In this document: piece after piece, positions 1 through 64,000 of the stretch | Layout: each line of letters begins with the position of its first letter | Numbering within the stretch: the first letter of the stretch is position 1 | Program-made: the position numbers and the translations under genes | Source of the DNA: a virus | IMG/VR virus record: IMGVR_UViG_3300025785_000009 | Coordinates: 1-64,000 of that record | Strand: one strand, 5' to 3' | Length of the DNA stretch: 64,000 nt | The notes under the pieces: generated by a model | Seen by the model: only the letters and a program-made list of their open reading frames with translations | Told to the model about the DNA's origin: nothing | Databases searched by the model: none

Positions 1-18
1 TGCTCTACCTAATATAAA

Positions 19-95
<77 letters not shown>

Positions 96-154
96 ACGGA
101 AAGCCGGTTACGTTTTTCATTTCGTCTAAGTTTCCCTAGTACAATTTTTCCGGC

Positions 155-181
155 ATAGTGGGAAGGACGCCGCCCCACTAT
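155..181. other. Perfect 8-bp hairpin between tRNA-Pro and tRNA-Met
   Basis: ATAGTGGG at 155-162 pairs perfectly with CCCACTAT at 174-181 around an 11-nt loop. There is no T-run, so it is not an obvious intrinsic terminator. It lies in the roughly 115-nt spacer between two tRNAs and may be a processing element or part of a small RNA. No coding signal is visible in the spacer. Confidence 0.45.
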
Positions 182-211
182 CGTTTACACAATCAATCAG
201 GCGTCATAGCT

Positions 212-286
212 TGGTGGAAATAAGTAGATTCGAACTACTGACCTGCGCCGTATGAAGGCGATGCACTACCGCTGTGCTATATTTCC
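212..286 (-). tRNA. tRNA-Met (CAU)
   Basis: Cloverleaf with acceptor GGAAATA/TATTTCC, T-loop TTCGAAT, anticodon loop TTCATAC (CAT) and encoded CCA. The sequence alone does not separate elongator Met, initiator Met or lysidine-modified Ile2. A second CAU tRNA lies at 9284-9358. Confidence 0.9.
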
Positions 287-293
287 GATTAAT

Positions 294-419
294 TTACTTG
301 GTTAATAACTCTATCGCTTGTTGCACTAAATCCAATTGGATATGTAGTCGGTGCGATATTTCTATGGCATCTAAGTTTCTACTTAGAAGTTCTTTGACTT
401 GCGCTAGCAATGGTGACAT
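294..419 (-). CDS. Small hypothetical protein (41 aa)
   Basis: A 41-residue frame between tRNA-Met and tRNA-Ser. The longer frame to 590 runs through tRNA-Ser and is a shadow, so the ATG at 419 is the only plausible start. The peptide (begins MSPLLAQVKELL) is predicted helical and could hold one helix-turn-helix-like unit, but it is too short to assign. The Shine-Dalgarno is weak. It fills the gap almost exactly, which is the main support. Confidence 0.35.
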   Translation of the reverse strand: MSPLLAQVKELLSRNLDAIEISHRLHIQLDLVQQAIELLTK

Positions 420-460
420 ACATATATAACGCCTAGTGCTGTCAAAAAGTTTACAATGTT

Positions 461-550
461 TGGCGGAAACGGTGAGATTCGAACTCACGGTGCCTTTCGA
501 CACGACAGTTTTCAAGACTGTTGCAATAAACCGGACTCTGCCACATTTCC
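461..550 (-). tRNA. tRNA-Ser (UGA)
   Basis: Type II tRNA of 90 nt with a long variable arm, acceptor GGAAATG, anticodon loop CTTGAAA (TGA), T-loop TTCGAAT and encoded CCA preceded by discriminator G, as usual for tRNA-Ser. Confidence 0.95.
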
Positions 551-557
551 TAAATTT

Positions 558-633
558 TGGGGTAACTGATGGGATTCGAACCCACGACAACCGGAATCAC
601 AATCCGGGATTCTACCACTGAACTACAGTTACC
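558..633 (-). tRNA. tRNA-His (GUG)
   Basis: Cloverleaf with anticodon GTG, T-loop TTCGAAT, encoded CCA, discriminator C73 and an encoded G-1 facing it, the tRNA-His identity pair. Confidence 0.95.
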
Positions 634-635
634 AT

Positions 636-710
636 TGGTCTGCCCTGCAGGAATCGAACCCACATTAAAAGGGTAGAAGCCTTCTGTATTATCCATTATA
701 CTAAGGGCAG
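636..710 (-). tRNA. tRNA-Arg (UCU)
   Basis: Acceptor CTGCCCT/AGGGCAG, anticodon loop CTTCTAC (TCT), T-loop TTCGATT, discriminator A and encoded CCA. It is the first tRNA of this leftward group, facing away from the rightward gene at 730. Confidence 0.93.
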
Positions 711-715
711 ACATT

Positions 716-723
716 AATAAATA
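716..723 (+). promoter_or_regulatory. Late-promoter-like octamer 6 nt before the ATG at 730
   Basis: AATAAATA on the plus strand resembles the T4 late element TATAAATA. It ends 6 nt before the start codon, so a late transcript would begin one base before the ATG, leaving no room for a Shine-Dalgarno. Confidence 0.4.
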
Positions 724-729
724 GATCAT

Positions 730-1644
730 ATGAACAATCAATCACTTGCGTTCACGTACAAGTATTACAACATACCCAACCACCCAGTGGAAGGTAGATT
801 CCAAATACGTTTTTCTCCAATCCGACGTGCATTGATGCCGTGGAAGGATGAGGTTGCCAATACTATACAGGCCATATACCATTCTGCAGACAGTCCACTG
901 TTTGTGGCCTTGAGCGGTGGTATTGACAGCGAAATTGTTGCAAGAAGTCTGTTAGAAAATTCCATACCGTTTTCAGCAATAACAATCGAGTACACCAACG
1001 GGTTCAATGCTCACGACATTCAATATGCTCGAGATTTTTGTAAAAAATATTCAATCGAGCATCATACTGTCACCGTTGATCCAAATTATTTGTACACTAC
1101 CAAAATGGAACAGTACATTGATCATGGATACTGTGCTAGAAATTTATACAGATACCTGCAACTGTTTATATTAGAGACTGTTGAAAATCTAAATGGTACT
1201 GCTGTCTTGGGCGCCGAAACTCAGGCCTACTACTTGCTGGATGGTCAACTGCACATAAGATATTCCACCGAAATACTAAACACCATCCGGTGGTGCAAAA
1301 CAAACAATGTTGATCACTGTGTGAATTTTTTCTTGCACAATCCCGAATTGTATGCTGCGTATATGCAAATGCCCGACGTACAGCAAGTGTTAAACAATCC
1401 ACTGGCTTGCAAAAATACTGTTGAACTGGATCGCACCCGTAACGTGCCAAGCGGAGCCAGTCCTGAAAAAGAATTGGTGTATCGATTGGTGTGGCCCGAT
1501 CTAACAGAACGGCCCAAGTACAACGGATTTGAAGAAATCATTCAAATCCGTATCCACGCACAAGATCAACTGCGAGCACGTTTTCCTGAAGTGGGCTTTG
1601 TTTATATACCAGTTAACAAAATTAAAACTCAACTGGGTATCTGA
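730..1644 (+). CDS. PP-loop ATP pyrophosphatase family protein
   Basis: A 304-residue protein with the N-type ATP-pyrophosphatase signature SGGIDS at residues 62-67, preceded by a hydrophobic strand (LFVAL). This motif is shared by asparagine synthetase C-domains, NAD synthetase, QueC and tRNA-modifying PP-loop enzymes, which adenylate a carboxyl, carbonyl or tRNA base. The substrate cannot be read. No glutaminase domain is present, so it is not a full asparagine synthetase. It is one of two PP-loop genes in this accessory region (the other at 7293-8438) and faces the tRNA series. The start is the ATG directly after an AATAAATA octamer; no Shine-Dalgarno is visible. Confidence 0.75.
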   Translation: MNNQSLAFTYKYYNIPNHPVEGRFQIRFSPIRRALMPWKDEVANTIQAIYHSADSPLFVALSGGIDSEIVARSLLENSIPFSAITIEYTNGFNAHDIQYARDFCKKYSIEHHTVTVDPNYLYTTKMEQYIDHGYCARNLYRYLQLFILETVENLNGTAVLGAETQAYYLLDGQLHIRYSTEILNTIRWCKTNNVDHCVNFFLHNPELYAAYMQMPDVQQVLNNPLACKNTVELDRTRNVPSGASPEKELVYRLVWPDLTERPKYNGFEEIIQIRIHAQDQLRARFPEVGFVYIPVNKIKTQLGI

Positions 1645-1645
1645 T

Positions 1646-1719
1646 TGGAGCGGGACAGGAGAATCGAACTCCTAACCGAAGATTGGAAATCTGCTGTTTT
1701 ACCATTAAACTAGTCCCGC
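1646..1719 (-). tRNA. tRNA-Gly (UCC)
   Basis: Acceptor GCGGGAC/GTCCCGC, anticodon loop TTTCCAA (TCC), T-loop TTCGATT and encoded CCA. Its first 10 nt overlap the 3' end of the radical SAM gene at 1710-2819, whose TAG stop is tRNA nucleotides 8-10. Confidence 0.95.
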
Positions 1720-2819
1720 ACAAACACATCTTCTACTACGTTACGCATAATGAGTTGTTTAAACTCGGCTGGATCTGCTGCTTTTGGCGCACAAAATCCA
1801 CAGCGACAATACTCTTTCTTACATTTGATAATGGGCATACCTGAGGCCAATTGTGTTTTCAATGTTGCAATGATCTTTCCATCATCAACGTATCCTAGTG
1901 GCTCAACACGACCAGTGGTACTCATACGGCAATCTTTGTTGGTAAAAACTGCACGATCTACCTGTCGCAGGAACAAAAAGAACCAGTTCACGCTACACGA
2001 CCAACCTTCAAATCCTTGACGCTGCACAAAGGAGACATTGCTCTTTAGGTCACCATTTACACTCAAACGCCGTCCGCCACAACAGGCGCGACCTTCGTCA
2101 ATGGCCTGTACTGTGTCTTTGGTTTCAGTTATGGGAATCATCCAAAATGTTTTTAATTCGTTAAACTGTTGGCCGGTGTAAGTCCATTCCTCACCGCGGT
2201 TGTCCAAGGGCTTGACCACGTGACGTATGTTGTGATACTTGCAAAAATCTATTATAGACTTGCTGTCATCAAAGTATACAGGTTCGTTGTGCATCATAAC
2301 AATGCATTTGAATCTACGATTGTGTTCCTTGAGATACAAAATATTGTCCAAAAATTGTTGTTTTTGTTTGGGCAAATTCTCTGCGTGGTAGCTTACTGTA
2401 AACTCATCCACCAACGGAACTATTTCAGCCCAACGTCTGGGACCAACAATGGCATTGGTAGTACAGGTCACTGTCAGGTGCCAGCGATCCTGATATGGTT
2501 CGTAGCGACTGTGACACTCACGCAGGATCTCTACTATGTCAGGATGAAATACACTTTCACCACCGTAAACATTTAACACAACTTTGCGCTGACTAGGTCG
2601 TTTGTGTTGCATATATTGATCCACATACCTGTACATAAAATCAATTGATGCTAGGCATTCTTCCAAAGGAGGATGCTGAGTTGTGTTGTCGTGTCCCCCA
2701 TCTAGACCACTTGGGCAATATGAGCAATCCAAATTACATAATTTGGTCAATTCCCAATCTAGTAAAAAGGCCGGTACATTGGCAGGATCTAATGCAAATG
2801 CTATTGAGTTAACTGTCAT
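1710..2819 (-). CDS. Radical SAM protein with C-terminal cysteine cluster
   Basis: 369 residues. The canonical CxxxCxxC motif that binds the catalytic [4Fe-4S] cluster is at C28, C32 and C35 in CNLDCSYC. A GGE-like motif (NVYGGES) follows. The C-terminal region has a CCGG pair and a dense set (CKKEYCRCGFC) typical of SPASM or twitch auxiliary Fe-S domains, which favours peptide or anaerobic-maturase-type chemistry over simple SAM cleavage. The substrate is unknown. The start overlaps the upstream nitronate-monooxygenase-like gene by 4 nt, so the two are probably translationally coupled. Its stop lies inside the tRNA-Gly gene. Confidence 0.8.
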   Translation of the reverse strand: MTVNSIAFALDPANVPAFLLDWELTKLCNLDCSYCPSGLDGGHDNTTQHPPLEECLASIDFMYRYVDQYMQHKRPSQRKVVLNVYGGESVFHPDIVEILRECHSRYEPYQDRWHLTVTCTTNAIVGPRRWAEIVPLVDEFTVSYHAENLPKQKQQFLDNILYLKEHNRRFKCIVMMHNEPVYFDDSKSIIDFCKYHNIRHVVKPLDNRGEEWTYTGQQFNELKTFWMIPITETKDTVQAIDEGRACCGGRRLSVNGDLKSNVSFVQRQGFEGWSCSVNWFFLFLRQVDRAVFTNKDCRMSTTGRVEPLGYVDDGKIIATLKTQLASGMPIIKCKKEYCRCGFCAPKAADPAEFKQLIMRNVVEDVFVRD

Positions 2820-3757
2820 AATTCGCTTGTCAAATATTCTACTATCTCTTTTACTGTTTGTATCTTGGTAATATGTTTGACACCAGCACCAGCATAGATA
2901 TGCCCCACTGTGCCGTCACCCTGTATACCTGTGGTTAACGAACGTTCTCTGTTCCAATCACCTTCGGCAATTTTGTCGTTTACCACCGTATCTAAGTCGC
3001 CCAAGATCAAAGCATTTTGTTTTGTGTCAGGCAATTGTGTTGTGCCGTTTGCCGAGATCATTGATTGTTTGGCAGCTGTGCTTAGATTACTTTCTTGGCT
3101 GGCTGCAAATAGTGTACCTACCCCAACCGCAGTTGCACCCGATTCCACATAGTCTCGAACTTGCTTGGCTGTGCCTACTCCGCCGTACGGTATCAAAATT
3201 GCCGACGGAGTTAACTTTTTCTGTGCCTGGAACAACTCCCAGGTTGTGTAAGTATCTCCACTGGATCCAGCCGAATCACTGCCCTTAAGGCAGTAAGCAA
3301 AATTAAATTTGCTGTATTCGGGATTACGTCTACGATACATAACCTGCATCGGGCTTATATATTTGAGCATACCATTCATCACTGTGGCATAGTTGTTGCC
3401 TAACCGGAGCTTGATGCGTTCCCAATCGTTTAGTGTATCTCTGGGATTGTTGATGGCATATACTTCCAAGTGACTGACTTGATGTTCCTTGAGTATACGC
3501 ATTAGTGTTCGATCAAAGAAATGTTCAACACCGATTGAAAATACCAAATCGCTGGCACCAGCCGCGTGTCTAAATTCTTTAAGCAACGCATTGACCTGAT
3601 CGTAATTTTTTTCTGCCACTTCAAATTGCACAAACTCACTGACTACCAAGCTGGGCACAATGCCTGCTTCCCAACAGGCCAAGGCCAATGGCAAGTCTGA
3701 CACTTGATTCATTGCCGCTTCTACAATGGGGTATCTTGAATTAAAGTATGTTTTCAT
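2816..3757 (-). CDS. Nitronate monooxygenase / 2-nitropropane dioxygenase-like TIM barrel
   Basis: 313 residues. The N-terminus (YPIVEAAMNQVSD) matches the family's start at the first strand of an FMN TIM barrel. The phosphate-binding region is seen as IPYGGVG...AVGVGTLFAASQES, and a late YAGAG loop fits the FMN site. Family enzymes oxidise alkyl nitronates using FMN; related proteins include enoyl-ACP reductase FabK. The phage substrate is unknown. The start codon lies only 5 nt after the encoded CCA of tRNA-Trp, leaving no Shine-Dalgarno. It overlaps the downstream radical SAM gene by 4 nt, which suggests joint function. Confidence 0.75.
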   Translation of the reverse strand: MKTYFNSRYPIVEAAMNQVSDLPLALACWEAGIVPSLVVSEFVQFEVAEKNYDQVNALLKEFRHAAGASDLVFSIGVEHFFDRTLMRILKEHQVSHLEVYAINNPRDTLNDWERIKLRLGNNYATVMNGMLKYISPMQVMYRRRNPEYSKFNFAYCLKGSDSAGSSGDTYTTWELFQAQKKLTPSAILIPYGGVGTAKQVRDYVESGATAVGVGTLFAASQESNLSTAAKQSMISANGTTQLPDTKQNALILGDLDTVVNDKIAEGDWNRERSLTTGIQGDGTVGHIYAGAGVKHITKIQTVKEIVEYLTSEL

Positions 3758-3762
3758 ATGTT

Positions 3763-3836
3763 TGGCGGGACTCCAGGGAATCGAACCCCGATCTGCGGTT
3801 TTGGAGACCGATGTAATGCCATTATACCAGAGACCC
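3763..3836 (-). tRNA. tRNA-Trp (CCA)
   Basis: Anticodon loop CTCCAAA (CCA), T-loop TTCGATT, discriminator G and encoded CCA. The acceptor GGGTCTC/GAGTCCC has one T-T mismatch. Its 3' CCA is 5 nt from the ATG of the next gene. Confidence 0.9.
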
Positions 3837-3842
3837 AGATAC

Positions 3843-3918
3843 TGGTAGGACGTGACGGGTTCGAACCGCCGACATTCACGGTGTAAGCGTGACGCTCTAC
3901 CAGCTGAGCTAACGTCCT
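3843..3918 (-). tRNA. tRNA-Val (UAC)
   Basis: Acceptor AGGACGT/ACGTCCT, anticodon loop CTTACAC (TAC), T-loop TTCGAAC, encoded CCA with discriminator A. Confidence 0.95.
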
Positions 3919-3920
3919 AA

Positions 3921-4041
3921 TTAAAACTTTGCGTTCAGTGCTTGAACCTGTGGTAGCCCTGACTCTTCCTGGCTCCTCTCCACGTCGTCCGGATTCCTAG
4001 TGGAGTTTAGAGTTGTTCCAGTGTAGCTACTACGCAAATCT
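3921..4041. other. 121-nt spacer between tRNA-Val and tRNA-Gly
   Basis: I see no convincing ORF, tRNA or terminator here. The minus strand has a GGTTCAA segment resembling a T-loop, but its flanks do not form a 5-bp T-stem and no cloverleaf can be drawn. It could hold a small stable RNA like those in the T4 tRNA cluster, but nothing demonstrates this. Confidence 0.3.
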
Positions 4042-4117
<76 letters not shown>

Positions 4118-4126
4118 TTTGAAACT

Positions 4127-4202
4127 TGGCGCTCCCGACCGGATTCGAACCGGTGTACTTGCCGTGAAAGGGCAATGTCCTAGGCCTCTAGACGACGGGA
4201 GC
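4127..4202 (-). tRNA. tRNA-Glu (UUC)
   Basis: Acceptor GCTCCCG/CGGGAGC, anticodon arm TTGCC-CTTTCAC-GGCAA (TTC), T-loop TTCGAAT, encoded CCA. The first 23 nt also encode the C-terminus and stop of the peroxiredoxin-like gene at 4180-4641. Confidence 0.96.
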
Positions 4203-4641
4203 CTAAATCTTTTAATACACGATCTGGCGATATATCGCTGTAGATTTTTATACGAGTATCGGCAGTGATTTTTTGTTTAAACGGTTGTTCGCAATAGTAC
4301 TCTACTATAGGACTATTTAATACAGCCGCAAACTGCCAATAATCTTTTAAAAAATCATTTTTTCCTTTTTTACCAAGCACCAGTTTGAATGAATCCAAAT
4401 CATCGGGTATTTGATAAAACTTTATTTTGTTTGAAAACTTGCTCATCAAAATGTCAAACAAAATAAAATCGCCAAATGACACACAGTACACATCATCGAT
4501 TCCTTCAGCACGGTAGTTGTCGTACAAGTCGGCTATGCGTTTAACGTGTTCTATTGTGGGTTCGCTTTGTGGGCGGTTGATACCAAAAATGAGAATTCGT
4601 TTTGCAGATAGAGAATCAGATTCTAAAAAGTTGCCTTTCAT
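4180..4641 (-). CDS. Peroxiredoxin-fold protein lacking the peroxidatic cysteine
   Basis: 153 residues. RILIFGINR...IADLYDNYRAEGIDDVYCVSFGD resembles the Prx5/redoxin core, in which a strand and the PxxxTxxC loop precede a helix and the strand ending CVSVND. Where the peroxidatic cysteine is expected the sequence reads PTIEHV, so peroxidase activity is unlikely. A structural or regulatory role is possible. The promoter is near-consensus sigma70 with its -10 box 8 nt before the ATG, so the mRNA would be almost leaderless. The last residues (about LGSRRLEA) are encoded inside tRNA-Glu. Fold assignment is from sequence pattern only. Confidence 0.55.
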   Translation of the reverse strand: MKGNFLESDSLSAKRILIFGINRPQSEPTIEHVKRIADLYDNYRAEGIDDVYCVSFGDFILFDILMSKFSNKIKFYQIPDDLDSFKLVLGKKGKNDFLKDYWQFAAVLNSPIVEYYCEQPFKQKITADTRIKIYSDISPDRVLKDLGSRRLEA

Positions 4642-4653
4642 AGAATCTGATTA
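4612..4653. promoter_or_regulatory. Two palindromic sites around the 4641 start
   Basis: AGAATCAGATTCT (4612-4624) is a perfect 6+1+6 palindrome inside the start of the coding region. AGAATCTGATTA (4642-4653) is a near copy overlapping the -10 box and transcription start. The pair looks like an operator, possibly autoregulatory. The regulator is unknown. Confidence 0.4.
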
Positions 4654-4678
4654 TACTTTAAAACTATTTAAAAGTCAA
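4650..4678 (-). promoter_or_regulatory. Sigma70 promoter TTGACT-N17-TATAAT
   Basis: -35 TTGACT is the complement of 4673-4678 and -10 TATAAT the complement of 4650-4655, separated by 17 nt. The predicted start is near 4643, two bases from the ATG of the peroxiredoxin-like gene. Confidence 0.75.
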
Positions 4679-5629
4679 TTAACTTTTACGGATGCTGTCT
4701 ACCAAACCTGGTAAAAATACGGAATCATACTTGGCATACAATGGTTCTGTCAATGCTTCGAACTTGGCCATTTCTTCTGCTGATAATTCTTTGTATGTTA
4801 CACCAGTTTCAGCTGGATCTGCTTTGGCCAGCTTGTCGCTGTCTTCAACGGACCACTTGCGCTCTAAACGTGCAGCATTGATAGCAGCTTGGCTTAGTTT
4901 GGCTTGTAGATCTTCGCTTAAACTGCTCCACCATTTCTCGCTAACGATAATGCTGGTCAAGAACAAGCTGTGTTTTGTATCTGTAACATAACGCTTGTTG
5001 GTCTTGTTTACAGTGGCCAACAAACGTGGAACTGTTGTGTCAACTGCATCGTGCTGGTCGCCTTCTGCGTGAACAGCTGCCCAGTAGTCTTCAATAGCGT
5101 GTGGATCAGGTTGACCGCCAATGGCTTCGATTGTGTCGATACCGATTGGGTTTGTGCCTGTATAAAAACTTAGATTTTTAAAGTCTGCCAAAGATTTGAT
5201 TTCTTCGTCACTGGCAACAATACGGAAACCACCTGAGTATGTAAAAGCTAAACCACGTGCTGGTGATTTTTCTTTTAGCTCGCTCAACATAGCTTGGCCG
5301 ATTTCGCCTTCTAGAACTCTAGTAGCGTGGTCGTGATCTTTAAATAGGAATGGTAGTTCCAAAGCCATAAAAGCTGGAACGTTCCACTTCCATAATTGGC
5401 TAATATGCAACTGGCTCATTTCAATTTTGCCTTGGTCCATATAAACCATTGGATTTTCTCTTGTGCCATTGTTGTGCTTTTCAGCATATTCTGTAGCAGT
5501 AAGAATTTCGATGTCAATTGCACCGTTTGTGCTGTTGCGTACTTCTTCAGCAAAAGCTTCAGCTGTACGCAAAAATAGATGTACTGGCTCGTGAGCAATT
5601 AACCACTTAATTTTGTTTGTTTGTTGCAT
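4679..5629 (-). CDS. TRAP transporter DctP-like substrate-binding protein without signal peptide
   Basis: 316 residues matching the TRAP extracytoplasmic solute-binding family (DctP): KIKWLIAHE at the start, LWKWNVPAFMALELPFLFKDHDHATRVL, GLAFTYSGGFRIV, and a middle IGGQPDPHAIEDYWAAVHAEGDQHDAVD. Family proteins capture carboxylates in the periplasm and hand them to DctQM membrane subunits. Here the protein starts directly at the mature domain with no signal peptide, and no DctQM genes are nearby. It would stay in the cytoplasm or enter virions. The start at 5629 has a good Shine-Dalgarno (CAGGAG) and a TATAAATA element 23 nt upstream, so late expression is likely. Confidence 0.8.
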   Translation of the reverse strand: MQQTNKIKWLIAHEPVHLFLRTAEAFAEEVRNSTNGAIDIEILTATEYAEKHNNGTRENPMVYMDQGKIEMSQLHISQLWKWNVPAFMALELPFLFKDHDHATRVLEGEIGQAMLSELKEKSPARGLAFTYSGGFRIVASDEEIKSLADFKNLSFYTGTNPIGIDTIEAIGGQPDPHAIEDYWAAVHAEGDQHDAVDTTVPRLLATVNKTNKRYVTDTKHSLFLTSIIVSEKWWSSLSEDLQAKLSQAAINAARLERKWSVEDSDKLAKADPAETGVTYKELSAEEMAKFEALTEPLYAKYDSVFLPGLVDSIRKS

Positions 5630-5652
5630 TTAGGAATCTCCTGGATTGTAAG

Positions 5653-5660
5653 TATTTATA
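5653..5660 (-). promoter_or_regulatory. T4-type late promoter TATAAATA (DctP-like gene)
   Basis: Perfect TATAAATA followed by C on the minus strand, 23 nt before the ATG at 5629, leaving room for the CAGGAG Shine-Dalgarno. Confidence 0.7.
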
Positions 5661-5700
5661 CACTTGATAAGTATATTTATTACTAATCCGCTATTTGGGC

Positions 5701-5865
5701 TTAATTAGTACCGTCGTTGACGTTTAGTACTGTTTCACTGATAACTTTACCATTCAACAACAACTGTACTGTAAAATTGTCGCTGTCGTCGTATGGACCA
5801 ACAGTATTAAACGAGTTGATTGTTAAATTTGCTGTTAGAAACGCAATTAAATCTTGTTCTGTCAT
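5701..5865 (-). CDS. Small acidic hypothetical protein (54 aa)
   Basis: 54 residues (begins MTEQDLIAFLTANL). The ATG at 5865 is chosen because AGGAG lies 6 nt upstream; the longer frame to 5949 runs through tRNA-Tyr. The peptide has an N-terminal helix and a C-terminal beta-rich part with VQLLLNGKVISETV. I do not recognise it. It sits between tRNA-Tyr and the DctP-like gene. Confidence 0.6.
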   Translation of the reverse strand: MTEQDLIAFLTANLTINSFNTVGPYDDSDNFTVQLLLNGKVISETVLNVNDGTN

Positions 5866-5891
5866 ATCTGCTCCTGTACAACTATTTAGCT

Positions 5892-5975
5892 TGGTGGAGA
5901 ATACTGGGATCGAACCAGTCGTGTCAAAGACGGCGGATTTACAGTCCACTGCATCACCATTGATGCTTCTTCTCC
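5892..5975 (-). tRNA. tRNA-Tyr (GUA)
   Basis: Type II tRNA of 84 nt with extended variable arm, anticodon loop CTGTAAA (GTA), T-loop TTCGATC, encoded CCA with discriminator A. The last acceptor pair is mismatched. Confidence 0.92.
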
Positions 5976-6003
5976 AAATTTATGTGTTCTCTGTTGCCAA
6001 AGA

Positions 6004-6105
6004 ATATAGCAAAGCCTACTAGTTTGTCAAATGGACGACTATGAGTCTTTTCAATTGACCTGCGCTTTCCAGGCGCGACTATTCGTCTAATAGACTTTGC
6101 TATAT
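6004..6105 (-). ncRNA. Candidate structured RNA with long closing stem
   Basis: TATAGCAAAG (6005-6014) pairs perfectly with CTTTGCTATA (6095-6104), plus one further pair at 6004/6105. Inside, GACGA (6034-6038) pairs with TCGTC (6083-6087) and GCGC (6062-6065) with GCGC (6073-6076). These nested helices look like a folded RNA. No ORF covers it. It lies directly upstream of tRNA-Tyr in the leftward transcript. T4 also carries small stable RNAs in its tRNA cluster; whether this is related is unknown. The strand is inferred from the neighbours. Confidence 0.45.
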
Positions 6106-6119
6106 ACTTATTTTACTCC

Positions 6120-6215
6120 CGACGTTGTCGCCATCAGTTTGATCCAAGTACCCGCCCCTTTATGGCTTTTTTAGAGTGGTCCAACGGAGCTCGTTTCCTA
6201 CGTCCACTTTACTGC
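6120..6215 (-). other. Further hairpins between the RNA candidate and the 52-codon gene
   Basis: CGAC/GTCG at about 6120-6130 and a longer hairpin with AGTGG/CCACT arms at about 6174-6209, containing an internal AACG/CGTT helix. No T-run follows on the minus strand and no credible ORF was found. It may be the 3' end of the small gene's transcript or part of the adjacent RNA. Confidence 0.3.
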
Positions 6216-6374
6216 TTATTTTTTAGAACGGGCCTTTTCTAACAGTCGGGCCTGTTCAACCAACGCCTGCACTTGTGCCTGCGCTCTTGCTACCTTTGCT
6301 TCCATCAAAGCAACCTTCTGCTCTGGAGAAAGAAAGAACTTGTTTTCTTTTTCTAGTTTTTTATGTTCTAACAT
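6216..6374 (-). CDS. Small coiled-coil protein (52 aa)
   Basis: 52 residues, strongly helical and charged, starting MLEHKKLEKENKF and ending in RSKK, with a central alanine/glutamine-rich helix (ARAQAQVQALVEQARLL). It is probably a short coiled coil. The start at 6374 is supported by a strong AAAGGAG Shine-Dalgarno 6-7 nt upstream. It lies behind a consensus sigma70 promoter and a roughly 200-nt structured leader ending in a terminator-like hairpin, so its expression is probably attenuated. The function is unknown. Confidence 0.75.
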   Translation of the reverse strand: MLEHKKLEKENKFFLSPEQKVALMEAKVARAQAQVQALVEQARLLEKARSKK

Positions 6375-6392
6375 TACCTTCTCCTTTAAAAA

Positions 6393-6421
6393 CAAAAAAC
6401 CCTGGGTGTTTAGTCCAGGGT
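6393..6421 (-). terminator. Intrinsic terminator or attenuator before the 52-aa gene
   Basis: On the minus strand ACCCTGG (complement of 6415-6421) pairs with CCAGGGT (complement of 6399-6405), followed at once by a T-run (complement of 6393-6398). It lies between promoter and Shine-Dalgarno, so it would stop transcription before the gene unless prevented. Confidence 0.65.
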
Positions 6422-6573
6422 CTTAATTAAAATATATGGTTAGATTGATATCTTAATTAAGACCCCCAGGTTCACGATCACTATTAATCATTGTAAACAC
6501 TGACCAATAGGCTAGCCCGCCTAGGTTTGGCTGTGGTGCGGATAGATGTTTACAAGTTCTAAGTGTCATAATG
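6399..6573 (-). ncRNA. Riboswitch- or attenuator-like 5' leader
   Basis: Roughly 200-nt leader of the 52-aa gene. TTGTAAACA (6491-6499) pairs with TGTTTACAA (6547-6555) as a perfect 9-bp closing stem. Nested inside are CCAA/TTGG and TAGGC/GCCTA helices. Next, GGGTCTTAATTAA (6418-6430) pairs perfectly over 13 bp with 6453-6465. That helix uses GGGT (6418-6421), which the terminator stem also needs, so the two are mutually exclusive. A folded domain, antiterminator, terminator and gene in that order is the layout of a transcriptional riboswitch or attenuator. It matches no class that I recognise. Confidence 0.6.
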
Positions 6574-6579
6574 TTATCA

Positions 6580-6608
6580 ATTATACATTTATTTATCTTT
6601 TGTGTCAA
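6580..6608 (-). promoter_or_regulatory. Perfect consensus sigma70 promoter TTGACA-N17-TATAAT
   Basis: -35 TTGACA is the complement of 6603-6608, -10 TATAAT the complement of 6580-6585, with a 17-nt spacer. Transcription would start near 6573 and run through the structured leader. Confidence 0.85.
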
Positions 6609-6616
6609 CCTGGTGT

Positions 6617-6624
6617 GGTAAATA
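6617..6624 (+). promoter_or_regulatory. Late-promoter-like GGTAAATA before the cupin gene
   Basis: Weak variant of TATAAATA, 28 nt before the ATG at 6653. It overlaps the divergent promoter region. Confidence 0.25.
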
Positions 6625-6652
6625 ATTATATTCCCTGAAAGTACACTACTAT

Positions 6653-7300
6653 ATGCAACTAATCAAAGCAAGCGCCGGCGTCATTGACCAATTCAATTCG
6701 ATGTATCCATCCAAATCCGAAAAAGTTACCAATGCCACTGTTGACACTATTCCTTACAGCACCATATATGGGTTTGTATTGGACGGACAGGCTCGTTTAC
6801 CAAACGGTTGGATTGCCAGCAAAGATCAATATTTCTGTTATACACCAAAAGACGGCGACACAGTTGCAGTTGACGGCGTTGCTGTTATTATAACACGATT
6901 GGGATTTATCGGTCAACAGTCAGTGGGTGGCCCGATTGAACAAAATGGACGTTTGTGTTATATTGATGGTTGCAGTGACAGCCTGTTGATTTATCCGCCA
7001 AGATTGGGAGACCCCAGTTTGAATATGTTGTATTTTCCACCCGGCATTGATCAAACATTTCACATACATCCTAGTTTAAGACTGGGTATGGTAGTGCGCG
7101 GCAAGGGTTACAGTTGTTTCCAAGATCAAGAAATTGCACTTGAAGTAGGAAATATTTTTTCGATCGAAGAACGCGAATTACACAGATTTAGAACTGAAGA
7201 CGAATCGATGACCGTTATTGCGTTTCATCCCGACGGTGATTGGGGTCCTACTGATCAAAATCACACAATGTTAAACAGAACCTACATTACCACTAAGTAG
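6653..7300 (+). CDS. Cupin-domain protein
   Basis: 215 residues. The C-terminal half carries a cupin signature: HIHPSLRLG (H137, H139), GMVVRGKGYSCF, the turn EVGNIFSIEERELHRF (H177), then VIAFHP (H192). The histidines would bind a metal. The N-terminal half (to about residue 115) may be a second, degenerate barrel. Cupins include dioxygenases, isomerases and sugar-binding proteins; the substrate cannot be read. It faces the PP-loop gene at 7293 and overlaps its 3' end by 8 nt. No clear Shine-Dalgarno precedes the ATG. Confidence 0.7.
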   Translation: MQLIKASAGVIDQFNSMYPSKSEKVTNATVDTIPYSTIYGFVLDGQARLPNGWIASKDQYFCYTPKDGDTVAVDGVAVIITRLGFIGQQSVGGPIEQNGRLCYIDGCSDSLLIYPPRLGDPSLNMLYFPPGIDQTFHIHPSLRLGMVVRGKGYSCFQDQEIALEVGNIFSIEERELHRFRTEDESMTVIAFHPDGDWGPTDQNHTMLNRTYITTK

Positions 7301-8438
7301 TACGTTTTAAAATCCTGCCCAATTCTTGTCTGGTGGGTGTGTCTTCCAGGCTGTAGCGACGCCAATCCTTGTCTATAGCAAAAATGTCTGCTTGTGCATC
7401 GCTGTACAGTCTGCTCATTGACTTTTCTTCACGTTTGTTGGACCAGTATAGATCGTTGCCATCAAAATCAAAAATGTATTTTTTTGGAAAATACTTGGGA
7501 TCTTCCACTGTGCGTTCTCTGCGTAGGTCTTTGGTCAACATACTCCAAATTTGCAATTCGTCTGCGGCATAAAATCTATACAATGTATTTTCATAAAAAT
7601 CTTTGAACTGAGCTTGATCTAGATTTTTAGCATAGTTTAAAATTTTACGCAACAGTACATCGTCAAGTTTTAGATTGAAATTTATCCACCAAAGAAAATC
7701 ATACACAGTTTCAATTGGTATGGGACTGTGTTTGATAGTTTCTTTGACCAGGTCCACTGTGAAGTATAATCCATTCAGCGTGGTTTCAAATATGGAAGTT
7801 GATGTTTGTCTGGCAATCATATCCCGGGGGTCAACTTGGCTCCATGGCGAATTCAACAGATCAAATTGTTTCTTGTATGCCAACTTGTGTATGGGTGTTG
7901 ACCCCATACATTGATTTCCAGCTTCACCGTCAACCACGAGAATCTTGTTGTAGTTGCCGGCATCAATGACAAAATCAGTTATGTCTTCCACTTGCAATCT
8001 TGGCTTGATGAAATTGTAATAAAAGTATGCGTTTTCTCCCACAGACAACACAGGATCGCACAGCACGGTAATACGGTCTAGCACATCTTCATCAGCCACT
8101 TTGAGCATACTGACCAAAATGCTGGTGCTGTCAATACCGCCCGACCAACAAAAGTATGGCTTACGTCCGGTCTGTTTGATCCGCTGGCAAAAGGCCTCTG
8201 CTACAGTTTCTATTACCACATCAAATCGTAATTCATTATTGGTTATGTCCGGAATAGGGCATAAGGTAGGTGCAAGATCCCACGGAGTGTTTAGTTTGTT
8301 TACACGAGACTGTATCATTGGCGGGAAATGATCGATTCCCATTGTGTTGAACCAACCGTTATACTCGTAACTTTCGTCCCGCAGATACGGATCGTACAGG
8401 GCCAATCGATCTAGCGGAATATAAATTAAATCACGCAT
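7293..8438 (-). CDS. PP-loop ATPase, asparagine-synthase-like
   Basis: 381 residues with SGGIDS at 99-104 in FCWSGGIDSTSILVSML, the ATP-pyrophosphatase signature, followed by ITVLCD as in asparagine-synthase C-domains. The N-terminal 95 residues are not a glutamine amidotransferase, so ammonia from glutamine is not its source. It overlaps the 213-aa gene upstream by 8 nt, which suggests joint expression, and converges on the cupin gene. With the gene at 730 this makes two phage PP-loop enzymes. The substrate is unknown. Confidence 0.75.
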   Translation of the reverse strand: MRDLIYIPLDRLALYDPYLRDESYEYNGWFNTMGIDHFPPMIQSRVNKLNTPWDLAPTLCPIPDITNNELRFDVVIETVAEAFCQRIKQTGRKPYFCWSGGIDSTSILVSMLKVADEDVLDRITVLCDPVLSVGENAYFYYNFIKPRLQVEDITDFVIDAGNYNKILVVDGEAGNQCMGSTPIHKLAYKKQFDLLNSPWSQVDPRDMIARQTSTSIFETTLNGLYFTVDLVKETIKHSPIPIETVYDFLWWINFNLKLDDVLLRKILNYAKNLDQAQFKDFYENTLYRFYAADELQIWSMLTKDLRRERTVEDPKYFPKKYIFDFDGNDLYWSNKREEKSMSRLYSDAQADIFAIDKDWRRYSLEDTPTRQELGRILKRTT

Positions 8439-9072
8439 ACAATTTGTCCAACTGCTGTAATATCAAACTAGACACACGAAGATCCTGATCAGTTTTTAAA
8501 TTGTTTGTGGCCATCTCAAATAATTTTTCTTCTATATCGGCCACTGTCAATTCTGTTTTACAAATTTGCTTGAACTGTTTGATAACAGCGTTGTCAAGAC
8601 TGTGGTCAGATTTGGTTCTCAACTGTTGCAATATTCCACGCTTGTAATTGGGCAGTGGAATTTTGTTAAACAAAGTCACAAAGTGATGAGCCAGCATCAT
8701 CTGTTGTTGTAGATCCTGCTGTCTTTCCACAGAAAGTCTACTGTCTGCACGTTGATTGATCAACAGTTGACCGGCATTTTCTTCGTGAACGTGTGTGAAC
8801 ATATTGGATATGATAGAAGTTTCTACCAGGCGTATGTTTGACACTACGGGAATTTGCCAATCCAAGCAAACGCTGTTGTCCAACAAGCCCGGTTGATAAT
8901 TGTCAAACGATTGCAAATCAAATGCGATTACATTCAATTTGCTAAACGAAAATATTTCTCTAACTTCCAGTAACACTTCAAGATCGTCGGACAATAGCCA
9001 TATTGCTCGGCTAAACGAGTCCACCAATGCATAACGTCCCGGTATTCCAAAGAAGAAATATTTACTATTCAT
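8431..9072 (-). CDS. Hypothetical protein (213 aa)
   Basis: I do not recognise this protein. It begins MNSKYFFFGIPGRYALVD. The middle has EENAGQLLINQRAD, and the second half is helical and rich in Q/L (RQQDLQQQMMLAH). It has no signal peptide or membrane segment. It overlaps the PP-loop gene by 8 nt and may act with it, for example as a partner or substrate carrier; that is inference from position only. The ATG lies 10 nt after the encoded CCA of tRNA-Leu(UAA), with no Shine-Dalgarno between. Confidence 0.6.
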   Translation of the reverse strand: MNSKYFFFGIPGRYALVDSFSRAIWLLSDDLEVLLEVREIFSFSKLNVIAFDLQSFDNYQPGLLDNSVCLDWQIPVVSNIRLVETSIISNMFTHVHEENAGQLLINQRADSRLSVERQQDLQQQMMLAHHFVTLFNKIPLPNYKRGILQQLRTKSDHSLDNAVIKQFKQICKTELTVADIEEKLFEMATNNLKTDQDLRVSSLILQQLDKLYA

Positions 9073-9082
9073 AGTTCACACG

Positions 9083-9169
9083 TGGTGCGAGTGGCCAGAA
9101 TCGAACTGGCACGGGGTCTCCCCCGAGAGATTTTAAGTCTCTTGTGTCTACCGATTTCACCACACTCGC
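9083..9169 (-). tRNA. tRNA-Leu (UAA)
   Basis: Type II, 87 nt, acceptor GCGAGTG/CACTCGC, anticodon loop CTTAAAA (TAA), T-loop TTCGATT, encoded CCA. Confidence 0.95.
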
Positions 9170-9175
9170 AAATTT

Positions 9176-9260
9176 TGGTGCCCCAAAGGAGACTTGAACT
9201 CCTACACCTTGCGGTACCGGCTTCTAAGACCGGCGTGTCTACCAATTCCACCATCGGGGC
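9176..9260 (-). tRNA. tRNA-Leu (UAG)
   Basis: Type II, 85 nt, anticodon loop CTTAGAA (TAG), T-loop TTCAAGT, encoded CCA, acceptor GCCCCGA/TTGGGGC with G-T pairing at its base. Confidence 0.94.
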
Positions 9261-9283
9261 ATAACTTTACTTAGCAACAATTT

Positions 9284-9358
9284 TGGTGGGCCTTGTTGGA
9301 ATCGGACCAACACTCCAACGATTATGAGTCGTTTGCTTTACCATTAAGCTAAAGGCCC
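9284..9358 (-). tRNA. tRNA-Met or Ile2 (CAU)
   Basis: Acceptor GGGCCTT/AAGGCCC, anticodon loop CTCATAA (CAT), encoded CCA. The T-loop reads TCCGATT, so T55 is replaced by C, which is unusual. It could be elongator Met or lysidine-dependent Ile. Its 5' end abuts the stop codon of the methyltransferase gene. Confidence 0.88.
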
Positions 9359-10264
9359 TTATTCAAATACTCCTGTGAATTGTGCGCTCATTGCAGTAAA
9401 CATTCGTGGATCGCGCTCAATCAACACAAATCTGCGATTACGTTTTTGGGCCGCTAATCCGGTACTACCCGAACCAGCAAAAGTGTCTAAGACTAAATCT
9501 CCTTCGCGGCTCAACAGTTCAATCAGGTATTCCAACAACTCTACAGGTTTCTGTGTAGGATGAATCTTTTTGCCAATGCCGCCACTAAATGTAATAGTAT
9601 TAGGCACTACGCATTGTACAACATCACCAGATCGTTTGCGATCTTTCAACATTTGCTGTGCTTCTTTTAATGCTGTTGCAAACACCTGCTCAATGTCTTG
9701 TTCGTTATCGGCATCTTTGGCATACTTGTAGACAATACTTGAAATCTTATCTGCAGCTGTGTACCGTTCAACAATAGTGCCACGTGCTGCATCAGCATTG
9801 AATGTACGATCGCCTTTAGGTTTGATGCCCCACAAGATATATTCGCAACCACTAACCAAATTAACCTGTCGATTGAACGGAACTGCCGCAGGCTTTTTCC
9901 AAGTAATAACACGCTTGGGTTCAAAGCCGGCCGTTTCCATTATCCGCCACAGGTAACTGATGTATTGATCACTGATGAATATAGCAAAGGTGCCGCCTTT
10001 TCTCAACTTCTTGAACCAGAACGCCGCCCAGGATTCCATCTGTGCCACAAACTCGTCGTGTGTGACACTATCCCAATCTTGTTCAAACGATTCTGAAAAC
10101 TTTTGACTGTGAATGGTGTTTTTGTTTTTGCCAGTTTCTGGATCAATCCATTCGGGCTTGGCACCACCCTCGGAGATATTGTAAGGCGGATCCGTTAATA
10201 GCAGATCAACCGAAAGGTCAGCAATGTCAGCATCTGCCAACAACATATCTTTGTTTAGTAGCAT
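9359..10264 (-). CDS. DNA methyltransferase, beta class (DPPY)
   Basis: 301 residues. DPPY (25-28) precedes the SAM-binding motif DTFAGSGSTG (about 260-269), the order that defines beta-class amino-methyltransferases. The HPTQKPVELLEYLI motif is typical of that class. DPPY usually marks N6-adenine methylation, though N4-cytosine is possible. It may protect phage DNA from host restriction. A perfect sigma70 promoter ends exactly 6 nt before the ATG, so its mRNA should be leaderless and early. The stop codon abuts tRNA-Met. No cognate nuclease is recognised. Confidence 0.88.
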   Translation of the reverse strand: MLLNKDMLLADADIADLSVDLLLTDPPYNISEGGAKPEWIDPETGKNKNTIHSQKFSESFEQDWDSVTHDEFVAQMESWAAFWFKKLRKGGTFAIFISDQYISYLWRIMETAGFEPKRVITWKKPAAVPFNRQVNLVSGCEYILWGIKPKGDRTFNADAARGTIVERYTAADKISSIVYKYAKDADNEQDIEQVFATALKEAQQMLKDRKRSGDVVQCVVPNTITFSGGIGKKIHPTQKPVELLEYLIELLSREGDLVLDTFAGSGSTGLAAQKRNRRFVLIERDPRMFTAMSAQFTGVFE

Positions 10265-10270
10265 CTATAG

Positions 10271-10299
10271 ATTATAGCTTATTGAGAATTTTGTGTCAA
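10271..10299 (-). promoter_or_regulatory. Perfect sigma70 promoter TTGACA-N17-TATAAT (methyltransferase)
   Basis: -35 is the complement of 10294-10299 and -10 the complement of 10271-10276, with a 17-nt spacer. Six nt separate the -10 from the ATG, placing +1 on the A of ATG. The palindrome TTGTGT-CAAT-ACACAA (10291-10306) overlaps the -35 and may be an operator. The -35 lies in the 3' end of the upstream gene. Confidence 0.85.
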
Positions 10300-11747
10300 T
10301 ACACAATCATAAAACCTGGCAAATTGTTTCCGGGTTTATGACTAGGTGCGTGATATTGGAATTTGAATTGCAATTCTGAAAATGGTTTAGACGAAGCCAA
10401 AACTTGTCCGTTATCGGTTATATCCAGGCGTCCCAACCAAGCAGGACTTTGGTTAACAATGTTGGTCATCATTGTGGCATATTCTCCAGCACTGGGTCCA
10501 CGCAATACCGAATTCAGAGTGGCAACACCAAGTGCGTAGGTCAAAATATCAGTGATTGATTTGACCGGATCCTTGCGGAAGCTGGGAAATCCAGCTTCCT
10601 TTTCTGTGGGCTTTTCTTTGCCTTTGGCTACACCCATAAAGTAATTGCCGTCGGCTGGTAGTCCAGTTGGTTTACCCCAATTGCCAGCTGTTAAAATTGG
10701 ATAGATAAATTTGAGAGCCGAGCCATAGTCTTTTTCTCCGGTACCTTTGCCTAGACCGTTTTTGGTAACCAATGCAGCCAGGCCAGCCCAGTCTACAAAT
10801 TTGCCGCCCAACACTTCAACCGCTTTGTTGTATTCAGGCAAACTGATGTGTGCTGATGCGGCAATAATTTTGTCTACGTTTTTGCCGCCAGCTTTGGGAT
10901 GATAGTTTTTAAACAAGGCAAATAATTTTTCTTGTTTCTTATCGTTGGCAATGGTTTTTTCAAAGTTGTCCATCAAGTCTTGGATACTTTTGAAGCTGGT
11001 ACCTGATCCTGTCAAGCTCTTGACGCTGTACTTGTTTTTGCCAATGATAACATCGATCAAAGGAAAGTTACCCTCGGCTGGAAATTCAATGGCATCGTTT
11101 TTCTGTGCCATCTTGATTGGAGCTAAGATTTCACCAAAGTCTACACTGAGTTGATTTCTAGCACGAGCACTTAGATTGGCATTGGCGTCAGGTGTCAAAG
11201 CCGGTTGTGCTCCTGCAGCCACTTCAATCAGTTCTAATAGGATCTGTTGTAGTTCAGGACGAGTTTTGGTTTTGCTGATAACTGCGGCTCTTGTTTGTAC
11301 AATCAATTCATCACGCTTCATTGGACGTCCCGACAAGCCCAAGGTAACTGGTGTAAATTCTTTGATACTCACCGTAACACCACCTGTATCGTCGTCTTTT
11401 TTGCCCGAACCTGCAACAACAATACTGTAAAACACATTACCGGCGCTGTAGCTGAGAATGTTGCCGCGATATTTGCTGCTCAGTGATGCTTGTAGTGGTT
11501 CCAGTGGTAAATTGTCTAGACCCACTGCTTTAAAATATTGTGCTATTGTTGCTTTGTCAGATCCAAACACACGGATATAGGGAATTTGTTTGTCGTTTTT
11601 GACTTCAAAACGAATATCTGGCATATCGCGTTGCATACTGGCTGCCAGATATTTGATTTCGTTACGATCAGCAAACCTTTCATCGGGTTCGGGCGCCAAT
11701 GCTGTTTCAAATAGCTCAACTAATTTTTGTAGGTTCATTGTATTCAT
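10296..11747 (-). CDS. Hypothetical protein (483 aa), possible nuclease fold
   Basis: I do not recognise this protein. The middle contains FPLIDVIIGKNKYSVKSLTG, a strand-turn-strand with a D followed by VKS that faintly resembles a PD-(D/E)XK nuclease core with the usual E replaced; this is speculative. Flanking regions are globular with no membrane segments. It lies at the 3' end of the gp32-uvsX operon and directly upstream of the methyltransferase promoter, so a modification-related role is possible but unproven. Confidence 0.6.
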   Translation of the reverse strand: MNTMNLQKLVELFETALAPEPDERFADRNEIKYLAASMQRDMPDIRFEVKNDKQIPYIRVFGSDKATIAQYFKAVGLDNLPLEPLQASLSSKYRGNILSYSAGNVFYSIVVAGSGKKDDDTGGVTVSIKEFTPVTLGLSGRPMKRDELIVQTRAAVISKTKTRPELQQILLELIEVAAGAQPALTPDANANLSARARNQLSVDFGEILAPIKMAQKNDAIEFPAEGNFPLIDVIIGKNKYSVKSLTGSGTSFKSIQDLMDNFEKTIANDKKQEKLFALFKNYHPKAGGKNVDKIIAASAHISLPEYNKAVEVLGGKFVDWAGLAALVTKNGLGKGTGEKDYGSALKFIYPILTAGNWGKPTGLPADGNYFMGVAKGKEKPTEKEAGFPSFRKDPVKSITDILTYALGVATLNSVLRGPSAGEYATMMTNIVNQSPAWLGRLDITDNGQVLASSKPFSELQFKFQYHAPSHKPGNNLPGFMIVY

Positions 11748-11753
11748 ATTTAG

Positions 11754-12509
11754 CTATTTTCGTTCTATATCTGTTTCGTCACAGCGTGAGCCATATTGTA
11801 TTTCTACTATTTTACACGGCTCTGTGAAAGGGTTTGCCAATTGGTGCCATTCGTTTACCAGTATACTGTACTGATCGTGCCGGTTAAGAGTTTGTGACGG
11901 CATTTCGTATCCGTTGTTGGTCAATGAACGAACTACACATTGACCTTCACTCACGTGCCAGTGTTCCCAACGTTCCGCGTGTCGTTGCATACTCAAACTT
12001 TGCCCAGGGTTTACAGTAAGTTCTTTTACTTTGGTGCCAGGCACTTCGTGTAGCACACGATAGTAACCCCAAGGACGTTCTGTACGGGGTGCTTTCCATT
12101 CTTGCAAAATCCAACTGCTTGAATTGGCTTTGTTTTCCCCGCCTACACCAAATACAAATTCTACACCCTCTACTGACATTTCAGGAATATTATCCGGGGT
12201 GCGGTCGCCACCGTTGGCAAAGATAATTTTGGCATCGGGATAGTGGGCTTGAACCTGTTGTATCAGGTGTCTCGCTGAACCGTCCTCGTCGTCAAAGGTA
12301 TAAACTTCGTCCACCATGGACAAATTGTTTACTATGCAAAGTCGTTCATTCCAGGGCATAAATGCGCGACCTTTTTTGCGTTCTAGCCACTCGTCACTGT
12401 TGATTCCCACAATCAGCAAATCGCCCAAGGTAGACGCAGCTTTCAAGTACGCAATATGCCCACTGTGCAAAGGATCAAATCCGCCGCTTACTACTGCAAT
12501 TTTTGTCAT
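11754..12509 (-). CDS. Cytidylyltransferase / mannose-6-phosphate isomerase-type cupin fusion
   Basis: 251 residues in two domains. Residues 1-about 135 are a nucleotidyltransferase with GGFDPLHSGH (HSGH at 15-18), as in HldE/RfaE2 and glycerol-3-phosphate cytidylyltransferases. Residues about 145-251 match the type II phosphomannose isomerase cupin (ERPWGYYRVL, MQRHAERWEHWHV, NEWHQLANPF). The first domain would activate a sugar- or polyol-phosphate; the second could isomerise or bind a sugar phosphate. The combination suggests nucleotide-sugar synthesis for surface glycan or DNA decoration. It lies between a methyltransferase and an unknown gene in the same operon. Confidence 0.85.
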   Translation of the reverse strand: MTKIAVVSGGFDPLHSGHIAYLKAASTLGDLLIVGINSDEWLERKKGRAFMPWNERLCIVNNLSMVDEVYTFDDEDGSARHLIQQVQAHYPDAKIIFANGGDRTPDNIPEMSVEGVEFVFGVGGENKANSSSWILQEWKAPRTERPWGYYRVLHEVPGTKVKELTVNPGQSLSMQRHAERWEHWHVSEGQCVVRSLTNNGYEMPSQTLNRHDQYSILVNEWHQLANPFTEPCKIVEIQYGSRCDETDIERK

Positions 12510-12510
12510 A

Positions 12511-13263
12511 TCAATTTGTAATTAAATAATTTTCTTTGTCTAGCCAATGCACTACTAGATCGTCTAATCGAGCATAGCCGTATTTTTCTACGCTGGCAAT
12601 TAAGAAATCATTGACAAGATTTTTTTCAGCAAGATCATACCAAGTTGGATGCTCTGGCAGTGGTGTGTTGGTTGCATACACCGCCGCATACAACCAGGGA
12701 CTGTTTGATTTACGATAAAAATACGCATCTCTGCAATCAAAGCCACTTACTGCCAGCATATATATGAGATTTAAAATGTTAAAACTGTAATATTGATGAC
12801 TGTGATTTTCAATGGTCAATCTGTTTTTAAACGAATAAGTTGTTTGTGGTATACTCAACATCAACATACCATTGGGGTTCATCTGGCTGTTCCAGTGCTT
12901 TAAACAACTCAGCGGATTCTTGGCATACTGTAAACTGTCGTGGCTCCAAATCAAATCGGCTTTGGTAGGCAGTATCACTGTTTCAAAGTCGTCTTCAATT
13001 TTTTTAAAATTTGGATTGTCCTCAATGATGTATTGCTCAATCTGATGTATGTTGGTATCTACACCATATACTGTGTAATTACGATGTATTGGAGGATCGT
13101 CACGTGTTTCAAGTCGAGCCCACCATTCGCTGTCAAAACCAACGCCACAGCCCATATCAGCAACAGTATTCAGGCTGTCGAGAAAACTGTCGTATCCGTA
13201 AATAAGGTTTAATACTTCCAAGCTGTGCTCGTGACTGGCTGTTGCATTTTTAAACAGGGCCAT
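12511..13263 (-). CDS. SAM-dependent methyltransferase (class I)
   Basis: 250 residues. Motif I is VADMGCGVGFDSEWW (about 34-48), then VYGVDTN for the acidic loop, and ADLIWSHDSLQYAKNP as motif IV in the Methyltransf_11/23 style, followed by MNPNGMLMLSIP. The target may be a small molecule or sugar; nothing fixes it. It lies 1 nt from the cytidylyltransferase-cupin gene downstream and overlaps the 84-aa gene by 14 nt, so it belongs to the same translated unit. Confidence 0.8.
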   Translation of the reverse strand: MALFKNATASHEHSLEVLNLIYGYDSFLDSLNTVADMGCGVGFDSEWWARLETRDDPPIHRNYTVYGVDTNIHQIEQYIIEDNPNFKKIEDDFETVILPTKADLIWSHDSLQYAKNPLSCLKHWNSQMNPNGMLMLSIPQTTYSFKNRLTIENHSHQYYSFNILNLIYMLAVSGFDCRDAYFYRKSNSPWLYAAVYATNTPLPEHPTWYDLAEKNLVNDFLIASVEKYGYARLDDLVVHWLDKENYLITN

Positions 13264-13504
13264 TGGTTAATATCTCCATTACTAGTTTTTCTTTTAATTG
13301 TTTCAATCTTGGTTCAAGTTGATGGCAAGCTTCTGCTATTTCTATTTCACTGCCCCAAGATCGCTGTGTGCTCAAATGATACGCAAATTTACCACACGCA
13401 TCTTTTTCTAATTGTACATTGATTGCATCATGCCGAGGTTTGGCTCGGCAACACAAGTTAAATTCTTCCAACAGTTCGTCTGCACGAGCCTTCCAGTCTA
13501 TCAT
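13250..13504 (-). CDS. Small hypothetical protein (84 aa)
   Basis: 84 residues, mostly helical, begins MIDWKARADELLEEF and has FNLCCRAK near residue 18 and a C-terminal helix LKQLKEKLVMEIL. No known motif. It overlaps uvsY by 4 nt and the methyltransferase by 14 nt, so it is probably a translated member of the operon. Confidence 0.6.
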   Translation of the reverse strand: MIDWKARADELLEEFNLCCRAKPRHDAINVQLEKDACGKFAYHLSTQRSWGSEIEIAEACHQLEPRLKQLKEKLVMEILTNGPV

Positions 13505-13953
13505 ACCACAATGTCTTCCATTCCTGCTGTACGCAAACGAACCACGTGTCCCAGCATAAAGTTCTTTGATTCAACACCTTTCATAACTCCCAACCATTTG
13601 TTACGTAATAGTGCCACTTCGTTGATCAATGTTTCAAAGTCAATTACTTCGTCTTCACCGTCTACATATTTTTCAGCATCTCTCGATGTCAAGGCACGCT
13701 GATATGCTTCCAAGTATTTTTGAAAATGCTTACGACGTATTTTACGCAGTTGTATATTGAGATACTCCAGTACTGCTTCAATCTCTTGCAGTTGGTTGAA
13801 ACGGTGTTCACTTTGACCCGGTAAGTCTGCCAACTCTTTTTCTACTCGTCCCTGTATCTTGATGTCGGCACGAGCGGCTATTAGTTCACCCTCGTAATAG
13901 TTAATAAAGTCTGGCAATGCGCCAAGGTCGGCTACAATTCGATTATAGAACAT
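13501..13953 (-). CDS. uvsY: UvsY-like recombination mediator
   Basis: 150 residues, all helical and charged, close to T4 UvsY in length (137). The C-terminal half (LRKIRRKHFQKYLEAYQRALTS, later VALLRNKWLGVMKGVESKNF) follows the UvsY pattern, in which a basic helix precedes an amphipathic one ending in the GFA.KH region. UvsY loads UvsX onto gp32-coated ssDNA. Its place two genes from uvsX and in the gp32 operon supports the call. Identity is by pattern, not alignment score. Confidence 0.7.
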   Translation of the reverse strand: MFYNRIVADLGALPDFINYYEGELIAARADIKIQGRVEKELADLPGQSEHRFNQLQEIEAVLEYLNIQLRKIRRKHFQKYLEAYQRALTSRDAEKYVDGEDEVIDFETLINEVALLRNKWLGVMKGVESKNFMLGHVVRLRTAGMEDIVV

Positions 13954-14602
13954 AAGTGTGTACGACTATTGCCTGTTTTGATTTGATGTTATTTTTTAAA
14001 AAATTATCACTGCAATGCAGTTGTTTTTCGTCCCAATATACCACACCGCCCAAACCCCAAGGAACAATTTGATCAATGGTCAAACACTCCAGATCTTCAG
14101 GTTTGAGATGACTCAAATGTTGCTCAAAGTGTTTGAGAGCATTGTTCTCTTTTGGTTGTCTGTTGTTGTTCCACTCAACTCTTTTCCACATTTTACGCAC
14201 AGGATCTGCGGAATCTACAAAAGTGTCAGCTTCATTGAATGTGACTGTGTGTACACGTTCAAACCCCTCAAACTGATTTTCAATGCCCATTGGAATCAAA
14301 AATGCTTTGTATGGTTCGCCAACACTTTTGTAATAGTAGTCTGAATGTAACTGTTGCGGAATTTCTTCATTGATAAGACCGCCAAACAACAACCTCATTG
14401 GCTCGTCAGTTAACTCTCTCAATCGGCCAAATACTTTTTTATCAAACCAGCTGTGTAATGTATGATCCTGTGTGATAGCAGTATGATACAAATGGTCGCG
14501 AGGCAGTTTAGACAGTCGATCCAATAAGAATTCTACTTCCGTGCGACTGAATACATCTGCAACTACACCACTGTTACCAATCACCATCTTTGTCTTCTTC
14601 AC
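13943..14602 (-). CDS. 2OG-Fe(II) oxygenase-like protein
   Basis: 219 residues. HxD at H86/D88 in QQLHSDYYY, distal histidine H196 in QLHCSDNF, and a basic residue (K209) for 2-oxoglutarate binding in SKQAIVVHTY make the double-stranded beta-helix triad. Such dioxygenases hydroxylate proteins, nucleic acids or small molecules and are common in aquatic T4-like phages. It overlaps uvsY by 11 nt and the 77-aa gene by 29 nt. A second family member lies at 23814-24596. Confidence 0.75.
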   Translation of the reverse strand: MKKTKMVIGNSGVVADVFSRTEVEFLLDRLSKLPRDHLYHTAITQDHTLHSWFDKKVFGRLRELTDEPMRLLFGGLINEEIPQQLHSDYYYKSVGEPYKAFLIPMGIENQFEGFERVHTVTFNEADTFVDSADPVRKMWKRVEWNNNRQPKENNALKHFEQHLSHLKPEDLECLTIDQIVPWGLGGVVYWDEKQLHCSDNFLKNNIKSKQAIVVHTYVL

Positions 14603-14807
14603 CCTCTTCGTCGTTTTGAGCTGTGTATTCTTTGAGTGCTTTTTTCAATATGTTGTCAGATGTGCCGAATTCCTGCAGTTCAACATCGCCCAACATATCA
14701 ACCAGTACACTCATAAGATTATCGGCTGCTTCCTGACGATCTTTGCTAGGTATATATTGTTTTAAAATAGTGTATGTCTCAATGAGAACTTCTACGTCGA
14801 TGCTCAT
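14574..14807 (-). CDS. Small acidic hypothetical protein (77 aa)
   Basis: 77 residues with an amphipathic N-terminal half and a very acidic C-terminus (NDEEGEEDKDGDW). The start overlaps the uvsX stop by 4 nt (ATGA), so it should be translated with uvsX. It may bind a basic or DNA-binding partner, but no family is recognised. Confidence 0.65.
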   Translation of the reverse strand: MSIDVEVLIETYTILKQYIPSKDRQEAADNLMSVLVDMLGDVELQEFGTSDNILKKALKEYTAQNDEEGEEDKDGDW

Positions 14808-15922
14808 TCTACTGTTTCCTCTTTTTTGGTTTTCTTTGTTTTTTCTTCAACTACTGCATCAACTGCTGCTTCAAGCTCTTCGATGTTGGCTTGCTTTTGA
14901 TGTGGGTTGGCAACAAAATCTACCATGGCTCGATCCAAACAAGAATCCTCGTTGCGTTCCCACGCCTTACGGAACTTCTTGATAATTTCACCATCGGCCA
15001 ATGTGTACACCAGACTGTTGCCTTCTTTCTTCAGCAGGTCTTTGCCTTCAAACAAGTCTACTAGACCTGAGTACGGATTCATACCTTCTTCGTATGGAAT
15101 CTTGACCTGGACAGATTCAAATGGTTTAGCGTAACGAGTTTTCATAATCTTACAAGCGGCGCGAATACCTTTGACTTCTGAGATCTTGTTGCCGTCTTCG
15201 TCTTCTTTGAGCTTTAACTTACGCATAGCAACCACAATAGAGCTGGCATAGATAAAGCCCTGACCACCCGAGATCTTGTCATCGGGATCAAACATATCTT
15301 GGCTAGCGTATGTGTGTGCTGTGGTAACCAAGCCAATGTTTAAACTGCCAAACATATTGACACAGTTACGAACCAAGGCAGCCAACGCTTTGGGTTTACG
15401 ACCCATATCGCCCTTCATATCGCCTGCTTCAAATTGGTTAACGTCTGTGGGTGTCAACAACATACCCAATGAGTCAACCACAAACAACACTTTGGGACGT
15501 TCTGTTTCTGGTAGAGTTTTGTATTCTTTAACAAACTCTGAAATCATCTTGCCCACATCGTCAATCATGGCCATATTTAATTTTAGCAGTTTGTCCTCGC
15601 TGGTGTCTACGTCTAGTGCGTGTAACCATTTTTCATCCAATGCATTTTCACTATCAACCAAGATAACATAAATGCCTTGCTTTTGTGCGTTGGATACTAG
15701 GTTACCCGAACAGATAAAACTTTTACCTGCACCAGATTCGCCAGCAAACACAGTGACTTTACCTAGCGGTACACCTTTGTGGAAGTCTCCACTGATAAGA
15801 TAATTGAGAGCATAGTTGTTGGTTGAGATCCAATCTGTTGGATCAGTAAAGCCCACGGAGATACCGTCAATGCTTTTGGTAATGCTCTTGCGAAATTTAC
15901 TTACGTCGAATGGTTTAGCCAT
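14804..15922 (-). CDS. uvsX: UvsX, RecA-like recombinase
   Basis: 372 residues (T4 UvsX is about 390). Walker A GESGAGKS at 61-68, Walker B near LFVVDSLGML, then the L1/L2 region with TTAHTY and KISGGQGFIYAS. It forms ATP-driven filaments on ssDNA for strand exchange, recombination-dependent replication and repair, together with gp32 and UvsY, both in this operon. The C-terminus is acidic and lysine-rich. Its start overlaps the radical SAM gene upstream by 8 nt. Confidence 0.95.
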   Translation of the reverse strand: MAKPFDVSKFRKSITKSIDGISVGFTDPTDWISTNNYALNYLISGDFHKGVPLGKVTVFAGESGAGKSFICSGNLVSNAQKQGIYVILVDSENALDEKWLHALDVDTSEDKLLKLNMAMIDDVGKMISEFVKEYKTLPETERPKVLFVVDSLGMLLTPTDVNQFEAGDMKGDMGRKPKALAALVRNCVNMFGSLNIGLVTTAHTYASQDMFDPDDKISGGQGFIYASSIVVAMRKLKLKEDEDGNKISEVKGIRAACKIMKTRYAKPFESVQVKIPYEEGMNPYSGLVDLFEGKDLLKKEGNSLVYTLADGEIIKKFRKAWERNEDSCLDRAMVDFVANPHQKQANIEELEAAVDAVVEEKTKKTKKEETVE

Positions 15923-17069
15923 AATGATTTTCCTTGATAAAATGATAAAAACTTTTAAATACTGCTTGACTACTTATACCTCTACGCTGATCCAAATCAG
16001 CAATTTCCTTGAGACTCTGCTCAATGTTGGCTGCAAAAGGTTGTTGAATATAGTTCAGCATATTACGTAATCCATCTTCCAATAGATATCCTGGTTGTTC
16101 AGAGATATGATATTGCAGTTTTAGTTCTACTGATTTTAACATATCTTTTGGTAAATGTCTAATGTTTAGGTATTCTGGTGTCAACAACGGGCCCAGCACA
16201 AAACTGTTGTTATGGAAACCCAATCCTTTTAGATAATATATACACTCAAATATACTCAAGTAGTTCAACAGAAAGTGCAACATATTGAATGATATTTTAT
16301 GGTTGAGCTGTTTGATTGTGCTCAAATTGTCTAAAAAGTCTCGCCACCGGCCGCCGTATCGAATGTATTCAAATTCTTCTTCGATTGAGTCAATGCTCAC
16401 AATCCAGTGTACATTCTTGAACTCACATATACGTTCAAACACACGAGTGTCCACTTTGCTGAGATTGGTATTGATACGCAGATTCACATCAGGATCCAGT
16501 AGATCCAACAACTCCAGGTTTTCCTTCATCAACAAGGGTTCGCCGCCGGCCATATACACGTGTTTTAGTGTGGGCGCACGATCCAAGATATACTGTTTGA
16601 ATTCGGCACGTTGTTCGTCAGTGGGCACCGCAGGATGTATCTTTAATTCATCAGCCCAACGACTGCTGAACTTGGGACCACAATATGTACAGGCAAAATT
16701 GCACAGGTTGGTCCAACGTACATCAACAGTTTGTAGATCAAAATTTTGTTCGGAGTAAGTAGACGGTGGCACATTTTTGAGTTCACGTATGTAAAACACA
16801 CGATCGCTAATGTGTTCAAAACCACGTTTACCTTTATCTAGATCATAACACGGAGAACAATTTGGTCCTGGCTCACGATTGATCATATTAAACTGTGTGT
16901 GCATATTGGTAGGACCCATCAAGATCTGTTCGATGCTGTTGTCTCTGATGTTGCCTAGCTTGCCAGCACTACGAATACAGTTTTTAACGTCGCCGTCAAA
17001 GTTGTACATAAGCCCAGTCCAAGGCATAGGACAAAATGCAGGGTTGGTCAATATGTCTTTGGGTGTCAT
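15915..17069 (-). CDS. Radical SAM protein with N-terminal SPASM-like cysteines
   Basis: 384 residues. Catalytic CxxxCxxC at C123, C127, C130 (CNFACTYC), followed by MAGGEPLL for SAM binding. The N-terminal 75 residues carry C13, C31, C71 and C74, set out as C-x17-C-...-CxxC around FDGDVKNC and GNI, which resembles a SPASM-type auxiliary Fe-S domain placed before rather than after the barrel. The gene at 17596 has the same layout. Such enzymes often modify peptides or carbohydrates. No precursor peptide was identified. Adjacent genes overlap on both sides. Confidence 0.85.
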   Translation of the reverse strand: MTPKDILTNPAFCPMPWTGLMYNFDGDVKNCIRSAGKLGNIRDNSIEQILMGPTNMHTQFNMINREPGPNCSPCYDLDKGKRGFEHISDRVFYIRELKNVPPSTYSEQNFDLQTVDVRWTNLCNFACTYCGPKFSSRWADELKIHPAVPTDEQRAEFKQYILDRAPTLKHVYMAGGEPLLMKENLELLDLLDPDVNLRINTNLSKVDTRVFERICEFKNVHWIVSIDSIEEEFEYIRYGGRWRDFLDNLSTIKQLNHKISFNMLHFLLNYLSIFECIYYLKGLGFHNNSFVLGPLLTPEYLNIRHLPKDMLKSVELKLQYHISEQPGYLLEDGLRNMLNYIQQPFAANIEQSLKEIADLDQRRGISSQAVFKSFYHFIKENHYG

Positions 17070-17599
17070 ATTTTGGGACCTAGGCTGATATCAGCAATGG
17101 CCAGATTGTTAGCTTCGGCCATTCTAAATGTTTGTACTAGTATTCTAGCCCACGTTGCAGGATCGGCTGCCGGTGGACTGGTAGTACCTGGTTGTGTGGC
17201 AATCCATCCAGGTCTGATCACTGTGATATGTGGACCACGTGGTGTCTTATACCTCAATTGATGTGCAGCCAACTCTAGGCTGATCTTTTGTATGCGATAC
17301 TCATCCATACCTTCCACTGTGCTGACCGGTTGCTGAGTCATCATTGTGCTGATCACCCAGATCCGTTTATCTAAATCTGCCCATCGGCGATGCATTTCAA
17401 ACAGCAATTCTGTTTGTGCAAATCCGGCCTGTGCATTGCTAACAAACAAGTCGCAAGGCTCAATGAGATCTGCTACTTTGGCAATGTTTCTGATGTTGTG
17501 TCCGGTACGCCGACTCAGGCCCACAATTTCCTCGCCATAAAATGCTTCAGCAAGTGCTTGCCCAATGCCGGCTGTGTGTCCGGTAATTGCTATTTTCAC
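17066..17599 (-). CDS. Short-chain dehydrogenase/reductase
   Basis: 177 residues, shorter than the usual 250. It has the NAD(P)-binding GHTAGIG (7-13), the NAQAG strand in place of NNAG, and the catalytic YxxxK at Y101/K105. The conserved Ser is probably in VISTMM. The C-terminal substrate lid is reduced. Fully embedded between two radical SAM genes with 4-nt overlaps, it probably oxidises or reduces their product or substrate. Confidence 0.85.
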   Translation of the reverse strand: MKIAITGHTAGIGQALAEAFYGEEIVGLSRRTGHNIRNIAKVADLIEPCDLFVSNAQAGFAQTELLFEMHRRWADLDKRIWVISTMMTQQPVSTVEGMDEYRIQKISLELAAHQLRYKTPRGPHITVIRPGWIATQPGTTSPPAADPATWARILVQTFRMAEANNLAIADISLGPKI

Positions 17600-18480
17600 T
17601 CAATGCCTCTCAGTTGTTTTTGTTCTTGTATGTATGCCTCTAAGGCTGCTTCATCGGTATTATTGACATCCAATACCGCAGGATGTTTTAGGTATGCGTA
17701 TTCGTGATCAATTCCGTGTAACTTTGCAAATGCAACAATCTCAGGTAACTGCTTTACATTCAATCTGCTGACTGTGGTCCATAAGTTTAATCGGACTGGC
17801 ATACGTTTGTATTCCATTAAATTAGCGTAGAACTTGTCCCACTTGATAGGCCAGCGTACAAAATCGTGTACGTCTTGTACGCCATCAAAACTGACGGTGA
17901 CAGTGACATCGATGCCGCGGTTGACCAAGTCTACTAATTCGGTCAATACGGTACTGCCATTTGTGTTTAGTCTGATACTTTCAACATTGGGCGGCAAATT
18001 GCGTATGACCTGTCGGTAGTTTTTGCTATGGCTGGGTTCGCCACCATTCAGGTCCAGGTGCACAATTCTCTCTTGTGGTAGTGCCCAAAAGCGATTGGTA
18101 TTGTCAACTATGGTATACTGTTTGGATTTCAAACTGCCAATCTTGGTGCTTAGGCCTTCGTGGCAGGTCATACAGGCACTATTACATACATTGTCTAACA
18201 CACCACCCACAGTTAGATAGTCTGGGCGTGTTTGTTGACTGTCAAATTCTATACTGTGTGTGCGTACACTTACGTTGGATTCGCGTTCGGTTTCTTCACA
18301 ACGTCGACACTCACTGGGCCACAGATCTTGCTCAAACTGTTCACGTATTTTGCGTAACCATACGCTAGAATCCATTTGTTCCAGGCTATCAAATTGTGCA
18401 GGGTTGACCATATGGCCACAGCGACTAACTGTTCCGTTATGGTTAAAGCGTACAAAATGATCTAGTCTAGGACAGCGCAT
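17596..18480 (-). CDS. Radical SAM protein, second N-terminal SPASM-like type
   Basis: 294 residues. Catalytic CxxxCxxC at C99, C103, C106 (CNSACMTC); NGGEPSHSKNY is the SAM-binding GGE motif. N-terminal C3, C21, C58 and C61 repeat the C-x17-C-...-CxxC layout of the neighbour at 15915, so the two are probably paralogues. It lacks the longer C-terminal extension of that protein. It overlaps the sulfotransferase-like gene by 19 nt and the SDR by 4 nt. Confidence 0.85.
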   Translation of the reverse strand: MRCPRLDHFVRFNHNGTVSRCGHMVNPAQFDSLEQMDSSVWLRKIREQFEQDLWPSECRRCEETERESNVSVRTHSIEFDSQQTRPDYLTVGGVLDNVCNSACMTCHEGLSTKIGSLKSKQYTIVDNTNRFWALPQERIVHLDLNGGEPSHSKNYRQVIRNLPPNVESIRLNTNGSTVLTELVDLVNRGIDVTVTVSFDGVQDVHDFVRWPIKWDKFYANLMEYKRMPVRLNLWTTVSRLNVKQLPEIVAFAKLHGIDHEYAYLKHPAVLDVNNTDEAALEAYIQEQKQLRGIE

Positions 18481-19076
18481 AAGTCTCGGCTTCGTTGAAT
18501 TGTTTCTTTGTATAGTTCGGGGTACTTGACCTTGATGTGTGCCAGTATCATTGCAAATGTGACAGTTTGATCTCTAAGGTCTTCAAACAGTATCTTGTCC
18601 AACTGCAAATAAAACCATAGTTGTTTGTTGTCTTGGAAACGATTTATCAGGCTTTGATCTCTAGCCAAGGTGTTCCAGGTTTCGCCAATGGTTGAATCTA
18701 ATTCGTCTGTGGTCTTGACAGTTATCCAAATGCCATTGGTATGTCTGTGCAAGTTCATGATCCAATGAAACTGTAGTGCAAAATGACGATCTAGAAACAA
18801 ATATTGTTCTATCAATGATAGAGTAGTTGCTCTATCAAACTCAGGATGGTACGCTAGATAAGTTTGTACACCCGATACATAACGTTCAAACGGATCACGC
18901 AGATACACCGTCACACAACCAACTTTACTTATCTGTTCTGGTGAGAGTGTGCGTAAACTTTTTTCTTTGAGTCCGCTGGAACCGTTTTTAAAAATAGGGT
19001 AGACATAGTGGTTAGCAGATACTTCAAGTATCTCGCACTCGTCGGGAAATAGAATAGGATCTATATATGATAACAT
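18462..19076 (-). CDS. Sulfotransferase-like protein
   Basis: 204 residues. FKNGSSGL (about 29-36) fits the 5'-phosphosulfate-binding loop and YLRDPFERYVSG (58-69) the 3'-phosphate motif RDPxxRxxSxY of PAPS-dependent sulfotransferases. The substrate is unknown; a sugar, lipid or radical-SAM product would fit the operon. The ATG at 19076 is preferred over the upstream TTG at 19082. A UUCG hairpin directly precedes it, and no strong Shine-Dalgarno is visible. Confidence 0.65.
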   Translation of the reverse strand: MLSYIDPILFPDECEILEVSANHYVYPIFKNGSSGLKEKSLRTLSPEQISKVGCVTVYLRDPFERYVSGVQTYLAYHPEFDRATTLSLIEQYLFLDRHFALQFHWIMNLHRHTNGIWITVKTTDELDSTIGETWNTLARDQSLINRFQDNKQLWFYLQLDKILFEDLRDQTVTFAMILAHIKVKYPELYKETIQRSRDLCAVLD

Positions 19077-19085
19077 AAGCAAGAA

Positions 19086-19105
19086 GTGGGAGCCGAAGCC
19101 CCCAC
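19086..19105 (-). terminator. UUCG-capped hairpin after gp32
   Basis: On the minus strand GTGGGGGC-TTCG-GCTCCCAC forms an 8-bp stem (one G-U) closed by a UUCG tetraloop, 20 nt after the gp32 stop. The following sequence is only moderately T-rich. It may be a partial terminator or an mRNA-stabilising 3' end that lowers expression of the downstream genes. Confidence 0.55.
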
Positions 19106-19125
19106 ACCCTAATCAGGAAAGATTA

Positions 19126-20100
19126 TTACTGCTTACGATTGCGAATCATCGCTAGGATGTCTTCGGCACGTTTGCTACTTGGTGCAGCTTCGGCAGCTGG
19201 AGCAGCTACTGGTGCTGTTGCTACTGGTGCATCATCTTCATCAACAGGATCAGCTGACACGGCTGGTGCTGGTGCGGAAGCGTCTGCGGCTGGTGCGGCA
19301 TTTGGAGTATCCAAACCGTATGGTTTGTAATACGCACCCCATTTGTCTGCATCATATGGTTGACCATCTACTGATGCTTCAAACATTTCTTTAAGAACTT
19401 TGAGTTCTACTTCGGTTGGTTTCTTGGGCAAGAAGTCACTCAAGTTAAACAGACCGTGTTCGTCGATTGCGGCTTGTTCTTCTGCGGTCAGTGCAGATTC
19501 TTTGCGTGACCATTTGCTTGTGCTGTAGTCAGCGTAGCCACCTTTGGAAGTTTTAACAATTTGGAAATCCAGGCCAGCTTGATAATCAGTTGGCAATTCT
19601 TCCATTTCTGGATCCATCAAAGCTGCTTTGATGATGTTAAAAATTTGTGGGCTGATTGTAAAACGACGAATTGGATTAGCCGGAGTCTTGTCATCGCTCA
19701 ATGCATTTTCACGCACAAAGCCTTGAAACACATAACTCTTCTTTTTCCAATACTTGCGACCCATTTCTTCTAGACTAGGATCTTTGAACCAAGGACGTAC
19801 TTCTGCCAAGATTGGGCAGGCTTCGCCGTACATTTCCATACAAGGAACTTGTACTACTACTGGTTTTGAATCTGCTTGACCTTTGACACCAGCAAATGGC
19901 AAACGGATCATTGCACGTTCAGCCCAAAAGAATGAATTCTTGGTGTTGCCGTCGGGTAGAAATCTGATACGAGTGGTGGAACCTTCTGCAATGTTCCAGT
20001 GTGGATAGATAGCGTTGTCGCCACCTGCTTGTTTGTTACCTGCGCCACGGTTTTCTGATGCTTGAAGCTTTGCGCGAATTTCTGCTAATGTTGTAGCCAT
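19126..20100 (-). CDS. gp32: gp32 single-stranded DNA-binding protein
   Basis: 324 residues (T4: 301). The N-terminal basic region precedes the OB-fold core with HWNIAEGSTTRIRFLPDG and YWKKKSYVFQGFVREN, as in T4-like gp32. A zinc-site-like segment has two cysteines (QVPCMEMYGEACPI). The acidic, Ala/Pro-rich linker leads to a C-terminal helix (KRAEDILAMIRNRK), where partner proteins bind. It coats replication ssDNA and works with UvsX/UvsY in the same operon. The start at 20100 has an AAGGAG Shine-Dalgarno, and a sigma70 promoter lies about 65 nt upstream. Confidence 0.93.
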   Translation of the reverse strand: MATTLAEIRAKLQASENRGAGNKQAGGDNAIYPHWNIAEGSTTRIRFLPDGNTKNSFFWAERAMIRLPFAGVKGQADSKPVVVQVPCMEMYGEACPILAEVRPWFKDPSLEEMGRKYWKKKSYVFQGFVRENALSDDKTPANPIRRFTISPQIFNIIKAALMDPEMEELPTDYQAGLDFQIVKTSKGGYADYSTSKWSRKESALTAEEQAAIDEHGLFNLSDFLPKKPTEVELKVLKEMFEASVDGQPYDADKWGAYYKPYGLDTPNAAPAADASAPAPAVSADPVDEDDAPVATAPVAAPAAEAAPSSKRAEDILAMIRNRKQ

Positions 20101-20164
20101 AATGTTTCTCCTTAAGATGGTCTTTAATTTACTACTGTGCCTAGATATATACTTGCACCCTGCT

Positions 20165-20194
20165 AGTATATAACAATACTATTTAGCTTGTCAA
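20165..20194 (-). promoter_or_regulatory. Sigma70 promoter for gp32 (TTGACA ... TATACT/TATATA)
   Basis: -35 TTGACA is the complement of 20189-20194; -10 is TATACT (18-nt spacer) or TATATA (16-nt spacer). A GCTAAATA late-like octamer overlaps the spacer. It heads the long gp32-uvsX operon, with a leader of roughly 60 nt. Confidence 0.75.
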
Positions 20195-20206
20195 ACGATT
20201 TTTAAA

Positions 20207-21682
20207 TTATTTTCTCAATCCGGCTAAACTGCGGATAAAATCCAAACTGTCGGCTTCTTCCATTGCCATATTTGAAACATTTGGATGTTCGGTTGTGCTG
20301 CCGTATTCGGTACCGGTTGGTGCAGATGGGCTGGTCTCTGGAGCAAAATTGGTTTGCTGATCGCGACCGTTTTGTTGTAGTTCTGCTGTGACTTTGGCAA
20401 ATAATTCGGGCATATGAACTTCTAACCAACTTTTGATCAACGGAGTTGCATCTGCGTCAGGACCTTGGCTGTGACTCAATTCGGTAATTTTGTCATTTAA
20501 CTCGTCGTCACCAATCAATTGATCCAGCTCAGAAATAGCATCAACACCATCAATGCCAACTGATACAGGAGTTTTTAATAGTTCTATCAATGCTCTGGCA
20601 CGGTCTGCATCGTCGGGCTTGAGCCAGTTGCCTTCGGCTACCAAGTCTGCCCACTCTTCCAACTCTGCACCCAAGGTGTTGGCCGATTCGCGTTGATATT
20701 TTTTATATGCTTTGTACACAATTGGTAGGGCTTCGGTAAAACGATCGTCGTAGACCTTTTTAACAAAACGTTCACGCAAGGCATCTACGTCCACTTCATC
20801 TTCAACCACGGAGCGATCTGGCACCCAGGATTCAAAATATTCGTTGTAGCCTCTTGGTCCACGCATACGACGCAGTTGACGTTTCAACTGATCATAATGT
20901 TGTACAGCACTATGAGTCATATCTGCTGTTTCTTGGTCTTCAAACTGACGATGTTTGGTACTGCGTACAAAATGACGCATATCACTCATTTCTTTTACCA
21001 ATGAATTGATATGTTCGGCACGTTCGTCGTGCAAGGTTCCGCCGGCATTCAAATGCTCAGCCATTGCATACGCACCGTGTAAGTTTGTGTGTGGTAACAA
21101 GAAACGTTCACCGCGTTCGGTTTCTAAAAAGATTTCTTGAATTCTACGACTACGAGCGCCACGAACTTCGTCGTTGACTTTGTCTGCGTGGCGAATTAGT
21201 ATTTTGGTGTTGCCTTTGTCGGCAAAGCTGTTGTATGGACGACCCGGTGTGCCATACAAGCGACTTTCTGTCATTGCCACGTCGCTGGTTGTTGCCACGT
21301 CGTCCACTTTGGCCTGTTGTTTGATATCTTTGAGATCTAGATTAGATTTGTTAATGTCACGGGTGTCAAATGTTAATAAATTGCGTTTTGCAAACAGTCT
21401 CAAATTGCGTAAAAATTCGTACCATTCTTTGCGTTGCTCGCGATCCATTTCGCCGCTGATGTTTTGTCCATAATATACTTTAAGACTTGTTTCGTCAATT
21501 AGGCTAATAGTTACTGTGCCAAATTCTGCGCCGTCGTCGCTGGAATATGTGAAGTTAAAAAATCGTGCTTCAGAAGGGTCTGTTTCAGCCTTGGCTTGTT
21601 CGTCGCCCAGAGTTACGTTTGCAAAACGTGAGCGTATTTTATCAAATAATGCGGCGGCAATGGATTCTATTTCTTTACTCAT
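20207..21682 (-). CDS. Hypothetical protein (491 aa) between gp32 and gp17
   Basis: I do not recognise a function. 491 residues, soluble, with a long basic and glutamine-rich middle (MRHFVRSTKHRQFEDQ, QLRRMRGPRGY), a helical acidic C-terminal half, and the C-terminal motif LDFIRSLAGLRK, which resembles the end of gp22 and parts of other genes here. A GATAAATA late element ends 5 nt before the ATG with no Shine-Dalgarno, so late, leaderless expression and perhaps a virion role are likely. Confidence 0.65.
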   Translation of the reverse strand: MSKEIESIAAALFDKIRSRFANVTLGDEQAKAETDPSEARFFNFTYSSDDGAEFGTVTISLIDETSLKVYYGQNISGEMDREQRKEWYEFLRNLRLFAKRNLLTFDTRDINKSNLDLKDIKQQAKVDDVATTSDVAMTESRLYGTPGRPYNSFADKGNTKILIRHADKVNDEVRGARSRRIQEIFLETERGERFLLPHTNLHGAYAMAEHLNAGGTLHDERAEHINSLVKEMSDMRHFVRSTKHRQFEDQETADMTHSAVQHYDQLKRQLRRMRGPRGYNEYFESWVPDRSVVEDEVDVDALRERFVKKVYDDRFTEALPIVYKAYKKYQRESANTLGAELEEWADLVAEGNWLKPDDADRARALIELLKTPVSVGIDGVDAISELDQLIGDDELNDKITELSHSQGPDADATPLIKSWLEVHMPELFAKVTAELQQNGRDQQTNFAPETSPSAPTGTEYGSTTEHPNVSNMAMEEADSLDFIRSLAGLRK

Positions 21683-21687
21683 ATATC

Positions 21688-21695
21688 TATTTATC
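21688..21695 (-). promoter_or_regulatory. Late promoter GATAAATA 5 nt before the ATG at 21682
   Basis: Octamer at exactly the T4 late -13 to -6 spacing if the A of ATG is +1. No Shine-Dalgarno lies between. Confidence 0.6.
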
Positions 21696-23300
21696 TTAAA
21701 TCATTATGAACGGCATCGGCTCTATAAAATTGTCAATATTATCACGTAATTCTGAGTCCAATGTGCTGTCAAACTGCTGTAACAGCATAACCATACGTAT
21801 TGCCAGCAGTAAGCTCATTACTAGATCATCGTGTTCGCCTATTTTGGCTGCAAAACTGTTGCCGCTGGCCACAAAGGTTTTTAGTTCGCTCAACAACGGC
21901 TTGCTGGCTATAACAAAACGTCGTGTTTCTACTAGACTTTTTAGTTTGCTACAAGCACTCAGTTTACTTTTGTTGGTAGTAGTAAATCCTTTGCGATATC
22001 TGTGTCCCACTGCACCTTTTTTGGGTTCGCTTAGGAAAGTGCCTGGGATATTTTCTTCGCCCAGCTCGCTGATTGCTACCAGAGCTGCTTCACCCAGGGT
22101 ATTGTTTTCCACCGAGTAGTAAACATTGTTGCTGCCGGCTGTGTCCGCTAGATACTGACAGATTTCTTTAAGAATTACAATTTGACGTTGCACTGGTGTT
22201 TTGTTATCGCGCCACTCGGCCACTTGTTTCAACCCGGGCATCTCTAATACCTGTATGGCCGCAGGATCAGATCCTGTACCTAGACTGGGATCCAATGCTA
22301 CCACATAGGTTCCTGTGCGTTCAGGGCGTTTGTACCAACGTATTTGTCCTTGCTTCTCTACTGGATCAATACCAGACATTTCTGCCAGGTGTAAGGGATT
22401 GATAAGTGTTTCATCAAAGATAATGAATTCACATTCCATTTCTCGACGGAAACGTTCTTCGCCCAGCTGTGCCAACATTTGTGCGGCCCACTTTTCATCA
22501 CGATCTGGATGTTCTTGCCACGCACTACGGAATGCCTTGAACCCGTTGATACCCAACTCTGTTTCGTTGCCTTGTGCATCAAAGCACTTGTTGGCGCCAC
22601 GCCAGATCTGCGCAAACTGATCTTCGTCTGAGTTTGGTGTTGATGTAATAATACACTTACCACCAGTTGCTAGTGTAGGTGTAATGGAAGTCCAGAATTC
22701 ACTCGCAATAGTTGGGCGAACGAACGCAAACTCGTCACAGTATAAGAGTGATATGGACATACCACGACCTGTATTTTCTGTTGTTGTTTGACTTACTATG
22801 CGGCTACCATTTTCAAAGTCCAAGCTACCTTTATTGTAACTTGTTACCCCGGCTCGGATAAAGTCTGGACAGTTCTCATAAGCGTGACGAACACGTTGCA
22901 TAATCTCCTGTGCGCCCAGGTATTTGTGTGCGGCTACTAAAATAGTCGAATCTGGAACAAACATAGCATACCACAACAGGTAGCCAGCGGCACTGGTCGA
23001 TTTGCCCGTTTGTCTAGGCATTAGGCTTATAGAGAATCTATAATTATGATACGTGTGTATCAAGCGTTCTTGATATTCAAATGGATGATACTGTATGGCA
23101 CCTTTAGTTGGATGCTGAATAAAGAAGTAGTTGTCCATAAAGTATTGCGGACCTGTTACCGGATCAGCACAGCGAGCTAGCTCTTGTATTTGCTGTTCAG
23201 TATACGACATCCGTTTGTACGGTGTCTTAATAATCGCGGTTTCTAAGTCTTTGGCCATTTTGTAATAATCTTTTGTATAAGTATATTTAATGTCAGACAC
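21696..23300 (-). CDS. gp17: gp17 large terminase subunit
   Basis: 534 residues. Walker A-like MPRQTGKS (95-101), Walker B LLYCDE (D189, E190), motif C near ITSTPN, and a C-terminal RNase-H-type nuclease with VVALDPSLGTGSD (first Asp at 337) and a later HDDLV. It packages DNA into proheads through gp20. The start at 23300 is a GTG with no clear Shine-Dalgarno; internal ATGs at residues 15 and 31 are alternatives. It overlaps the divergent HNH gene by 11 nt, an unusual head-to-head arrangement. Confidence 0.95.
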   Translation of the reverse strand: MSDIKYTYTKDYYKMAKDLETAIIKTPYKRMSYTEQQIQELARCADPVTGPQYFMDNYFFIQHPTKGAIQYHPFEYQERLIHTYHNYRFSISLMPRQTGKSTSAAGYLLWYAMFVPDSTILVAAHKYLGAQEIMQRVRHAYENCPDFIRAGVTSYNKGSLDFENGSRIVSQTTTENTGRGMSISLLYCDEFAFVRPTIASEFWTSITPTLATGGKCIITSTPNSDEDQFAQIWRGANKCFDAQGNETELGINGFKAFRSAWQEHPDRDEKWAAQMLAQLGEERFRREMECEFIIFDETLINPLHLAEMSGIDPVEKQGQIRWYKRPERTGTYVVALDPSLGTGSDPAAIQVLEMPGLKQVAEWRDNKTPVQRQIVILKEICQYLADTAGSNNVYYSVENNTLGEAALVAISELGEENIPGTFLSEPKKGAVGHRYRKGFTTTNKSKLSACSKLKSLVETRRFVIASKPLLSELKTFVASGNSFAAKIGEHDDLVMSLLLAIRMVMLLQQFDSTLDSELRDNIDNFIEPMPFIMI

Positions 23301-23817
23301 ATTACTGTTAAATTCTAATTACGAGCCAATTAGCATTTTACCTTTAAGCGTAATCAATTGGCAACACGCAATCAAACTCATGTATTTGGGACGAGTCCAC
23401 GTGCTGGAAACCTATCCAGATTGGATAATCCACAGCGAACGTCTTGCAATCAATGTGCCCAGTATCTGCGTGACCCGGGACTATTTTCACTATAAAAAAT
23501 CAGTTAAGTTTAGTCGTTATAACTTGTATATGCGCGACCTGTTCAAGTGTCAGTACTGCGATGATGTGTTTGATTATGAAGAACTGACCATTGATCACGT
23601 GATTCCACGTAGTGCAGGTGGCAAAACAGTATGGGAAAATTGTGTTACTAGCTGTAAAGCCTGTAACCACGCCAAAGGTAGCCGGTTGATCAAACCCAGA
23701 ATGAAACCGTATCGTCCCGACTACTATAGCTTGGTGGGAAAATGGAAACAGATGCCGTTCAGTGTCAAACAAGAATCCTGGTATCAGTATCTGGGACGAG
23801 AAAAGATAGCTGCTTAG
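23290..23817 (+). CDS. HNH endonuclease
   Basis: 175 residues. Zinc ribbon CQYC (C87, C90) and CKAC (C122, C125) surround the betabetaalpha-metal motif DHVIP (102-106) ... WENCVTSC ... CNHAKG. This is the free-standing HNH type found near phage terminases and in cyanobacteria; in other phages, terminase-adjacent HNH proteins help cut concatemers. Homing is the alternative. It is the only rightward gene in the region and overlaps both neighbours by a few bases (11 nt with gp17, 4 nt with the oxygenase). Confidence 0.88.
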   Translation: MSDTLLLNSNYEPISILPLSVINWQHAIKLMYLGRVHVLETYPDWIIHSERLAINVPSICVTRDYFHYKKSVKFSRYNLYMRDLFKCQYCDDVFDYEELTIDHVIPRSAGGKTVWENCVTSCKACNHAKGSRLIKPRMKPYRPDYYSLVGKWKQMPFSVKQESWYQYLGREKIAA

Positions 23818-24596
23818 TCAAACACAGGTTTCTTACGAGCCCTAAATGCAATTTTCCAATTGGGTACTTGATCAATTGAAGTGCAAGGTGGCTTGGTATT
23901 GTGTAAAGCACGACCATCCTGTACTATTACTCGGCCTGGAACTGGACTGACAATACGTCCTTGATCAGGCCAGCCAATATTGAATCCTCTGCGTTGTCCG
24001 TGTACACCAACATTGAATTGTTGATGATCTCCTGTGAGTCCTTCAGGGTCCTCGGGGAAATACACAATTTCTGCACCCCACCTAGGATACCAAACTGGAT
24101 TGGCCACGTACAAAATTGTTGCAGTTGAATCATCGTTGAGGTCCGGAGTATCTCTATGCGGTCCCCAAGAGCCCGAATTTGCTTGTCCATACAAACCGTT
24201 GACATAGCAGCGCCAGCCTTCGGTTTTGCGTTCAGCTGAATACTCTTCGTCAAACATATCTTCTGGGTACCCGGTCAATTCCCAAACATCACCTAGACCT
24301 TTGTTGATCATTTTCCACAGGTTAGCAATCAGCGGATGATTTTCTGCTAGGTCGGATTCTTCAATGCCCAAACAGCATCTATGAAAACTGGTACAGGTCG
24401 GAAATGTAGGAGTTGTAGTGAGCCAAGGCTTGCCCTGGTTTGGATAGTATCTGTCTAGTTTGGCCGGTATTTCTGGAACGGCGTCCCACTGCACGTGCCA
24501 TTTTTGTCGTGCAAGGTAATCCCAAATCAGTGTTTGTGCCGAGCTTGGAACCAGATTGTCGTAGACATCAATTTGATATAGATTGTTTTTGAGCAT
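23814..24596 (-). CDS. 2OG-Fe(II) oxygenase
   Basis: 260 residues with the prolyl-4-hydroxylase-like signature: HxD at H147/D149 (WGPHRDTPD), distal H232 (GRALHNTKP) and R252 (IAFRAR) for 2-oxoglutarate. Iron-dependent hydroxylation of a protein or other substrate is expected. An AGTAAATA element lies 22 nt upstream of the start, so it is probably late and could act on virion proteins. It converges with the HNH gene. Confidence 0.85.
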   Translation of the reverse strand: MLKNNLYQIDVYDNLVPSSAQTLIWDYLARQKWHVQWDAVPEIPAKLDRYYPNQGKPWLTTTPTFPTCTSFHRCCLGIEESDLAENHPLIANLWKMINKGLGDVWELTGYPEDMFDEEYSAERKTEGWRCYVNGLYGQANSGSWGPHRDTPDLNDDSTATILYVANPVWYPRWGAEIVYFPEDPEGLTGDHQQFNVGVHGQRRGFNIGWPDQGRIVSPVPGRVIVQDGRALHNTKPPCTSIDQVPNWKIAFRARKKPVFD

Positions 24597-24618
24597 AGAT
24601 ATAGTTGTGTGTTACAAC

Positions 24619-24626
24619 TATTTACT
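24619..24626 (-). promoter_or_regulatory. Late-promoter-like AGTAAATA (oxygenase)
   Basis: Octamer 22 nt before the ATG at 24596, with TTGTAACACACAA between (inverted repeat). Confidence 0.4.
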
Positions 24627-24630
24627 CGAC

Positions 24631-25026
24631 TTATTGTTCGCCGGGCAATTTCTTTTGTCGATACTGCGGATGTTCTTTGAGATAGCGTTCCACGTGATCA
24701 CGCAAGCTACCATTCAAGAATGGTTTGGTAAAGTTGATGATGAACCAAAGATCGGTGCCAGGCTTGGCATTGTATTCGGCTTCTAGTTGTCTACGATCGT
24801 TGGCAGTATAACTGATGTTGCTGCCAACCGGACTTTGAATTCCTGTTTCCGCAGCCTGAGGTACTGTGTTTTGCCCAGTGTATACCCCAGCTTCGGCTTC
24901 AAGCAGTCCAGTGATACCGGCCAATCGTTTTAGTTCGTTTAAATCATGACTATCCATAACTGCGTCAGCATCGCCGGTTTCACCTTGATGTACAAAGTGT
25001 TCGCTAGTTATACGATACTGTTTCAT
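24631..25026 (-). CDS. Hypothetical protein (131 aa) with LKRLAG motif
   Basis: 131 residues. Residues 29-37 read LNELKRLAG, nearly identical to the C-terminus of gp22. The C-terminal half (LWFIINFTKPFLNGSLRDHVERYLKEHP) looks globular. Start and upstream stop share ATGA, so it is coupled to the 134-aa gene. A virion or prohead association is suggested by the shared motif and late location, not proven. Confidence 0.6.
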   Translation of the reverse strand: MKQYRITSEHFVHQGETGDADAVMDSHDLNELKRLAGITGLLEAEAGVYTGQNTVPQAAETGIQSPVGSNISYTANDRRQLEAEYNAKPGTDLWFIINFTKPFLNGSLRDHVERYLKEHPQYRQKKLPGEQ

Positions 25027-25427
25027 TTTTTCTTTTTGAGAACAATGGCGCCAACGCGACGAGTTGGGCTAACTTTGTGTACCGAATCTGTTTCGGTAGA
25101 ACCATCGGGTGTAAGTTTGATATGGTTAGTGGCTTCGGGACCAAACGCTTTTGAAGCTTGATCTAAAATACGCTTTTCGCCTTCTGAGTAAGCCGATGTA
25201 ATCAATGACTGACCGTTGGGACCATCCTTGACTGGCTCGTGTTCGTACTTGCCATCGGGTGCACCTGCGCCGCCAAGAAACAACGCACCAAATCGCCAAG
25301 GGTGATATGGATCTGAGTTGTTTAAATTTGTATGGCTTCTTAACCCCGGAGTAGCAGACTGGTGGCTATCGGGTAACCCGTCATTATTTTTGTCTTCGCT
25401 TTCGGTGATAATTTCGTTAATCTTCAT
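25023..25427 (-). CDS. Hypothetical protein (134 aa)
   Basis: 134 residues, hydrophilic, starting MKINEIITESEDKNNDGLPD, which includes an EF-hand-like DKNNDGLPD loop. The C-terminus is basic (KKKK). CATAAATA ends 5 nt before the ATG and there is no Shine-Dalgarno, so late and leaderless expression is predicted. It is unrecognised; an internal virion protein is possible. Confidence 0.6.
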   Translation of the reverse strand: MKINEIITESEDKNNDGLPDSHQSATPGLRSHTNLNNSDPYHPWRFGALFLGGAGAPDGKYEHEPVKDGPNGQSLITSAYSEGEKRILDQASKAFGPEATNHIKLTPDGSTETDSVHKVSPTRRVGAIVLKKKK

Positions 25428-25432
25428 ACAAG

Positions 25433-25440
25433 TATTTATG
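25433..25440 (-). promoter_or_regulatory. Late promoter CATAAATA 5 nt before the ATG at 25427
   Basis: Strong match to the T4 late element followed by C; the predicted +1 is the A of the start codon. Confidence 0.65.
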
Positions 25441-25445
25441 CTGGA

Positions 25446-25519
25446 TGGAGCAGTCGGGCAGGCTTCGAACCTTCTTCTCAGCTGGGAAGCTGTGTTTTAC
25501 CGGGTTAAACTACGACTGC
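25446..25519 (-). tRNA. Degenerate tRNA-Gly-like gene
   Basis: 74 nt with a perfect acceptor GCAGTCG/CGACTGC, encoded CCA, D-arm GTTT/AAAC and a TTCGAAG T-loop. The anticodon arm, however, is CAGC-TTCCCA-GCTG with a 6-nt loop (or 5 bp with a 4-nt loop), the D-loop has 9 nt, and an extra base lies between T-stem and acceptor. If decoded it would read CCC or TCC (Gly). It may be a decayed or repurposed tRNA. It stands alone, 16 kb from the main tRNA group. Confidence 0.55.
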
Positions 25520-26805
25520 AAAGAGTGGAACAAACTGGGTCGACCGTTGAGTTTGCGATTGAAATAGTTGGCAATGGCCTGATGTGTGTGCGGGCCAATA
25601 CTGCTGTACACTCCGTATTCAACAAAATCAAACGGTACTTTTTTATCTTCTCGATTGATGTACAAATCGTAGTAGTCCACATCGTGTCGAGCGCAAATGT
25701 TTTCCATCAACAGGCGATTTTTGTGAAAATTATAGTTGTTGCTTTGCCAATCAATATGATCCCACCAGTCCGCATACGGCAAATTGTAGTTGCGATGTGT
25801 GTGTACCCCGCCTTTGTATCGCTTGCTCACAAATTCTCGTAAACTCATTGACGGATAATGTATCAGTACTGCATCAACAGTATTGCCCAAGGCCTGTATG
25901 GTTTGTGCAACTATGCGAGCCAGTCCATCAATACTGATTCCCGGTACACTGAGATTTAACACCGTGGCATCTGTATCCAACAAGCTGGGCCATATTTTGT
26001 CGTGCTCAACACCAATACCAAATGTGTCGCTGTCGCCCAGACATAACACAGTTCTTTTTTCTAACAGTTCTTCTAGCACATAATCAAACTGTGAACGATA
26101 CCCAAGATTGTTATAATGGTATTCGGTTGAATCGCCATTGAAAAATCCCACACTACTGGCCTTTATAATAGGAGCTGGATTTTGTATACGTGCTGGCACT
26201 GACCAAGCTGTGGGTATTTCCGCATCAAAATACAAATTGCGTAGTCGATCTTTGCCAAGATAGTATTCAATATTTTGATCCAGGTCCATCCCAGGCTTGG
26301 TTGGCTCTGCTGGCACATAGGTCAATGTTTTTCTAAAAGTAATGGTTTTGGCCAAATTACCAACCACTGTTTTTTCAGTTTCTTGCACGTGAGTACGTAC
26401 TGCGGTGTGAGCCAATTGTTTATTTCGTAACGGAAGATTATGCCAGGTATCTGTTGTTTCAAATTCTGTACCGACTACTATTTGTCGTTTTGGCAACACA
26501 TAGGCATCAACTGTTTGTTGATGTATTAACTCAGGTCTCATTATCAGCGCAATAGAATCGCTATCGCCGAGCGTACAGGTAATGTCAAACAATAGTTCTG
26601 AGTCAAACAGGAGGTCCTCGGGCATTTCAATATCCAGGTGCCCGGCAACAGTTTGATTATTCCACGTGCCCGCTGGTAGGTCAGCAAACTCAACTGTTTG
26701 AGCGATGTCAAGTTGAGTTTCGGTAATTGTAACAGTACCGGTAGCAGTTTTATCTAGTCCAAAATCAGAAATTACACAGAATGGAAATCTGTAGCGAATA
26801 GTCAT
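25510..26805 (-). CDS. SGNH/GDSL hydrolase-like protein
   Basis: 431 residues. The N-terminal half (to about 200) is beta-rich and unassigned. VLCLGDSDTFGIG (GDS at 257-259) is block I of SGNH hydrolases, preceded by FNGDSTEYHYNNLGYRS as in many phage and exopolysaccharide-linked SGNH proteins. IGPHTHQAIANYF near the C-terminus fits the catalytic His block. It could deacetylate glycans during adsorption. TATAAATA ends 7 nt before the ATG with no Shine-Dalgarno. The stop TAG lies inside the degenerate tRNA. Confidence 0.72.
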   Translation of the reverse strand: MTIRYRFPFCVISDFGLDKTATGTVTITETQLDIAQTVEFADLPAGTWNNQTVAGHLDIEMPEDLLFDSELLFDITCTLGDSDSIALIMRPELIHQQTVDAYVLPKRQIVVGTEFETTDTWHNLPLRNKQLAHTAVRTHVQETEKTVVGNLAKTITFRKTLTYVPAEPTKPGMDLDQNIEYYLGKDRLRNLYFDAEIPTAWSVPARIQNPAPIIKASSVGFFNGDSTEYHYNNLGYRSQFDYVLEELLEKRTVLCLGDSDTFGIGVEHDKIWPSLLDTDATVLNLSVPGISIDGLARIVAQTIQALGNTVDAVLIHYPSMSLREFVSKRYKGGVHTHRNYNLPYADWWDHIDWQSNNYNFHKNRLLMENICARHDVDYYDLYINREDKKVPFDFVEYGVYSSIGPHTHQAIANYFNRKLNGRPSLFHSLQS

Positions 26806-26812
26806 TGTCGAA

Positions 26813-26820
26813 TATTTATA
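26813..26820 (-). promoter_or_regulatory. Perfect late promoter TATAAATA 7 nt before the ATG at 26805
   Basis: Predicted +1 lies one or two bases upstream of the start codon of the SGNH gene. Confidence 0.7.
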
Positions 26821-26841
26821 GGTGAGAAATAGACAGCCATT

Positions 26842-26864
26842 AAAAAAGGCACCTAAGTGCCTTT
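26842..26864 (-). terminator. Intrinsic terminator after the AT-hook protein gene
   Basis: Minus-strand AAAGGCAC-TTAG-GTGCCTTT followed by more T residues. It ends 5 nt after the stop at 26869 and lies upstream of the SGNH promoter. Confidence 0.85.
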
Positions 26865-26868
26865 CTTA

Positions 26869-29022
26869 TTACTTGCTTGATTTTTTAATGCTTTCGTATT
26901 CGGCAGCCAACTGCGATTCCAGTGTTGGCGTAGTTGTCAACGGATTGGCAGCTTTGTTTGCTGTGTGTGGATCTTGACGCTTTTGACGATTCAAATCATC
27001 ACCTTGTGTGGTAATTGCTTTGATACTACCGTACTTTGGTTTTGGTTTGTTGGCGTGTTCTTCTTTGTCCTCATCAGCATTGTCAACTGTGGTATCACCG
27101 TATTCACTTTCTTTTACAGGATACTCTTTGCCATCAACATCAAATGTATCTTTGTGTTGTGCTCTAGCTTTGGCCAATTCACCCGAGAACTCGTTACCTT
27201 CAAATTCTGGTTGTGGATCTTCTGTCACTTCATCTGTATTGAACAACTGACCAAAAGCGTTGAATGAGTCTTTGCCAGATTTTTCTGCTTTTGCATCTTG
27301 TTGCTTGATGTATTCGCCGCGGCTAACTTCGCCTAAACCAGCCAACTTGGCCAATTCATCCAATTCTGTTTTTAGAGAATCTGGGTGTGGCTGGCCGTGA
27401 GCACGTTGATGATAATCAAATTCTGCTTTGCGATCTTTGTTAACAATGTCTTGACGTGACAATGGTGCTTGGCCTTGAGCTTTACGCATAAATGCTGGAA
27501 TTTCGTAGTCGCGTGGATTGGTAGGGTCAATGGTTTCGTCCATCTCTGCATTGGCAGGATCGCTACCGTAGGCTTTGTCGCCCAGCTCAAGATCTAAACG
27601 ATCACTGATCCACTCGTATGGGTCTCCATCACGTGCTTTGGCTGTACCGTAAGGAATTTCGCCACGTTCAAAATAATAATCAAACAATGCGTGATATAGA
27701 TCTTCATCCAACTCGCCACCTTGTTCAAAAGATTTAACTTCGTGTTTGAAACGATTTAAAATATGATCAAGTGTTTCACCTGATTCATCAATGATGCGAC
27801 CTTCACTTAGTTCTTGCAAGAAGCTGTCAGCCAATTGATTCATGCTTTCGGCAACTGATGCTCGTTTGTGTGCGTCTTTTTTAACGCGACCAAACGGATC
27901 GTGCGATTTGAATGATGACTTACTGTCGCTGCTGTCGCTTTTTTCTTTCTTGGGACGGCCACGACCTTTTTTCTCTGCATTAGGATCGCGACGTGGATTC
28001 TTTGTAGTAGCCTTGCGTGGACGACCTTTTTTAGGACCGTGATCTTTTTCACCGTCTTCTTTGTCGTCTTCGTCTTCTAGGTCATCACTTGGATATCCTG
28101 GAAAATCAGTCTTGGTATGCTTGATACCAGTAGCAGTTTTTTCTGTCTTGCCTTCGTTGTACTGATCGTGCTTGTTACGAATTGTATCTAGTTCTTCTTC
28201 GCTAGCTCCTTCACGACCGGCTTTGGCTAGGGCTTCCATACCTTTTTTACCATACTTCTCGTAGCCTTTGGCTGCACGGCTCATATCTTCGTTGGTATGC
28301 TCGCAACCGCATTCGCTTTCATACATACCACATTCGTTGCAAGTGGCTTCACCAACAATAGTATGAACCGACCCTTGTAATAATTTGCCACCAATGCGAA
28401 CGCCCTTGTCTGCGTATGCTTTGGCATCTGCTTCATTGTCAAAAGTTTTTACCGGTTTACCATCGTTGTGTCCAACAACACAAACTCCATATTTTGCAGG
28501 ACGGCCCATGTATTCGCCTTCATTGGTTGGGCACTCGCATGGATCGCAATCGCACTTGGTACAATGATCATCTTCGTTTGTTCTAACCGGTGTTACACCT
28601 TTGGTCATGGCGTTATAACCGCCGTGAGCAAGTTTGCCTGACGGTTCTGTAGTTTTGTTAAAAGGTAGTTTGCTACCAGCGGCACGTGCAGACTTGGCCA
28701 TTGCGGCTGTGGCATCACGATGCGCCTGTGCTTCTGGGCTACCATCTTTTGCAACGTGTTTCATGTGCGAGTAGTGGCCAATTGGTCCTTTTGTATTACC
28801 TGCAACACGAACTGCTTCGTTGGTATTGCTTTCGGCAAATTGTCGAGTCAAACGTTGCTCTGTTGAGCTAACATCACGAAGGCCTTTAAGTATACTACCT
28901 TGACTTTCTACACTTTCGTAAATTGTTTTAGGTGCTGGTGCTGCTGGCTTGTCCTTGGATTCTAGTTTTTCTAGTTTGCCTAGGATGCTGTAGATATTGT
29001 CGTGTGGATGATTCTTGCTCAT
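26869..29022 (-). CDS. Large disordered protein with AT-hooks and cysteine clusters
   Basis: 717 residues from the ATG at 29022, chosen over the frame start at 29142 because of an AAAGG Shine-Dalgarno and a 4-nt gap to the upstream gene. Very hydrophilic. Two cysteine clusters (CTKCDCDPCEC at 154-164; CNECGMYESECGC at 228-240) could bind zinc. KKGRPRK (331-337) and KGRGRPKKE (352-360) are AT-hook cores for minor-groove DNA binding. LDELAKLAGLGEV occurs near residue 600. I do not know its function; an internal head protein bound to packaged DNA would fit the late location. Confidence 0.7.
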   Translation of the reverse strand: MSKNHPHDNIYSILGKLEKLESKDKPAAPAPKTIYESVESQGSILKGLRDVSSTEQRLTRQFAESNTNEAVRVAGNTKGPIGHYSHMKHVAKDGSPEAQAHRDATAAMAKSARAAGSKLPFNKTTEPSGKLAHGGYNAMTKGVTPVRTNEDDHCTKCDCDPCECPTNEGEYMGRPAKYGVCVVGHNDGKPVKTFDNEADAKAYADKGVRIGGKLLQGSVHTIVGEATCNECGMYESECGCEHTNEDMSRAAKGYEKYGKKGMEALAKAGREGASEEELDTIRNKHDQYNEGKTEKTATGIKHTKTDFPGYPSDDLEDEDDKEDGEKDHGPKKGRPRKATTKNPRRDPNAEKKGRGRPKKEKSDSSDSKSSFKSHDPFGRVKKDAHKRASVAESMNQLADSFLQELSEGRIIDESGETLDHILNRFKHEVKSFEQGGELDEDLYHALFDYYFERGEIPYGTAKARDGDPYEWISDRLDLELGDKAYGSDPANAEMDETIDPTNPRDYEIPAFMRKAQGQAPLSRQDIVNKDRKAEFDYHQRAHGQPHPDSLKTELDELAKLAGLGEVSRGEYIKQQDAKAEKSGKDSFNAFGQLFNTDEVTEDPQPEFEGNEFSGELAKARAQHKDTFDVDGKEYPVKESEYGDTTVDNADEDKEEHANKPKPKYGSIKAITTQGDDLNRQKRQDPHTANKAANPLTTTPTLESQLAAEYESIKKSSK

Positions 29023-29026
29023 AGTA

Positions 29027-29614
29027 TTAACCTTTAGTTGGGTCTGAAATCTTGTTTTGGCTTGTCCCAACTGGGCTAGCTTTGCCTTCGGGCGAGTCAA
29101 CGTTGAATTTGGCTTTTTCTTTGCCGCCTTCGGCAAATTCAAATTTACGTGATTCTAATTCTTTCATTAAACTACCGATACGACTTTGACCAGCTAGTTC
29201 TTGTGCGTTAGGTGCATCTTTTAATTCTGTTTCGTCTAGTAAGGCACCGGTATGATCTTTGCCATACGCTTCGGCTTCGTCTGTATCTACTGCTTCGCCC
29301 AAGGTACGCACAACAATCCAATCAGGATTCAATGCTGCACGTTCTTTTAGCGTTTGGCGAATTTGAGGAACTGTTACAGGATATGCTACTTTGATGTCAA
29401 ATGTCCAGCACTCACAAGGTCCCCATTGTGGAAATTCTCTGTGTTCCTGAATTGGCAAACTTTTTACAGCACTGATGCTTTCAAGTTGATAAGTTTCTAA
29501 CGCATTTTTAATGCGTTCCATAACTTCGCCCCTTGGGTTTACGGTCGCTAATTTAACGCGAAACTCGTAGGGTTTGTTTAATTCAGCAATGTAAGTTTGG
29601 AATGGTTTCATCAT
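29027..29614 (-). CDS. Hypothetical protein (195 aa)
   Basis: 195 residues. The first 110 form a compact domain (FRVKLATVNPRGEVMERIKNAL ... CECWTFDIKVAYPVTV); the rest is polar and probably disordered. There are two adjacent start codons (29614 and 29611), with AGGAT as Shine-Dalgarno and GCTAAATA further upstream. It is probably late and in the same transcript as the AT-hook protein. No family recognised. Confidence 0.6.
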   Translation of the reverse strand: MMKPFQTYIAELNKPYEFRVKLATVNPRGEVMERIKNALETYQLESISAVKSLPIQEHREFPQWGPCECWTFDIKVAYPVTVPQIRQTLKERAALNPDWIVVRTLGEAVDTDEAEAYGKDHTGALLDETELKDAPNAQELAGQSRIGSLMKELESRKFEFAEGGKEKAKFNVDSPEGKASPVGTSQNKISDPTKG

Positions 29615-29631
29615 AATAATCCTATATTCTA

Positions 29632-29639
29632 TATTTAGC
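29632..29639 (-). promoter_or_regulatory. Late-promoter-like GCTAAATA (195-aa gene)
   Basis: Variant late octamer 17 nt before the ATG at 29614, overlapping the stop codon of the terminase small subunit gene. Confidence 0.4.
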
Positions 29640-30138
29640 CTTTTTGATCTTTTTGTCCCAGGATCTGCTTTAGCAGTTCATTGCGATCAAGCACAATGCC
29701 TTGCCCTTCAATGGCTTCTTCACCTGGTTCTTTGGTGTCTTTTTTGATCTGATGATCCAACCGCGCTTTGGCCAGCTGTAGTTGTACCATCTTGAGTTTT
29801 TTGTCTAGTTTGGCTGTTTTGGCGGTGATAGCGTGTCCCAACATTACGCCAGCTGTTTGTAGTATAACTCCGCTAAATCTTGGTTCTACATTCATACCCA
29901 AATCAATGAGATCCTCGGCTTTGTCTTGTGCCAAACGTGCCAGTTCATCCAGCTCTTGATCCCCAGTTTCTAAATCACGTACTGTGGGCAAGGCTGCATC
30001 TATACGATCAATGGCACGATCTACTTCGGTAATTATTTCGCGATTTTCATTGACAAAACTGGTGCTGTCTGTGACAGCCGGATCTGTGGTGTTTTCTTGT
30101 GGTGTTAAATTAAACAGTTCTTCTAATTTTTTAGTCAT
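29635..30138 (-). CDS. gp16: Probable gp16 small terminase subunit
   Basis: 167 residues, all helical (T4 gp16: 164). The centre (LIDLGMNVEPRFSGVILQTAGVMLGHAITAKTAK then KLDKKLKMVQLQLAKARLD) follows the gp16 pattern of a coiled-coil oligomerisation core containing a methionine-rich helix. gp16 rings present concatemer DNA to gp17. It is unusually far from gp17 (over 6 kb). AGTAAATA ends 5 nt before the ATG, with no Shine-Dalgarno. Confidence 0.6.
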   Translation of the reverse strand: MTKKLEELFNLTPQENTTDPAVTDSTSFVNENREIITEVDRAIDRIDAALPTVRDLETGDQELDELARLAQDKAEDLIDLGMNVEPRFSGVILQTAGVMLGHAITAKTAKLDKKLKMVQLQLAKARLDHQIKKDTKEPGEEAIEGQGIVLDRNELLKQILGQKDQKG

Positions 30139-30143
30139 ACAAA

Positions 30144-30151
30144 TATTTACT
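30144..30151 (-). promoter_or_regulatory. Late promoter AGTAAATA 5 nt before the ATG at 30138
   Basis: Octamer at the spacing that puts +1 on the start codon; it fills the 13-nt gap between two genes. Confidence 0.55.
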
Positions 30152-30883
30152 CTATTTAACTACGTGATTTATTAATTGCTTGGCTAGATCTGTGCGTTCT
30201 TCATAACTGTTCATACCCAGTATAGAAATGGTATACTTTTTGTTGTGCCGTTCAACCAGCATAGACATAGAATAACCCGACTCAACGCTGAGACCAGTTT
30301 TACAAAGTTTGATTGATGTTCCAAACATATCCAAAAGCTGTCGGTTGACGTTTTCCATATAGGTTTCACGCACCGTGGTTTTGACAATGTTGTTGAGTTC
30401 TACTAGATAACTGTATTGGCCAGCAGCCAACATTATTTTTGTAAGATCATTTGGTGTAGACACATTGTCAGGAAAGCATCCGTGAGGCTCATTGAAAAAT
30501 GTGTCAAGCGCACCCAACTGTTTGACTTTGGTGTTCATATCTGCCACACATTGTTCGTAGCCCGTTGAGTAGTTGGCGGCCAAAGTTTCTGCCGCTCCGT
30601 TGTCGCTGGTAACCAAGGCGGCTGTCAGCAATTCGCGTCTGGTATATTCGGCTTCGGGCAATTGAAATGCTGTCCTGTCGTATTGTTTGTCGATTAGGGG
30701 TCGTGTGGATCTATTTTTATAGGCTACTACAGCATCCAGGTCCTGCTGGTCATCGAGTACCACCATTGCTGTAACCAATTTGGTTATGCTGGCAATTGAG
30801 CGTTGTATATCGCTGTTGGTTTTTAACAATATTTTGTTGTCGGTGGCGTTGTATACCAGTATACTGGGCTTTGAAATTGACAT
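30152..30883 (-). CDS. S11-family D-Ala-D-Ala carboxypeptidase/endopeptidase
   Basis: 243 residues carrying all three penicillin-binding motifs: SxxK as SITK (32-35), SxN as SDN (93-95) and KTG (195-197). Families such as PBP5, PBP7 and PdcA trim or cleave peptidoglycan peptides. There is no signal peptide and no C-terminal membrane anchor, unlike cellular enzymes, so it probably reaches the wall through holin pores or as a virion part. It could be the lysin or an entry enzyme. AATAAATA ends 5 nt before the ATG without Shine-Dalgarno, which indicates late expression. Confidence 0.88.
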   Translation of the reverse strand: MSISKPSILVYNATDNKILLKTNSDIQRSIASITKLVTAMVVLDDQQDLDAVVAYKNRSTRPLIDKQYDRTAFQLPEAEYTRRELLTAALVTSDNGAAETLAANYSTGYEQCVADMNTKVKQLGALDTFFNEPHGCFPDNVSTPNDLTKIMLAAGQYSYLVELNNIVKTTVRETYMENVNRQLLDMFGTSIKLCKTGLSVESGYSMSMLVERHNKKYTISILGMNSYEERTDLAKQLINHVVK

Positions 30884-30888
30884 AGCAA

Positions 30889-30896
30889 TATTTATT
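30889..30896 (-). promoter_or_regulatory. Late promoter AATAAATA 5 nt before the ATG at 30883
   Basis: Octamer in the 17-nt gap between gp4 and the S11 peptidase; predicted +1 on the ATG. Confidence 0.55.
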
Positions 30897-30900
30897 CTTG

Positions 30901-31332
30901 CTATTTCTTGCCTTGATGGAAAATCTGATCTTCAGTAACTACCCGAAATGTCAGCCCGTGCGCTTTGCACCAGGCTTGAGCAGCTTGCCATTTGGCCATA
31001 TTGAGTACAGCGGCCGCTTGATCACGGATATTTTTGGCACCTTCTAGTGTGGTTTCTTTTTTGGGTTTGACCTCAACTACCTCGGCACGTTGATTGCCGG
31101 TGGCATCTTGATAGGTAATTAAAAAATCCGGAACGTAGATAGTATTTTTGCCAGTCAAAGGATTACGATAGTTGATGTGTACTGCTTCGCTAGCCCATTG
31201 CAGTATGCTGGGATTGTTGTCACAGAACTGCATAAACACATACTCCCAGCTTGACCGATAGGTGGGTTGTTTGTTTCCCACATACTTGGCTGGATTTATT
31301 AATTGGTATTTGCCTTGTGCGTACTTGCTCAT
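30901..31332 (-). CDS. gp4: gp4 head completion protein
   Basis: 143 residues (T4: 150). YRSSWEYVFMQFCDNNPSIL, NYRNPLTGK, YVPDFLITY and VEVKPKKET align by eye with T4 gp4 (YRSSWERAFM...DFYV...VEVKPHKQT). The D/E-V-K pattern suggests a PD-(D/E)XK nuclease fold. It finishes packaged heads before tail joining. The start overlaps the upstream gene by 4 nt. Confidence 0.88.
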   Translation of the reverse strand: MSKYAQGKYQLINPAKYVGNKQPTYRSSWEYVFMQFCDNNPSILQWASEAVHINYRNPLTGKNTIYVPDFLITYQDATGNQRAEVVEVKPKKETTLEGAKNIRDQAAAVLNMAKWQAAQAWCKAHGLTFRVVTEDQIFHQGKK

Positions 31333-31718
31333 AACAGTATAAGTCTGTCAATGTAAGGATTAGATTTTTTTTGATCCTTGACACCAACAAAGCTGGTTGG
31401 AGCTCGATTGGAATTTAAAAACGCAGCCAGGTAAGTGTTGAGTTGACCTTTTGGTAAACTTTGAAAATCACTCAGTATTGACAAGGGATTTATGCCTTGG
31501 CTTTGTGCTGTGTACAATACTGCCGCAGCCAAGTTGTGTGCCGATTTTTTATTTTGTGTATATTGTTCAAAGAACGCAATGATAGCATCGTTGGCTGGAC
31601 CAGTACTGTAATCAATTGAATAAAAATTATTAAAATACTTTTGTGTTGATACCAAGGCGCTACTGAGATTGGGACCTTGCAAGTTGGTAGCTGTGGTGTA
31701 TTGTTGATTGGTTGACAT
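31329..31718 (-). CDS. Hypothetical structural protein (129 aa)
   Basis: 129 residues, polar, with a helical centre and the C-terminal NSNRAPTSFVG...NPYIDRLILL. A strong GGAGG Shine-Dalgarno precedes the ATG. Its place between a tube-like protein and gp4 suggests a tail, baseplate (gp53-like) or head-tail role, but I cannot confirm homology. Confidence 0.55.
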   Translation of the reverse strand: MSTNQQYTTATNLQGPNLSSALVSTQKYFNNFYSIDYSTGPANDAIIAFFEQYTQNKKSAHNLAAAVLYTAQSQGINPLSILSDFQSLPKGQLNTYLAAFLNSNRAPTSFVGVKDQKKSNPYIDRLILL

Positions 31719-31720
31719 TG

Positions 31721-33211
31721 TTAACCTCCATCCCAGCCAGCTGGGTTTGATGCATCAATTGATCCATCGGCGTTTAACGTTGCTTTGGTAGCTGTTAAAT
31801 CGTTGACTGAATCGTGTACGTAATTGTAAGCGTCGCCGGCGGCAGTGGCAGCCTTGCTGGCAAGACCGCCCAACAAAGATGATGATCCTGCCTGTAGTCC
31901 ACCAGAAATAGCTTGTGTTGCATATTGAGTCGCACCACCAACCAAAGTTGCGGCTGCGGCGGCCGGATTACTGATTGCAGCGGCCAGACCACCAACCAAG
32001 TTGGCTCCACCAACGCTGCCTAGACCCAAGTCGCCGAGTACTTCGTTGGCAGCTGAATTGACCAGTTTACCTAGTTGCCCAACCACTTGATTTGCAATAC
32101 CAGCAACACCAGCACCAATTGCTCCGGCTGCGCCGGCCTTTAACTGTTGACCAATCATGGAAAAACTTGGTATGCCTGCGCTCAAACTTCCCAGGTTAGG
32201 TATACTGAATCCACCGCTATTGACTCCACCGCTCAGGGTTGACAGTATAGTAGCGCCACCAAATGCAGCAGGAAAACTGCCAACTGGTGTTTGTACTAGA
32301 CCACTTTGCAAACCTGTTTGTGCAAATGATCCTTGTGTCATATAATTGTTATAGGCCAAATCTTGTATGCCATCGCTGGCTCTAGTAACACCACCCATAC
32401 CATCATCAACCCAGTCAACACCATTGGCAGGTGCCAGCGGACTTTGTTTGGTATCGTAATGTAGATCAACAAAGCCGCCGGCTGTGTCTGAGGTAGTGTA
32501 ACCTGTTAGATATTTTACTGTTTCAAATTGAATACTCATCGAATGCTCAACCAATTCACTGCCGCCTTGTGCGTGTGAACCGTGGCTGAAGCTGGTAATG
32601 GTTGGATTAACCAATTGGTATTCGCTAAACTGACGTTGATATAAACTGTATATGCGGATAGCCTGTATGTATTGGTACTGTTGATATCCAGCCGAGTTGT
32701 TGTAGCTAGGAGCCGGACGAGGACTATAGCCCCAATCAAAACTGGCACGACTTTGATATTTGTGTATGCCTTGGTAAGTTACATCGGCATAGTCGCTGTC
32801 ACGATAGAAGTAGCTGTAGTAGTCATACCAAAAGTTACGAACGTTGTCAGCTTGGTCATCGTGGAATACAATTTGTACCGGATCGTATTTGATTTTGTTT
32901 TGCACAATGTTCACACGATTGTAAGCATTGTGTATTTTGGTATCAATGGTGTATTTTGGCAAGCCTACACTTTTGACAATCATACCTAATTCTTGTGCAG
33001 CTGTGTTTGATACATTACTGATCAAAGGATTGAAATCAAACTCTACATAAAATAAGAAACCGTATTTGGGACTGAGACGATAATTGCCATCCAAGAAAAT
33101 TTTCTTGGCGTGTTGATAATCCTTGAGAATAGCTTGACCGCCCAGAGTTGTATCGTAGTCTGATGCAGGTTTGGCTGGCGCGGCAGCAATTAGGTCTTGT
33201 ATGGCACTCAT
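31721..33211 (-). CDS. Tail-tube-fold virion protein with Ala/Gly-rich C-terminus
   Basis: 496 residues. Residues about 45-260 (KYGFLFYVEFDFNP, VKSVGLPKYTID, YDPVQIVFHDDQ, SMSIQFETVKYLTG) follow the gp19/gp54 tube fold. The C-terminal 230 residues are Ala/Gly-rich and weakly hydrophobic (AGAAGAIGAGVAGIA), as in proteins threaded through the tail or touching membranes. It is probably the tube initiator, a baseplate cap or a tip-associated tube protein. ACTAAATA ends 5 nt before the ATG, no Shine-Dalgarno. It is next to gp19 but separated by a terminator. Confidence 0.65.
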   Translation of the reverse strand: MSAIQDLIAAAPAKPASDYDTTLGGQAILKDYQHAKKIFLDGNYRLSPKYGFLFYVEFDFNPLISNVSNTAAQELGMIVKSVGLPKYTIDTKIHNAYNRVNIVQNKIKYDPVQIVFHDDQADNVRNFWYDYYSYFYRDSDYADVTYQGIHKYQSRASFDWGYSPRPAPSYNNSAGYQQYQYIQAIRIYSLYQRQFSEYQLVNPTITSFSHGSHAQGGSELVEHSMSIQFETVKYLTGYTTSDTAGGFVDLHYDTKQSPLAPANGVDWVDDGMGGVTRASDGIQDLAYNNYMTQGSFAQTGLQSGLVQTPVGSFPAAFGGATILSTLSGGVNSGGFSIPNLGSLSAGIPSFSMIGQQLKAGAAGAIGAGVAGIANQVVGQLGKLVNSAANEVLGDLGLGSVGGANLVGGLAAAISNPAAAAATLVGGATQYATQAISGGLQAGSSSLLGGLASKAATAAGDAYNYVHDSVNDLTATKATLNADGSIDASNPAGWDGG

Positions 33212-33216
33212 ACTAA

Positions 33217-33224
33217 TATTTAGT
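33217..33224 (-). promoter_or_regulatory. Late promoter ACTAAATA 5 nt before the ATG at 33211
   Basis: Variant octamer with spacing that places +1 on the start codon, directly after the gp19 terminator. Confidence 0.5.
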
Positions 33225-33228
33225 CCAT

Positions 33229-33256
33229 AAAAAAACCCGGGTTTTAATCCGGGTTT
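33229..33256 (-). terminator. Intrinsic terminator after gp19
   Basis: Minus-strand AACCCGG-ATTAAAAC-CCGGGTT followed by a T-run; 18 nt after the gp19 stop. It isolates the abundant tube and sheath transcript. Confidence 0.85.
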
Positions 33257-33273
33257 GATTAATATTCAATCTA

Positions 33274-33891
33274 TTACGCAATAGTAGTAGATGAGTTATT
33301 TCCACGAGTTGGTGAAGTTACTGCGCTTGAGTCTTGATTGATAGCTGTTTGAATAGCATTATCGTACTTAATAGTCAATGCAATCATGACAGGCTCATTG
33401 CTCTTGTAATCCATTGCACCCCAGTCAACTTGACTTAGGAAGCAACCACTTAACTGCCAGCTTTCTAGAATGTTTGCTTGTGCTACGCCATTGGCGCCAT
33501 CCAGCATATCATACTCTAGTGTAAACTTGTAGTCGGCACCAGACACAGCACTCTGTTGTTCCAAGAAGTCAAACTGTTTCTGTACTTGTGCGCTGACCAA
33601 TTTACTTACTGCACCAGTAGCATCGTCACGCAAGTTGATAGTAACGTCTTGCCACTCTGGTTTACCTTGTAGGTATACTTTGCTGTTGTAAACATCAATG
33701 GTGATTGGGTTGAAGTTTACGTTTGGACGCTTGATATCAGCAACCTGACGTGTTAAGTCAGACAGTTGTCCTGCGCCTGATCCAAAGCCTGTAAATATCG
33801 CACGAAAGCGATATTGTAACTTTGGCATTAACAGTCCGCTACCATTGTCTGGCGCTGGGACTGTAAATTTACTCATATTTGCTACGGCCAT
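33274..33891 (-). CDS. gp19: gp19 tail tube protein
   Basis: 205 residues (T4: 163). LQYRFRAIFTGFG, VADIKRPNVNFNPITIDVYNS, WQDVTINLRDD and SGCFLSQVDWGAMDYKSNEPVMIALTIKYDNA are hallmark gp19 segments. It forms the hexameric tube inside the sheath. An AGGAG Shine-Dalgarno and GATAAATA promoter precede the start. It directly follows gp18. Confidence 0.92.
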   Translation of the reverse strand: MAVANMSKFTVPAPDNGSGLLMPKLQYRFRAIFTGFGSGAGQLSDLTRQVADIKRPNVNFNPITIDVYNSKVYLQGKPEWQDVTINLRDDATGAVSKLVSAQVQKQFDFLEQQSAVSGADYKFTLEYDMLDGANGVAQANILESWQLSGCFLSQVDWGAMDYKSNEPVMIALTIKYDNAIQTAINQDSSAVTSPTRGNNSSTTIA

Positions 33892-33910
33892 ATTATTCTC
33901 CTAGTACTCT

Positions 33911-33918
33911 TATTTATC
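33911..33918 (-). promoter_or_regulatory. Late promoter GATAAATA (gp19)
   Basis: 19 nt before the ATG at 33891, with AGGAG between; it lies in the short gp18-gp19 gap. Confidence 0.6.
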
Positions 33919-33919
33919 G

Positions 33920-36900
33920 TTAACCTAATGATGCAATTTGACCAGGATTGTAAATCGCGATTGGAATGTAGATAAACTCTACGTCGCGTACTGGTTCAAT
34001 GGCCACATCAACATACAACTGATTATTAGCAATCGTGCTTGAAGTATTGTTACTTGTATCGCAGATTACCAAGAAGTCGTATAAACCGCGCTTGCTTAGA
34101 ACATCGTGCAAGGCGTTTTCAATTTGCTTCTGAATAGATTTTCTTGTTTGTGTATCATTTGGTTCAAATAGGTATCCATTGGAAACACTCTTGAATGCTG
34201 TACGCAAGAAGTTCTCTAGACGAACTACGTTTACACGGTCTCTTGCACTGGTAAATGGATTCTTAGTGATTTGACCCCAAACAACCAAACCTGTGCCAGG
34301 CAATTGAGTCAACGGATTGATTTGCTGTGTGTACAATGCATCACGTAGACCTTGATTGATTGAGTTGTGTACCCATTCGCCGCTTGTGGCATCTACGTAA
34401 CCAATGTCGCTTAGGTTGCTGATCAAACCACGGTGTGCGCCAGCTGGAGCAAACCAAGGATAGCTTACATTGTCGTTGTACATAAATGTACGCAATACTG
34501 CGTGACTTGCTGGTACAACAACTGTGTTGCCACTTAGGTCGTTTGTACGGCCTGCTGGGTAGTAAACACCTAGATATGGATCAGCTGTTGCTAGACCATT
34601 GCCGTTGGTGTTGTTGTTCCAATTAGTGATATCAATTGCGTTTGCAGCCAATGTCATTGGTGTGTCGCCAATAACAAATGCTGTGTTTGCACGATCGTTG
34701 TTTAGCTCAACCAAGTTTGGAATCAACTCTGGGTAACCAGGTGCAACCAACAGGTTGAAAGAGAACACATCGCTACGTACATCAAAGTTGCTGTCTACAG
34801 CACCCTTCATTGCAGCTACAACGATAGCACGTTGAGCAGCTGAACCGGCGTGCATTACGTCCATATCATCAAGACCACTAGCACTTACCCAAGCGTCTGT
34901 GACAGTTGGGAATGTGACTGGGAAGCCGTTGTTATTTGGCTCTGGTGTGAATGCTGTGCTGTTGAAATAATTCTTGTGGAATCGTTTAACATTGTAACCA
35001 CTGCGACGTGTGTTGAACAACAACATACCACGTGGATACAATGTTGGATTTGGACAATCCAAATCAACATAGTTACTGCTCAATAAAGATTTGATTGTTG
35101 GCAATGCATCAGAAGCAACGTTGCTTTGACCGTTTGTGTCCCAACGTGCATCAGCAAAAATAATACCATTGCTGCTTACGTGGTCGGTATTGTCAATTGC
35201 TGCCCACTTGCCAGTGTTTGTGTTGTAACGACTCAACTTTGGATAGTTGATCAAATCGCTTGTATCCAACCATAAATCACCATCACTCAATGGAGTACCA
35301 TCGCTTTGTGCCACAGGCTTGCTGGCGCTTACGATAACACCATTTGGATCAGTGTTGGTCAAATTAAAGTTACGAATATCAGTACCGGCACGCAAGTAAC
35401 CTTTCCATTGAGTACCTGTGTTGATCATGATGTCAACTTCGGTTGGATTGCTGTAATACCAATAGGTACCATCAGCCGGTGGGTTGTATGGCTCGCTGGC
35501 GCTGTAAATTACGTTTGCTGTTTGGTTAGCAAAATTTGTGCCTGTTACTACACCAGTTGTTGGGCTAACTGTAAAGTTAGATCCTGAACCAGCGGTAAAA
35601 CCAATTAGGCTTAGAATACCTGTTGTAACTGGTTGCAAGAAAATTACACCACCAGCTGTGTGCGATACTTGTACAGCACCGTTGACCACAGTTGCAGAAA
35701 TGTATGGGACACCGGCTGATAAAATAGCTGTTACTACATCTTGTACACCAGTACCAGCCAATGTGACTGTGGTGTATGTAGGAACTGTTGACGAGCCTGG
35801 TACAGTTGCGCCAATTGCAAAATATTCTGTACCTTGGATTTGACTTTGTGGGTCAAACTGTCCAGCAGTCATATAAGTGACACCGTTTCTTAGTGTAGTA
35901 ATTAAACGTAAGAAATTGTATGTACCATCAGTTGGTGTAGTGATAAAGAAACTGGTACCTGGATCAATTGCTTCGCCACCGTTAGGGTCAAGTTGTGCAA
36001 GTGCATCAGCATTGTTTAGGAACACTGGTGTTGTCAATGGAGTCCACTTGTCAGTTGCTTGGCTGTATGTTTTAACCACAGGGTTAAAGCCATTACCAAC
36101 CGAGCTGGTTTTCCACCAGATACTGCCTGATGGACGTGGTTTTGCATCGCTAGAAGAAATACCCCAACCACCTGTTGGCTCGCTGGCATAGTTGCCGTAG
36201 AACAAGTATGGTGCATTGTATGTGCCGGTGATACGTAGACCAGATGTTGTGCTAGAGCCCAATGCACCGCTGATTGTCATTGCGCCGTTGGCTGCGCCGC
36301 CAGTGCTTGAAGAAGCATTGGTAACAAACAAGTAAACCAAACCTGGGTTACCAGCTGCTAGGGCATACACGCCTGGAATCTGTTTGCTGTTAATTGTTTG
36401 AGCCAACAAGTTAGCTGTTAATGTAGTGCTGATACCGCCAAAATCAGCAGCAGTAATGTTGGTACTGTTAATGATCAAACGTACATCAGTACCAGTAGTA
36501 CCGCCAACTGTACCGCTGATAGCGCCAGCTGAAACAGCGGCGTATCTGGCACGTTGCCAATCTGGACTACCAACCATTACCCAACTGTTTGCGTTTGTTT
36601 GGCCGTTCCAAGTAGACTTGGTTGACAATGCTGTAGCTTTGTAAAATAAACGGATAGTTGCTGCAGCTGTACCAGTTTGTGTAACTAGTGGCAATACATA
36701 GCTACCTGTAACACCAACAGATGCACGTGGTGTTGGAACAGTAACGTTGCTGTATGTAGAAGTATCGTTTACAACTTGTGTTGGATCTGTCAAAGTTAAC
36801 GGAGCGATTTCATTGAAATCTGCAGGGCTAACTGTGCGATCTAATTCGTAAATACCCCAATCGGTATTGGCTAAATCTAACCATTCTGCGCCGTCGGTCG

Positions 36901-37282
36901 GAGCAGCTACTGGGCGAACTGATGTTCCTGTTAATTCGTTAAGATCAATATCGGCACGGATAGCATATAGCTGATTACCTAGGCCTAGTGCGCTGTAAGC
37001 TGCCATTAAACCGTATTCGCTGATTTCACTGGCATTGACCATTGAACCCGAAGAGCTCATTTGGAATGACGGTGTTCCCATTGCTGTTACTAAATCGCGT
37101 TGGCTAGTAAATGATTGTAATTTACCAGCATTGGCTTTTGTAGTACCTGTAGCCAACGAACCGTTGTAGGTTTTATTTTCCGCTGTAGCTAACAATACAA
37201 ATGGTACTGAGCCAATATTGCTGTTAACATATTGACTCTGATCGTTGATGGAAATTGATATTCCTGGAGAAACTAGTGCCAT
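33920..37282 (-). CDS. gp18: gp18 tail sheath protein, enlarged
   Basis: 1120 residues against 659 in T4. The N-terminus (LVSPGISISINDQS) and C-terminus (VVWGQITKNPFTSARDRVNVVRLENFLRTAFKS ... VDVAIEPVRDVEFIYIPI) are the conserved sheath handshake domains. The middle, about residues 150-720, is a Thr/Gly/Ser-rich insertion with repeated phrases such as GTWAAI/ATDKWTPL and SEPTGGWG/SEPYNPPADGTYWY, probably protruding domains on the sheath surface. It contracts to drive the tube. Start 37282 has AAGGAT and a perfect late promoter. Confidence 0.93.
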   Translation of the reverse strand: MALVSPGISISINDQSQYVNSNIGSVPFVLLATAENKTYNGSLATGTTKANAGKLQSFTSQRDLVTAMGTPSFQMSSSGSMVNASEISEYGLMAAYSALGLGNQLYAIRADIDLNELTGTSVRPVAAPTDGAEWLDLANTDWGIYELDRTVSPADFNEIAPLTLTDPTQVVNDTSTYSNVTVPTPRASVGVTGSYVLPLVTQTGTAAATIRLFYKATALSTKSTWNGQTNANSWVMVGSPDWQRARYAAVSAGAISGTVGGTTGTDVRLIINSTNITAADFGGISTTLTANLLAQTINSKQIPGVYALAAGNPGLVYLFVTNASSSTGGAANGAMTISGALGSSTTSGLRITGTYNAPYLFYGNYASEPTGGWGISSSDAKPRPSGSIWWKTSSVGNGFNPVVKTYSQATDKWTPLTTPVFLNNADALAQLDPNGGEAIDPGTSFFITTPTDGTYNFLRLITTLRNGVTYMTAGQFDPQSQIQGTEYFAIGATVPGSSTVPTYTTVTLAGTGVQDVVTAILSAGVPYISATVVNGAVQVSHTAGGVIFLQPVTTGILSLIGFTAGSGSNFTVSPTTGVVTGTNFANQTANVIYSASEPYNPPADGTYWYYSNPTEVDIMINTGTQWKGYLRAGTDIRNFNLTNTDPNGVIVSASKPVAQSDGTPLSDGDLWLDTSDLINYPKLSRYNTNTGKWAAIDNTDHVSSNGIIFADARWDTNGQSNVASDALPTIKSLLSSNYVDLDCPNPTLYPRGMLLFNTRRSGYNVKRFHKNYFNSTAFTPEPNNNGFPVTFPTVTDAWVSASGLDDMDVMHAGSAAQRAIVVAAMKGAVDSNFDVRSDVFSFNLLVAPGYPELIPNLVELNNDRANTAFVIGDTPMTLAANAIDITNWNNNTNGNGLATADPYLGVYYPAGRTNDLSGNTVVVPASHAVLRTFMYNDNVSYPWFAPAGAHRGLISNLSDIGYVDATSGEWVHNSINQGLRDALYTQQINPLTQLPGTGLVVWGQITKNPFTSARDRVNVVRLENFLRTAFKSVSNGYLFEPNDTQTRKSIQKQIENALHDVLSKRGLYDFLVICDTSNNTSSTIANNQLYVDVAIEPVRDVEFIYIPIAIYNPGQIASLG

Positions 37283-37311
37283 GGTTTTTATCCTTTAAAT
37301 TGCATTATAGT

Positions 37312-37319
37312 TATTTATA
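37312..37319 (-). promoter_or_regulatory. Perfect late promoter TATAAATA (gp18)
   Basis: 29 nt before the ATG at 37282, with the AAAGGAT Shine-Dalgarno between; drives sheath and tube. Confidence 0.75.
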
Positions 37320-37367
37320 ATAAAGGAGAAAATTTTGGATCTAATTGGAGCCTTTGCAAAGGTTTAG

Positions 37368-37375
37368 CGTAAATA
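37368..37375 (+). promoter_or_regulatory. Late-promoter-like CGTAAATA 5 nt before the ATG at 37381
   Basis: Plus-strand octamer with the same 5-nt spacing seen at leftward genes. It supports the ATG at 37381 as the true start. Confidence 0.45.
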
Positions 37376-37380
37376 ACTGT

Positions 37381-37734
37381 ATGTTAAAACGCAATTTGTG
37401 CCCCATATGCAACGAAACCCTTGTTGCAGTTAACTATCGCAAGGATGGTGTCACTCACTATCGCAACAGTTGTGCGCCTTGCATACGAAAAGGTCGTAAA
37501 CTAAAGGCCGTTAGGCCACTGTGGGTCAAGTCTGGCTATAAGAAAAAAGAAAGATGCGAAGTTTGCAACTTTCGTGCCAAGCTACCTGTTAAACAATTAT
37601 TTGTTTATCACGTGGATGGCAATTTAAAAAATTGCAACTCGTTTAATTTAAAAACAGTTTGTGCCAACTGCCGTATTGAATTGCTCAGCAGTAATCTTCC
37701 GTGGAAACCTAGTCCGATTGTACCAGATTTTTAA
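37381..37734 (+). CDS. HNH-like zinc protein
   Basis: 117 residues from the ATG at 37381; the TTG at 37345 is less likely. Four CxxC-type pairs: CPIC, CAPC, CEVC and CANC. YHVDGNLKNCNSFNLKTVCANC follows the HNH pattern in which H, DGN and NLxTLCxNC form the metal site, with the first His of the usual HH pair replaced by Tyr. It may be a nuclease or a zinc-binding recombination-directing protein. It converges on the dNMP kinase gene and overlaps it by 26 nt. Confidence 0.6.
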   Translation: MLKRNLCPICNETLVAVNYRKDGVTHYRNSCAPCIRKGRKLKAVRPLWVKSGYKKKERCEVCNFRAKLPVKQLFVYHVDGNLKNCNSFNLKTVCANCRIELLSSNLPWKPSPIVPDF

Positions 37735-38335
37735 CTTGGTTATACAGTTCTTCAATGGTGCCGTTGTTGTCAATTACTGCATCAAACTTGGTACCAACCC
37801 AAGCAGTTTCACTGATGTGTATTCCCAGTTTACCAAGAATCTCACTGCTGGCATTGGGCTGTGGGTGCTGATTTGCGGCCTGTGCCACTCCGTACCATGT
37901 GGGTTCTTCACCACGTACCACTCTGATAACAATACCGCCAGCATTGCGAATACTGGCAATTTCGTTAGGGAAACGCACATCACTAATCACAGTATTGTCG
38001 CTACGACGGCTCAGTCGTGCCTCCAGTGCTGCGATCCAAATATCATCGTGAAACGCTCGACGGCACACTTCAGTTCCCCAGTGTTGCAGGACCCAACGCG
38101 GAGTTAGTGCAGGCATTGATAAACGGTTGGCCCACCATGGATCTACTTGTTCGCGCCAGGCACGTGCTTCGGGTGTACGTCCTTCCAACAGTTCTCTGTC
38201 CCACCCAAATACTGCAGCCACAGCATCTTTGAGTGTGCCAGCAAAGCTGTCGCGACGGTAACCGTGAAAGCCAACCAAGTAGTCAGCAATAGTATCTTTA
38301 CCCGAACCAATGAACCCACATACACCTATGATCAT
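37709..38335 (-). CDS. gp1: Deoxynucleoside monophosphate kinase (gp1-like)
   Basis: 208 residues (T4 gp1: 241). P-loop GFIGSGKDT (7-15), DSFAGTLKDAVAAVFGW as the substrate-binding segment, LQHWGTEVCR, and VISDVRFPNEIASIRNAGG with the Walker B-like D. It phosphorylates dNMPs for phage DNA synthesis. The ATG directly follows the T-run of the upstream terminator, so expression may be limited by it. Confidence 0.88.
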   Translation of the reverse strand: MIIGVCGFIGSGKDTIADYLVGFHGYRRDSFAGTLKDAVAAVFGWDRELLEGRTPEARAWREQVDPWWANRLSMPALTPRWVLQHWGTEVCRRAFHDDIWIAALEARLSRRSDNTVISDVRFPNEIASIRNAGGIVIRVVRGEEPTWYGVAQAANQHPQPNASSEILGKLGIHISETAWVGTKFDAVIDNNGTIEELYNQVKNLVQSD

Positions 38336-38366
38336 AAAAAAGCCCTCAATATATAAGGGCTATTTT
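38335..38366 (-). terminator. Intrinsic terminator after gp13
   Basis: AGCCCT (38341-38346) pairs with AGGGCT (38356-38361); on the minus strand it is followed by TTTTTT, which runs into the ATG of the kinase gene. T/A tails on both sides make it potentially bidirectional. Confidence 0.8.
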
Positions 38367-38390
38367 TACATACTTTCAAGTGTTTGTCAA

Positions 38391-39347
38391 TTATCCTATT
38401 ACCCAAGTTAATGGTTGCGATCCATCCACATAGGTTTTGAGATCTTCTTCTAGTTTTTCCATTTCGGCCTGTGCTTCTTGTTTGAGTGCATCGCCGTTTA
38501 ACTGCCCGCCGCCTTGTGGGCCAGCAATTTGACTAAACTTGCTACGTGCTTCACCCAAGATGCGCTTGCAGAAACTGTAGGCATATTCTTGTATCCAAGG
38601 AAATGCGTAAGTGTCGTTAAAGATCATTTGATCTGGTTTGGTATTGAATATGTGTAGCAATACCGACTCCTGTTGATCCAACTGCGGGTTAGCACCTTGC
38701 CAAGGCATTTTGCGAACAATAGTCAGCTTCTTGGTAACTGGATTAAACGTAAAGTTCATAAAGCCACCAAACATTTTCATAGCCAGCTTTTGATAATCTA
38801 CAAACAATTCATAATTGGTCAAGCCGCCAACACGACCTGCAGTCAACATATATGTGTTCAAGTAACCCGAAGCAAACGGCTCAAATTGACTGGCAGTTGT
38901 TCCTGTGACTGATCCGATACCACGACGATAAATGGCCTTGACTGTTTGAATTTCTTTAGGCAAAATATACTCTTGTGTTTCAGGAAGAAGTTGTAGGCTA
39001 GCATAACTTTCTTCTGTGGAGTTTTGTGCTCGTTGACGATACTTGATTAGAGCTTGGTTAATGCCCATTTCATAGTGTTCTTTGTCTAGCTCAACGTCAA
39101 CAATACCGTCGCCTAGGCGCATACGGATATAATCAACAATGCTGGCTCGCATTGAATCGGTAGTGTTACCATACTGCCAGCTGGGGTCTGTTACACCAGG
39201 AAATGTTACATCAGGATTGCCATCAAATGCTATATGAGGCCCTGACTGCGACCCTGTGTTGGCATTGAACAGGCTTCTTGCTGTTATGTTGTTTTGTGCA
39301 TCGTACCCAGGTTCTGGGGTCACTGCATTAGGAAATGGTGTGGCCAT
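38391..39347 (-). CDS. gp13: gp13-like neck protein
   Basis: 318 residues (T4 gp13: 309). MRASIVDYIRMRLGDGIVDVELDKEHYEMGINQALIKYRQR, LLPETQEYILPKEIQTVKAIYRRG and the C-terminal AYSFCKRILGEARSKFSQI resemble gp13 of T4-like marine phages. gp13 and gp14 seal the head and form the tail-joining site. Shine-Dalgarno GGAG and an AATAAATA promoter lie upstream. Unlike in T4 it is on the opposite strand from gp14. Confidence 0.7.
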   Translation of the reverse strand: MATPFPNAVTPEPGYDAQNNITARSLFNANTGSQSGPHIAFDGNPDVTFPGVTDPSWQYGNTTDSMRASIVDYIRMRLGDGIVDVELDKEHYEMGINQALIKYRQRAQNSTEESYASLQLLPETQEYILPKEIQTVKAIYRRGIGSVTGTTASQFEPFASGYLNTYMLTAGRVGGLTNYELFVDYQKLAMKMFGGFMNFTFNPVTKKLTIVRKMPWQGANPQLDQQESVLLHIFNTKPDQMIFNDTYAFPWIQEYAYSFCKRILGEARSKFSQIAGPQGGGQLNGDALKQEAQAEMEKLEEDLKTYVDGSQPLTWVIG

Positions 39348-39367
39348 CGATTACTCCGTCTATACAG

Positions 39368-39375
39368 TATTTATT
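39368..39375 (-). promoter_or_regulatory. Late promoter AATAAATA (gp13)
   Basis: 20 nt before the ATG at 39347; it overlaps the stop of the 390-aa gene. Confidence 0.55.
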
Positions 39376-40546
39376 ACTGTACACGGAGTAATAGGGTATC
39401 TTGATTGATGCGACCGTTGAGTCTGGTTTCAGTTGCTTTGATATCTTCCAAGAATTTGCGTAGCTGTATCTTAGTAGCCTTGGCAAACTCCTTGAGTTTT
39501 TCTTCAGGTTTGCGGAGGGTTTTTGACGTGCTTTTGTGCTCATCGTAGCCGATAATCGTGGTTCCTTTGACATTTAAGGGTCCTTTTAAACTGTCAGCTA
39601 CATACTTGCCCAGTTTGCGTGTTTTGCTGTTGTAAACCCATAGTTCTTGAGCACCAACAATGTCTGCGGGATTGACACTGATCAAACGTAGCACTTTGTC
39701 TTCTTTGGCATATTTGAGTTTGGACACTACTTTTTCTTTGCTGACCGACTTTGGAGCACGAACTTTCTTGGTTGCTTTTTTAACTCCGCGATACTGAATA
39801 ATGTCGTTTAAAATTTGATCCAGGAAAGTGAACACACGTTTGAAGTCTGCAGATTTCATATGACTGTAGCCTTCGACCAATTGCTCGTCTTGTTTTTCGT
39901 AGGCGGCACGGAGTTCATTGAACCGCTTTTGGTACACTTCTTCGTATTTGGTCAGCTGGCTCTGGGGAACATTGTTAGCCACAAGAAAATCATAAGGCTT
40001 AAACTGGTACTTAGGGTTACTAATAAACTCATCGTAGTGACCTTCAAGTTCGCCAATGGTGTCTGCTGTTTTTTCATTTAGTCTATCCTGGATAGTGGGC
40101 ACGTATGCCTTGGGTTTTTCTTCTGTTGCTACTTCTTCCACTTCGTCGGCTGTGCTGTTGATGGCTTTGACAATAGCTGACTTGAGATATTCCAATGATC
40201 TAGGTTTGAATGGCATTCCTTGACGATGTGCCATAACAAGACTGCAAGCTGTCATTTCGATTGCACGATCCGGGCTACGGCTAAATGTTTTGACGTCTGC
40301 GGCAGTAAACCCGTTTTTGGGATCTTTCATCCACTCCACCACATACTTTTTACAGTCTTTTTGGTTGTAAAAATAATTGTAGTAATAAAATGCACGACGC
40401 AGGTGATGATCAAAAGTGGCATCATCAAAAGTCAAGGCTCGTTCAGTGTCCCACACCGGTTCTTCACCTGTGTATTTTTCATCCACCATCAGGGGATTTC
40501 GTTGAACTTTGGCTTTGGTTCTGACTGTTTTACCGTTGAGTTTCAC
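39374..40546 (-). CDS. Hypothetical protein (390 aa), early expressed
   Basis: 390 residues with a GTG start at 40546, supported by AAGGAG 8 nt upstream and a strong sigma70 promoter. The N-terminal half includes FYYYNYFYNQKDCKKYVVEWM; the middle is acidic then helical; the C-terminal half has basic KKATKKVRAPKSVSKEKVV and a domain with LRLISVNPADIVGAQELWVYNSKTRKLGKYV. I do not recognise it. Early promoter use suggests takeover or DNA metabolism rather than structure. Confidence 0.65.
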   Translation of the reverse strand: MKLNGKTVRTKAKVQRNPLMVDEKYTGEEPVWDTERALTFDDATFDHHLRRAFYYYNYFYNQKDCKKYVVEWMKDPKNGFTAADVKTFSRSPDRAIEMTACSLVMAHRQGMPFKPRSLEYLKSAIVKAINSTADEVEEVATEEKPKAYVPTIQDRLNEKTADTIGELEGHYDEFISNPKYQFKPYDFLVANNVPQSQLTKYEEVYQKRFNELRAAYEKQDEQLVEGYSHMKSADFKRVFTFLDQILNDIIQYRGVKKATKKVRAPKSVSKEKVVSKLKYAKEDKVLRLISVNPADIVGAQELWVYNSKTRKLGKYVADSLKGPLNVKGTTIIGYDEHKSTSKTLRKPEEKLKEFAKATKIQLRKFLEDIKATETRLNGRINQDTLLLRVQ

Positions 40547-40573
40547 TGTGCCTGCTCCTTATTCGTATAGCCT

Positions 40574-40602
40574 AGTATAGCATTTTGGTAATATTTAGTC
40601 AA
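40574..40602 (-). promoter_or_regulatory. Sigma70 promoter TTGACT-N17-TATACT with extended -10 (390-aa gene)
   Basis: -35 is the complement of 40597-40602, -10 of 40574-40579, spacer 17, with TG one base before the -10. It shares the 16-mer CTAGTATAGCATTTTG (40572-40587) with the promoter at 40863. Confidence 0.8.
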
Positions 40603-40856
40603 CCGCACAGATGCCCCCAACTAATGTAGCCTTCCAATGTTAGTAAACACTGACTTAGCTCAGTTTCTAATTCTGCATACTTTGGTGTTACTTTGTGCAA
40701 TCGCTTGCAGTTAATTAGCTCAATATCCAATTGATCCCATAAATTTCTAGTGGCACGCCACATACGTCTTAGATCTTCGCGTTGATCTGGGCGCACCTGT
40801 ATTATGGCAAAAAATGCCTGATCTATACGATGTTTGTAGTCAGAATTGTGCTCCAT
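40599..40856 (-). CDS. Small hypothetical protein (85 aa), leaderless early gene
   Basis: 85 residues, helical and charged, with RPDQREDLRRMWRATRNLWDQLDIELINCKRL. A strong sigma70 promoter ends exactly 6 nt before the ATG, so the mRNA should begin at the start codon. An inverted repeat overlaps the -35. The location between late genes, early promoter and small size fit a host-takeover or regulatory protein; no family recognised. Confidence 0.65.
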   Translation of the reverse strand: MEHNSDYKHRIDQAFFAIIQVRPDQREDLRRMWRATRNLWDQLDIELINCKRLHKVTPKYAELETELSQCLLTLEGYISWGHLCG

Positions 40857-40862
40857 AGTGCT

Positions 40863-40891
40863 AGTATAGCATTTTGACCATTGTTGGTCAA
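40863..40891 (-). promoter_or_regulatory. Sigma70 promoter TTGACC-N17-TATACT with extended -10 (85-aa gene)
   Basis: -35 is the complement of 40886-40891, -10 of 40863-40868, spacer 17, TG extension. +1 is predicted at 40856, the A of ATG. Confidence 0.8.
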
Positions 40892-40892
40892 A
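40873..40892. promoter_or_regulatory. Operator-like palindrome TTTGACCA-N4-TGGTCAAA
   Basis: Perfect 8-bp inverted repeat overlapping the -35 of the leftward early promoter and ending 2 nt before the rightward late promoter of gp14. It could bind a regulator switching between the two. Confidence 0.5.
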
Positions 40893-40894
40893 CC

Positions 40895-40902
40895 CATAAA
40901 TA
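40895..40902 (+). promoter_or_regulatory. Late promoter CATAAATA (gp14-gp15-NUDIX)
   Basis: Plus-strand octamer followed by C, 20 nt before the ATG at 40923; an AGGG Shine-Dalgarno lies between. Confidence 0.65.
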
Positions 40903-40922
40903 CTACAATATAGGGATTGACT

Positions 40923-42092
40923 ATGCCGCGTTTAAGTCTTTGGAAAGACGGCCAACATTCAAATGATTACAAGTTTATAGATCGCCGGATCAGCGAAATG
41001 TTTACCATTGGCGGTACTGGAATTTTGGTAAACAAGTATCTAGGGCCAATCGAACAAACCGGTAGTACTGATGCTACCAAACCCGATTACCTAAATCAAA
41101 GTGAACAAAATATTCAAGACTTGCTGTGGTTAGAAAACCGTGATCGCAAGTACGATCAGGATGTTTACAAAATGCGTGGTATCTACCAACGCGGTGACCA
41201 AGACTTTGATCTAAGTCAATTTGGCTTGTTCTTGCAAACTGGTACCATCTTTATGGTTTTCCATTTGCGTGATATGGTTGATATGCTAGGGCGCAAATTG
41301 ATTGCCGGTGACGTGCTAGAGCTACAACATTTGAAAGATTACGATGCACTGGATCAAGATGTGCCGGCTGCATTAAAGAGATATTATGTGGTAGGTGACG
41401 CATCATTTGCCGCTGAAGGTTTTAGCCCAACTTGGTGGCCACACCTGTGGCGTGTCAAACTTAATCCCTTAGTAGACAGTCAAGAGTACAAAGATATACT
41501 TGACCGAATCAAAGCTGGCCCGGGCACAGACACACCGGTTGGTCAAATTTTAAGCACTTACGACAAATACCTAAATATCAACGAGGCCATTGTAACTCAG
41601 GCCGAAGTCGATGTTCCCAAATCTGGTTACGATACCAGTACACTTTATACCACGCCATTTAACAACGACGGTTCACCAGCTGGAATTCCAATTGCAGCCG
41701 ACAGTACTGTTATCACAGCTGACAATTCGGTAGTTAACTCAGATCAGGGATCTCCTACTCCCAATTATAAAATTGAAGGTTACTTGTCCGGTGATGGGCT
41801 GGCTCCCAATGGTGTACCTACTGGTGCAGGCATTGCGTTCCCAGCACATCCAAACGAAGGAGACTATTTCCTACGCCTAGACTACTTGCCAAATCGTTTG
41901 TTCCGTTTCAACGGCCGAAGCTGGACCAAGATCGAAGACAAGGTTAGAACCAATATCACTCCGAGCGAAGATTCTAGCACACAGCGTATGACCTATGTAA
42001 ATAACACTAATACCTACACTGACTCTCAAGGTGTGTCACATACCGAAAGACAAGCATTGAGTCAGGTACTAAAACCCAAGGCAGATAATTAA
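40923..42092 (+). CDS. gp14: gp14-like neck protein
   Basis: 389 residues from the ATG at 40923 (AGGG Shine-Dalgarno). RLSLWKDGQHSNDYKFIDRRISEMFTIGGTG, ENRDRKYDQDVYKMRG and FDLSQFGLFLQTGTIFMVFHLRDMVDMLGRK are features of gp14 neck proteins from aquatic T4-like phages. The C-terminal part is longer than T4 gp14 (256) and includes FNGRSWTKIED, a fibre-like module. It is followed without gap by gp15. Confidence 0.75.
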   Translation: MPRLSLWKDGQHSNDYKFIDRRISEMFTIGGTGILVNKYLGPIEQTGSTDATKPDYLNQSEQNIQDLLWLENRDRKYDQDVYKMRGIYQRGDQDFDLSQFGLFLQTGTIFMVFHLRDMVDMLGRKLIAGDVLELQHLKDYDALDQDVPAALKRYYVVGDASFAAEGFSPTWWPHLWRVKLNPLVDSQEYKDILDRIKAGPGTDTPVGQILSTYDKYLNINEAIVTQAEVDVPKSGYDTSTLYTTPFNNDGSPAGIPIAADSTVITADNSVVNSDQGSPTPNYKIEGYLSGDGLAPNGVPTGAGIAFPAHPNEGDYFLRLDYLPNRLFRFNGRSWTKIEDKVRTNITPSEDSSTQRMTYVNNTNTYTDSQGVSHTERQALSQVLKPKADN

Positions 42093-43471
42093 TGGCTGTA
42101 CAATTCAGTTACGACGGACAGATACGTCGATTCGTGATTCAATTTATTAGAATGGTTTCTGGATTCCAAGTTGAATTTGGTAAAAATTCCGACGGTAATC
42201 ATACACTACAAACTGTTCCAGTCTACTACGGCGATGTCAGCAGACAGGCTGCAATGATCCTGCGTGGCAACAGCGAAAACAGTTTGAATTCGGTACCGGC
42301 AATGGCCTGTTATATTTCTGCATTGCAATACGATCGCGACCGTGTACAAAATCCTTATCACGAAGGATCCATACGTGTCAATGAAAGAGTTTACAACGAA
42401 GACACTGAATCGTACGAAGCCAGTTCTGATGGCCTGTATACTGTAGATCGTATGATGCCAGCACCATACAAGCTGACTATGAAGCTGGACATATGGACAT
42501 CAAACACCGAACAAAAACATCAAATACTTGAACAAATTATTCCCTTGTTCAATCCTGGCATAGAAATACAAAGCAACGATAACTTCATTGACTGGACCAG
42601 TTTGAGTGTTGTGCTGTTGACCAACACCGACTATACCAATAGATCAATTCCGTCTGGCGCAGATGAATCCATTGATGTTGCTACCTTGACATTTGAAATG
42701 CCTATCTGGATCAGCTTGCCGGCCAAAGTTAAAAAAGGCGGAGTTGTATCACAGATTGTTGCCAGCATATACAGCGAAGAAGGTACCTTGAGCGAAGAAG
42801 TGTTAACCAACTTACAAGGGCTAGTGGCACGTCAGCAATTTACACCAATGAATTATGAAGTGCTGTTTGTTGGCAATTCATTGACTTTGTACAAGTATGG
42901 AGTAACTGAAAGCGATGGTACTGTTTACGGACAAACTGTCAAATGGAATAGTTTGACTGGTTTATACGGTCGGTTAACCAACGGTATCAGTCAACTCAGA
43001 TTAACATTTGATAGTCCTACTGGTCTACACCAAATAGTTGGTACTGTTGCATACAACCCCACAGATGATACACAATTATTGTTTACACCCGATCCAGCAA
43101 CATTGCCGGCCAATACCCTGGCGCCGGTAGATGCTATTATTGATCCAATGACAGTTAATGTAGAACAGATGCATTTGCTGAGCCCTACCGCTGGTACTAG
43201 ATACTTGATCTTAAATCCCATCGGCGAAGCCAACACTGAGCCGGCCGTTGCGTGGCGCGGAACTCCGGGCACAAACTTGATAGCTCGAGCCAATGACATT
43301 ATTGAATGGAATGGCAACTACTGGCAAGTGGCATTTGACAGTCAAAACAATCCTGGTGTGCAGTATGTGGCCAATTTAAAAACCACAATACAATACTGCT
43401 GGACTGGCTCTGCTTGGGTCAAAAGTTACGAAGGTTTTTACCGATCCGGTATGTGGAGTTTGGTACCATAA
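42092..43471 (+). CDS. gp15: gp15 tail completion / sheath stabiliser protein
   Basis: 459 residues (T4 gp15: 272). The N-terminal 220 match gp15: YDGQIRRFVIQFIRMVSGFQV, PVYYGDVSRQAAMIL, MPAPYKLTMKLDIWTSNTEQKHQILEQIIPLFNPGIEI, LTFEMPIWIS. The added C-terminal region (about 250-459) is beta-rich with IIEWNGNYWQVAFDSQ and SGMWSLVP. gp15 caps the tail and joins it to gp13/gp14. The start shares one base with the gp14 stop. Confidence 0.85.
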   Translation: MAVQFSYDGQIRRFVIQFIRMVSGFQVEFGKNSDGNHTLQTVPVYYGDVSRQAAMILRGNSENSLNSVPAMACYISALQYDRDRVQNPYHEGSIRVNERVYNEDTESYEASSDGLYTVDRMMPAPYKLTMKLDIWTSNTEQKHQILEQIIPLFNPGIEIQSNDNFIDWTSLSVVLLTNTDYTNRSIPSGADESIDVATLTFEMPIWISLPAKVKKGGVVSQIVASIYSEEGTLSEEVLTNLQGLVARQQFTPMNYEVLFVGNSLTLYKYGVTESDGTVYGQTVKWNSLTGLYGRLTNGISQLRLTFDSPTGLHQIVGTVAYNPTDDTQLLFTPDPATLPANTLAPVDAIIDPMTVNVEQMHLLSPTAGTRYLILNPIGEANTEPAVAWRGTPGTNLIARANDIIEWNGNYWQVAFDSQNNPGVQYVANLKTTIQYCWTGSAWVKSYEGFYRSGMWSLVP

Positions 43472-43899
43472 TGAAAGAATGCTCCGAAGGCGTAGGTGCG
43501 TTAATCTACGCAAAAAATACTCATCGTTACTTGTTCTTGTTGAGAAACAAAAGTCGTCACGCAGGCAGTTGGGGTATAGCTGGTGGAAAAATTGAACCCA
43601 ACGAAACTGTTATACACGCACTGGTAAGAGAAATACGCGAAGAAATAGGTCAGGATTATACCAACCGTAAATTTATTCCATTGGAAACATTCACTGCCGA
43701 CAATCAAAAATTTGTATACTACACATTCTTGGTAACTGTTGAGGAGGAGTTTGTTCCTGTATTAAACAACGAACACAGGGGTTACTGCTGGGTCAATCTG
43801 GATGATCACCCAACCCCGTTACATCCGGGGCTCTGGCGTAGTTTCAGTTTTAATATTGTTAAAAAGAAAATTAAAACGCTAGAATCAATATTGAATTAA
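43471..43899 (+). CDS. NUDIX hydrolase
   Basis: 142 residues. The NUDIX box GGKIEPNE...REIREEIG (about 38-60) is intact, with the catalytic EE pair. Family enzymes hydrolyse nucleoside diphosphates linked to another moiety (for example oxidised dNTPs, ADP-ribose, NADH or RNA caps). The ATG overlaps the gp15 stop as TAATG, so translation is coupled to a late structural gene, an odd place for a housekeeping enzyme. It converges on the next gene with a 4-nt overlap. Confidence 0.88.
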   Translation: MKECSEGVGALIYAKNTHRYLFLLRNKSRHAGSWGIAGGKIEPNETVIHALVREIREEIGQDYTNRKFIPLETFTADNQKFVYYTFLVTVEEEFVPVLNNEHRGYCWVNLDDHPTPLHPGLWRSFSFNIVKKKIKTLESILN

Positions 43900-44651
43900 C
43901 CAATATCAGCTTCAAAAACAAAATCTCTAAAACTGATCTGTCTAAAATTCAATTGAGCTTGCCAACTATCGGGACAAAAAGTTTGAACAGTTGGTGTGAT
44001 GCGAACAAATTCAACCGACAAATAAGTTTTCATAACATTGAGTAAACTCAATTCAAAAAATGCGCCATTGAATATTTCATCTGTTGGATAACATTTTGTT
44101 CCAGCGTACACACTTGATGACTTCTGATCGTGTACATAGTTGTCATAACCCAACAAAAATACTTTTTTATGTCCATCAAAACAGGCCAAATAGGCAGCCA
44201 ATGCACCACTGTCGTAGTGTATGTTTTGTGGTACTAGATAAAATTTACCAGGATATTGTGTGATTCCAAAAGTGTTGGTGTATACAATATGGTTGTCTGC
44301 ATAACCGCTGTCGGCAATTTCTTTAATGATGTCGTTTTCGTCGCCAGTGTCGGGACCAACTGCTACTAAAAAGTCTGGAGCGAAATCTCTGTATAGTGCA
44401 TTGCAACCGTAAGTTTGCAATTTGTTTTCGCCCAACAATCCACCTTTGTGGTTGGCCAAATGTGTTAAATCAAATGCCAAACGACTTTCACCGTTACCAA
44501 TGGCCACAGCTTGATTTGTAGTATGTGTTGCAAACACACTATTTGGTACATATTCAGTTTCAGTTTCCCAGTCGCCGTCGCGAAGAGTCAATTGAGAAAC
44601 AATGTGTTCTCCACCATATGTAGCACGATAAATTTCTTTTAGCATTTGCAT
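43896..44651 (-). CDS. Rossmann-like hypothetical protein, possible DUF115-type transferase
   Basis: 251 residues. VAIGNGESRLAFDLTHL, GCNALYRDFAPDFLVAVGPDTGDENDI and VFLLGYDNYVHD are reminiscent of MptE/DUF115-like or sialyltransferase-fold proteins in phage and flagellar glycosylation loci. That would make it a glycan or pyrophosphate transferase, but the match is weak. Shine-Dalgarno AAGGATTG and a CATAAATA late promoter precede it; it is upstream of the fibre genes only by position, not transcription. Confidence 0.55.
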   Translation of the reverse strand: MQMLKEIYRATYGGEHIVSQLTLRDGDWETETEYVPNSVFATHTTNQAVAIGNGESRLAFDLTHLANHKGGLLGENKLQTYGCNALYRDFAPDFLVAVGPDTGDENDIIKEIADSGYADNHIVYTNTFGITQYPGKFYLVPQNIHYDSGALAAYLACFDGHKKVFLLGYDNYVHDQKSSSVYAGTKCYPTDEIFNGAFFELSLLNVMKTYLSVEFVRITPTVQTFCPDSWQAQLNFRQISFRDFVFEADIG

Positions 44652-44679
44652 TTTAACAATCCTTGGGTTTCTTATATTG

Positions 44680-44687
44680 TATTTATG
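44680..44687 (-). promoter_or_regulatory. Late promoter CATAAATA (251-aa gene)
   Basis: 28 nt before the ATG at 44651; followed by C as in T4. Confidence 0.6.
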
Positions 44688-44691
44688 GAGT

Positions 44692-45822
44692 TTAGACTGG
44701 AATCAGTGTTCTAGCCAGTTTTACTGTGTTATTTGCACTCACTCCTGTACCCCATAAAGTAACGTTGCCGGCTACTAGGTTGGAACTAAATGACATTTTG
44801 GCATTGCCACTGGAAACTAACAATCCGTAGCTGGTGATAGTTGAGTTGGTGCCGTCTTGCATCAGCAATATTTCTGACGTTTGATATGCGGTATTGGTCA
44901 CATCAGTAACTGATATCACATATTTGGCACTACGATAAGCTGTGCTGCTAAATGAGTCAATGGCCACCGGGCTGGTTCCTATGCTGGTAGTAGTACTTGA
45001 GCTGTTGAGAATTGGTACTACACCGTATGTTAAATTCCCGTAGGCTCGAGTTGCACCAGTGTTGTCAATTGATACGCTTGTGGTTGCGCTGGCGCCAGTT
45101 GTGCCAATAGTGAATGTTGATCCGTTTACTGTAAAAGGTGCATAACTACTACCGGCAGTATTAAGACTAGTAATATTATTTTGTCCAGCTGTACTTCCTA
45201 CTGTAAAAGCCCACTGGTCGCCAGAACCGGAACCTTTCATAGTTAGTGCATATTGATTACCAGTTCCAGTTTGTGATACTGTAAGTGCATTTGCTGTTAA
45301 TGCACCGTTATACGTTGGTAAGTAGGCAGCCACCTGTGTATTACCATACGTGTTGGTCACAGTTGATAAAATGTTTACGCCATTGGCAAAATTGTATTGT
45401 GGTGCTGTCACGTTGGCTGTAACTGTCAACGCATTAGTAATTGTGCCACCGTTGAAAGCAGCCGTGGTCCAGGCCATACCCGATCCGGTAGACACAATGT
45501 ACTGTCCTGCTAGCCCTAGGTTTCCATTGATAGCAATGGTACCGTTGATCAACAGTACGTTGCCTACTGTTAGGTTGGCATAACTGCTGGGTGCAATATT
45601 ACTGTTTGTTGAACCGGTGTTTGAGGTAAATGCGGTGACAAAACTTTGATTGGTTTCTGACCAATACAACGAAACATTTGAAACTAGTCCGTTGGCACGA
45701 TTAAATAAAAATCCCACATCAACGTTGGCACTAGATGCACCTTGGTGAAGGACCGTAATTGGGTCCATAAAATATTCGATATTAGTATCAATATCCCAAA
45801 TTTTTGGTCTAGTTAATGCCAT
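44692..45822 (-). CDS. Fibre protein (376 aa)
   Basis: 376 residues rich in N, T, S, G and V with beta-helix-like repeats (NGTIAINGNLGLAGQY, LTVTANVTAP). The N-terminus LTRPKIWDIDTNIEYFMDPITVLHQGA looks like an attachment domain. The last 95 residues (STAYRSAKYVISVTD ... EILLMQDGTNSTITSYG ... NNTVKLARTLIPV) match the C-terminus of the 2042-aa protein, so they are a shared tip or trimerisation module. It is probably a distal tail fibre or whisker. A GATAAATA promoter is upstream. Confidence 0.75.
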   Translation of the reverse strand: MALTRPKIWDIDTNIEYFMDPITVLHQGASSANVDVGFLFNRANGLVSNVSLYWSETNQSFVTAFTSNTGSTNSNIAPSSYANLTVGNVLLINGTIAINGNLGLAGQYIVSTGSGMAWTTAAFNGGTITNALTVTANVTAPQYNFANGVNILSTVTNTYGNTQVAAYLPTYNGALTANALTVSQTGTGNQYALTMKGSGSGDQWAFTVGSTAGQNNITSLNTAGSSYAPFTVNGSTFTIGTTGASATTSVSIDNTGATRAYGNLTYGVVPILNSSSTTTSIGTSPVAIDSFSSTAYRSAKYVISVTDVTNTAYQTSEILLMQDGTNSTITSYGLLVSSGNAKMSFSSNLVAGNVTLWGTGVSANNTVKLARTLIPV

Positions 45823-45845
45823 CAGTTAAATTCCGTGTTATTGTA

Positions 45846-45853
45846 TATTTATC
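45846..45853 (-). promoter_or_regulatory. Late promoter GATAAATA (376-aa fibre)
   Basis: 23 nt before the ATG at 45822. Confidence 0.55.
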
Positions 45854-45860
45854 GCCAAAC

Positions 45861-45886
45861 AAAAAAGGCGCCTAAGCGCCCTTTTT
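45861..45886 (-). terminator. Intrinsic terminator after the 650-aa fibre gene
   Basis: GGCGC (45867-45871) pairs with GCGCC (45876-45880), extended by AAA/TTT; on the minus strand it ends in a T-run 20 nt after the stop at 45906. Confidence 0.85.
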
Positions 45887-45905
45887 GACAATACTGATAA
45901 TAGTA

Positions 45906-47858
45906 TTAGATACGACCAACAACTACTTCGATAACAGCCTTGCTGTTACCTGGGAAGTCGTACAATGCTTTACCAATCACTTGACCCATTTGTGGGTTAG
46001 CACTGGACTTGGCATAACCGTATCCTGCTGAAACTAGCATATCGCCTTTCTTGACAGGACCAATAACCATACAAGGAACACGACCTTGTAATGCTACAGG
46101 AACTACGTTGGCACCGTTTAGGCCACCGTTCATCAAGTGAGCTGGGTTAGTAGATACTACACCTGCCACTGCACGTGTATCTGCATCGGCTACTGTAACT
46201 TCTTGATCGCCGCCAAACATAACTACTGTACCAGGAGCATACGCTTTGTCGCCTTGGTAGTTTTCTGCCAAGTCAGCGTATTGTGCTGTTGTTGCTGTAG
46301 CACTAACTGTACCAGCACTGAAGTTGCCCGAACCATCACGTGCAACGATTGTGCCAGCTGTGTTGCTGCTTGTTGCATCTGAACCTAGCGTAATACTACC
46401 AGTTGATGCACTTGCAGTAATGTGACCACCGCTGCTTAAACTTGTGACACCGCTGTTGGTAATTGTTACAGTACCACCTAAACTTGTAGTACCACCAGAA
46501 ATGCTAATACCTGTACCAGCACTATGAGTAATTGTGCTGTACTGTAATTTGGCATTTGTCACTGCGCCGGATGCGATTGTCAATGCTGTTGAACCACCAG
46601 TACTACCTGTACCAGTCACATCACCAGTAAATGTCAATGCTCCAGAAATGCTAGCAGTTGATACTGCGGTTACAAGACCTTTTGCGTTAACTGTGATAAC
46701 CGGAATCGTTGTTGCATTACCAAATGAACCTACGTTGCTGTTAACTGTGGCAAGTGTTACAGCTTGACTGTAGTTTGCACTACCATCAAATGAACCGCTT
46801 GCAGTTGCATCGCCTGTCAACGCAATAGTTCTAGCTGTAGCCAATTTGGTTGCTGTACCAGCGTTACCACTTACTGAACCAGTAATGGTATTGGTTACTG
46901 TCAAGTTGGCCAATGTACCAACGCTTGTCAAGCTGCTGTTGACAATAGTGCTTGCTAGTGTTGTACCAGTCAATGTGCTGGCACTTGGAGTAGCTGCTGA
47001 AATAGCACTTGATACATAACTTTGTGTAGCAATGTTACCGTATGTGGTATTGTCGCTACTGATTTGCCAGGCTTGAACTGATTCAGTCCATTTTAATACT
47101 GCGTTGTTGCTTGTACCACGGTTGATACGGATACCAGCATCTAGAGTTGGAGTACCTGTTACACCGTTGTTTAAAACAGCATATTGATCGCTTACCAACA
47201 AGTTTGTTGTGTTGATAGTTTCTGTTACACCGTTAACTGTCAAGTTACCAGTAATAATTGTATCTGTGTTGATAGCAACTTTACCAGTACCTTGTGCAGT
47301 GATGGTAAAGTTTGTGTTGGCCGAGTGTGATGTGATCGAGTCAACACCAATTTGGTTAGCAAATTGAATTGCGTTGCCATCGCTACTTGTGATGTTGTAG
47401 CCGGCAGCCATTTGCAATGGGCTCTTGATTTGAATGTAGCCAGCGCCTGCTGCACCACCGTCCAGTTGTAAAATACCGCCGCCGTTTGTGGCAACGCTAA
47501 TGTTCTGACCAGCTGACGCTGTCATGTTAATTGTTGGTGTACCTGTTGTAGACGCACCCAATACTGGTGTACCGTTAATGTACAATGTGCCTGGACCAAC
47601 GTATACTGAGTGGAATTGTTTTTGTAAACTACCCAAGTCGTATGTTAAGTTAGCACTTGGGATAATATTACCAGTTAAGATAATAGTACCGTTGTTACCA
47701 GCAACAATAGTGTTAGCTGTTAATGTACCAATTGTTTCAGATGTAGAAGTAACAACAGCGTTGATGTTACCTGTTGTGGTGATGCTACCTGTTGCAGCAT
47801 CGATTGTTAATGGTCCAATTGTTAGACCATTTTGTACTACGAAATTTCCGTTTGCCAT
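45906..47858 (-). CDS. Tail fibre protein (650 aa)
   Basis: 650 residues. The N-terminal GNFVVQNGLTIGPLTIDAATG is followed by LTVNGVTETINTTNLLVSDQYAVLNNG...DAGIRINRGTSNNAVLKW, a module also found in neighbouring fibres. Central T/S/G/V repeats suggest a triple beta-helix. The C-terminus (YADLAENYQGDKAYAPGTVVMFGG ... VALQGRVPCMVIGPVKKGDMLVSAGYGYAK) is a known phage fibre C-terminal domain that probably trimerises or binds receptors. Shine-Dalgarno GGGGAAAAC precedes the start. Confidence 0.85.
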   Translation of the reverse strand: MANGNFVVQNGLTIGPLTIDAATGSITTTGNINAVVTSTSETIGTLTANTIVAGNNGTIILTGNIIPSANLTYDLGSLQKQFHSVYVGPGTLYINGTPVLGASTTGTPTINMTASAGQNISVATNGGGILQLDGGAAGAGYIQIKSPLQMAAGYNITSSDGNAIQFANQIGVDSITSHSANTNFTITAQGTGKVAINTDTIITGNLTVNGVTETINTTNLLVSDQYAVLNNGVTGTPTLDAGIRINRGTSNNAVLKWTESVQAWQISSDNTTYGNIATQSYVSSAISAATPSASTLTGTTLASTIVNSSLTSVGTLANLTVTNTITGSVSGNAGTATKLATARTIALTGDATASGSFDGSANYSQAVTLATVNSNVGSFGNATTIPVITVNAKGLVTAVSTASISGALTFTGDVTGTGSTGGSTALTIASGAVTNAKLQYSTITHSAGTGISISGGTTSLGGTVTITNSGVTSLSSGGHITASASTGSITLGSDATSSNTAGTIVARDGSGNFSAGTVSATATTAQYADLAENYQGDKAYAPGTVVMFGGDQEVTVADADTRAVAGVVSTNPAHLMNGGLNGANVVPVALQGRVPCMVIGPVKKGDMLVSAGYGYAKSSANPQMGQVIGKALYDFPGNSKAVIEVVVGRI

Positions 47859-47899
47859 TTTGTTTTCCCCGGTTCCATATTCCCCGATAAGGTTATTAA

Positions 47900-47924
47900 G
47901 TTAGGCGAGCCTGTCCCGCCTAAC
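47900..47924 (-). terminator. Hairpin after the giant fibre gene
   Basis: GTTAGGCG (47900-47907) pairs perfectly with CGCCTAAC (47917-47924), 12 nt after the stop at 47936. The tail TTAATAACC is weak, so termination may be partial. Confidence 0.6.
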
Positions 47925-47935
47925 CTATCTTGCAA

Positions 47936-50900
47936 TTAAACTGCGATATAATCTTTCTTGATTCTCACTTGGTTACCAGCTGAAGCACCTGTGAACTGCA
48001 ACAATGCGTTTGAACCGCTTTGTGTTGCACTCAATGTACCCAAGCTAGAACCTGTTGATACTACACCGTAAGTTGTTACTGTTGCAGTTGTACCATCACT
48101 GATTAACAATGCTTCCATAACTTGGTAGCTTGAACCGTTAGTAATTTGTACAACGTACTTGGCACTACGGAACTTGGTATTGTCAACTGTGTCAATTGTA
48201 GTAGCACTTGCACCAACTGATACGTTACCAATTGCACTAACTTGTGCACCTGTTGTGCTCCAATATGTTGTATTGGTTGGTGTGCTTGTGCCAGTTGAAA
48301 TGTATACGCCGTTGTTGTCGGCTGATATACCCATATAACCATTGGCACTTGCAATGCTTGAAACAGATTGTGTTGTAGTTAGGATACGTACATCAATGAT
48401 ATCGCCAGATGCTGGGATTTCAGTGAATGTCAATGTTGTTCCACTAGTTACAGAGTAAGCCAATGTTGGGATCTGTACCACACCGTTGATGCTAACAATA
48501 ACGCCAGCTGTTGTTGTGCTTTGTGTCAATGTCCAACTTGATGCTGATCCGTCAGCAGTAATCTGTTGATCTGTAATCAATGTAAATGTTGAACCCGAAC
48601 CTTGCCAACCTGAACCTGTATAATATTCAACGCTGTTTGAGTAGTTGTTGAAACGTATCATACCTGCTACGTCTGTACCACCCGAACTACTTGGACGTTG
48701 TGCGTTTGAACCAACTGGTAACAAGATAGCGTCTGTGGAGTTGATGATCAACTTGGCGCCAGTTACTAGGTTACCTGTTGTAGCTGTATTACCAATTACA
48801 ACTTGATCGTATGCACTAGCTGAGTGTGCCCAAATCAATGTACCATCGTTTTTACCTTTGGCAATAAAGTCGCTACCAGCTGTTTGGCTACTGTTAATTG
48901 TAACTGCGTTACCAAACGTTGCATTAGCAGTATGTGTTGAAGTGCCAGTTACAATCAATGCACCGGACACGTTTGCACTAGCCAATGTAGCTGCGCCACT
49001 TGTGCTCAATGTTGTAAATGCACCGGTTGATGCTGTTGTAGCACCAATTGGTGTTGAGTTTACACTACCGCCTGTAACCACTGCGTTGGCTGTTGACAAG
49101 TTTGTTACGTTCAAGTTTGTTACGTTTTCTAGTGTAATACCAGTCAATGTACCGCCAGTAATCTGAGCATTTGCTGTACTGAAGTTTGTGGCAGTTACGT
49201 ATGTACCTGTTACGTTTGTACCAGTTACGTTTGTAGCTGTAGCTGTTGTAAATGTACCAGCTGCCGGCGTTGTTCCGCCAATTACCACGTTGTTGATAGT
49301 ACCACCACTCAATACTGCATTACCAGTACTCAAGTTGGTTGGAGTAACGTAAGTGAATGTACCGTTTGTAGCTGTTACACCAGTTGTGGTCAATAAACCA
49401 GTACCCGGATTGTATGTTAACGAGCTGTTTGTAATAGGTGCCAAGTTACCAGTTGTTGCACTCAAGAACGCTGGGTAATATGTACCGTTTGTGCTGGTTG
49501 TTGTTGTAGTGATGTACAATGCAACGTTAGAACTTGTTGATGCACCGGCCAAGCTACCATAAATTGTACCGTATACGCCACCAAGAGCAACAATGTTACC
49601 ACCAATTACGTTACCTGTTATTGTTGCTGAGCCACTTGCTGTCACGTTAGTTGCACTAACGTTAGCCAATGTTGTAGCACCAGTTACACCTAGTGTGCCA
49701 CTTGCTGTCAAGTTAGTAAATGCACCAGTACCTGGTGTCACGTTACCAATTGCTGTAGCTTGTAAACCGCTTGCTGTAGCTGTAGTTAAAGTGGTTGCAC
49801 CAGTTACACCTAGTGTACCACCTACAGTAGCATTGTTTGTTACTGCGGCACTTAACAATGTAGCAGCACCAGTTGTTACACCAGCCAATGTTGTAGCGCC
49901 AGTTACACCCAATGTACCGCCTACAGTAGCATTGTTTGTTACGCTTGCGCTGTTTAAAGTAGCTGCGCCACTTGATGTCAATGTTGTGAAAGCACCGGTT
50001 GATGCTGTTGTAGCACCAATTGGTGTTGAGTTAATACTTGTTGCTGTTACTGCACCAGCTGTTAAACCAGCCAATGTTGTAGCACCGGTAACTGCCAATG
50101 TACCACCAACTGTTTCGTTACCAGTGATGCTTGCGCTAGCCAATGTGGCTGCGCCACTTGAGCTTAATGTTGTGAATGCCGCAGTACTTGGAGTTGCATT
50201 GCCAATTGGTGTGCTGTTGATACTTGCAACACTCAATGAGCCTGTAGTTAATGTACCAGAAACTGTTGCACTAGTAAAGTTGCTGCTTGTGGCTGTAATG
50301 TTGTTAACACCACTGATGTTACCGTTTGAACCAGATGTTGTAAAGTTGGCTGCTACTAAATTGCCAGTAACAGTTGCGTTGCCACCAACAGTTGCGTTGC
50401 CAGTGATGCTTGCGCTAGCCAATGTGGCTGCACCGCTTGTACTTAGTGTTGTGAATGCCGCAGTACCTGGAGTTACGTTGCCAATTGCAGTTGCTTGCAA
50501 GCCACCACTTACAGTCAAGTTACCTGTGTCTGTTTCGTTGGTTACACTCAATGTGCCTAGTGTTGTAGCACCAGTTACGCCCAATGTACCACCAACTGTT
50601 GCGTTGTTTGTTACGCCCAAACTGTTTAGTGTGCTTGCGCCACTTGAACTTAATGTTGTAAATGCACCAGTACTTGGAGTTGCGTTACCAATTGGTGTAC
50701 TGTTAATAGCTGGCATTACAACACCAGTTGCAGGAGCTGCTGTAACTGCTACACCACCAATTTGGATTGTGCTACCACTAATCCATAATGTTTTCCACTG
50801 GTTAGTTGAGCTACCTAAATTGTATGTTACGTTTGCACTTGGGATTAGGTCGCCGCTGAATGTTGATCCAGCACCAACAATCAAGTTACCGCCAACGTTG

Positions 50901-53900
50901 GCGCTGGTAGTTGTAACCAAGCTGTTTAATGTAGCTGCACCACTTGAGCTTAATGTTGTGAAAGCACCAGTGCCTGGTGTTACGTTACCAATTGCAGTTG
51001 CTTGTATGCCGTATGCTGTTACTGTGCTTAGTGCTGCAGCGCCTGTTGCGTTCAATGTGGTAAATGCACCAGTACTTGGTGTGTATGAACCAATTGGAGT
51101 AGCTTGGATACTACCAGCATAAATGTTACCAACAATGCCCGCACCGCCTGCCACTTGTAAGGCACCCGATGTTGTGCTTGTTGATGTGTTGGTTGAGTTT
51201 GCTGTTAATGTACCAGCAACAACCTCTGTACCAGTAATTTGTACTTGTGTTGTGTTTAGGTATGTCAATGTACCAGCAACACTCAAGTTGCCACCAATAA
51301 ACACAGCACCGCTAATACCAACACCACCAGCAACTACCAATGCGCCAGTTGTTGTACTTGTACTTGCTGTACCACTTGCGGCAACAATGTTACCGTTGCT
51401 GATGTGTACACCAGAGTTGATCAATGTTGTAAACGAACCTGTTGAAGGTGTTGCGTTACCAACCGGTGTGTTATTCAAACTAGTTGCTGTTACTGCGCCA
51501 GCTGTTAAACCAGCCAAAGTAGTTGCACCAGTTACTGCCAAAGTACCGCCAACAGTTTCGTTACCTGTTATGCTTGCACTGGCCAATGTGGCTGCGCCAC
51601 TTGAACTTAATGTTGTAAATGCGCCAGTACTTGGAGTTGCGTTACCAATTGGTGTATTGTTTAACGATGCAATACTGATCGAAGCGGCTGTCAATGTGCC
51701 GTTTACTGTTGCATTGTTTGTTACAGTTACGCTGTTTAGAGTAGCTGCACCACTTGTGCTTAGTGTTGTAAAGGCTGCTGTGCCAGGTGTTACGTTACCA
51801 ATTGCTGTAGCTTGTAAACCACCGCTTACAGTCAAATTACCTGTGTCAGTTTCGTTGGCAACACTCAATGAACCTAGCGTTGTGGCGCCAGTTACACCCA
51901 ATGTACCACCAACGCTTGCATTGTTGGTAATACTTGCGCTGTTTAGAGTAGCTGCACCACTTGTGCTTACAGTTGTAAATGCACCAGTTGATGCTGTTGT
52001 AGCACCAATTGGTGTGTTGTTCAAGCTAGTAGCTGTTACTGCGCCAGCTGTTAAACCAGCCAAAGTAGTTGCGCCAGTAACGCCTAGTGTACCACCCACA
52101 GTAGCGTTGTTTGTTACGCTTGCGCTCAATAATGTAGCGGCACCAGTTGTCACACCAGCCAAAGTAGTTGCGCCAGTAACGCCTAGTGTACCACCAACAG
52201 TCAAGTTACCTGTGTCTGTTTCGTTAGCAACACTCAATTGACCAACAGTTGTGTTGCCAGTTACACTCAATGTGCCACTTGCTGTAATGTTGGTTGCGCT
52301 TACTGCAGCCAATGTACTTGCTCCAGTTGCGCTTAGTGTTGTAAATGCACCGGTTGAAGCTGTTGTAGCACCAATTGGTGTTGAATTCAAGCTGGTTGCT
52401 GTTACAGCACCTAGTGTTGTAGCACCACTTGAATTTAACGTTGTGAAAGCACCAGTACTTGGAGTTGCATTACCAACTGGAGTATTGTTGATGCTTGAGA
52501 ACGAAGCTGAAGCAGCACTCAATGTACCAGTTACAGTTAATGTACCGCCAACTGTTGCGTTGTTTGTTATGCTTGCGCTGTTTAAAGTAGCGGCACCACT
52601 TGTGCTCAATGTGTTTAGTGTTGTAGCACCAGTTACACCTAGTGTACCACTTGCTGTGATGTTGGTTGCACCAATGTTGGCCGCAGTTGTTGCGCCAGTT
52701 ACAGTTAATGTGCCGCCAACAGTTGCGTTAACAGTTACAGCCAAGCTGTTTAGTGTGCTTGCACCACTTGATGTTAATGTTGTGAAAGCACCAGTACCTG
52801 GTGTCACATTACCAATTGCAGTGGCTTGTAAACTACTTGCTGTAGCTGTAGTTAAAGTGGTTGCACCAGTTACACCTAGTGTACCGCTTGCTGTTACGTT
52901 GGTTGCACTTACAGCCGCCAATGTACTTGTGCCACTTGCTGCCAATGTTGTTACACTGGTTGCACCAGCTGTTAAACCAGCCAAAGTAGTTGCGCCAGTT
53001 ACGCCCAGTGTGCCACCTACAGTAGCATTGTTTGTTACTGCGGCGCTGTTTAGCGTAGCTGCACCACTTGAGCTTAATGTTGTGAAAGCACCAGTGCCTG
53101 GTGTTACGTTACCAATTGCAGTGGCTTGGATTGCGCCAGCTGTAGCTGTTGACAATGTAGTTGCGCCAGTTACAGCCAATGTGCTTGATAATGTAGCAGC
53201 ACCAGTTACACCTAGTGTACCACTTGCTGACAATGTTGTGAATTTACCAGTTGAAGCTGTTGTAGCACCAATTGGTGTTGAATCTAAGCTGCCGCCTGTA
53301 ACCACTGCGTTGGCAGTTGAGAAGTTTGTAGCAGTTAATGTTGTAACACCTTCAATGGAAATGTTGGTTAAACTACCACCAGTGATAACTGCGTTGGCAG
53401 TAGAAATACTGGTTGCAGATAATGTTGTAAATGCACCAGTTGAAGCTGTTGTAGCACCAATTGGTGTTGAATTCAAGCTACCGCCTGTAATTACAGCATT
53501 AGCTGTAGAAAAACCAGTTGAAGCAGCTAATGTTGTAAAGGAACCTGTGCTACCTGAAATTGGAGTTGCAGTAATACCACCAGCCGATAAATTGTTGGTA
53601 ATACTTGCACTGACCATTGTGGCATTACCGACTTTGACGTTGGCAAAACCTGAGTTAGTAACGCTGGTAACTTTGCTGCTACCACCGCCTGTGCTGGTTG
53701 TTGTTGCTACTGCAATAAACGCACCAGCGTTTTCGTCCCAAACGAATGCAGTATTAACCGCACCGTAACCAGCCAAGGATGACAAGTTACGATTGATAAA
53801 CATACCAATGTCATAACCGGCCAAGCTGCCAGTGTATCCGTTGTTGAAAACAACAGTAGGGTCATTGATAAATGTATTAACTGAGTTAATTGTACTTGAG

Positions 53901-54064
53901 TTGCCGCTAACACTCAAATTACCAGTGATAGTAACATCAGAAGAAAGTGTTAATGAGGGGCTAAACAATGCACCTGTCAGTGTGCCAGATGCAATTTTCT
54001 GTGCTGTGATGGTAGAATCAGTGATCTGATTATTTTTAATTCTTGTAATATTACCGGCGCTCAT
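47936..54064 (-). CDS. Giant repetitive fibre protein (2042 aa)
   Basis: 2042 residues. After a short N-terminal module (about residues 1-135; SAGNITRIKNNQITDSTITA, TINSVNTFINDPTVVFNNG) there are many near-identical copies of phrases such as TPIGATTASTGAFTTLS, SGAATLNSASVTNNATVGG and TLGVTGATTLAGLTAG. Near the C-terminus are IVSINGVVQIPTLAY...FTEIPASGDIIDVR (shared with the 862-aa protein) and FRSAKYVVQIT...IAV (shared with the 376-aa protein). It is probably a very long beta-helical tail fibre. Shine-Dalgarno AAAGGAT and a GATAAATA promoter precede it. Three long antisense frames are repeat by-products. Confidence 0.85.
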   Translation of the reverse strand: MSAGNITRIKNNQITDSTITAQKIASGTLTGALFSPSLTLSSDVTITGNLSVSGNSSTINSVNTFINDPTVVFNNGYTGSLAGYDIGMFINRNLSSLAGYGAVNTAFVWDENAGAFIAVATTTSTGGGSSKVTSVTNSGFANVKVGNATMVSASITNNLSAGGITATPISGSTGSFTTLAASTGFSTANAVITGGSLNSTPIGATTASTGAFTTLSATSISTANAVITGGSLTNISIEGVTTLTATNFSTANAVVTGGSLDSTPIGATTASTGKFTTLSASGTLGVTGAATLSSTLAVTGATTLSTATAGAIQATAIGNVTPGTGAFTTLSSSGAATLNSAAVTNNATVGGTLGVTGATTLAGLTAGATSVTTLAASGTSTLAAVSATNVTASGTLGVTGATTLTTATASSLQATAIGNVTPGTGAFTTLTSSGASTLNSLAVTVNATVGGTLTVTGATTAANIGATNITASGTLGVTGATTLNTLSTSGAATLNSASITNNATVGGTLTVTGTLSAASASFSSINNTPVGNATPSTGAFTTLNSSGATTLGAVTATSLNSTPIGATTASTGAFTTLSATGASTLAAVSATNITASGTLSVTGNTTVGQLSVANETDTGNLTVGGTLGVTGATTLAGVTTGAATLLSASVTNNATVGGTLGVTGATTLAGLTAGAVTATSLNNTPIGATTASTGAFTTVSTSGAATLNSASITNNASVGGTLGVTGATTLGSLSVANETDTGNLTVSGGLQATAIGNVTPGTAAFTTLSTSGAATLNSVTVTNNATVNGTLTAASISIASLNNTPIGNATPSTGAFTTLSSSGAATLASASITGNETVGGTLAVTGATTLAGLTAGAVTATSLNNTPVGNATPSTGSFTTLINSGVHISNGNIVAASGTASTSTTTGALVVAGGVGISGAVFIGGNLSVAGTLTYLNTTQVQITGTEVVAGTLTANSTNTSTSTTSGALQVAGGAGIVGNIYAGSIQATPIGSYTPSTGAFTTLNATGAAALSTVTAYGIQATAIGNVTPGTGAFTTLSSSGAATLNSLVTTTSANVGGNLIVGAGSTFSGDLIPSANVTYNLGSSTNQWKTLWISGSTIQIGGVAVTAAPATGVVMPAINSTPIGNATPSTGAFTTLSSSGASTLNSLGVTNNATVGGTLGVTGATTLGTLSVTNETDTGNLTVSGGLQATAIGNVTPGTAAFTTLSTSGAATLASASITGNATVGGNATVTGNLVAANFTTSGSNGNISGVNNITATSSNFTSATVSGTLTTGSLSVASINSTPIGNATPSTAAFTTLSSSGAATLASASITGNETVGGTLAVTGATTLAGLTAGAVTATSINSTPIGATTASTGAFTTLTSSGAATLNSASVTNNATVGGTLGVTGATTLAGVTTGAATLLSAAVTNNATVGGTLGVTGATTLTTATASGLQATAIGNVTPGTGAFTNLTASGTLGVTGATTLANVSATNVTASGSATITGNVIGGNIVALGGVYGTIYGSLAGASTSSNVALYITTTTTSTNGTYYPAFLSATTGNLAPITNSSLTYNPGTGLLTTTGVTATNGTFTYVTPTNLSTGNAVLSGGTINNVVIGGTTPAAGTFTTATATNVTGTNVTGTYVTATNFSTANAQITGGTLTGITLENVTNLNVTNLSTANAVVTGGSVNSTPIGATTASTGAFTTLSTSGAATLASANVSGALIVTGTSTHTANATFGNAVTINSSQTAGSDFIAKGKNDGTLIWAHSASAYDQVVIGNTATTGNLVTGAKLIINSTDAILLPVGSNAQRPSSSGGTDVAGMIRFNNYSNSVEYYTGSGWQGSGSTFTLITDQQITADGSASSWTLTQSTTTAGVIVSINGVVQIPTLAYSVTSGTTLTFTEIPASGDIIDVRILTTTQSVSSIASANGYMGISADNNGVYISTGTSTPTNTTYWSTTGAQVSAIGNVSVGASATTIDTVDNTKFRSAKYVVQITNGSSYQVMEALLISDGTTATVTTYGVVSTGSSLGTLSATQSGSNALLQFTGASAGNQVRIKKDYIAV
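48960..53640. repeat. Degenerate tandem repeats within the 2042-aa fibre gene
   Basis: Imperfect repeats of about 45-65 codons whose modules are mixed rather than in strict order. DNA copies are often nearly identical (for example GTTGTAGCACCAATTGGTGTTG), so recombination or misassembly could alter copy number. Boundaries are approximate. Confidence 0.75.
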
Positions 54065-54098
54065 AGTTAAATCCTTTATAATTTATAGGTTATAATGT

Positions 54099-54106
54099 TA
54101 TTTATC
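54099..54106 (-). promoter_or_regulatory. Late promoter GATAAATA (giant fibre)
   Basis: 34 nt before the ATG at 54064, with AAAGGAT Shine-Dalgarno between. The rest of the 197-nt gap to 54262 holds an ACCC/GGGT hairpin near 54131-54150 with T residues on the plus side and no ORF. Confidence 0.55.
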
Positions 54107-54261
54107 GCGGCCGTAGGAATTCCGGGCTACACCCTTTTAAAAATGGGTTTTTGGATTTTAGGCTAGCCGGGGAATATAAGAGAAGGTGGTAGAGAAACGA
54201 ACTGCTGTATTACTTTAGTATTTACCTGGTTGTAAAAAAATATTCTAGATACGCTTGGTTT

Positions 54262-56850
54262 TTAAACAATTGGACCGTAGGTGATATTGCCGGCAATCAT
54301 TACATTGCCTGTGCTGTCAATGGCAAATACCTTAACACCATTGCAACTGACCACAACTTGATTGTTGTTTTCTGTGATGCTGAAGGCTCCAGTTGACACA
54401 GTATGAGCAGATGTTGTTCCAACCACTGTTAGGTTGCCAGCAATGTTCAAGTTATCTGCAAGACTGGTATTGATGTTTACCGTTGCGCCCAAGAAACGAA
54501 CGTCAACAATATCAGTCACTTGCGGAACTTCTGTAAAGGTAATTTGATTTTCGTTTACATTATATGCAATACCAGGCTGTTGCACAGTACCGTTGATACT
54601 GACAATACAACCGGCTGATGTGGTCACTTGATTTAGGCCAAATTGTTGACTGACGCCGTCAGGAGTTATAATTTGACTTCTAACTGAGTTGGTAACTGCT
54701 ACCCAGGCCGCGCCATCGTAGTATTCAATTGACGGTATATCTGTGTTGTAACGCAAATACCCGCCCTTGGTTAAGGAAGGACGCTGTACGCTGTTGCCGT
54801 TTGGCAGGCCCAATGCACCAACCGAATCAAACTCTGTTACTGTTGTGTAAAGAGAATTGATGCGGTCTGTGTAAATGTTTCCAAAGAATGTAGTAGCATT
54901 GACATTGGCCGCTGTGGTAATGTTACCACCGGCGGTGATTGTAGTATTAACAGTTAGGTTACCAAGATTGCCCACCGTGGTAATGTTGGGCTGACTTGGT
55001 GTCAATAATGTACCTGTTGCGTTGCCAACAATGTTGCCATAATAGGTTTGAGCTGTTACAGTGGTGGCTGTTATGCTGGTGTTGACTGTCAAATTGCCAA
55101 GATTACCCACCGTAGTAATATTGGGCTGACTTGGTGTCAATAACGTGCCGGCAAAATTTCCGTATAATGTTGAGTTGGCCGCAATGTTGTTGGCCGTAAT
55201 ATTGCCAATTACAGCAAGATTGGTCAGTGTACCCAAGCTGGTAATGTAAGGTTGAGCAGGAGTGTTGATGTTGCCGTAAATGTTGCCCGAGAATGTGCCA
55301 TCTCCAGTTGATATGCTGTTTGAAAATACGCCGTAAGTGCCACTCACGTTACCAGTAACGTTACCGGTTAAACGTCCTATCACGTTGCCGCGCACAGTAT
55401 TGCTGGCAATGTTGCCGGTTATCAAGTTACCAGTAGTTACGTTACCGGTATAGCTGGCCACGGTACCGTATGTGTTGCCGTAGAATGTACTGAAAGTGGC
55501 GGCCGCTGTCAGGTTACCTTGATCCAGTTCAACTGTGTTAACCAACAAGGTTGCCAAAGTAGTTGTTCCGCCAATGGTAAGATTGTTACCAATTGACAAA
55601 TTACCAGCAATGCTGGCTGAGTTGGCTGTTAGTGGTCCGTTAATATAGGCTGCGCCGGCAGTAACTGAGCTGGCCTGTACCCCACCGGTCACTGCCAAAT
55701 TAGACAATGTACCAACCGCGGTAATATAAGGTTGCGATGCTGTGCCGATGTTACCGTACACGTTGCCACTGAATGTGCCATTGGTGGTATAAACATTTCC
55801 AGCTGTTACATTGCTGGAGAATGTACCATTGGTGCCAGTTATGTTACCAATCACATTGCCAGTCAGTGTGCCGGTACTGTTACCAGTTAGGTTGCCGTAA
55901 TAGTTTTGAGCTGTTACTGTGGTAGATGTTATGGAATTATTAACTGTAAGATTGCCCAGATTGCCCAGGCCAGTGATATACGGTTGATTGGCAGTTAAAA
56001 CAGATCCAACAAGATTGCCATAAAAATTATTGGCAACTACTCCGCTGGCATTCACGTTACCAGACGTGTGAATAGCCGATCCAGTACTGTTGGTAATGTT
56101 GCCTAGCAATTGATTCAACAACGCTATGCTGTTGGTTATACTGGTAGTGGAAGTTAGCGTAATGGCCGAAGAAAAACTGCCTGTGGTGTTTGCACCCAAC
56201 ACCAAGCCGGTACCACTGAATCCACCAGTGTTGACCACATTTGAAATGTCTGACCAAAAGGTGTTGCCGGCTCCGTCAGTGGACAATACATAATTTTGTG
56301 CTCCACCTGTTAGAAACAAATTGCCAGTGGTAATAACATTGCCGCTGATGTTGGTGATGTTGCCCAGTATGCTGTCCAAGATGCTGATGGCTTGGCTGGT
56401 ACTTTGACCTGTGGTCAATGCATTGGTGCTGTAAGTGACAGAGTTTTGACCAATGTTGGCGGTAACCGGCACAGGTCGATATGGAATATTGTTTGTTGTT
56501 ACATTGTTAAGTGACAGTAGAGTCTGTAAACTGGTAAATGCCAAGTTACCAGCACCATCTGTGTATAACAAATTGTTGGCGCTGCCGCCGGCAATATGAA
56601 TTTGACTGACGTTGCCCAACAACACTTGACTGGAAGGGTTGATGTGAGCGATTGAGTCGCCGTTGATGATAACGTTGCCTAACTGTGTTGCACCAGCAAC
56701 TTGAAAATCTTTGGTTGGGTTTACTGTGTTAACACCAATTCTTCGATTGGTAACATCAAGGTATATTAGGTTTCCGTCGAACGCAAGATTGCTACCTTGG
56801 CGAGCCAAGTTGTTTTGTAGCATTACCCCCGATACTTTACCAATTGCCAT
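54262..56850 (-). CDS. Tail fibre protein (862 aa)
   Basis: 862 residues. The N-terminus (MAIGKVSGVMLQNNLARQG ... DVTNRRIGVNTVNPTKDFQV) is an intramolecular-chaperone/attachment-like module common in phage fibres. The repeats are Asn/Gly-rich (YYGNLTGNSTGTLTGNVIGNITG, TPSQPNITTVGNLGNLTVN), about 30-60 residues long and distinct from the Ala/Thr repeats of the giant fibre. The C-terminus includes LRYNTDIPSIEYYDGAAWVAV and IVSINGTVQQPGIAY, modules shared with neighbours. No promoter or terminator separates it from the 146-aa gene upstream. Confidence 0.85.
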   Translation of the reverse strand: MAIGKVSGVMLQNNLARQGSNLAFDGNLIYLDVTNRRIGVNTVNPTKDFQVAGATQLGNVIINGDSIAHINPSSQVLLGNVSQIHIAGGSANNLLYTDGAGNLAFTSLQTLLSLNNVTTNNIPYRPVPVTANIGQNSVTYSTNALTTGQSTSQAISILDSILGNITNISGNVITTGNLFLTGGAQNYVLSTDGAGNTFWSDISNVVNTGGFSGTGLVLGANTTGSFSSAITLTSTTSITNSIALLNQLLGNITNSTGSAIHTSGNVNASGVVANNFYGNLVGSVLTANQPYITGLGNLGNLTVNNSITSTTVTAQNYYGNLTGNSTGTLTGNVIGNITGTNGTFSSNVTAGNVYTTNGTFSGNVYGNIGTASQPYITAVGTLSNLAVTGGVQASSVTAGAAYINGPLTANSASIAGNLSIGNNLTIGGTTTLATLLVNTVELDQGNLTAAATFSTFYGNTYGTVASYTGNVTTGNLITGNIASNTVRGNVIGRLTGNVTGNVSGTYGVFSNSISTGDGTFSGNIYGNINTPAQPYITSLGTLTNLAVIGNITANNIAANSTLYGNFAGTLLTPSQPNITTVGNLGNLTVNTSITATTVTAQTYYGNIVGNATGTLLTPSQPNITTVGNLGNLTVNTTITAGGNITTAANVNATTFFGNIYTDRINSLYTTVTEFDSVGALGLPNGNSVQRPSLTKGGYLRYNTDIPSIEYYDGAAWVAVTNSVRSQIITPDGVSQQFGLNQVTTSAGCIVSINGTVQQPGIAYNVNENQITFTEVPQVTDIVDVRFLGATVNINTSLADNLNIAGNLTVVGTTSAHTVSTGAFSITENNNQVVVSCNGVKVFAIDSTGNVMIAGNITYGPIV

Positions 56851-56853
56851 TGG

Positions 56854-57294
56854 TTAATCCCCGATCGTTTTGGTGCTATTAAGGTTGTGTATTACAATAA
56901 TAGGTTGATTGGCATCTCCAGATGTGCTGGGTTGGAGATACAATTGATTTGATGCTACGTTGGCAGAAAAAGTGTAGTTCACATTGGGGATCTGTTGGAC
57001 TCCGCCAACAAATACCAATACGCTGCTTTCTTGTCCAGCTATATAACTCTGTGACATTGGATATTGATTTACGCCATCGGCTGTGACCAGTTGATCAACT
57101 ACCACTTGTACTGTGCCAATTTTGGCCACTTGATTCCATTGATTGTTGTAGTAAAATTCAATTTTATTGGTTGTTTGATTGAATCTGATTTGGCCGTTGA
57201 CCGGACTGTCGGGACCAATACTGTTGGTACCCATCGGTAGTTGAATAGAATGACTCCCGCCTTTCAGCTGAGTATTTTTAAGATATCGTCCCAT
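56854..57294 (-). CDS. Fibre-associated protein (146 aa)
   Basis: 146 residues with GQIRFNQTTNKIEFYYNNQWNQVA and SSVLVFVGGVQQIPNVNYTF, the same two modules that occur near the C-termini of the 862- and 2042-aa fibres. Here they are a free-standing protein, perhaps a fibre cap, hinge or ancestral module. It lies 3 nt from the 862-aa gene and the 109-aa gene, in one operon. Confidence 0.7.
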   Translation of the reverse strand: MGRYLKNTQLKGGSHSIQLPMGTNSIGPDSPVNGQIRFNQTTNKIEFYYNNQWNQVAKIGTVQVVVDQLVTADGVNQYPMSQSYIAGQESSVLVFVGGVQQIPNVNYTFSANVASNQLYLQPSTSGDANQPIIVIHNLNSTKTIGD

Positions 57295-57297
57295 CTA

Positions 57298-57627
57298 TTA
57301 GGCTCCAACAGAGCTAACTGTCATTATAACTGCACCAGAAGTTCCTGTGCTTATGTTTGCAAAAATACTATCACCATTTTCTAACACAATGCGTTCGCCA
57401 TCAATCACATAAGTTTCGTATGGTGTAAGTTGAATGTTGGTATAAACCAAACTACCAAGCGGGTCAGCCACGTTGGCCTGTGCAGGTACCAAGTAAACAT
57501 TTGCCGCAACAGTGACATTGCTATTGTTGCAAAGATACATTGTTGTGACCACTCGAGTCTGACTTGCAGGAGCATAGGCAACATTTGCAAATGGTCCATT
57601 TGGTAATTTTGTATTTGTGATAGCCAT
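57298..57627 (-). CDS. Small fibre-region structural protein (109 aa)
   Basis: 109 residues, beta-rich (TRVVTTMYLCNNSNVTVAANVYLVP, ISTGTSGAVIMTVSSVGA). It looks like a small immunoglobulin-like or beta-sandwich fold that may cap or decorate fibres. Shine-Dalgarno AAGGAT. No family recognised. Confidence 0.65.
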   Translation of the reverse strand: MAITNTKLPNGPFANVAYAPASQTRVVTTMYLCNNSNVTVAANVYLVPAQANVADPLGSLVYTNIQLTPYETYVIDGERIVLENGDSIFANISTGTSGAVIMTVSSVGA

Positions 57628-57637
57628 TTATAAATCC

Positions 57638-58258
57638 TTAGAAGAAAATCAACGAATAAAGAAGTGCTTGATTTTTAGTTGACAGCTGAGCACCTTGTTT
57701 TGTTGTGTTTGTGACAAATACACCCGAGTCTCTAGGACTGCTAGCAGGTGGTGTAGTTGTGTAAATTGTGTTGTAACCAGCTGTAGCGCCAGGAGCCACA
57801 TTGGAATTTTTTATTGACACGTTTGAATCTATTGTCAACTGTGATTGTGTGCTGGTATATAGTGTGTATTGTTTTAAATCTAGATTGCCGGTGATTTGTA
57901 ATCCACCACTGCTGCTGGTAATGGCAACGGCACTCAATGAAGATGATGGGTTGCCTGGTGTATTGATCAACCAAGATTTAGTTGTTTCGTCCCATATCAG
58001 TTGTGCTAGAGCGCCGGTTCCGCGATTTACTATTATGCCAGATTGAATTGGCAACGGTGGCGCAGTGGGACTCAGATTGGCATTTAGTTCTATTTGGTTG
58101 TCATAGATAACAGTATTGGTACTTTCAATGGTCGTTGTTGTACCATTAACAATCATATTTCCGTTGACTGTTAGTGTGTTTGTGTTAATATTGACGTTGC
58201 TTTGTGTACCAACACTTTGTATGGTATAATCGCCAAGAATTTTTTTAACTGTTGCCAT
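57638..58258 (-). CDS. Fibre-associated protein (206 aa)
   Basis: 206 residues. NTLTVNGNMIVNGTTTTIESTNTVIYDNQIELNAN and SGIIVNRGTGALAQLIWDETTKSWLI are the N-terminal module seen in the 650- and 2042-aa fibres, again as a small separate protein. It is the first gene of the leftward fibre operon behind a CATAAATA late promoter with AAGG Shine-Dalgarno. Confidence 0.7.
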   Translation of the reverse strand: MATVKKILGDYTIQSVGTQSNVNINTNTLTVNGNMIVNGTTTTIESTNTVIYDNQIELNANLSPTAPPLPIQSGIIVNRGTGALAQLIWDETTKSWLINTPGNPSSSLSAVAITSSSGGLQITGNLDLKQYTLYTSTQSQLTIDSNVSIKNSNVAPGATAGYNTIYTTTPPASSPRDSGVFVTNTTKQGAQLSTKNQALLYSLIFF

Positions 58259-58280
58259 CCTAGAAACCTTAATTTAGTAG

Positions 58281-58288
58281 TATTTATG
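58281..58288 (-). promoter_or_regulatory. Late promoter CATAAATA (fibre operon)
   Basis: 22 nt before the ATG at 58258; followed by C. It heads the operon 58258 to 54262. Confidence 0.65.
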
Positions 58289-58312
58289 CAATCATAAAAT
58301 ATAACTTTTAAT

Positions 58313-58340
58313 AAAAAAACGGGCCGAAGCCCGTTTTTGT
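58313..58340 (-). terminator. Intrinsic terminator after the 156-aa gene
   Basis: Minus-strand ACGGGC-TTCG-GCCCGT with a UUCG loop followed by TTTTTTT; 19 nt after the stop at 58359. Confidence 0.9.
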
Positions 58341-58358
58341 TGAGTCTAACAAATAAAA

Positions 58359-58829
58359 TTAGTTAGCGTCTAATACTTGAACAAAACCCACTGTGCCGGC
58401 GGCTGCATCAACAGCATATGGATTGTTTGTTGTAGCAGCTTTGGTCCAATAACGATACTTGTTACCAGCAAAGTCATATACCCAACGGTTGGTAATACGG
58501 CTAGCTTGTAACTGTGTAGTGTTGGCTAGAATAATACCAATGCTCATTGTGTTTGCCACTGTTGGTGTTGCCAAATTTACCAGCTTGCAGATAGCAGTAT
58601 CTGTACCATCTGTAGCTAAAAACTTGTGTGCACCTTTTTGACGCAAAATGCTACCGGTTGTTGCAGAACCGTTAATTTTAACTTGCGGTGCAATCTGTGG
58701 TCCAATTTGACTGCGAATACCACCAACAGAACCAACGTGATTACCGCTGATTAAAGTTGGACTGGTGTATGAGTCAACCAGCTGACTGGTAACCGAATGA
58801 GTTTTTGCGATTTTTAGTTTGTTTGCCAT
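58359..58829 (-). CDS. Hypothetical virion protein (156 aa)
   Basis: 156 residues from the ATG at 58829 (AAAGGAG Shine-Dalgarno); the frame to 58850 is longer but lacks support. The N-terminus is basic (MANKLKIAKTHSV), then RQKGAHKFLATDGTDTAICKLVN and WVYDFAGNKYRYWTKA. Its own strong late promoter, roughly 85-nt leader and UUCG terminator indicate high, separate expression next to gp23, as for a head decoration protein. That role is inferred. Confidence 0.65.
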   Translation of the reverse strand: MANKLKIAKTHSVTSQLVDSYTSPTLISGNHVGSVGGIRSQIGPQIAPQVKINGSATTGSILRQKGAHKFLATDGTDTAICKLVNLATPTVANTMSIGIILANTTQLQASRITNRWVYDFAGNKYRYWTKAATTNNPYAVDAAAGTVGFVQVLDAN

Positions 58830-58915
58830 TTTATTTCTCCTTTGCCCCAAGGGCGTTAGCGTTCTAGGCTATCCGAAGTGGTGCTCCGAAAGTTACTCTT
58901 GTGAGTGAACACTAT

Positions 58916-58923
58916 TATTTATG
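58916..58923 (-). promoter_or_regulatory. Late promoter CATAAATA (156-aa gene)
   Basis: 86 nt before the ATG at 58829, leaving a longer leader than at other late genes here. Confidence 0.6.
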
Positions 58924-58931
58924 CGGTCAAC

Positions 58932-58957
58932 AAAAAAGCCCCTTGCGGGGCTTTTTG
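58932..58957 (-). terminator. Intrinsic terminator after gp23
   Basis: AAAAGCCCC-TTGC-GGGGCTTTTT, a near-perfect bidirectional terminator 34 nt beyond the gp23 stop. Confidence 0.9.
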
Positions 58958-58990
58958 TTTCCTTCCCATCCCTGGGTAGTAATTTTTGGA

Positions 58991-60166
58991 TTACTGGAAT
59001 GATAAGTTCGCAACTGCAATCTCACCAACGTAGTCACCAGCGTTACCTAGAGATGACGCTGTGTTTGTTAACTCAACATAACCATAACGTGTCATGAAGC
59101 TAACTACTGGTTCGAATGTACTTGGATCTAGTACAACACCAGAGCTCATCAATGGGATATATGGGCAATAGAACGCAGCTGCATCAGCCTCGCTTGAACC
59201 CTTATAACCAACTAATACAGCTTGGCTGTCGTTTGCATAACCGTCAACATAAATCTTCATTGCGCCGTTCAATGTACCAACAAACTTGGTGTTTGTAGGA
59301 GCTTCGAATGTGCCTTCTGTTGTACGAGCGAATGCAGATGTTGTAGCACTTTGTAGTACTGTTAACGCAGCTGGGGAAACAACTGCCCAGTTACCAGCAC
59401 CACGACGTGTACGCTGAGCGATCAAGTTAGCTGTACGATTGACTAGAACAGCTAAAGCAGCGTGTTCATCACCAACGAATGTAGCTGTACCAGATACTGC
59501 AGCTTGGTCAAATGTGTAATCAGTTGCAGCTAGAGCACGTAAAGAAGCCAAAATTTCTTGGTCGATCTCAACTGTGATCTCTTGTGCCAAAGCAGCCATG
59601 ATTTCAGCTTCAACATCCAAACCGTGCATAGATTGTGCATCTTGCGCAGCTTCGAATGTCCAACGAGCTGATAACTTACGTGTTTTAGCTTCTACAACTT
59701 GTTTCAAGATTTGAACGTTGATACGGTTACCTGCTACGCCTTCAAGAGCTGCTGTAGAAGTAGCTTGTGAAGTTGCAGAGTTACCAGAGTATGCTGTTGC
59801 AATCTTGAATGGGCTCAATGCCTCATCGCCAGCGTTTGCGCCGTCTGTTGATGTTGTAGCACTAACGCTATCAGCATAACGAACACGCAATGTGTGGATT
59901 TGAGCAACTGGACCTGTCATTGGTTGTACACCAACGATTTCGTTAGCGATAACTGTTGGCATTACACGACGGATAACTGGTAGAATTACACGGTTTAGTG
60001 TAGCTACGTTACCTGCTTGTGTTGAGCCAGCTGTTGCGTTCTCAGCTAACATTTTACGAGTGTTTTCTAAGATCACACCCATTGTTGTACGACGTGAACC
60101 TTGTAGGCCTTCTAACAGGGCTTCTTTGGTTTCGCCCCAACGGCTTTCTAATAATTGTTGTGTCAT
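58991..60166 (-). CDS. gp23: gp23 major capsid protein
   Basis: 391 residues (T4 precursor: 521). The N-terminal LLESRWGETKEALLEGL contains candidate gp21 cleavage sites. LNRVILPVIRRVMPTVIANEIVGVQPMTGPVAQIHTLRVRYA is the conserved HK97-fold opening, and the C-terminal YCPYIPLMSSGVVLDPSTFEPVVSFMTRYGY is diagnostic. It forms the hexamers of the head. It follows gp22 in T4 order, and a strong terminator ends the capsid transcript. Confidence 0.96.
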   Translation of the reverse strand: MTQQLLESRWGETKEALLEGLQGSRRTTMGVILENTRKMLAENATAGSTQAGNVATLNRVILPVIRRVMPTVIANEIVGVQPMTGPVAQIHTLRVRYADSVSATTSTDGANAGDEALSPFKIATAYSGNSATSQATSTAALEGVAGNRINVQILKQVVEAKTRKLSARWTFEAAQDAQSMHGLDVEAEIMAALAQEITVEIDQEILASLRALAATDYTFDQAAVSGTATFVGDEHAALAVLVNRTANLIAQRTRRGAGNWAVVSPAALTVLQSATTSAFARTTEGTFEAPTNTKFVGTLNGAMKIYVDGYANDSQAVLVGYKGSSEADAAAFYCPYIPLMSSGVVLDPSTFEPVVSFMTRYGYVELTNTASSLGNAGDYVGEIAVANLSFQ

Positions 60167-60191
60167 TTTAATTCCTCTTTCCTTTTAGGGT

Positions 60192-61307
60192 TTAATTAAG
60201 CCCTGCTAAACGTTTTAGTTCAACAACATTGGTTTGCACTTCTGTTGTTCGGCCTTCAACGGCAGTTTTAGCAGTTTTATCACCAGTTACTACTGCACGA
60301 CTCTCTGTCAAAACTGATTGCTTTTCAGCAACAACTTTAACAGCGGAATTGTTCAATACAGCTGGTAGATACTTTTCGTATGCAGTCTGAAGACGATCAG
60401 TCTGTACACTCTCGAGCAAGTCACGCATGATTGCTGACTTCTCTTTGTTCAAAGGCTTCAACATTTCTGCAAGTTTTTCTTTGCGTTCTGCTGACTCTTT
60501 GATAATCTTGATTTCTGTTTCTTTTGATTCAACTAGAGCTTTCTTGTCTTCAATTGCTGATACTGCTTCAGACAATTTCTGAGCCAAAGTACTTACAGTA
60601 CCTTGTAACTCACGGATCTGCTTGTTCTCATTTAAATGAGTACCGGCAAACTCGCTGGCGAATGCTTCAAATAGACGACGACCAAACATATTCTCACGAG
60701 CAATTTGGATATCTTCTTTTAGTTGAGTCAATTCTGACTCTAACGAACTGGTAACAGCCTCTTTAACAGCCTCGGCAGATTGTTTTACAAATTTAGCTTG
60801 TAGTTCAGCTAGTTTAGCTTTACCTTCAGCAACTAAACGAACCTTGGTTTCCACCACGGCACGCTTGTCTGCTTCAAACTCTTTGATTTCTTCTGCTAGC
60901 GCACGGATTGTAAAGTTTTCTAACTTGGCAATAGCTGCTTCGTATGTCTTACGATCTGCACGTAGTTCTTTAATTTCTTCTGATAGTTTTGCTACCATGA
61001 AATTATCAAACTTGCTGGCGCTTTCAACCATTGTGCGTTTAAATGCAACACGGTCTTCTGCTAATTGTTTTTTTTCGTCTGCAAATTCTTGTAGTTCTGC
61101 AGTGAGAGACTCTGTAACCATTTTGTCTAGAGCTTCAACCATTACAGCTTTATCATGTGAATAACGTTGTGCGAATTCTTCACGTAGTTCAGCACGTACT
61201 TGTTCTTTGGCTTCGGTAATACGAGCTTCCCAAGCTTCGGAAATTGCAGTACGAGTTTCCTCGTTAATAATTCCGTTATCCAACAATGGTTTGATAGCAT
61301 CTAACAT
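60192..61307 (-). CDS. gp22: gp22 prohead scaffold protein
   Basis: 371 residues, nearly all helical coiled coil, rich in E, K and A (AELREEFAQRYSHDKAVMVEAL ... EFADEKKQLAEDRVAFKRTM). It ends in a conserved VVELKRLAGLN. Forms the scaffold core that gp23 assembles around and gp21 later degrades. It lies between gp21 and gp23 as in T4. Confidence 0.92.
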   Translation of the reverse strand: MLDAIKPLLDNGIINEETRTAISEAWEARITEAKEQVRAELREEFAQRYSHDKAVMVEALDKMVTESLTAELQEFADEKKQLAEDRVAFKRTMVESASKFDNFMVAKLSEEIKELRADRKTYEAAIAKLENFTIRALAEEIKEFEADKRAVVETKVRLVAEGKAKLAELQAKFVKQSAEAVKEAVTSSLESELTQLKEDIQIARENMFGRRLFEAFASEFAGTHLNENKQIRELQGTVSTLAQKLSEAVSAIEDKKALVESKETEIKIIKESAERKEKLAEMLKPLNKEKSAIMRDLLESVQTDRLQTAYEKYLPAVLNNSAVKVVAEKQSVLTESRAVVTGDKTAKTAVEGRTTEVQTNVVELKRLAGLN

Positions 61308-61319
61308 TGGATATTTCTC

Positions 61320-61958
61320 CTATAGTTTTAAATCTTTGATTAAGGCTTCAATGCCTTGCTTCAGGTACTTCTGTACTTTTTGATCTTGAGCGGCTTCACG
61401 TGCCGTTTCAAATACCTGCATACCACCTCGCATATTCATCAAGCCTTCATAAATGACTTTTGGATAAGCGTGAGGTGCGCTAGGCTGTGCTACGATGTCA
61501 ACGGTAATGATTTCAAAATCACTAACGTGTCCACTTCCTTCGTTAACATTACCAGATCCACGTGATGATACACCTAGTTTTACGCCTGATGTGATCATGG
61601 CTTCTACCAGTTTACCCATCGGAGTTGGCAACACTTTTAATTTTCCGTAACCTGCAGGGCCATCCATCCACATTTCTGTGATCATATGGCTAACACGGTC
61701 CAAGTTAATCTTTAGATCATCTGGGTGGTCTACTTCGCCGAGTACACTATAACCACCTTTGATTTGTTCATTAATAGTTGACACGGCTTTTTGAATTTCG
61801 TGAACAGGATATACACGTTCGTTGGCATTCTTAACGCCACCTTCGATGAATATCCCTTTCATATAGAGATCCTTACTCTTGCCGTCAGCGGATTCGCTGT
61901 GTTCAACAACGATCCCTGCACGGTCAAAAGTCAAATTCTCTTTAAGATACAAAGCCAT
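61320..61958 (-). CDS. gp21: gp21 prohead protease
   Basis: 212 residues (T4: 212). KGIFIEGGVKNANERVYP, GEVDHPDDLKINLDRVSHMI (catalytic His region) and LGVSSRGSGNV (catalytic Ser) fit the herpesvirus-type serine protease fold of T4 gp21. It cleaves scaffold and capsid N-termini. T4 gene order is preserved. Confidence 0.95.
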   Translation of the reverse strand: MALYLKENLTFDRAGIVVEHSESADGKSKDLYMKGIFIEGGVKNANERVYPVHEIQKAVSTINEQIKGGYSVLGEVDHPDDLKINLDRVSHMITEMWMDGPAGYGKLKVLPTPMGKLVEAMITSGVKLGVSSRGSGNVNEGSGHVSDFEIITVDIVAQPSAPHAYPKVIYEGLMNMRGGMQVFETAREAAQDQKVQKYLKQGIEALIKDLKL

Positions 61959-61979
61959 TTTGTTTCCTATCTAATACGA

Positions 61980-62957
61980 TTAACGTACTTTTCCACCGAT
62001 TTCGCTCTTCTTGTTAATTGGAACGGAACCGTTGTTACCTACTGTTTTACCTTCAGCGTCGTGTGACTTGCTGTACTCTTTACCTGTTGGTTTCTGAGCT
62101 GCTTTGCCACCTGGAACGTTTACGTTACCAGACTTGATAGTACCTTCGCCTTTGGTATATTCGTTACTTGCCTTTGTTGGGCTAGTACCGTCTTGATTGC
62201 TGTCTGCGCCTTTTGTTCTAACTGGTGTACCACCAAAATCAGCACCTGGACCTACTGGATCTTTGGTATTGATTGAAGTTTTTTTGCCAGCTGCGCCAAC
62301 TGCTGTACCTTCGGCTGCGTCGCCTTGACCGCCGTAGATATCGCCAATTTGGTCAACATATTCACGCATTAGTTCAGAAGTTGATTTGATACGGTTAGAT
62401 TTAGATTCTTCAGTCTTTTTTGCTTCTTTAGACTCTTCTTCTTTTTCTTCCTCTTCTTCAACTTCTTCTTCGTACATTTCTTCAGCCATTTCTGGTTCTT
62501 CACCGTGCTCAGCGCCCATTTCTGGTTCGTTGTGCATAGCTGGCTCTTCGCCGTGACCTTCGTCGCCCATGATTTCGTCAAACTTGGCTAATAGCTCGTC
62601 TAACTTGGCATCAATGTTCATTACTTTGTCTTCGATTTCTTCTTCAGCTGGATTGCCTTCGATTTCGTCGTGATCTTCTTCGTCGCCGAATTCTTCTTCG
62701 TCGCCGCCTAACTCTAACTCAGCGCCTTCTTCGTCGTCTTCACCCATTGCTTCTTCGGTTCCAACTTCTTTGACCATATCTTCAACCTGATCACCTGCAA
62801 CTGCTGGGTGGTCAAAGTTTTCTTCCATAGACTCTTCGTCCATGATAGATTCATATATGTCGCGTGATTTTTCTACTACGATGTCGTGAAATAATTCACG
62901 TGCTTTTTGATCTTCATCATTAATGATGTATTCAATTAACTTTTCAAACTTGTTCAT
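61980..62957 (-). CDS. Prohead core protein (gp67/gp68-like)
   Basis: 325 residues. The N-terminus (MNKFEKLIEYIINDEDQKARELFHDIVVEKSRDIYESIM) resembles T4 gp67, and a long run of E/D follows, as in that acidic internal peptide precursor. The C-terminal half (about 190-325) is Gly/Lys/Asn-rich and disordered. It lies at the gp68 position next to gp21. It is probably cleaved by gp21 into internal peptides. An AGTAAATA promoter and AAGGGG Shine-Dalgarno precede it. Confidence 0.7.
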   Translation of the reverse strand: MNKFEKLIEYIINDEDQKARELFHDIVVEKSRDIYESIMDEESMEENFDHPAVAGDQVEDMVKEVGTEEAMGEDDEEGAELELGGDEEEFGDEEDHDEIEGNPAEEEIEDKVMNIDAKLDELLAKFDEIMGDEGHGEEPAMHNEPEMGAEHGEEPEMAEEMYEEEVEEEEEKEEESKEAKKTEESKSNRIKSTSELMREYVDQIGDIYGGQGDAAEGTAVGAAGKKTSINTKDPVGPGADFGGTPVRTKGADSNQDGTSPTKASNEYTKGEGTIKSGNVNVPGGKAAQKPTGKEYSKSHDAEGKTVGNNGSVPINKKSEIGGKVR

Positions 62958-62989
62958 AAGAAACCCCTTAAAAATATAGCTTTGTTAGT

Positions 62990-62997
62990 TATTTACT
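62990..62997 (-). promoter_or_regulatory. Late-promoter-like AGTAAATA (prohead core)
   Basis: 32 nt before the ATG at 62957. Confidence 0.45.
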
Positions 62998-63068
62998 AAA
63001 GTACGTATATTTCTGGGGTTAAATGGGTATATTTTGAGGTGTTTTACAGATTTATTACAGAAAACTGC

Positions 63069-63299
63069 TTATAATCCAGCAAGAGCACCGGCTTCGGGTG
63101 CAGGTTGATATTGTTTGGCTACTGCTTCCAACTTCTTTTCGTGTTCCAATTTACGAACGTCGTGACTTTTTCTCAGCCGATTTAGGTGTGCCAATGTCAG
63201 TCGGGTTTTACGGCTATCTGACATTTTAAGAGTACTTTGATCGCTCTTTTCGTCGTAATAGCCCTCTGGTGCTGGGTCAAACAATTCCATAATATTCAT
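63069..63299 (-). CDS. Small prohead-region protein (76 aa)
   Basis: 76 residues from the ATG at 63299; the frame to 63419 would overlap gp20. Begins MNIMELFDPAPEGYYDEKSD, then a basic helix (SRKTRLTLAHLNRLRKSHDVRKLEHEKK) and ends in EAGALAGL. It occupies the T4 gp67 position directly after gp20 and resembles small conserved prohead proteins of aquatic T4-like phages. GTTAAATA ends 5 nt before the ATG, so a leaderless late mRNA is possible; AAGGG lies further upstream if transcription begins earlier. Confidence 0.65.
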   Translation of the reverse strand: MNIMELFDPAPEGYYDEKSDQSTLKMSDSRKTRLTLAHLNRLRKSHDVRKLEHEKKLEAVAKQYQPAPEAGALAGL

Positions 63300-63304
63300 A
63301 TGAG

Positions 63305-63312
63305 TATTTAAC
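63305..63312 (-). promoter_or_regulatory. Late-promoter-like GTTAAATA 5 nt before the ATG at 63299
   Basis: Same octamer-to-ATG spacing as at other late genes; it sits in the gap after gp20. Confidence 0.45.
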
Positions 63313-63321
63313 CCTTTTTGA

Positions 63322-64000
63322 TTAAATTGGGCTAGCTGAACCGGCTGGACCACCAGGTGCGCCGCCGGCAGCTGGTATTGCTCCGCCTGTAGGACCGGCT
63401 CCAGCTGGTGTTGGGCCACCTGCTGTGTCAGGACCTAGACCTTCTAAATCAGCACTTACACCACCGGGGCTAATGCCTACACTACGCAATCCAGGTGCAT
63501 CTGGCTGTGCCAAATCTGTGTCGCCACGTTCTTCGGCCCAGGCCTGTTCATTTTCACTGATTTCTTGTTCGGTCATACCTAGATAACGTTTCATTAACCA
63601 ACGTTTGCTAAAATAAGGCAATGGTTCCAGCTGTGTAAATGTAGCAATACGAGCTGAGTCAATGTCGGCTTGACGATACTGTGCAAAGTTTTGTGGTTCG
63701 TTGAACGACAAATCAAACAACGATCCATCAATGTTGAAACCTCTCCAACGCATAAACAGTTTGAATTCCGAATCCAACTTGTCGGCAACCATGGCTTGCA
63801 AGCGTTGGCAATATTGGTTAAATCGCCATTCCTGAATGAGTGCTGTACCCACGCGACCATCTGTGTATGCTTGACTACCATCCTCGGCAGTGGTTGGTAA
63901 GTAGCTGCTTGGAATACGCAAACCGCGGAATAATTTATTAGTAAAGAATCGCAAGTCGGTGATTTCGCCCAGGTTGCTACCGCCCGGCAATACGTCCACG
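63322..64000 (-). CDS. gp20: gp20 portal protein (C-terminal part)
   Basis: At least 225 residues; the 5' end lies beyond the window. LPGGSNLGEITDLRFFTNKLFRGLRIPSSYL, RVGTALIQEWRFNQYCQRLQ and LFMRWRGFNIDGSLFDLSFNEPQNFAQYRQADIDSARIATF are diagnostic of T4-like portals. The C-terminal tail is Gly/Pro/Ala-rich (about 60 residues), longer than in T4. It forms the dodecameric portal vertex used by gp17. Confidence 0.95.
   Translation of the reverse strand, partial: VDVLPGGSNLGEITDLRFFTNKLFRGLRIPSSYLPTTAEDGSQAYTDGRVGTALIQEWRFNQYCQRLQAMVADKLDSEFKLFMRWRGFNIDGSLFDLSFNEPQNFAQYRQADIDSARIATFTQLEPLPYFSKRWLMKRYLGMTEQEISENEQAWAEERGDTDLAQPDAPGLRSVGISPGGVSADLEGLGPDTAGGPTPAGAGPTGGAIPAAGGAPGGPAGSASPI

Follow-up and report, generated by a model that had tools for sequence, protein, structure and literature searches.

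In amino-acid operon leaders of the trpL, hisL, thrL and ilvL type, one to three regulatory codons occur in runs, and what is controlled is the biosynthesis of the corresponding amino acids. To our knowledge, the leader peptides described so far respond to antibiotics or to no more than a few amino acids. The upstream open reading frames (uORFs) toiL, whiB7 and vmlR are described as responding to multiple signals in the accessible portion of one report (PMC12121999), according to which stalls at various places in toiL of E. coli topAI-yjhQP are proposed to induce the downstream genes, ribosome-targeting antibiotics are sensed and a ribosome binding site is unmasked, and whiB7 is reported to respond also to amino-acid starvation. 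The role of phage tRNA arrays has been debated for decades (PMC10264068), and phage tRNAs have been reported to overcome tRNA-targeting defences (PMC10264068, PMC11555353, PMC12409363; accessible portions of each).

The locus presented here has its nearest counterparts in mechanism in toiL and the trpL-type leaders. Like trpL, hisL, thrL and ilvL, it has a short ORF at the 5' end and mutually exclusive antiterminator and terminator structures, and the position of the ribosome is expected to operate the switch; unlike them, its peptide contains nearly each of the 20 amino acids, and its cargo is a structured RNA, RNA2, with phage tRNA genes. Like toiL, a stall anywhere in the ORF would be expected to turn on the downstream genes, whereas toiL is non-phage and lacks tRNA genes, and an all-amino-acid composition is not described for it in the accessible portion of the source (PMC12121999). 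Our searches of the literature, with subscription titles outside their scope, found no precedent for an all-amino-acid leader peptide. From sequence comparison and modelled folding we consider it likely that the locus acts as a transcription attenuator: its leader peptide, a census of the amino acids, would respond when almost any aminoacyl-tRNA runs short, and transcription would then continue into RNA2 and the tRNA array.

The window, i.e. the whole stretch of DNA analysed, covers the initial 64 kb of a virus record, 140,816 bases in length, that encodes a UvsX-like recombinase, a terminase, a major head protein and a head protease; the source virus is a T4-like phage. All leader elements studied lie on the minus strand of the window. 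The first-pass annotation had claimed a perfect consensus promoter, and this was borne out: the sigma-70 promoter TTGACA-N17-TATAAT at 6580..6608 (-) has its -35 box at 6608-6603 and its -10 box at 6585-6580, with 12 of 12 consensus matches, and transcription is expected to start near 6573 (-). A near-identical promoter occupies the equivalent position in 32 related leaders. A second perfect TTGACA-N17-TATAAT, at 10271-10299 (-), lies just ahead of a DNA methyltransferase gene (9359-10264, -), with 6 nt between its end and the ATG, and because of this short distance the methyltransferase mRNA may be leaderless too. The window also encodes a DctP (TRAP transporter) family solute-binding protein at 4679-5629 (-; Pfam E 2.5e-39), with no signal peptide obvious by eye, and three ORFs with CxxxCxxC-type motifs that resemble radical SAM enzymes (1710-2819, 15915-17069 and 17596-18480, -).

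The promoter is followed by an ORF that the first-pass annotation had missed. This census leader ORF, MTLRTCKHLSAPQPNLGGLAYWSVFTMINSDREPGGLN (6453..6569, -), starts with an ATG at 6569 and is almost leaderless, with about 10 nt separating the ATG from the -10 box; its 38 codons hold all 20 amino acids, and its stop codon at 6455-6453 lies inside the 5' arm of a 13-bp antiterminator helix. Related leaders were gathered from loci with relatives of a downstream 52-codon gene and conserved leader motifs, and the family of the window's leader (the AYW family) comprises 32 distinct leaders, the window's own counted in. In all 32 an ATG follows a consensus-like -10 box at a distance of 6-10 nt, and the ORF stays open in frame despite unequal lengths. 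Moreover, pN/pS is 0.47 in frame vs 0.94 when shifted by one base (228 pairs of relatives, 4-22% divergent). Since in-frame conservation across the family and the pN/pS values both point to translation, the leader is very likely a coding sequence, and the locus would thus possess the translated short ORF expected of ribosome-mediated attenuators. The peptides range from 27 to 58 residues across uncultured-phage loci. In one locus (L028) the intact leader is preceded, about 1.1 kb upstream, by a second copy at 3302-3324 that is apparently decayed (ATG to ATA), and neither antiterminator nor terminator was seen there.

The antiterminator spans 6417..6466 (-). Its 5' arm (6466-6448) consists of the last codons and the stop codon of the leader ORF, and its 3' arm (6435-6417) overlaps the 5' arm of an intrinsic terminator (6394..6422, -), in which 6422-6415 pairs with 6405-6398 and a T-run occupies 6399-6394. 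Both the 13-bp helix and the competing terminator hairpin with its T-run had been noted in the earlier reading, and both hold on the minus strand: the helix is perfect (GGGTCTTAATTAA at 6465-6453 with TTAATTAAGACCC at 6430-6418), and the terminator stem, CCCTGG 6420-6415 with CCAGGG 6405-6400, has positions 6420-6418 in common with it. The two structures exclude each other, in the window as in its relatives, and the antiterminator overlaps the end of the ORF.

Two lines of evidence support that this competition has been maintained. First, the last codons of the leader (GGGTC, GGGTTCC etc.) pair with the terminator 5' arm in all 29 complete members, and the arm sequences vary with the pairing kept (GGGTCTT/AAGACCC, GGGTTTAAG/CTTAAACCC, GGGTTCC/GGAACCC). 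Secondly, in a swap control that allowed no choice of helix, end regions scored 18.5 against their own terminator arm and 13.5 against that of another leader (z 16); non-redundant anchored antiterminator arms gave z 8.5. The stop codon lies inside the antiterminator 5' arm in one class of leaders, the window's included, and 25-34 nt past the start of that arm in class b. There the antiterminator loop contains a stable structure (-8.9 vs -3.2 kcal/mol for shuffled sequences, in 40 of 41), which spans the stop codon in 41 of 41. By these comparisons the leader is very likely a transcription attenuator.

We explored the effect of ribosome position by equilibrium pairing calculations in which a footprint of assumed size was masked at each codon in turn. 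For a ribosome on the stop codon or in the last six codons, the predicted probability of the terminator, P(terminator), was 0.89-0.99, and with the ribosome at least 14 codons upstream it was 0.42-0.47. For the window's leader it was 0.00-0.27 at codons 2-31 (at most 0.02 at codons 18-31), 0.63 at codon 32 and 0.98-0.99 from codon 33 onward. Ribosome position is therefore predicted, in silico, to decide the outcome, as in other attenuators. P(terminator) of the naked RNA averages 0.47, and consequently the antiterminator must fold first in about half of the leaders; since the value reaches at least 0.5 in 32 of 68, the default state would depend on folding kinetics. Two observations count against the simplest form of the model: a ribosome at the stop codon of class b leaders disturbs the loop of the antiterminator and not its arm, and the first Glu of the window's leader is at codon 33, a position for which the masked fold already favours the terminator.

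The leaders found ahead of RNA2 fall into dissimilar families that share promoter, antiterminator and terminator. They were detected by pairing and promoter, not by composition, and six mis-detected leaders without a plausible ORF were removed by eye before the statistics. Of 54 non-redundant peptides (less than 50% identical), 31 hold the complete set of 20 amino acids; the mean of 19.11 types compares with 15.87 when windows of equal length are taken from phage ORFs (Z 12.8) and with 16.89 in draws from the pooled composition of the leaders (Z 12.2). The result was replicated in newly scanned loci, where 11 of 18 peptides held all 20 vs 0.46 expected (Z 6.4), with peptides similar to the first set left out and two apparent mis-detections counted in. 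These two were dropped from the combined set of 68, in which only the coding frame shows the excess of types (Z 13.5; the other forward frames give -1.6 and -0.9, and antisense a slight 3.2). Almost the whole census lies ahead of the antiterminator arm, with 18.82 types vs 15.8 (Z 15.4), and only 0.34 types occur solely after that point; when a 12-nt margin is allowed for the leading edge of the ribosome, the prefix holds 17.5 types vs 15.2 expected, and 1.6 types occur only later. The rule is strong, not absolute: Cys is missing in 11 of the 32 AYW-family leaders, and in a few leaders that are short (27-34 residues) the count drops to 14-18 types.

A stretch of repeated codons for one regulatory amino acid, or for a few, was not found; nearly each of the 20 is present instead, and the leader is therefore a variant among ribosome-mediated attenuators rather than a member of the trpL type. 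The conserved Trp had suggested that this amino acid alone is sensed, an idea that was given up once under-dispersion was seen for Cys, His, Tyr, Asp and others as well. The codon TGG occurs 112 times in the coding frame against 58 and 33 times in the two others, about a twofold excess over the next-best frame. T-box-like pairing of UGG with tRNA CCA ends was considered and set aside.

The distribution of rare amino acids bears on what is sensed. It could be hypothesized that the ORF is a general ribosome-stall sensor of the toiL kind, responding to translation inhibitors, lost initiation or host shut-off, with amino-acid supply not the main signal. Any stall upstream of the antiterminator arm would yield the same folding outcome, and toiL is a known uORF with this logic (PMC12121999, accessible portion). 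Such a sensor, however, needs no set composition, yet rare amino acids tend to occur exactly once per leader: Trp has a mean of 1.13 copies with a variance of 0.14 and is absent from none of the 68 peptides. Rare residues also relocate rather than vanish. When residues were shuffled within alignment columns, which keeps homology and breaks coordination between positions, the observed diversity exceeded this null in three families (z 5.5, 6.5 and 5.2); in the same families Cys is spread over 6, 11 and 5 columns and yet is usually single, its count varying by 0.28, 0.12 and 0.07 vs 0.57, 0.89 and 0.56 expected. The amino-acid census is thus very likely under selection, a general stall sensor appears improbable, and the leader likely senses aminoacyl-tRNA shortage.

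According to the attenuator model, the strong promoter would recruit RNA polymerase and a ribosome would initiate at the AUG on or adjoining the 5' end. When all aminoacyl-tRNAs are plentiful, the ribosome would trail the polymerase closely and get to the last codons and the stop codon, where it would cover the 5' arm of the antiterminator (in class b, the hairpin in the antiterminator loop), so that the terminator folds and transcription stops. Since nearly every amino acid occurs before the antiterminator arm, a shortage of almost any aminoacyl-tRNA would stall the ribosome upstream of it; the antiterminator would then form first, and the polymerase would read through, so that RNA2, the small protein where its gene is present, and the tRNAs are made. 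The sequences show the ORF, the competing structures, their conservation, the census and the position ahead of tRNA genes; we infer that a ribosome held up by uncharged or missing tRNA gives the signal and that transcription continues into the tRNA genes, and any function of RNA2 is likewise inferred. If this is true, nearly all of the twenty single amino-acid drop-outs should induce, and loss of a single-copy codon should delete exactly one response. A leader selected for all 20 amino acids would be a general gauge of translation supply that is readable from sequence alone.

The in-frame conservation with its pN/pS of 0.47, together with conserved peptide motifs such as QPxLGxxAYWS and NSDRxPE, would also be expected if the peptide were a functional small protein and the terminator before the next gene an ordinary processing or polarity element. 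We regard this as very unlikely. The dissimilar leader families have only census, antiterminator and position in common, the antiterminator arms co-vary, and the peptide has no match in Pfam. Moreover, the census property is lacking in control small ORFs: all 20 amino acids were present in only 6 of 273 other small ORFs of the same loci, and in 0 of 46 members of the downstream small-gene family.

The first-pass annotation had read the leader as riboswitch- or attenuator-like, with a nested domain closed by a perfect 9-bp stem. The domain is present in the window as described, within the leader ORF (6491..6555, -), with the outer stem formed by TTGTAAACA at 6555-6547 and TGTTTACAA at 6499-6491 and an inner hairpin of TAGGC 6523-6519 and GCCTA 6512-6508. 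The leader as a whole folds at -54.2 vs -40.8 kcal/mol for shuffled sequences, beating all 200 dinucleotide shuffles (z -3.42). The inner hairpin is invariant within the AYW family; the domain is confined to that one family, is absent as such from the others and does not overlap the antiterminator switch helix. Covariation among homologues is strong for the antiterminator pairing and weak for the outer stem (own partners 17.0 vs swapped 16.0, sd 0.48), which was set aside as a covarying aptamer helix. Rfam 15, at the gathering threshold and at an E-value of 5, gave only tRNAs and sub-threshold matches, which argues against a known riboswitch, T-box or large RNA. The attenuator half of the reading stands, with its exclusive and covarying arms, and the riboswitch half is not supported, since the leader codes and finds no Rfam match. 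That the nested domain binds a metabolite and controls the terminator is very improbable, its perfect 9-bp stem and unchanged inner hairpin notwithstanding, given its location in coding sequence, its absence as such from other families, the lack of overlap with the antiterminator and an outer stem barely above swapped partners.

Downstream of the switch, the window has a 52-codon gene of the LSPEQKxALMEAKxxRA family (6216..6374, -), preceded by a Shine-Dalgarno sequence AAGGAGAAGG at about 6386-6377; its product has no match in PHROG or Pfam. This coiled-coil gene and its Shine-Dalgarno sequence are there as first annotated. However, the gene is optional, being absent from five loci (L023, L025, L030, L031, L045), and because RNA2 and the tRNA genes are constant, the leader is not to be read as a switch for the small gene.

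RNA2 (6001..6208, -, boundaries approximate) is a conserved non-coding stretch constantly found downstream of the leaders, with an AACGAG hairpin, a GGGCGG motif, covarying stems and a closing hairpin of GTATATAGCAAAG and CTTTGCTATATTC near 6109-6097 and 6013-6001. Its consensus fold shows strong covariation, which contributes 17 of 26.8 kcal/mol in 56 non-redundant sequences of one class. It is followed by tRNA-Tyr (5895..5975, -; Rfam 35.4 bits, anticodon read as GTA, missed by ARAGORN) and then, at 19..4202 (-) with genes in between, by tRNAs for Glu, Gly, Val, Trp, Gly, Arg, His, Ser, Met and Pro. Among the loci whose flanks are complete, 73 of 75 have same-strand tRNA genes at most 2.2 kb downstream of RNA2; a mean of 8.7 tRNA genes downstream compares with 0.44 upstream, and the first tRNA is a median of 261 nt from the RNA2 start. 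The leader module is very likely associated with tRNA genes, as judged from this arrangement. One locus (L060) has a promoter-like site directly before RNA2, which counts against supply by readthrough.

The module of leader, RNA2 and phage tRNA genes was found in more than 200 uncultured-phage loci, and the RNA2 pattern has at least 120 matches in viral contigs; two narrower patterns gave 79 and 78 stretches. Searches of GenBank phages by DNA and by peptide gave no credible match (best E about 2), and the module was therefore found in no cultured phage; nor was RNA2 found convincingly among GenBank phages, and its 8 matches in species genomes resemble ordinary coding DNA and were taken as chance. 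RNA2 has no match in Rfam, the GOLLD and ROOL models included, and would be a new, widespread phage RNA family. It resembles ROOL and GOLLD as a structured phage RNA adjoining tRNA genes (73 of 75 loci), a likeness limited to the neighbourhood, and is about 210 nt long here whereas many GOLLD RNAs exceed 800 nt (PMC12286853).

If the attenuator model is true, phage tRNAs are made when any aminoacyl-tRNA runs short, through starvation or through tRNA-cleaving defences. The reports that phage tRNAs overcome tRNA-targeting defences may hint at why a pan-tRNA sensor would stand ahead of such an array. Cleavage of any tRNA would stall the ribosome on the census ORF and release the replacement tRNAs with RNA2. 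The likely cargo is shared with those systems, namely tRNAs that may replace damaged host tRNAs, whereas the accessible portions of the reports treat the tRNAs and not a sensor that switches them on (PMC10264068, PMC11555353, PMC12409363). That the module evolved as a universal detector of aminoacyl-tRNA loss against tRNA-destroying defences, with RNA2 acting on translation or tRNAs, is a tentative idea that we hold to be possible rather than probable, and both the counter-defence role and the role of RNA2 are speculative.

RNA2 itself varies between loci. In two of them (L028, L050) tRNA-like sequences are apparently inserted in the closing hairpin, reminiscent of the phage tRNAs reported in some GOLLD linkers (PMC12286853). 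In three others (L024, L034, L038) more branched hairpin units follow downstream, with GAYGAA and TTGACGGG-like motifs, and RNA2 may therefore be longer in some phages.

Follow-up and report, generated by a model that had tools for sequence, protein, structure and literature searches.

The gp32-uvsX interval

What are four overlapping metabolic genes doing in the replication operon of a phage, and do they belong together? The question is raised by a 64,000-nucleotide stretch of viral DNA (the window; positions 1 to 64,000 of IMG/VR record IMGVR_UViG_3300025785_000009), where the interval between gp32 and uvsX holds, on the minus strand, four genes overlapping head to tail. In order from gp32, the products are ST (a sulfotransferase-like protein), rSAM_B (a short radical SAM protein), SDR (a short-chain dehydrogenase/reductase) and rSAM_A (a second radical SAM protein), and the genes stand where the original prediction placed them (Table 1). 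From ST to rSAM_A the consecutive overlaps are 19, 4 and 4 bp, with a further 8 bp shared by rSAM_A and the start of uvsX. Translation of the genes is therefore probably coupled, and their expression probably goes with that of the replication operon. The ST start is taken as the ATG at 19076, as in most relatives; an in-frame TTG also stands at 19082. The cassette lies between a terminator-like stem-loop and uvsX, and an analogous stem-loop is found between gp32 and uvsX at two empty sites (L092 and L094). UvsX has 63-70% identity to the UvsX of T4-like jumbo phages.

Table 1. Features of the cassette and its surroundings in the window
Feature	Position	Strand	Basis
gp32-like single-strand DNA-binding protein, upstream flank	19126-20100	-	phrog_1192, 224 bits
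Stem-loop after gp32, GTGGGGGC-TTCG-GCTCCCAC, terminator-like	19086-19105	-	8 pairs, fold z -3.3
ST: sulfotransferase-like protein, 204 aa, first cassette gene	18462-19076	-	Fold comparison of AlphaFold model, conserved residues
rSAM_B: short radical SAM protein, 294 aa, four N-terminal cysteines	17596-18480	-	CxxxCxxC, model fold
SDR: short-chain dehydrogenase/reductase, 177 aa, GTG start	17066-17599	-	Invariant motifs, PDB profile matches
rSAM_A: N-terminal-twitch radical SAM protein, 384 aa	15915-17069	-	NF033640, PF04055, PF13186
UvsX recombinase, downstream flank	14804-15922	-	phrog_97, 222 bits
HldE/RfaE-type nucleotidyltransferase fused to GMP-PMI-type cupin	11754-12509	-	TIGR02199 73 bits, TIGR01479 62 bits, PF01050, PF01467

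Linkage and spread

Loci were collected from IMG/VR with ST, rSAM_B or rSAM_A as anchor, and with uvsX as a neutral anchor. All three enzyme anchors returned an identical gene order at the identical site. In all 69 readable loci rSAM_B comes next after ST, in 75 of 75 SDR stands directly before rSAM_A, and of the 61 rSAM_B loci that reach both flanks 55 have all four genes; the survey of co-occurrence thus finds the genes linked rather than occurring independently of one another. Since the order and overlaps recur across dozens of contigs, with ST identity down to 31-67%, the arrangement is not due to chance. The cassette is one co-inherited unit in T4-like environmental phages. Its site is an optional cargo slot, as 25 of the 69 uvsX-anchored loci have no cargo there and others have unrelated cargo. 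Purifying selection acts on each of the four genes, dN/dS being 0.03-0.10 against L017, the comparison with the least saturation at synonymous sites. After accounting for gp32 and UvsX, the distances of rSAM_A and rSAM_B are uncorrelated (partial r 0.02) and alleles have therefore been reshuffled, while those of SDR and rSAM_A are correlated (partial r 0.46, p 0.001).

Among candidate stretches in IMG/VR, 405 relatives of ST and 556 of rSAM_A were confirmed, and so wide a spread suggests a benefit to the phage. The cassette was not recovered from the isolate phages or bacterial genomes searched. A scan of 84,980 bacterial and archaeal species genomes with the rSAM_B and rSAM_A alignments, which required a short conserved stretch so that distant homologues may escape it, gave no relatives. 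Tblastn against isolate phages gave no match with rSAM_A or ST, and with rSAM_B only 23-31% identity over part of the protein, mostly in KVP40-type vibriophages.

The two radical SAM proteins

Ahead of their catalytic CxxxCxxC (C123-x3-C127-x2-C130 in rSAM_A; C99-x3-C103-x2-C106 in rSAM_B) both proteins have exactly the cysteine quartet to which the original prediction drew attention: C13-x17-C31 ... C71-x2-C74 in rSAM_A and C3-x17-C21 ... C58-x2-C61 in rSAM_B. The eight N-terminal cysteines and the CxxxCxxC motifs are invariant in 47 rSAM_A and 56 rSAM_B sequences. The layout is not the rarity it was thought to be, as it defines a curated NCBIfam subfamily, NF033640 (N_Twi_rSAM), with the quartet in front of the radical SAM core as in rSAM_A; nine proteins of the same phage score above its cut-off. 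rSAM_A reaches 251.1 bits against the cut-off of 170 (profile 2-397 of 398, residues 10-377). rSAM_B, about 100 residues shorter and in its own long-branched clade, scores 135.2 bits (profile 13-335) and so, on profile score, is a relative of the subfamily without being a member. The radical SAM core profile PF04055 gives 60 bits with rSAM_A and 24.5 bits with rSAM_B, the latter below the cut-off of 29.5.

A permuted SPASM-like domain had been proposed for both. For rSAM_A this holds: the SPASM profile PF13186 matches residues 13-75 with 30.3 bits (cut-off 21.5), by which the N-terminal domain is a genuine SPASM homologue ahead of the core, with a putative auxiliary cluster. For rSAM_B the match to this profile stays below the cut-off, at 13 bits, even though the four cysteines are invariant. 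The rSAM_B model (pLDDT 89.4) has a radical SAM core fold, and the PDB matches listed for it are radical SAM proteins, the best of them NifB (Z 9.8), with SkfB (Z 9.5), MoaA (Z 9.2), the viperin fold (Z 8.3) and anSME (Z 8.2) also among them. The sugar dehydrogenase BtrN and MoaA are twitch-type radical SAM enzymes and resemble the cassette enzymes in combining a radical SAM core with a small auxiliary-cluster domain; their cysteine-rich domain, however, is C-terminal, whereas that of rSAM_A and rSAM_B, with its putative cluster, is N-terminal. The further proposal that the two arose by duplication gains no support, as each forms its own 100/100 clade with no supported union in the tree. Their union gave p-AU 0.057, and on these phylogenetic grounds a duplicate pair is neither supported nor firmly rejected.

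Sulfotransferase, dehydrogenase and optional oxygenase

ST matches no sulfotransferase family in Pfam, its sequence profile retrieved nothing useful from the PDB, and Foldseek alone gave a weak match (E 0.44). Structure nevertheless backs the sulfotransferase call. With an AlphaFold model (pLDDT 88.8), the best 20 VIA-align matches in the PDB are all sulfotransferases (Z 6.8-3.6), the first other fold following at Z 3.4, and a BFVD homologue annotated 'Sulfotransferase family' has 56% identity and TM 0.94. The fold is common to the PAPS-dependent heparan sulfate 3-O- and N-sulfotransferases and SULTs, with 3-OST-5 at Z 6.8 over 143 residues, and the model is closest to the carbohydrate (heparan) enzymes; in contrast to these, ST has just 204 aa, and identity to the top structures is 10-20%. 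Over 46 sequences K30, N31, R60, R65, G69, H98 and Q102 are invariant and S68 nearly so, with H98 and Q102 as candidates for the catalytic base or acid. The K30-N31 loop and R60-x7-S68, which we take to be the counterparts of the 3-OST 5'-phosphosulfate loop and 3'-phosphate site, resemble the first-loop lysine and R-x7-S pair of PAPS-dependent sulfotransferases.

In SDR the motifs TGxxxGIG (T6, G7, G11, G13), N55-A56 and Y101xxxK105 are invariant, which include the TGxxxGxG and YxxxK of classical SDRs; its profile matches SDRs in the PDB (E 2e-6), and Pfam adh_short gives 11.6 bits, below the cut-off. A fifth gene, absent from the window and present in 33 of 80 loci, encodes a protein with the HxD...H...R signature of Fe(II)/2-oxoglutarate oxygenases (H80, H129 and R141 invariant and D82 in at least 90% of 21 sequences). 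Neither Pfam nor PHROG assigns it to a named family, and it has no sequence match in the PDB.

What the cassette may make

The reading we prefer, with a probability of roughly 45%, is that the cassette is a phage-borne pathway for tailoring a glycan or small molecule. Most likely the enzymes would act in series on a glycan, made by phage or host, or on some other small hydroxylated molecule. A difficult C-H step, for example carbon oxidation, epimerisation or dehydration, would fall to the radical SAM enzymes, and SDR would fix the product's oxidation state. Where the oxygenase is present it would supply a hydroxyl, and ST would transfer sulfate from PAPS to a hydroxyl or amine as a cap. The product may end up as a decoration on the cell surface or virion, with the exclusion of other phages as one possible benefit.

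This reading is favored by the linkage, the conserved catalytic residues, the purifying selection and the heparan-type fold of ST, and by further genes. The HldE/RfaE-type nucleotidyltransferase and cupin gene, which gives the cassette a sugar-nucleotide setting, is kept downstream of uvsX with or without it. An APS-kinase-like domain at G000 128764-129603 (PF01583, a modest 30 bits), also present in G002 and G004, could on this profile match be a source of PAPS. Behind the tail-fibre-like genes of the same phage stand several NF033640 genes in a row, together with a carbamoyltransferase; as a cassette partner the carbamoyltransferase was rejected, since it does not track the cassette, being present in cassette-free G009 and G010. 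A glycan is also favored by the pelagimyophages, where radical SAM cassettes are reported within glycosyltransferase-rich, tail-fibre host-recognition clusters (PMC7029224). One marine T4-like phage is described with 12 radical SAM genes (PMC5332604). These two accounts share with the present phage many radical SAM genes near tail-fibre and glycan genes, but neither mentions a sulfotransferase, and as far as they were drawn on they show no fixed four-gene gp32-uvsX block. In the literature searched, no paper was found that joins phage, radical SAM, sulfotransferase and 'auxiliary metabolic'. The glycan reading is weakened by the lack of a glycosyltransferase within the cassette, by failure to find the APS-kinase-like gene in cassette-bearing G001 and G003, by ST having no Pfam match, and by the many SPASM/twitch enzymes that modify peptides, not sugars.

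That last point leads to the strongest rival, in which the radical SAM enzymes act on a phage or host protein, RiPP-like or of the virion, and ST adds sulfate to a side chain, for example that of tyrosine. Peptides are frequent substrates of SPASM/twitch radical SAM enzymes (PMC8326336), and the matches of rSAM_B include the peptide maturase SkfB and anSME, if among many non-peptide enzymes. It is nonetheless unlikely: no recurrent small ORF, and so no candidate precursor peptide, was seen among unassigned cassette ORFs of at least 60 aa, the gene overlaps leave scant room for one, and an SDR and a 2-oxoglutarate oxygenase would be less usual partners. Considerably less probable is a role in nucleic-acid or nucleotide modification, with the cassette supplying a modified nucleotide to phage DNA or, as counter-defence, acting on nucleotide signals. 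Radical SAM enzymes do occur in some pathways of phage DNA hypermodification, the viperin fold is among the rSAM_B matches and the genes sit in the replication operon, but with the site empty or holding other cargo in relatives the location says little about function, and we know of no sulfotransferase acting on DNA. Unrelated auxiliary genes gathered in a hotspot with no common pathway, as the other cargo at the site and the reshuffled alleles might suggest, are already disfavored and very improbable, because set and order persist despite allele recombination (69/69, 75/75, 55/61) and SDR and rSAM_A distances are correlated.

For the glycan or small-molecule pathway it is conceivable, if at rather less than even odds, that it is self-contained and phage-specific, leading to a sulfated, radical-modified glycan or metabolite not known to occur in cells and kept intact across a large environmental phage family. 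Phages of this kind have about 10 twitch-type radical SAM enzymes each, and we found no account of their role. The cassette is a tractable entry to them: its gene order is invariant, empty sites allow comparison, the donor of ST, PAPS, is predictable, and a sulfated product would be traceable by 35S or mass shift.

A linked four-gene unit

The source virus record is 140,816 bases long, its bases 1-64000 being the window, and its TerL and UvsX most resemble the proteins of PA5oct, Phosso, Vibrio 2.275.O and CBB, which are large phages related to T4. On the minus strand gp32 is followed by genes for a sulfotransferase-like protein (ST), a radical SAM protein (rSAM_B), a short-chain dehydrogenase/reductase (SDR) and a second radical SAM protein (rSAM_A), and then by uvsX; the cassette genes overlap end to end, and the end of rSAM_A shares 8 bp with the start of uvsX.

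Linkage was followed in three surveys that overlap in contigs and lineages, so that their counts are not independent. All 80 IMG/VR loci anchored on rSAM_B have a single gene order, and among the 61 extending to both gp32 and uvsX, 55 carry the four genes, five ST and rSAM_B only, and one lacks rSAM_A. With ST as anchor, rSAM_B is next in 69 of 69 readable loci, a set that omits three stopping at a contig edge and one entering a cut rSAM_B. With rSAM_A as anchor, SDR stands immediately before it in 75 of 75, uvsX follows in all readable cases, and ST and rSAM_B lie upstream almost wherever the contig is long enough; one exception (L309) has a low-scoring radical SAM gene before SDR-rSAM_A, and ST was not found. 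SDR-rSAM_A without a preceding radical SAM gene was never seen where the contig reaches that far; the ST-rSAM_B pair without SDR-rSAM_A is found at times. The four genes are a unit, and coincidence is rejected.

Saturation at synonymous sites is lowest against L017, and this comparison gives dN/dS values of 0.095 for ST, 0.078 for rSAM_B, 0.026 for SDR and 0.041 for rSAM_A. Controlling for gp32 and UvsX (21 loci), distances correlate between SDR and rSAM_A (partial r 0.46, p 0.001) and between rSAM_B and SDR (0.32, p 0.001), and not between rSAM_A and rSAM_B (0.02). As the latter are uncorrelated while the set is kept, alleles have been exchanged within a maintained gene set, which argues for selection acting on the set.

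In some loci an optional fifth gene, of 157-215 aa, separates rSAM_B from SDR; the rSAM_B survey has 33 of these loci and the rSAM_A survey many. This gene matches no named family among the libraries searched; its invariant first H, second H and R and near-invariant D fit an Fe(II)/2-oxoglutarate oxygenase. In two copies the metal-site motif reads HxG instead of HxD, a change known from Fe/2-oxoglutarate halogenases.

The encoded proteins

rSAM_A, at 251 bits against a cut-off of 170, is a member of NF033640, the family with an N-terminal cysteine quartet, and has a genuine SPASM match N-terminal to its radical SAM core. The shorter rSAM_B (135 bits) is a relative, with a predicted structure that is a radical SAM core. 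All four N-terminal cysteines are invariant among relatives of each. The two families form one clade each, with no support in the tree for their being sisters. SDR retains the TGxxxGIG, NA and YxxxK motifs.

Although no Pfam sulfotransferase family matches ST, the best structural alignments of its model (pLDDT 88.8) are with PAPS sulfotransferases, 3-OST-5 heading the list at Z 6.8; rows 1-20 are all sulfotransferases and the next fold has Z 3.4. Foldseek matches are weak (E 0.44), the list nonetheless being headed by sulfotransferases, and a near viral homologue carries that annotation. A loop lysine, K30, and the pair R60-x7-S68, which we take to match the corresponding 3-OST residues, are conserved among relatives, as expected for predicted PAPS binding.

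A cargo slot between gp32 and uvsX

Among 69 newly fetched uvsX-anchored loci with both flanks visible, the slot is empty (16-95 bp) in 25, holds one or two small ORFs in many and other cargo in several; all four cassette genes occur in six, besides the previously collected L017 and L059. In L092 it is empty despite a UvsX 93% identical. A stem-loop lies 3′ of gp32 whether the slot is filled or empty, and the cassette is situated beyond it. Elsewhere the slot is occupied by, among others, radical SAM genes that lack the N-terminal quartet, an ST-like protein by itself (L109) or a different four-gene cassette. Because the slot is empty or otherwise occupied in relatives, the cassette's location is better read as a cargo hotspot than as a sign of a replication function. 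A second slot, which takes radical SAM genes encoding about 500 aa, adjoins the first between uvsX and the next gene.

Coordinates of the cassette flanks, alternative cargo and other features
Feature	Location	Strand	Remark
gp32	window 19126-20100	minus	upstream flank of cassette
uvsX	window 14804-15922	minus	downstream flank of cassette
Different four-gene cassette	L124 2369-5582; L138 3745-6958; L140 3745-6958		SDR; two proteins whose N-terminal loops are rich in glycine; one unknown
Radical SAM gene, second slot	L034 5136-6695		weak B12-binding-domain match
Radical SAM gene, second slot	L050 12580-14130		
Radical SAM gene, second slot	L082 14672-16168		
Radical SAM protein	window 1710-2819		conserved start SIAFALDPANVPAFLLDWELTKLCNLDCSYC; near homologues are gp32-uvsX cargo in L011, L096, L100, L105, L114
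Fifth gene with HxG	L077 2026-2655; L081 907-1554		
Six NF033640 genes	G000 (whole record) 116148-124731		L090 12091-18536 and L090/L091 junction
APS-kinase-like fusion	G000 128764-129603		L091 4764-5606
DctP gene	window 4679-5629		PF03480, 136 bits
Repetitive ORF	window 47936-54064		2042 aa; long mirror ORFs on opposite strand

Genomic setting and interpretation

Nine proteins of the whole record score above the NF033640 cut-off. Six of them are encoded shortly 3′ of tail-fibre-like genes and ahead of a carbamoyltransferase gene, five in an overlapping run, and strong counterparts exist in G001-G004. NF033640 numbers are similar in these four cassette-bearing records and also in G008, which has no cassette, so paralogue count is independent of the cassette; G009-G011 have one such protein or none. 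An HldE/RfaE-type nucleotidyltransferase-cupin fusion is encoded downstream of uvsX. Three of the five large records with the cassette, two of which are near-identical, have an APS-kinase-like domain that could be a PAPS source. In G000 this domain is fused to a HIGH-type nucleotidyltransferase-like domain; the counterpart, 83% identical, is in G002 and G004 only. The window also has a complete gene for a TRAP-type DctP solute-binding protein, unusual in a phage, and a highly repetitive ORF that is probably a tail-fibre or surface protein.

Radical-SAM-rich marine T4-like phages (PMC5332604) and radical SAM cassettes within phage host-recognition clusters (PMC7029224) are on record, so the kind of system is already known; within the literature searched, this gene block, with its fixed site and composition, appears to be new. 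The cassette and its setting point to a tailoring pathway with a predicted sulfation step, for which, we infer, a glycan or small molecule is a more likely substrate than a peptide or DNA.
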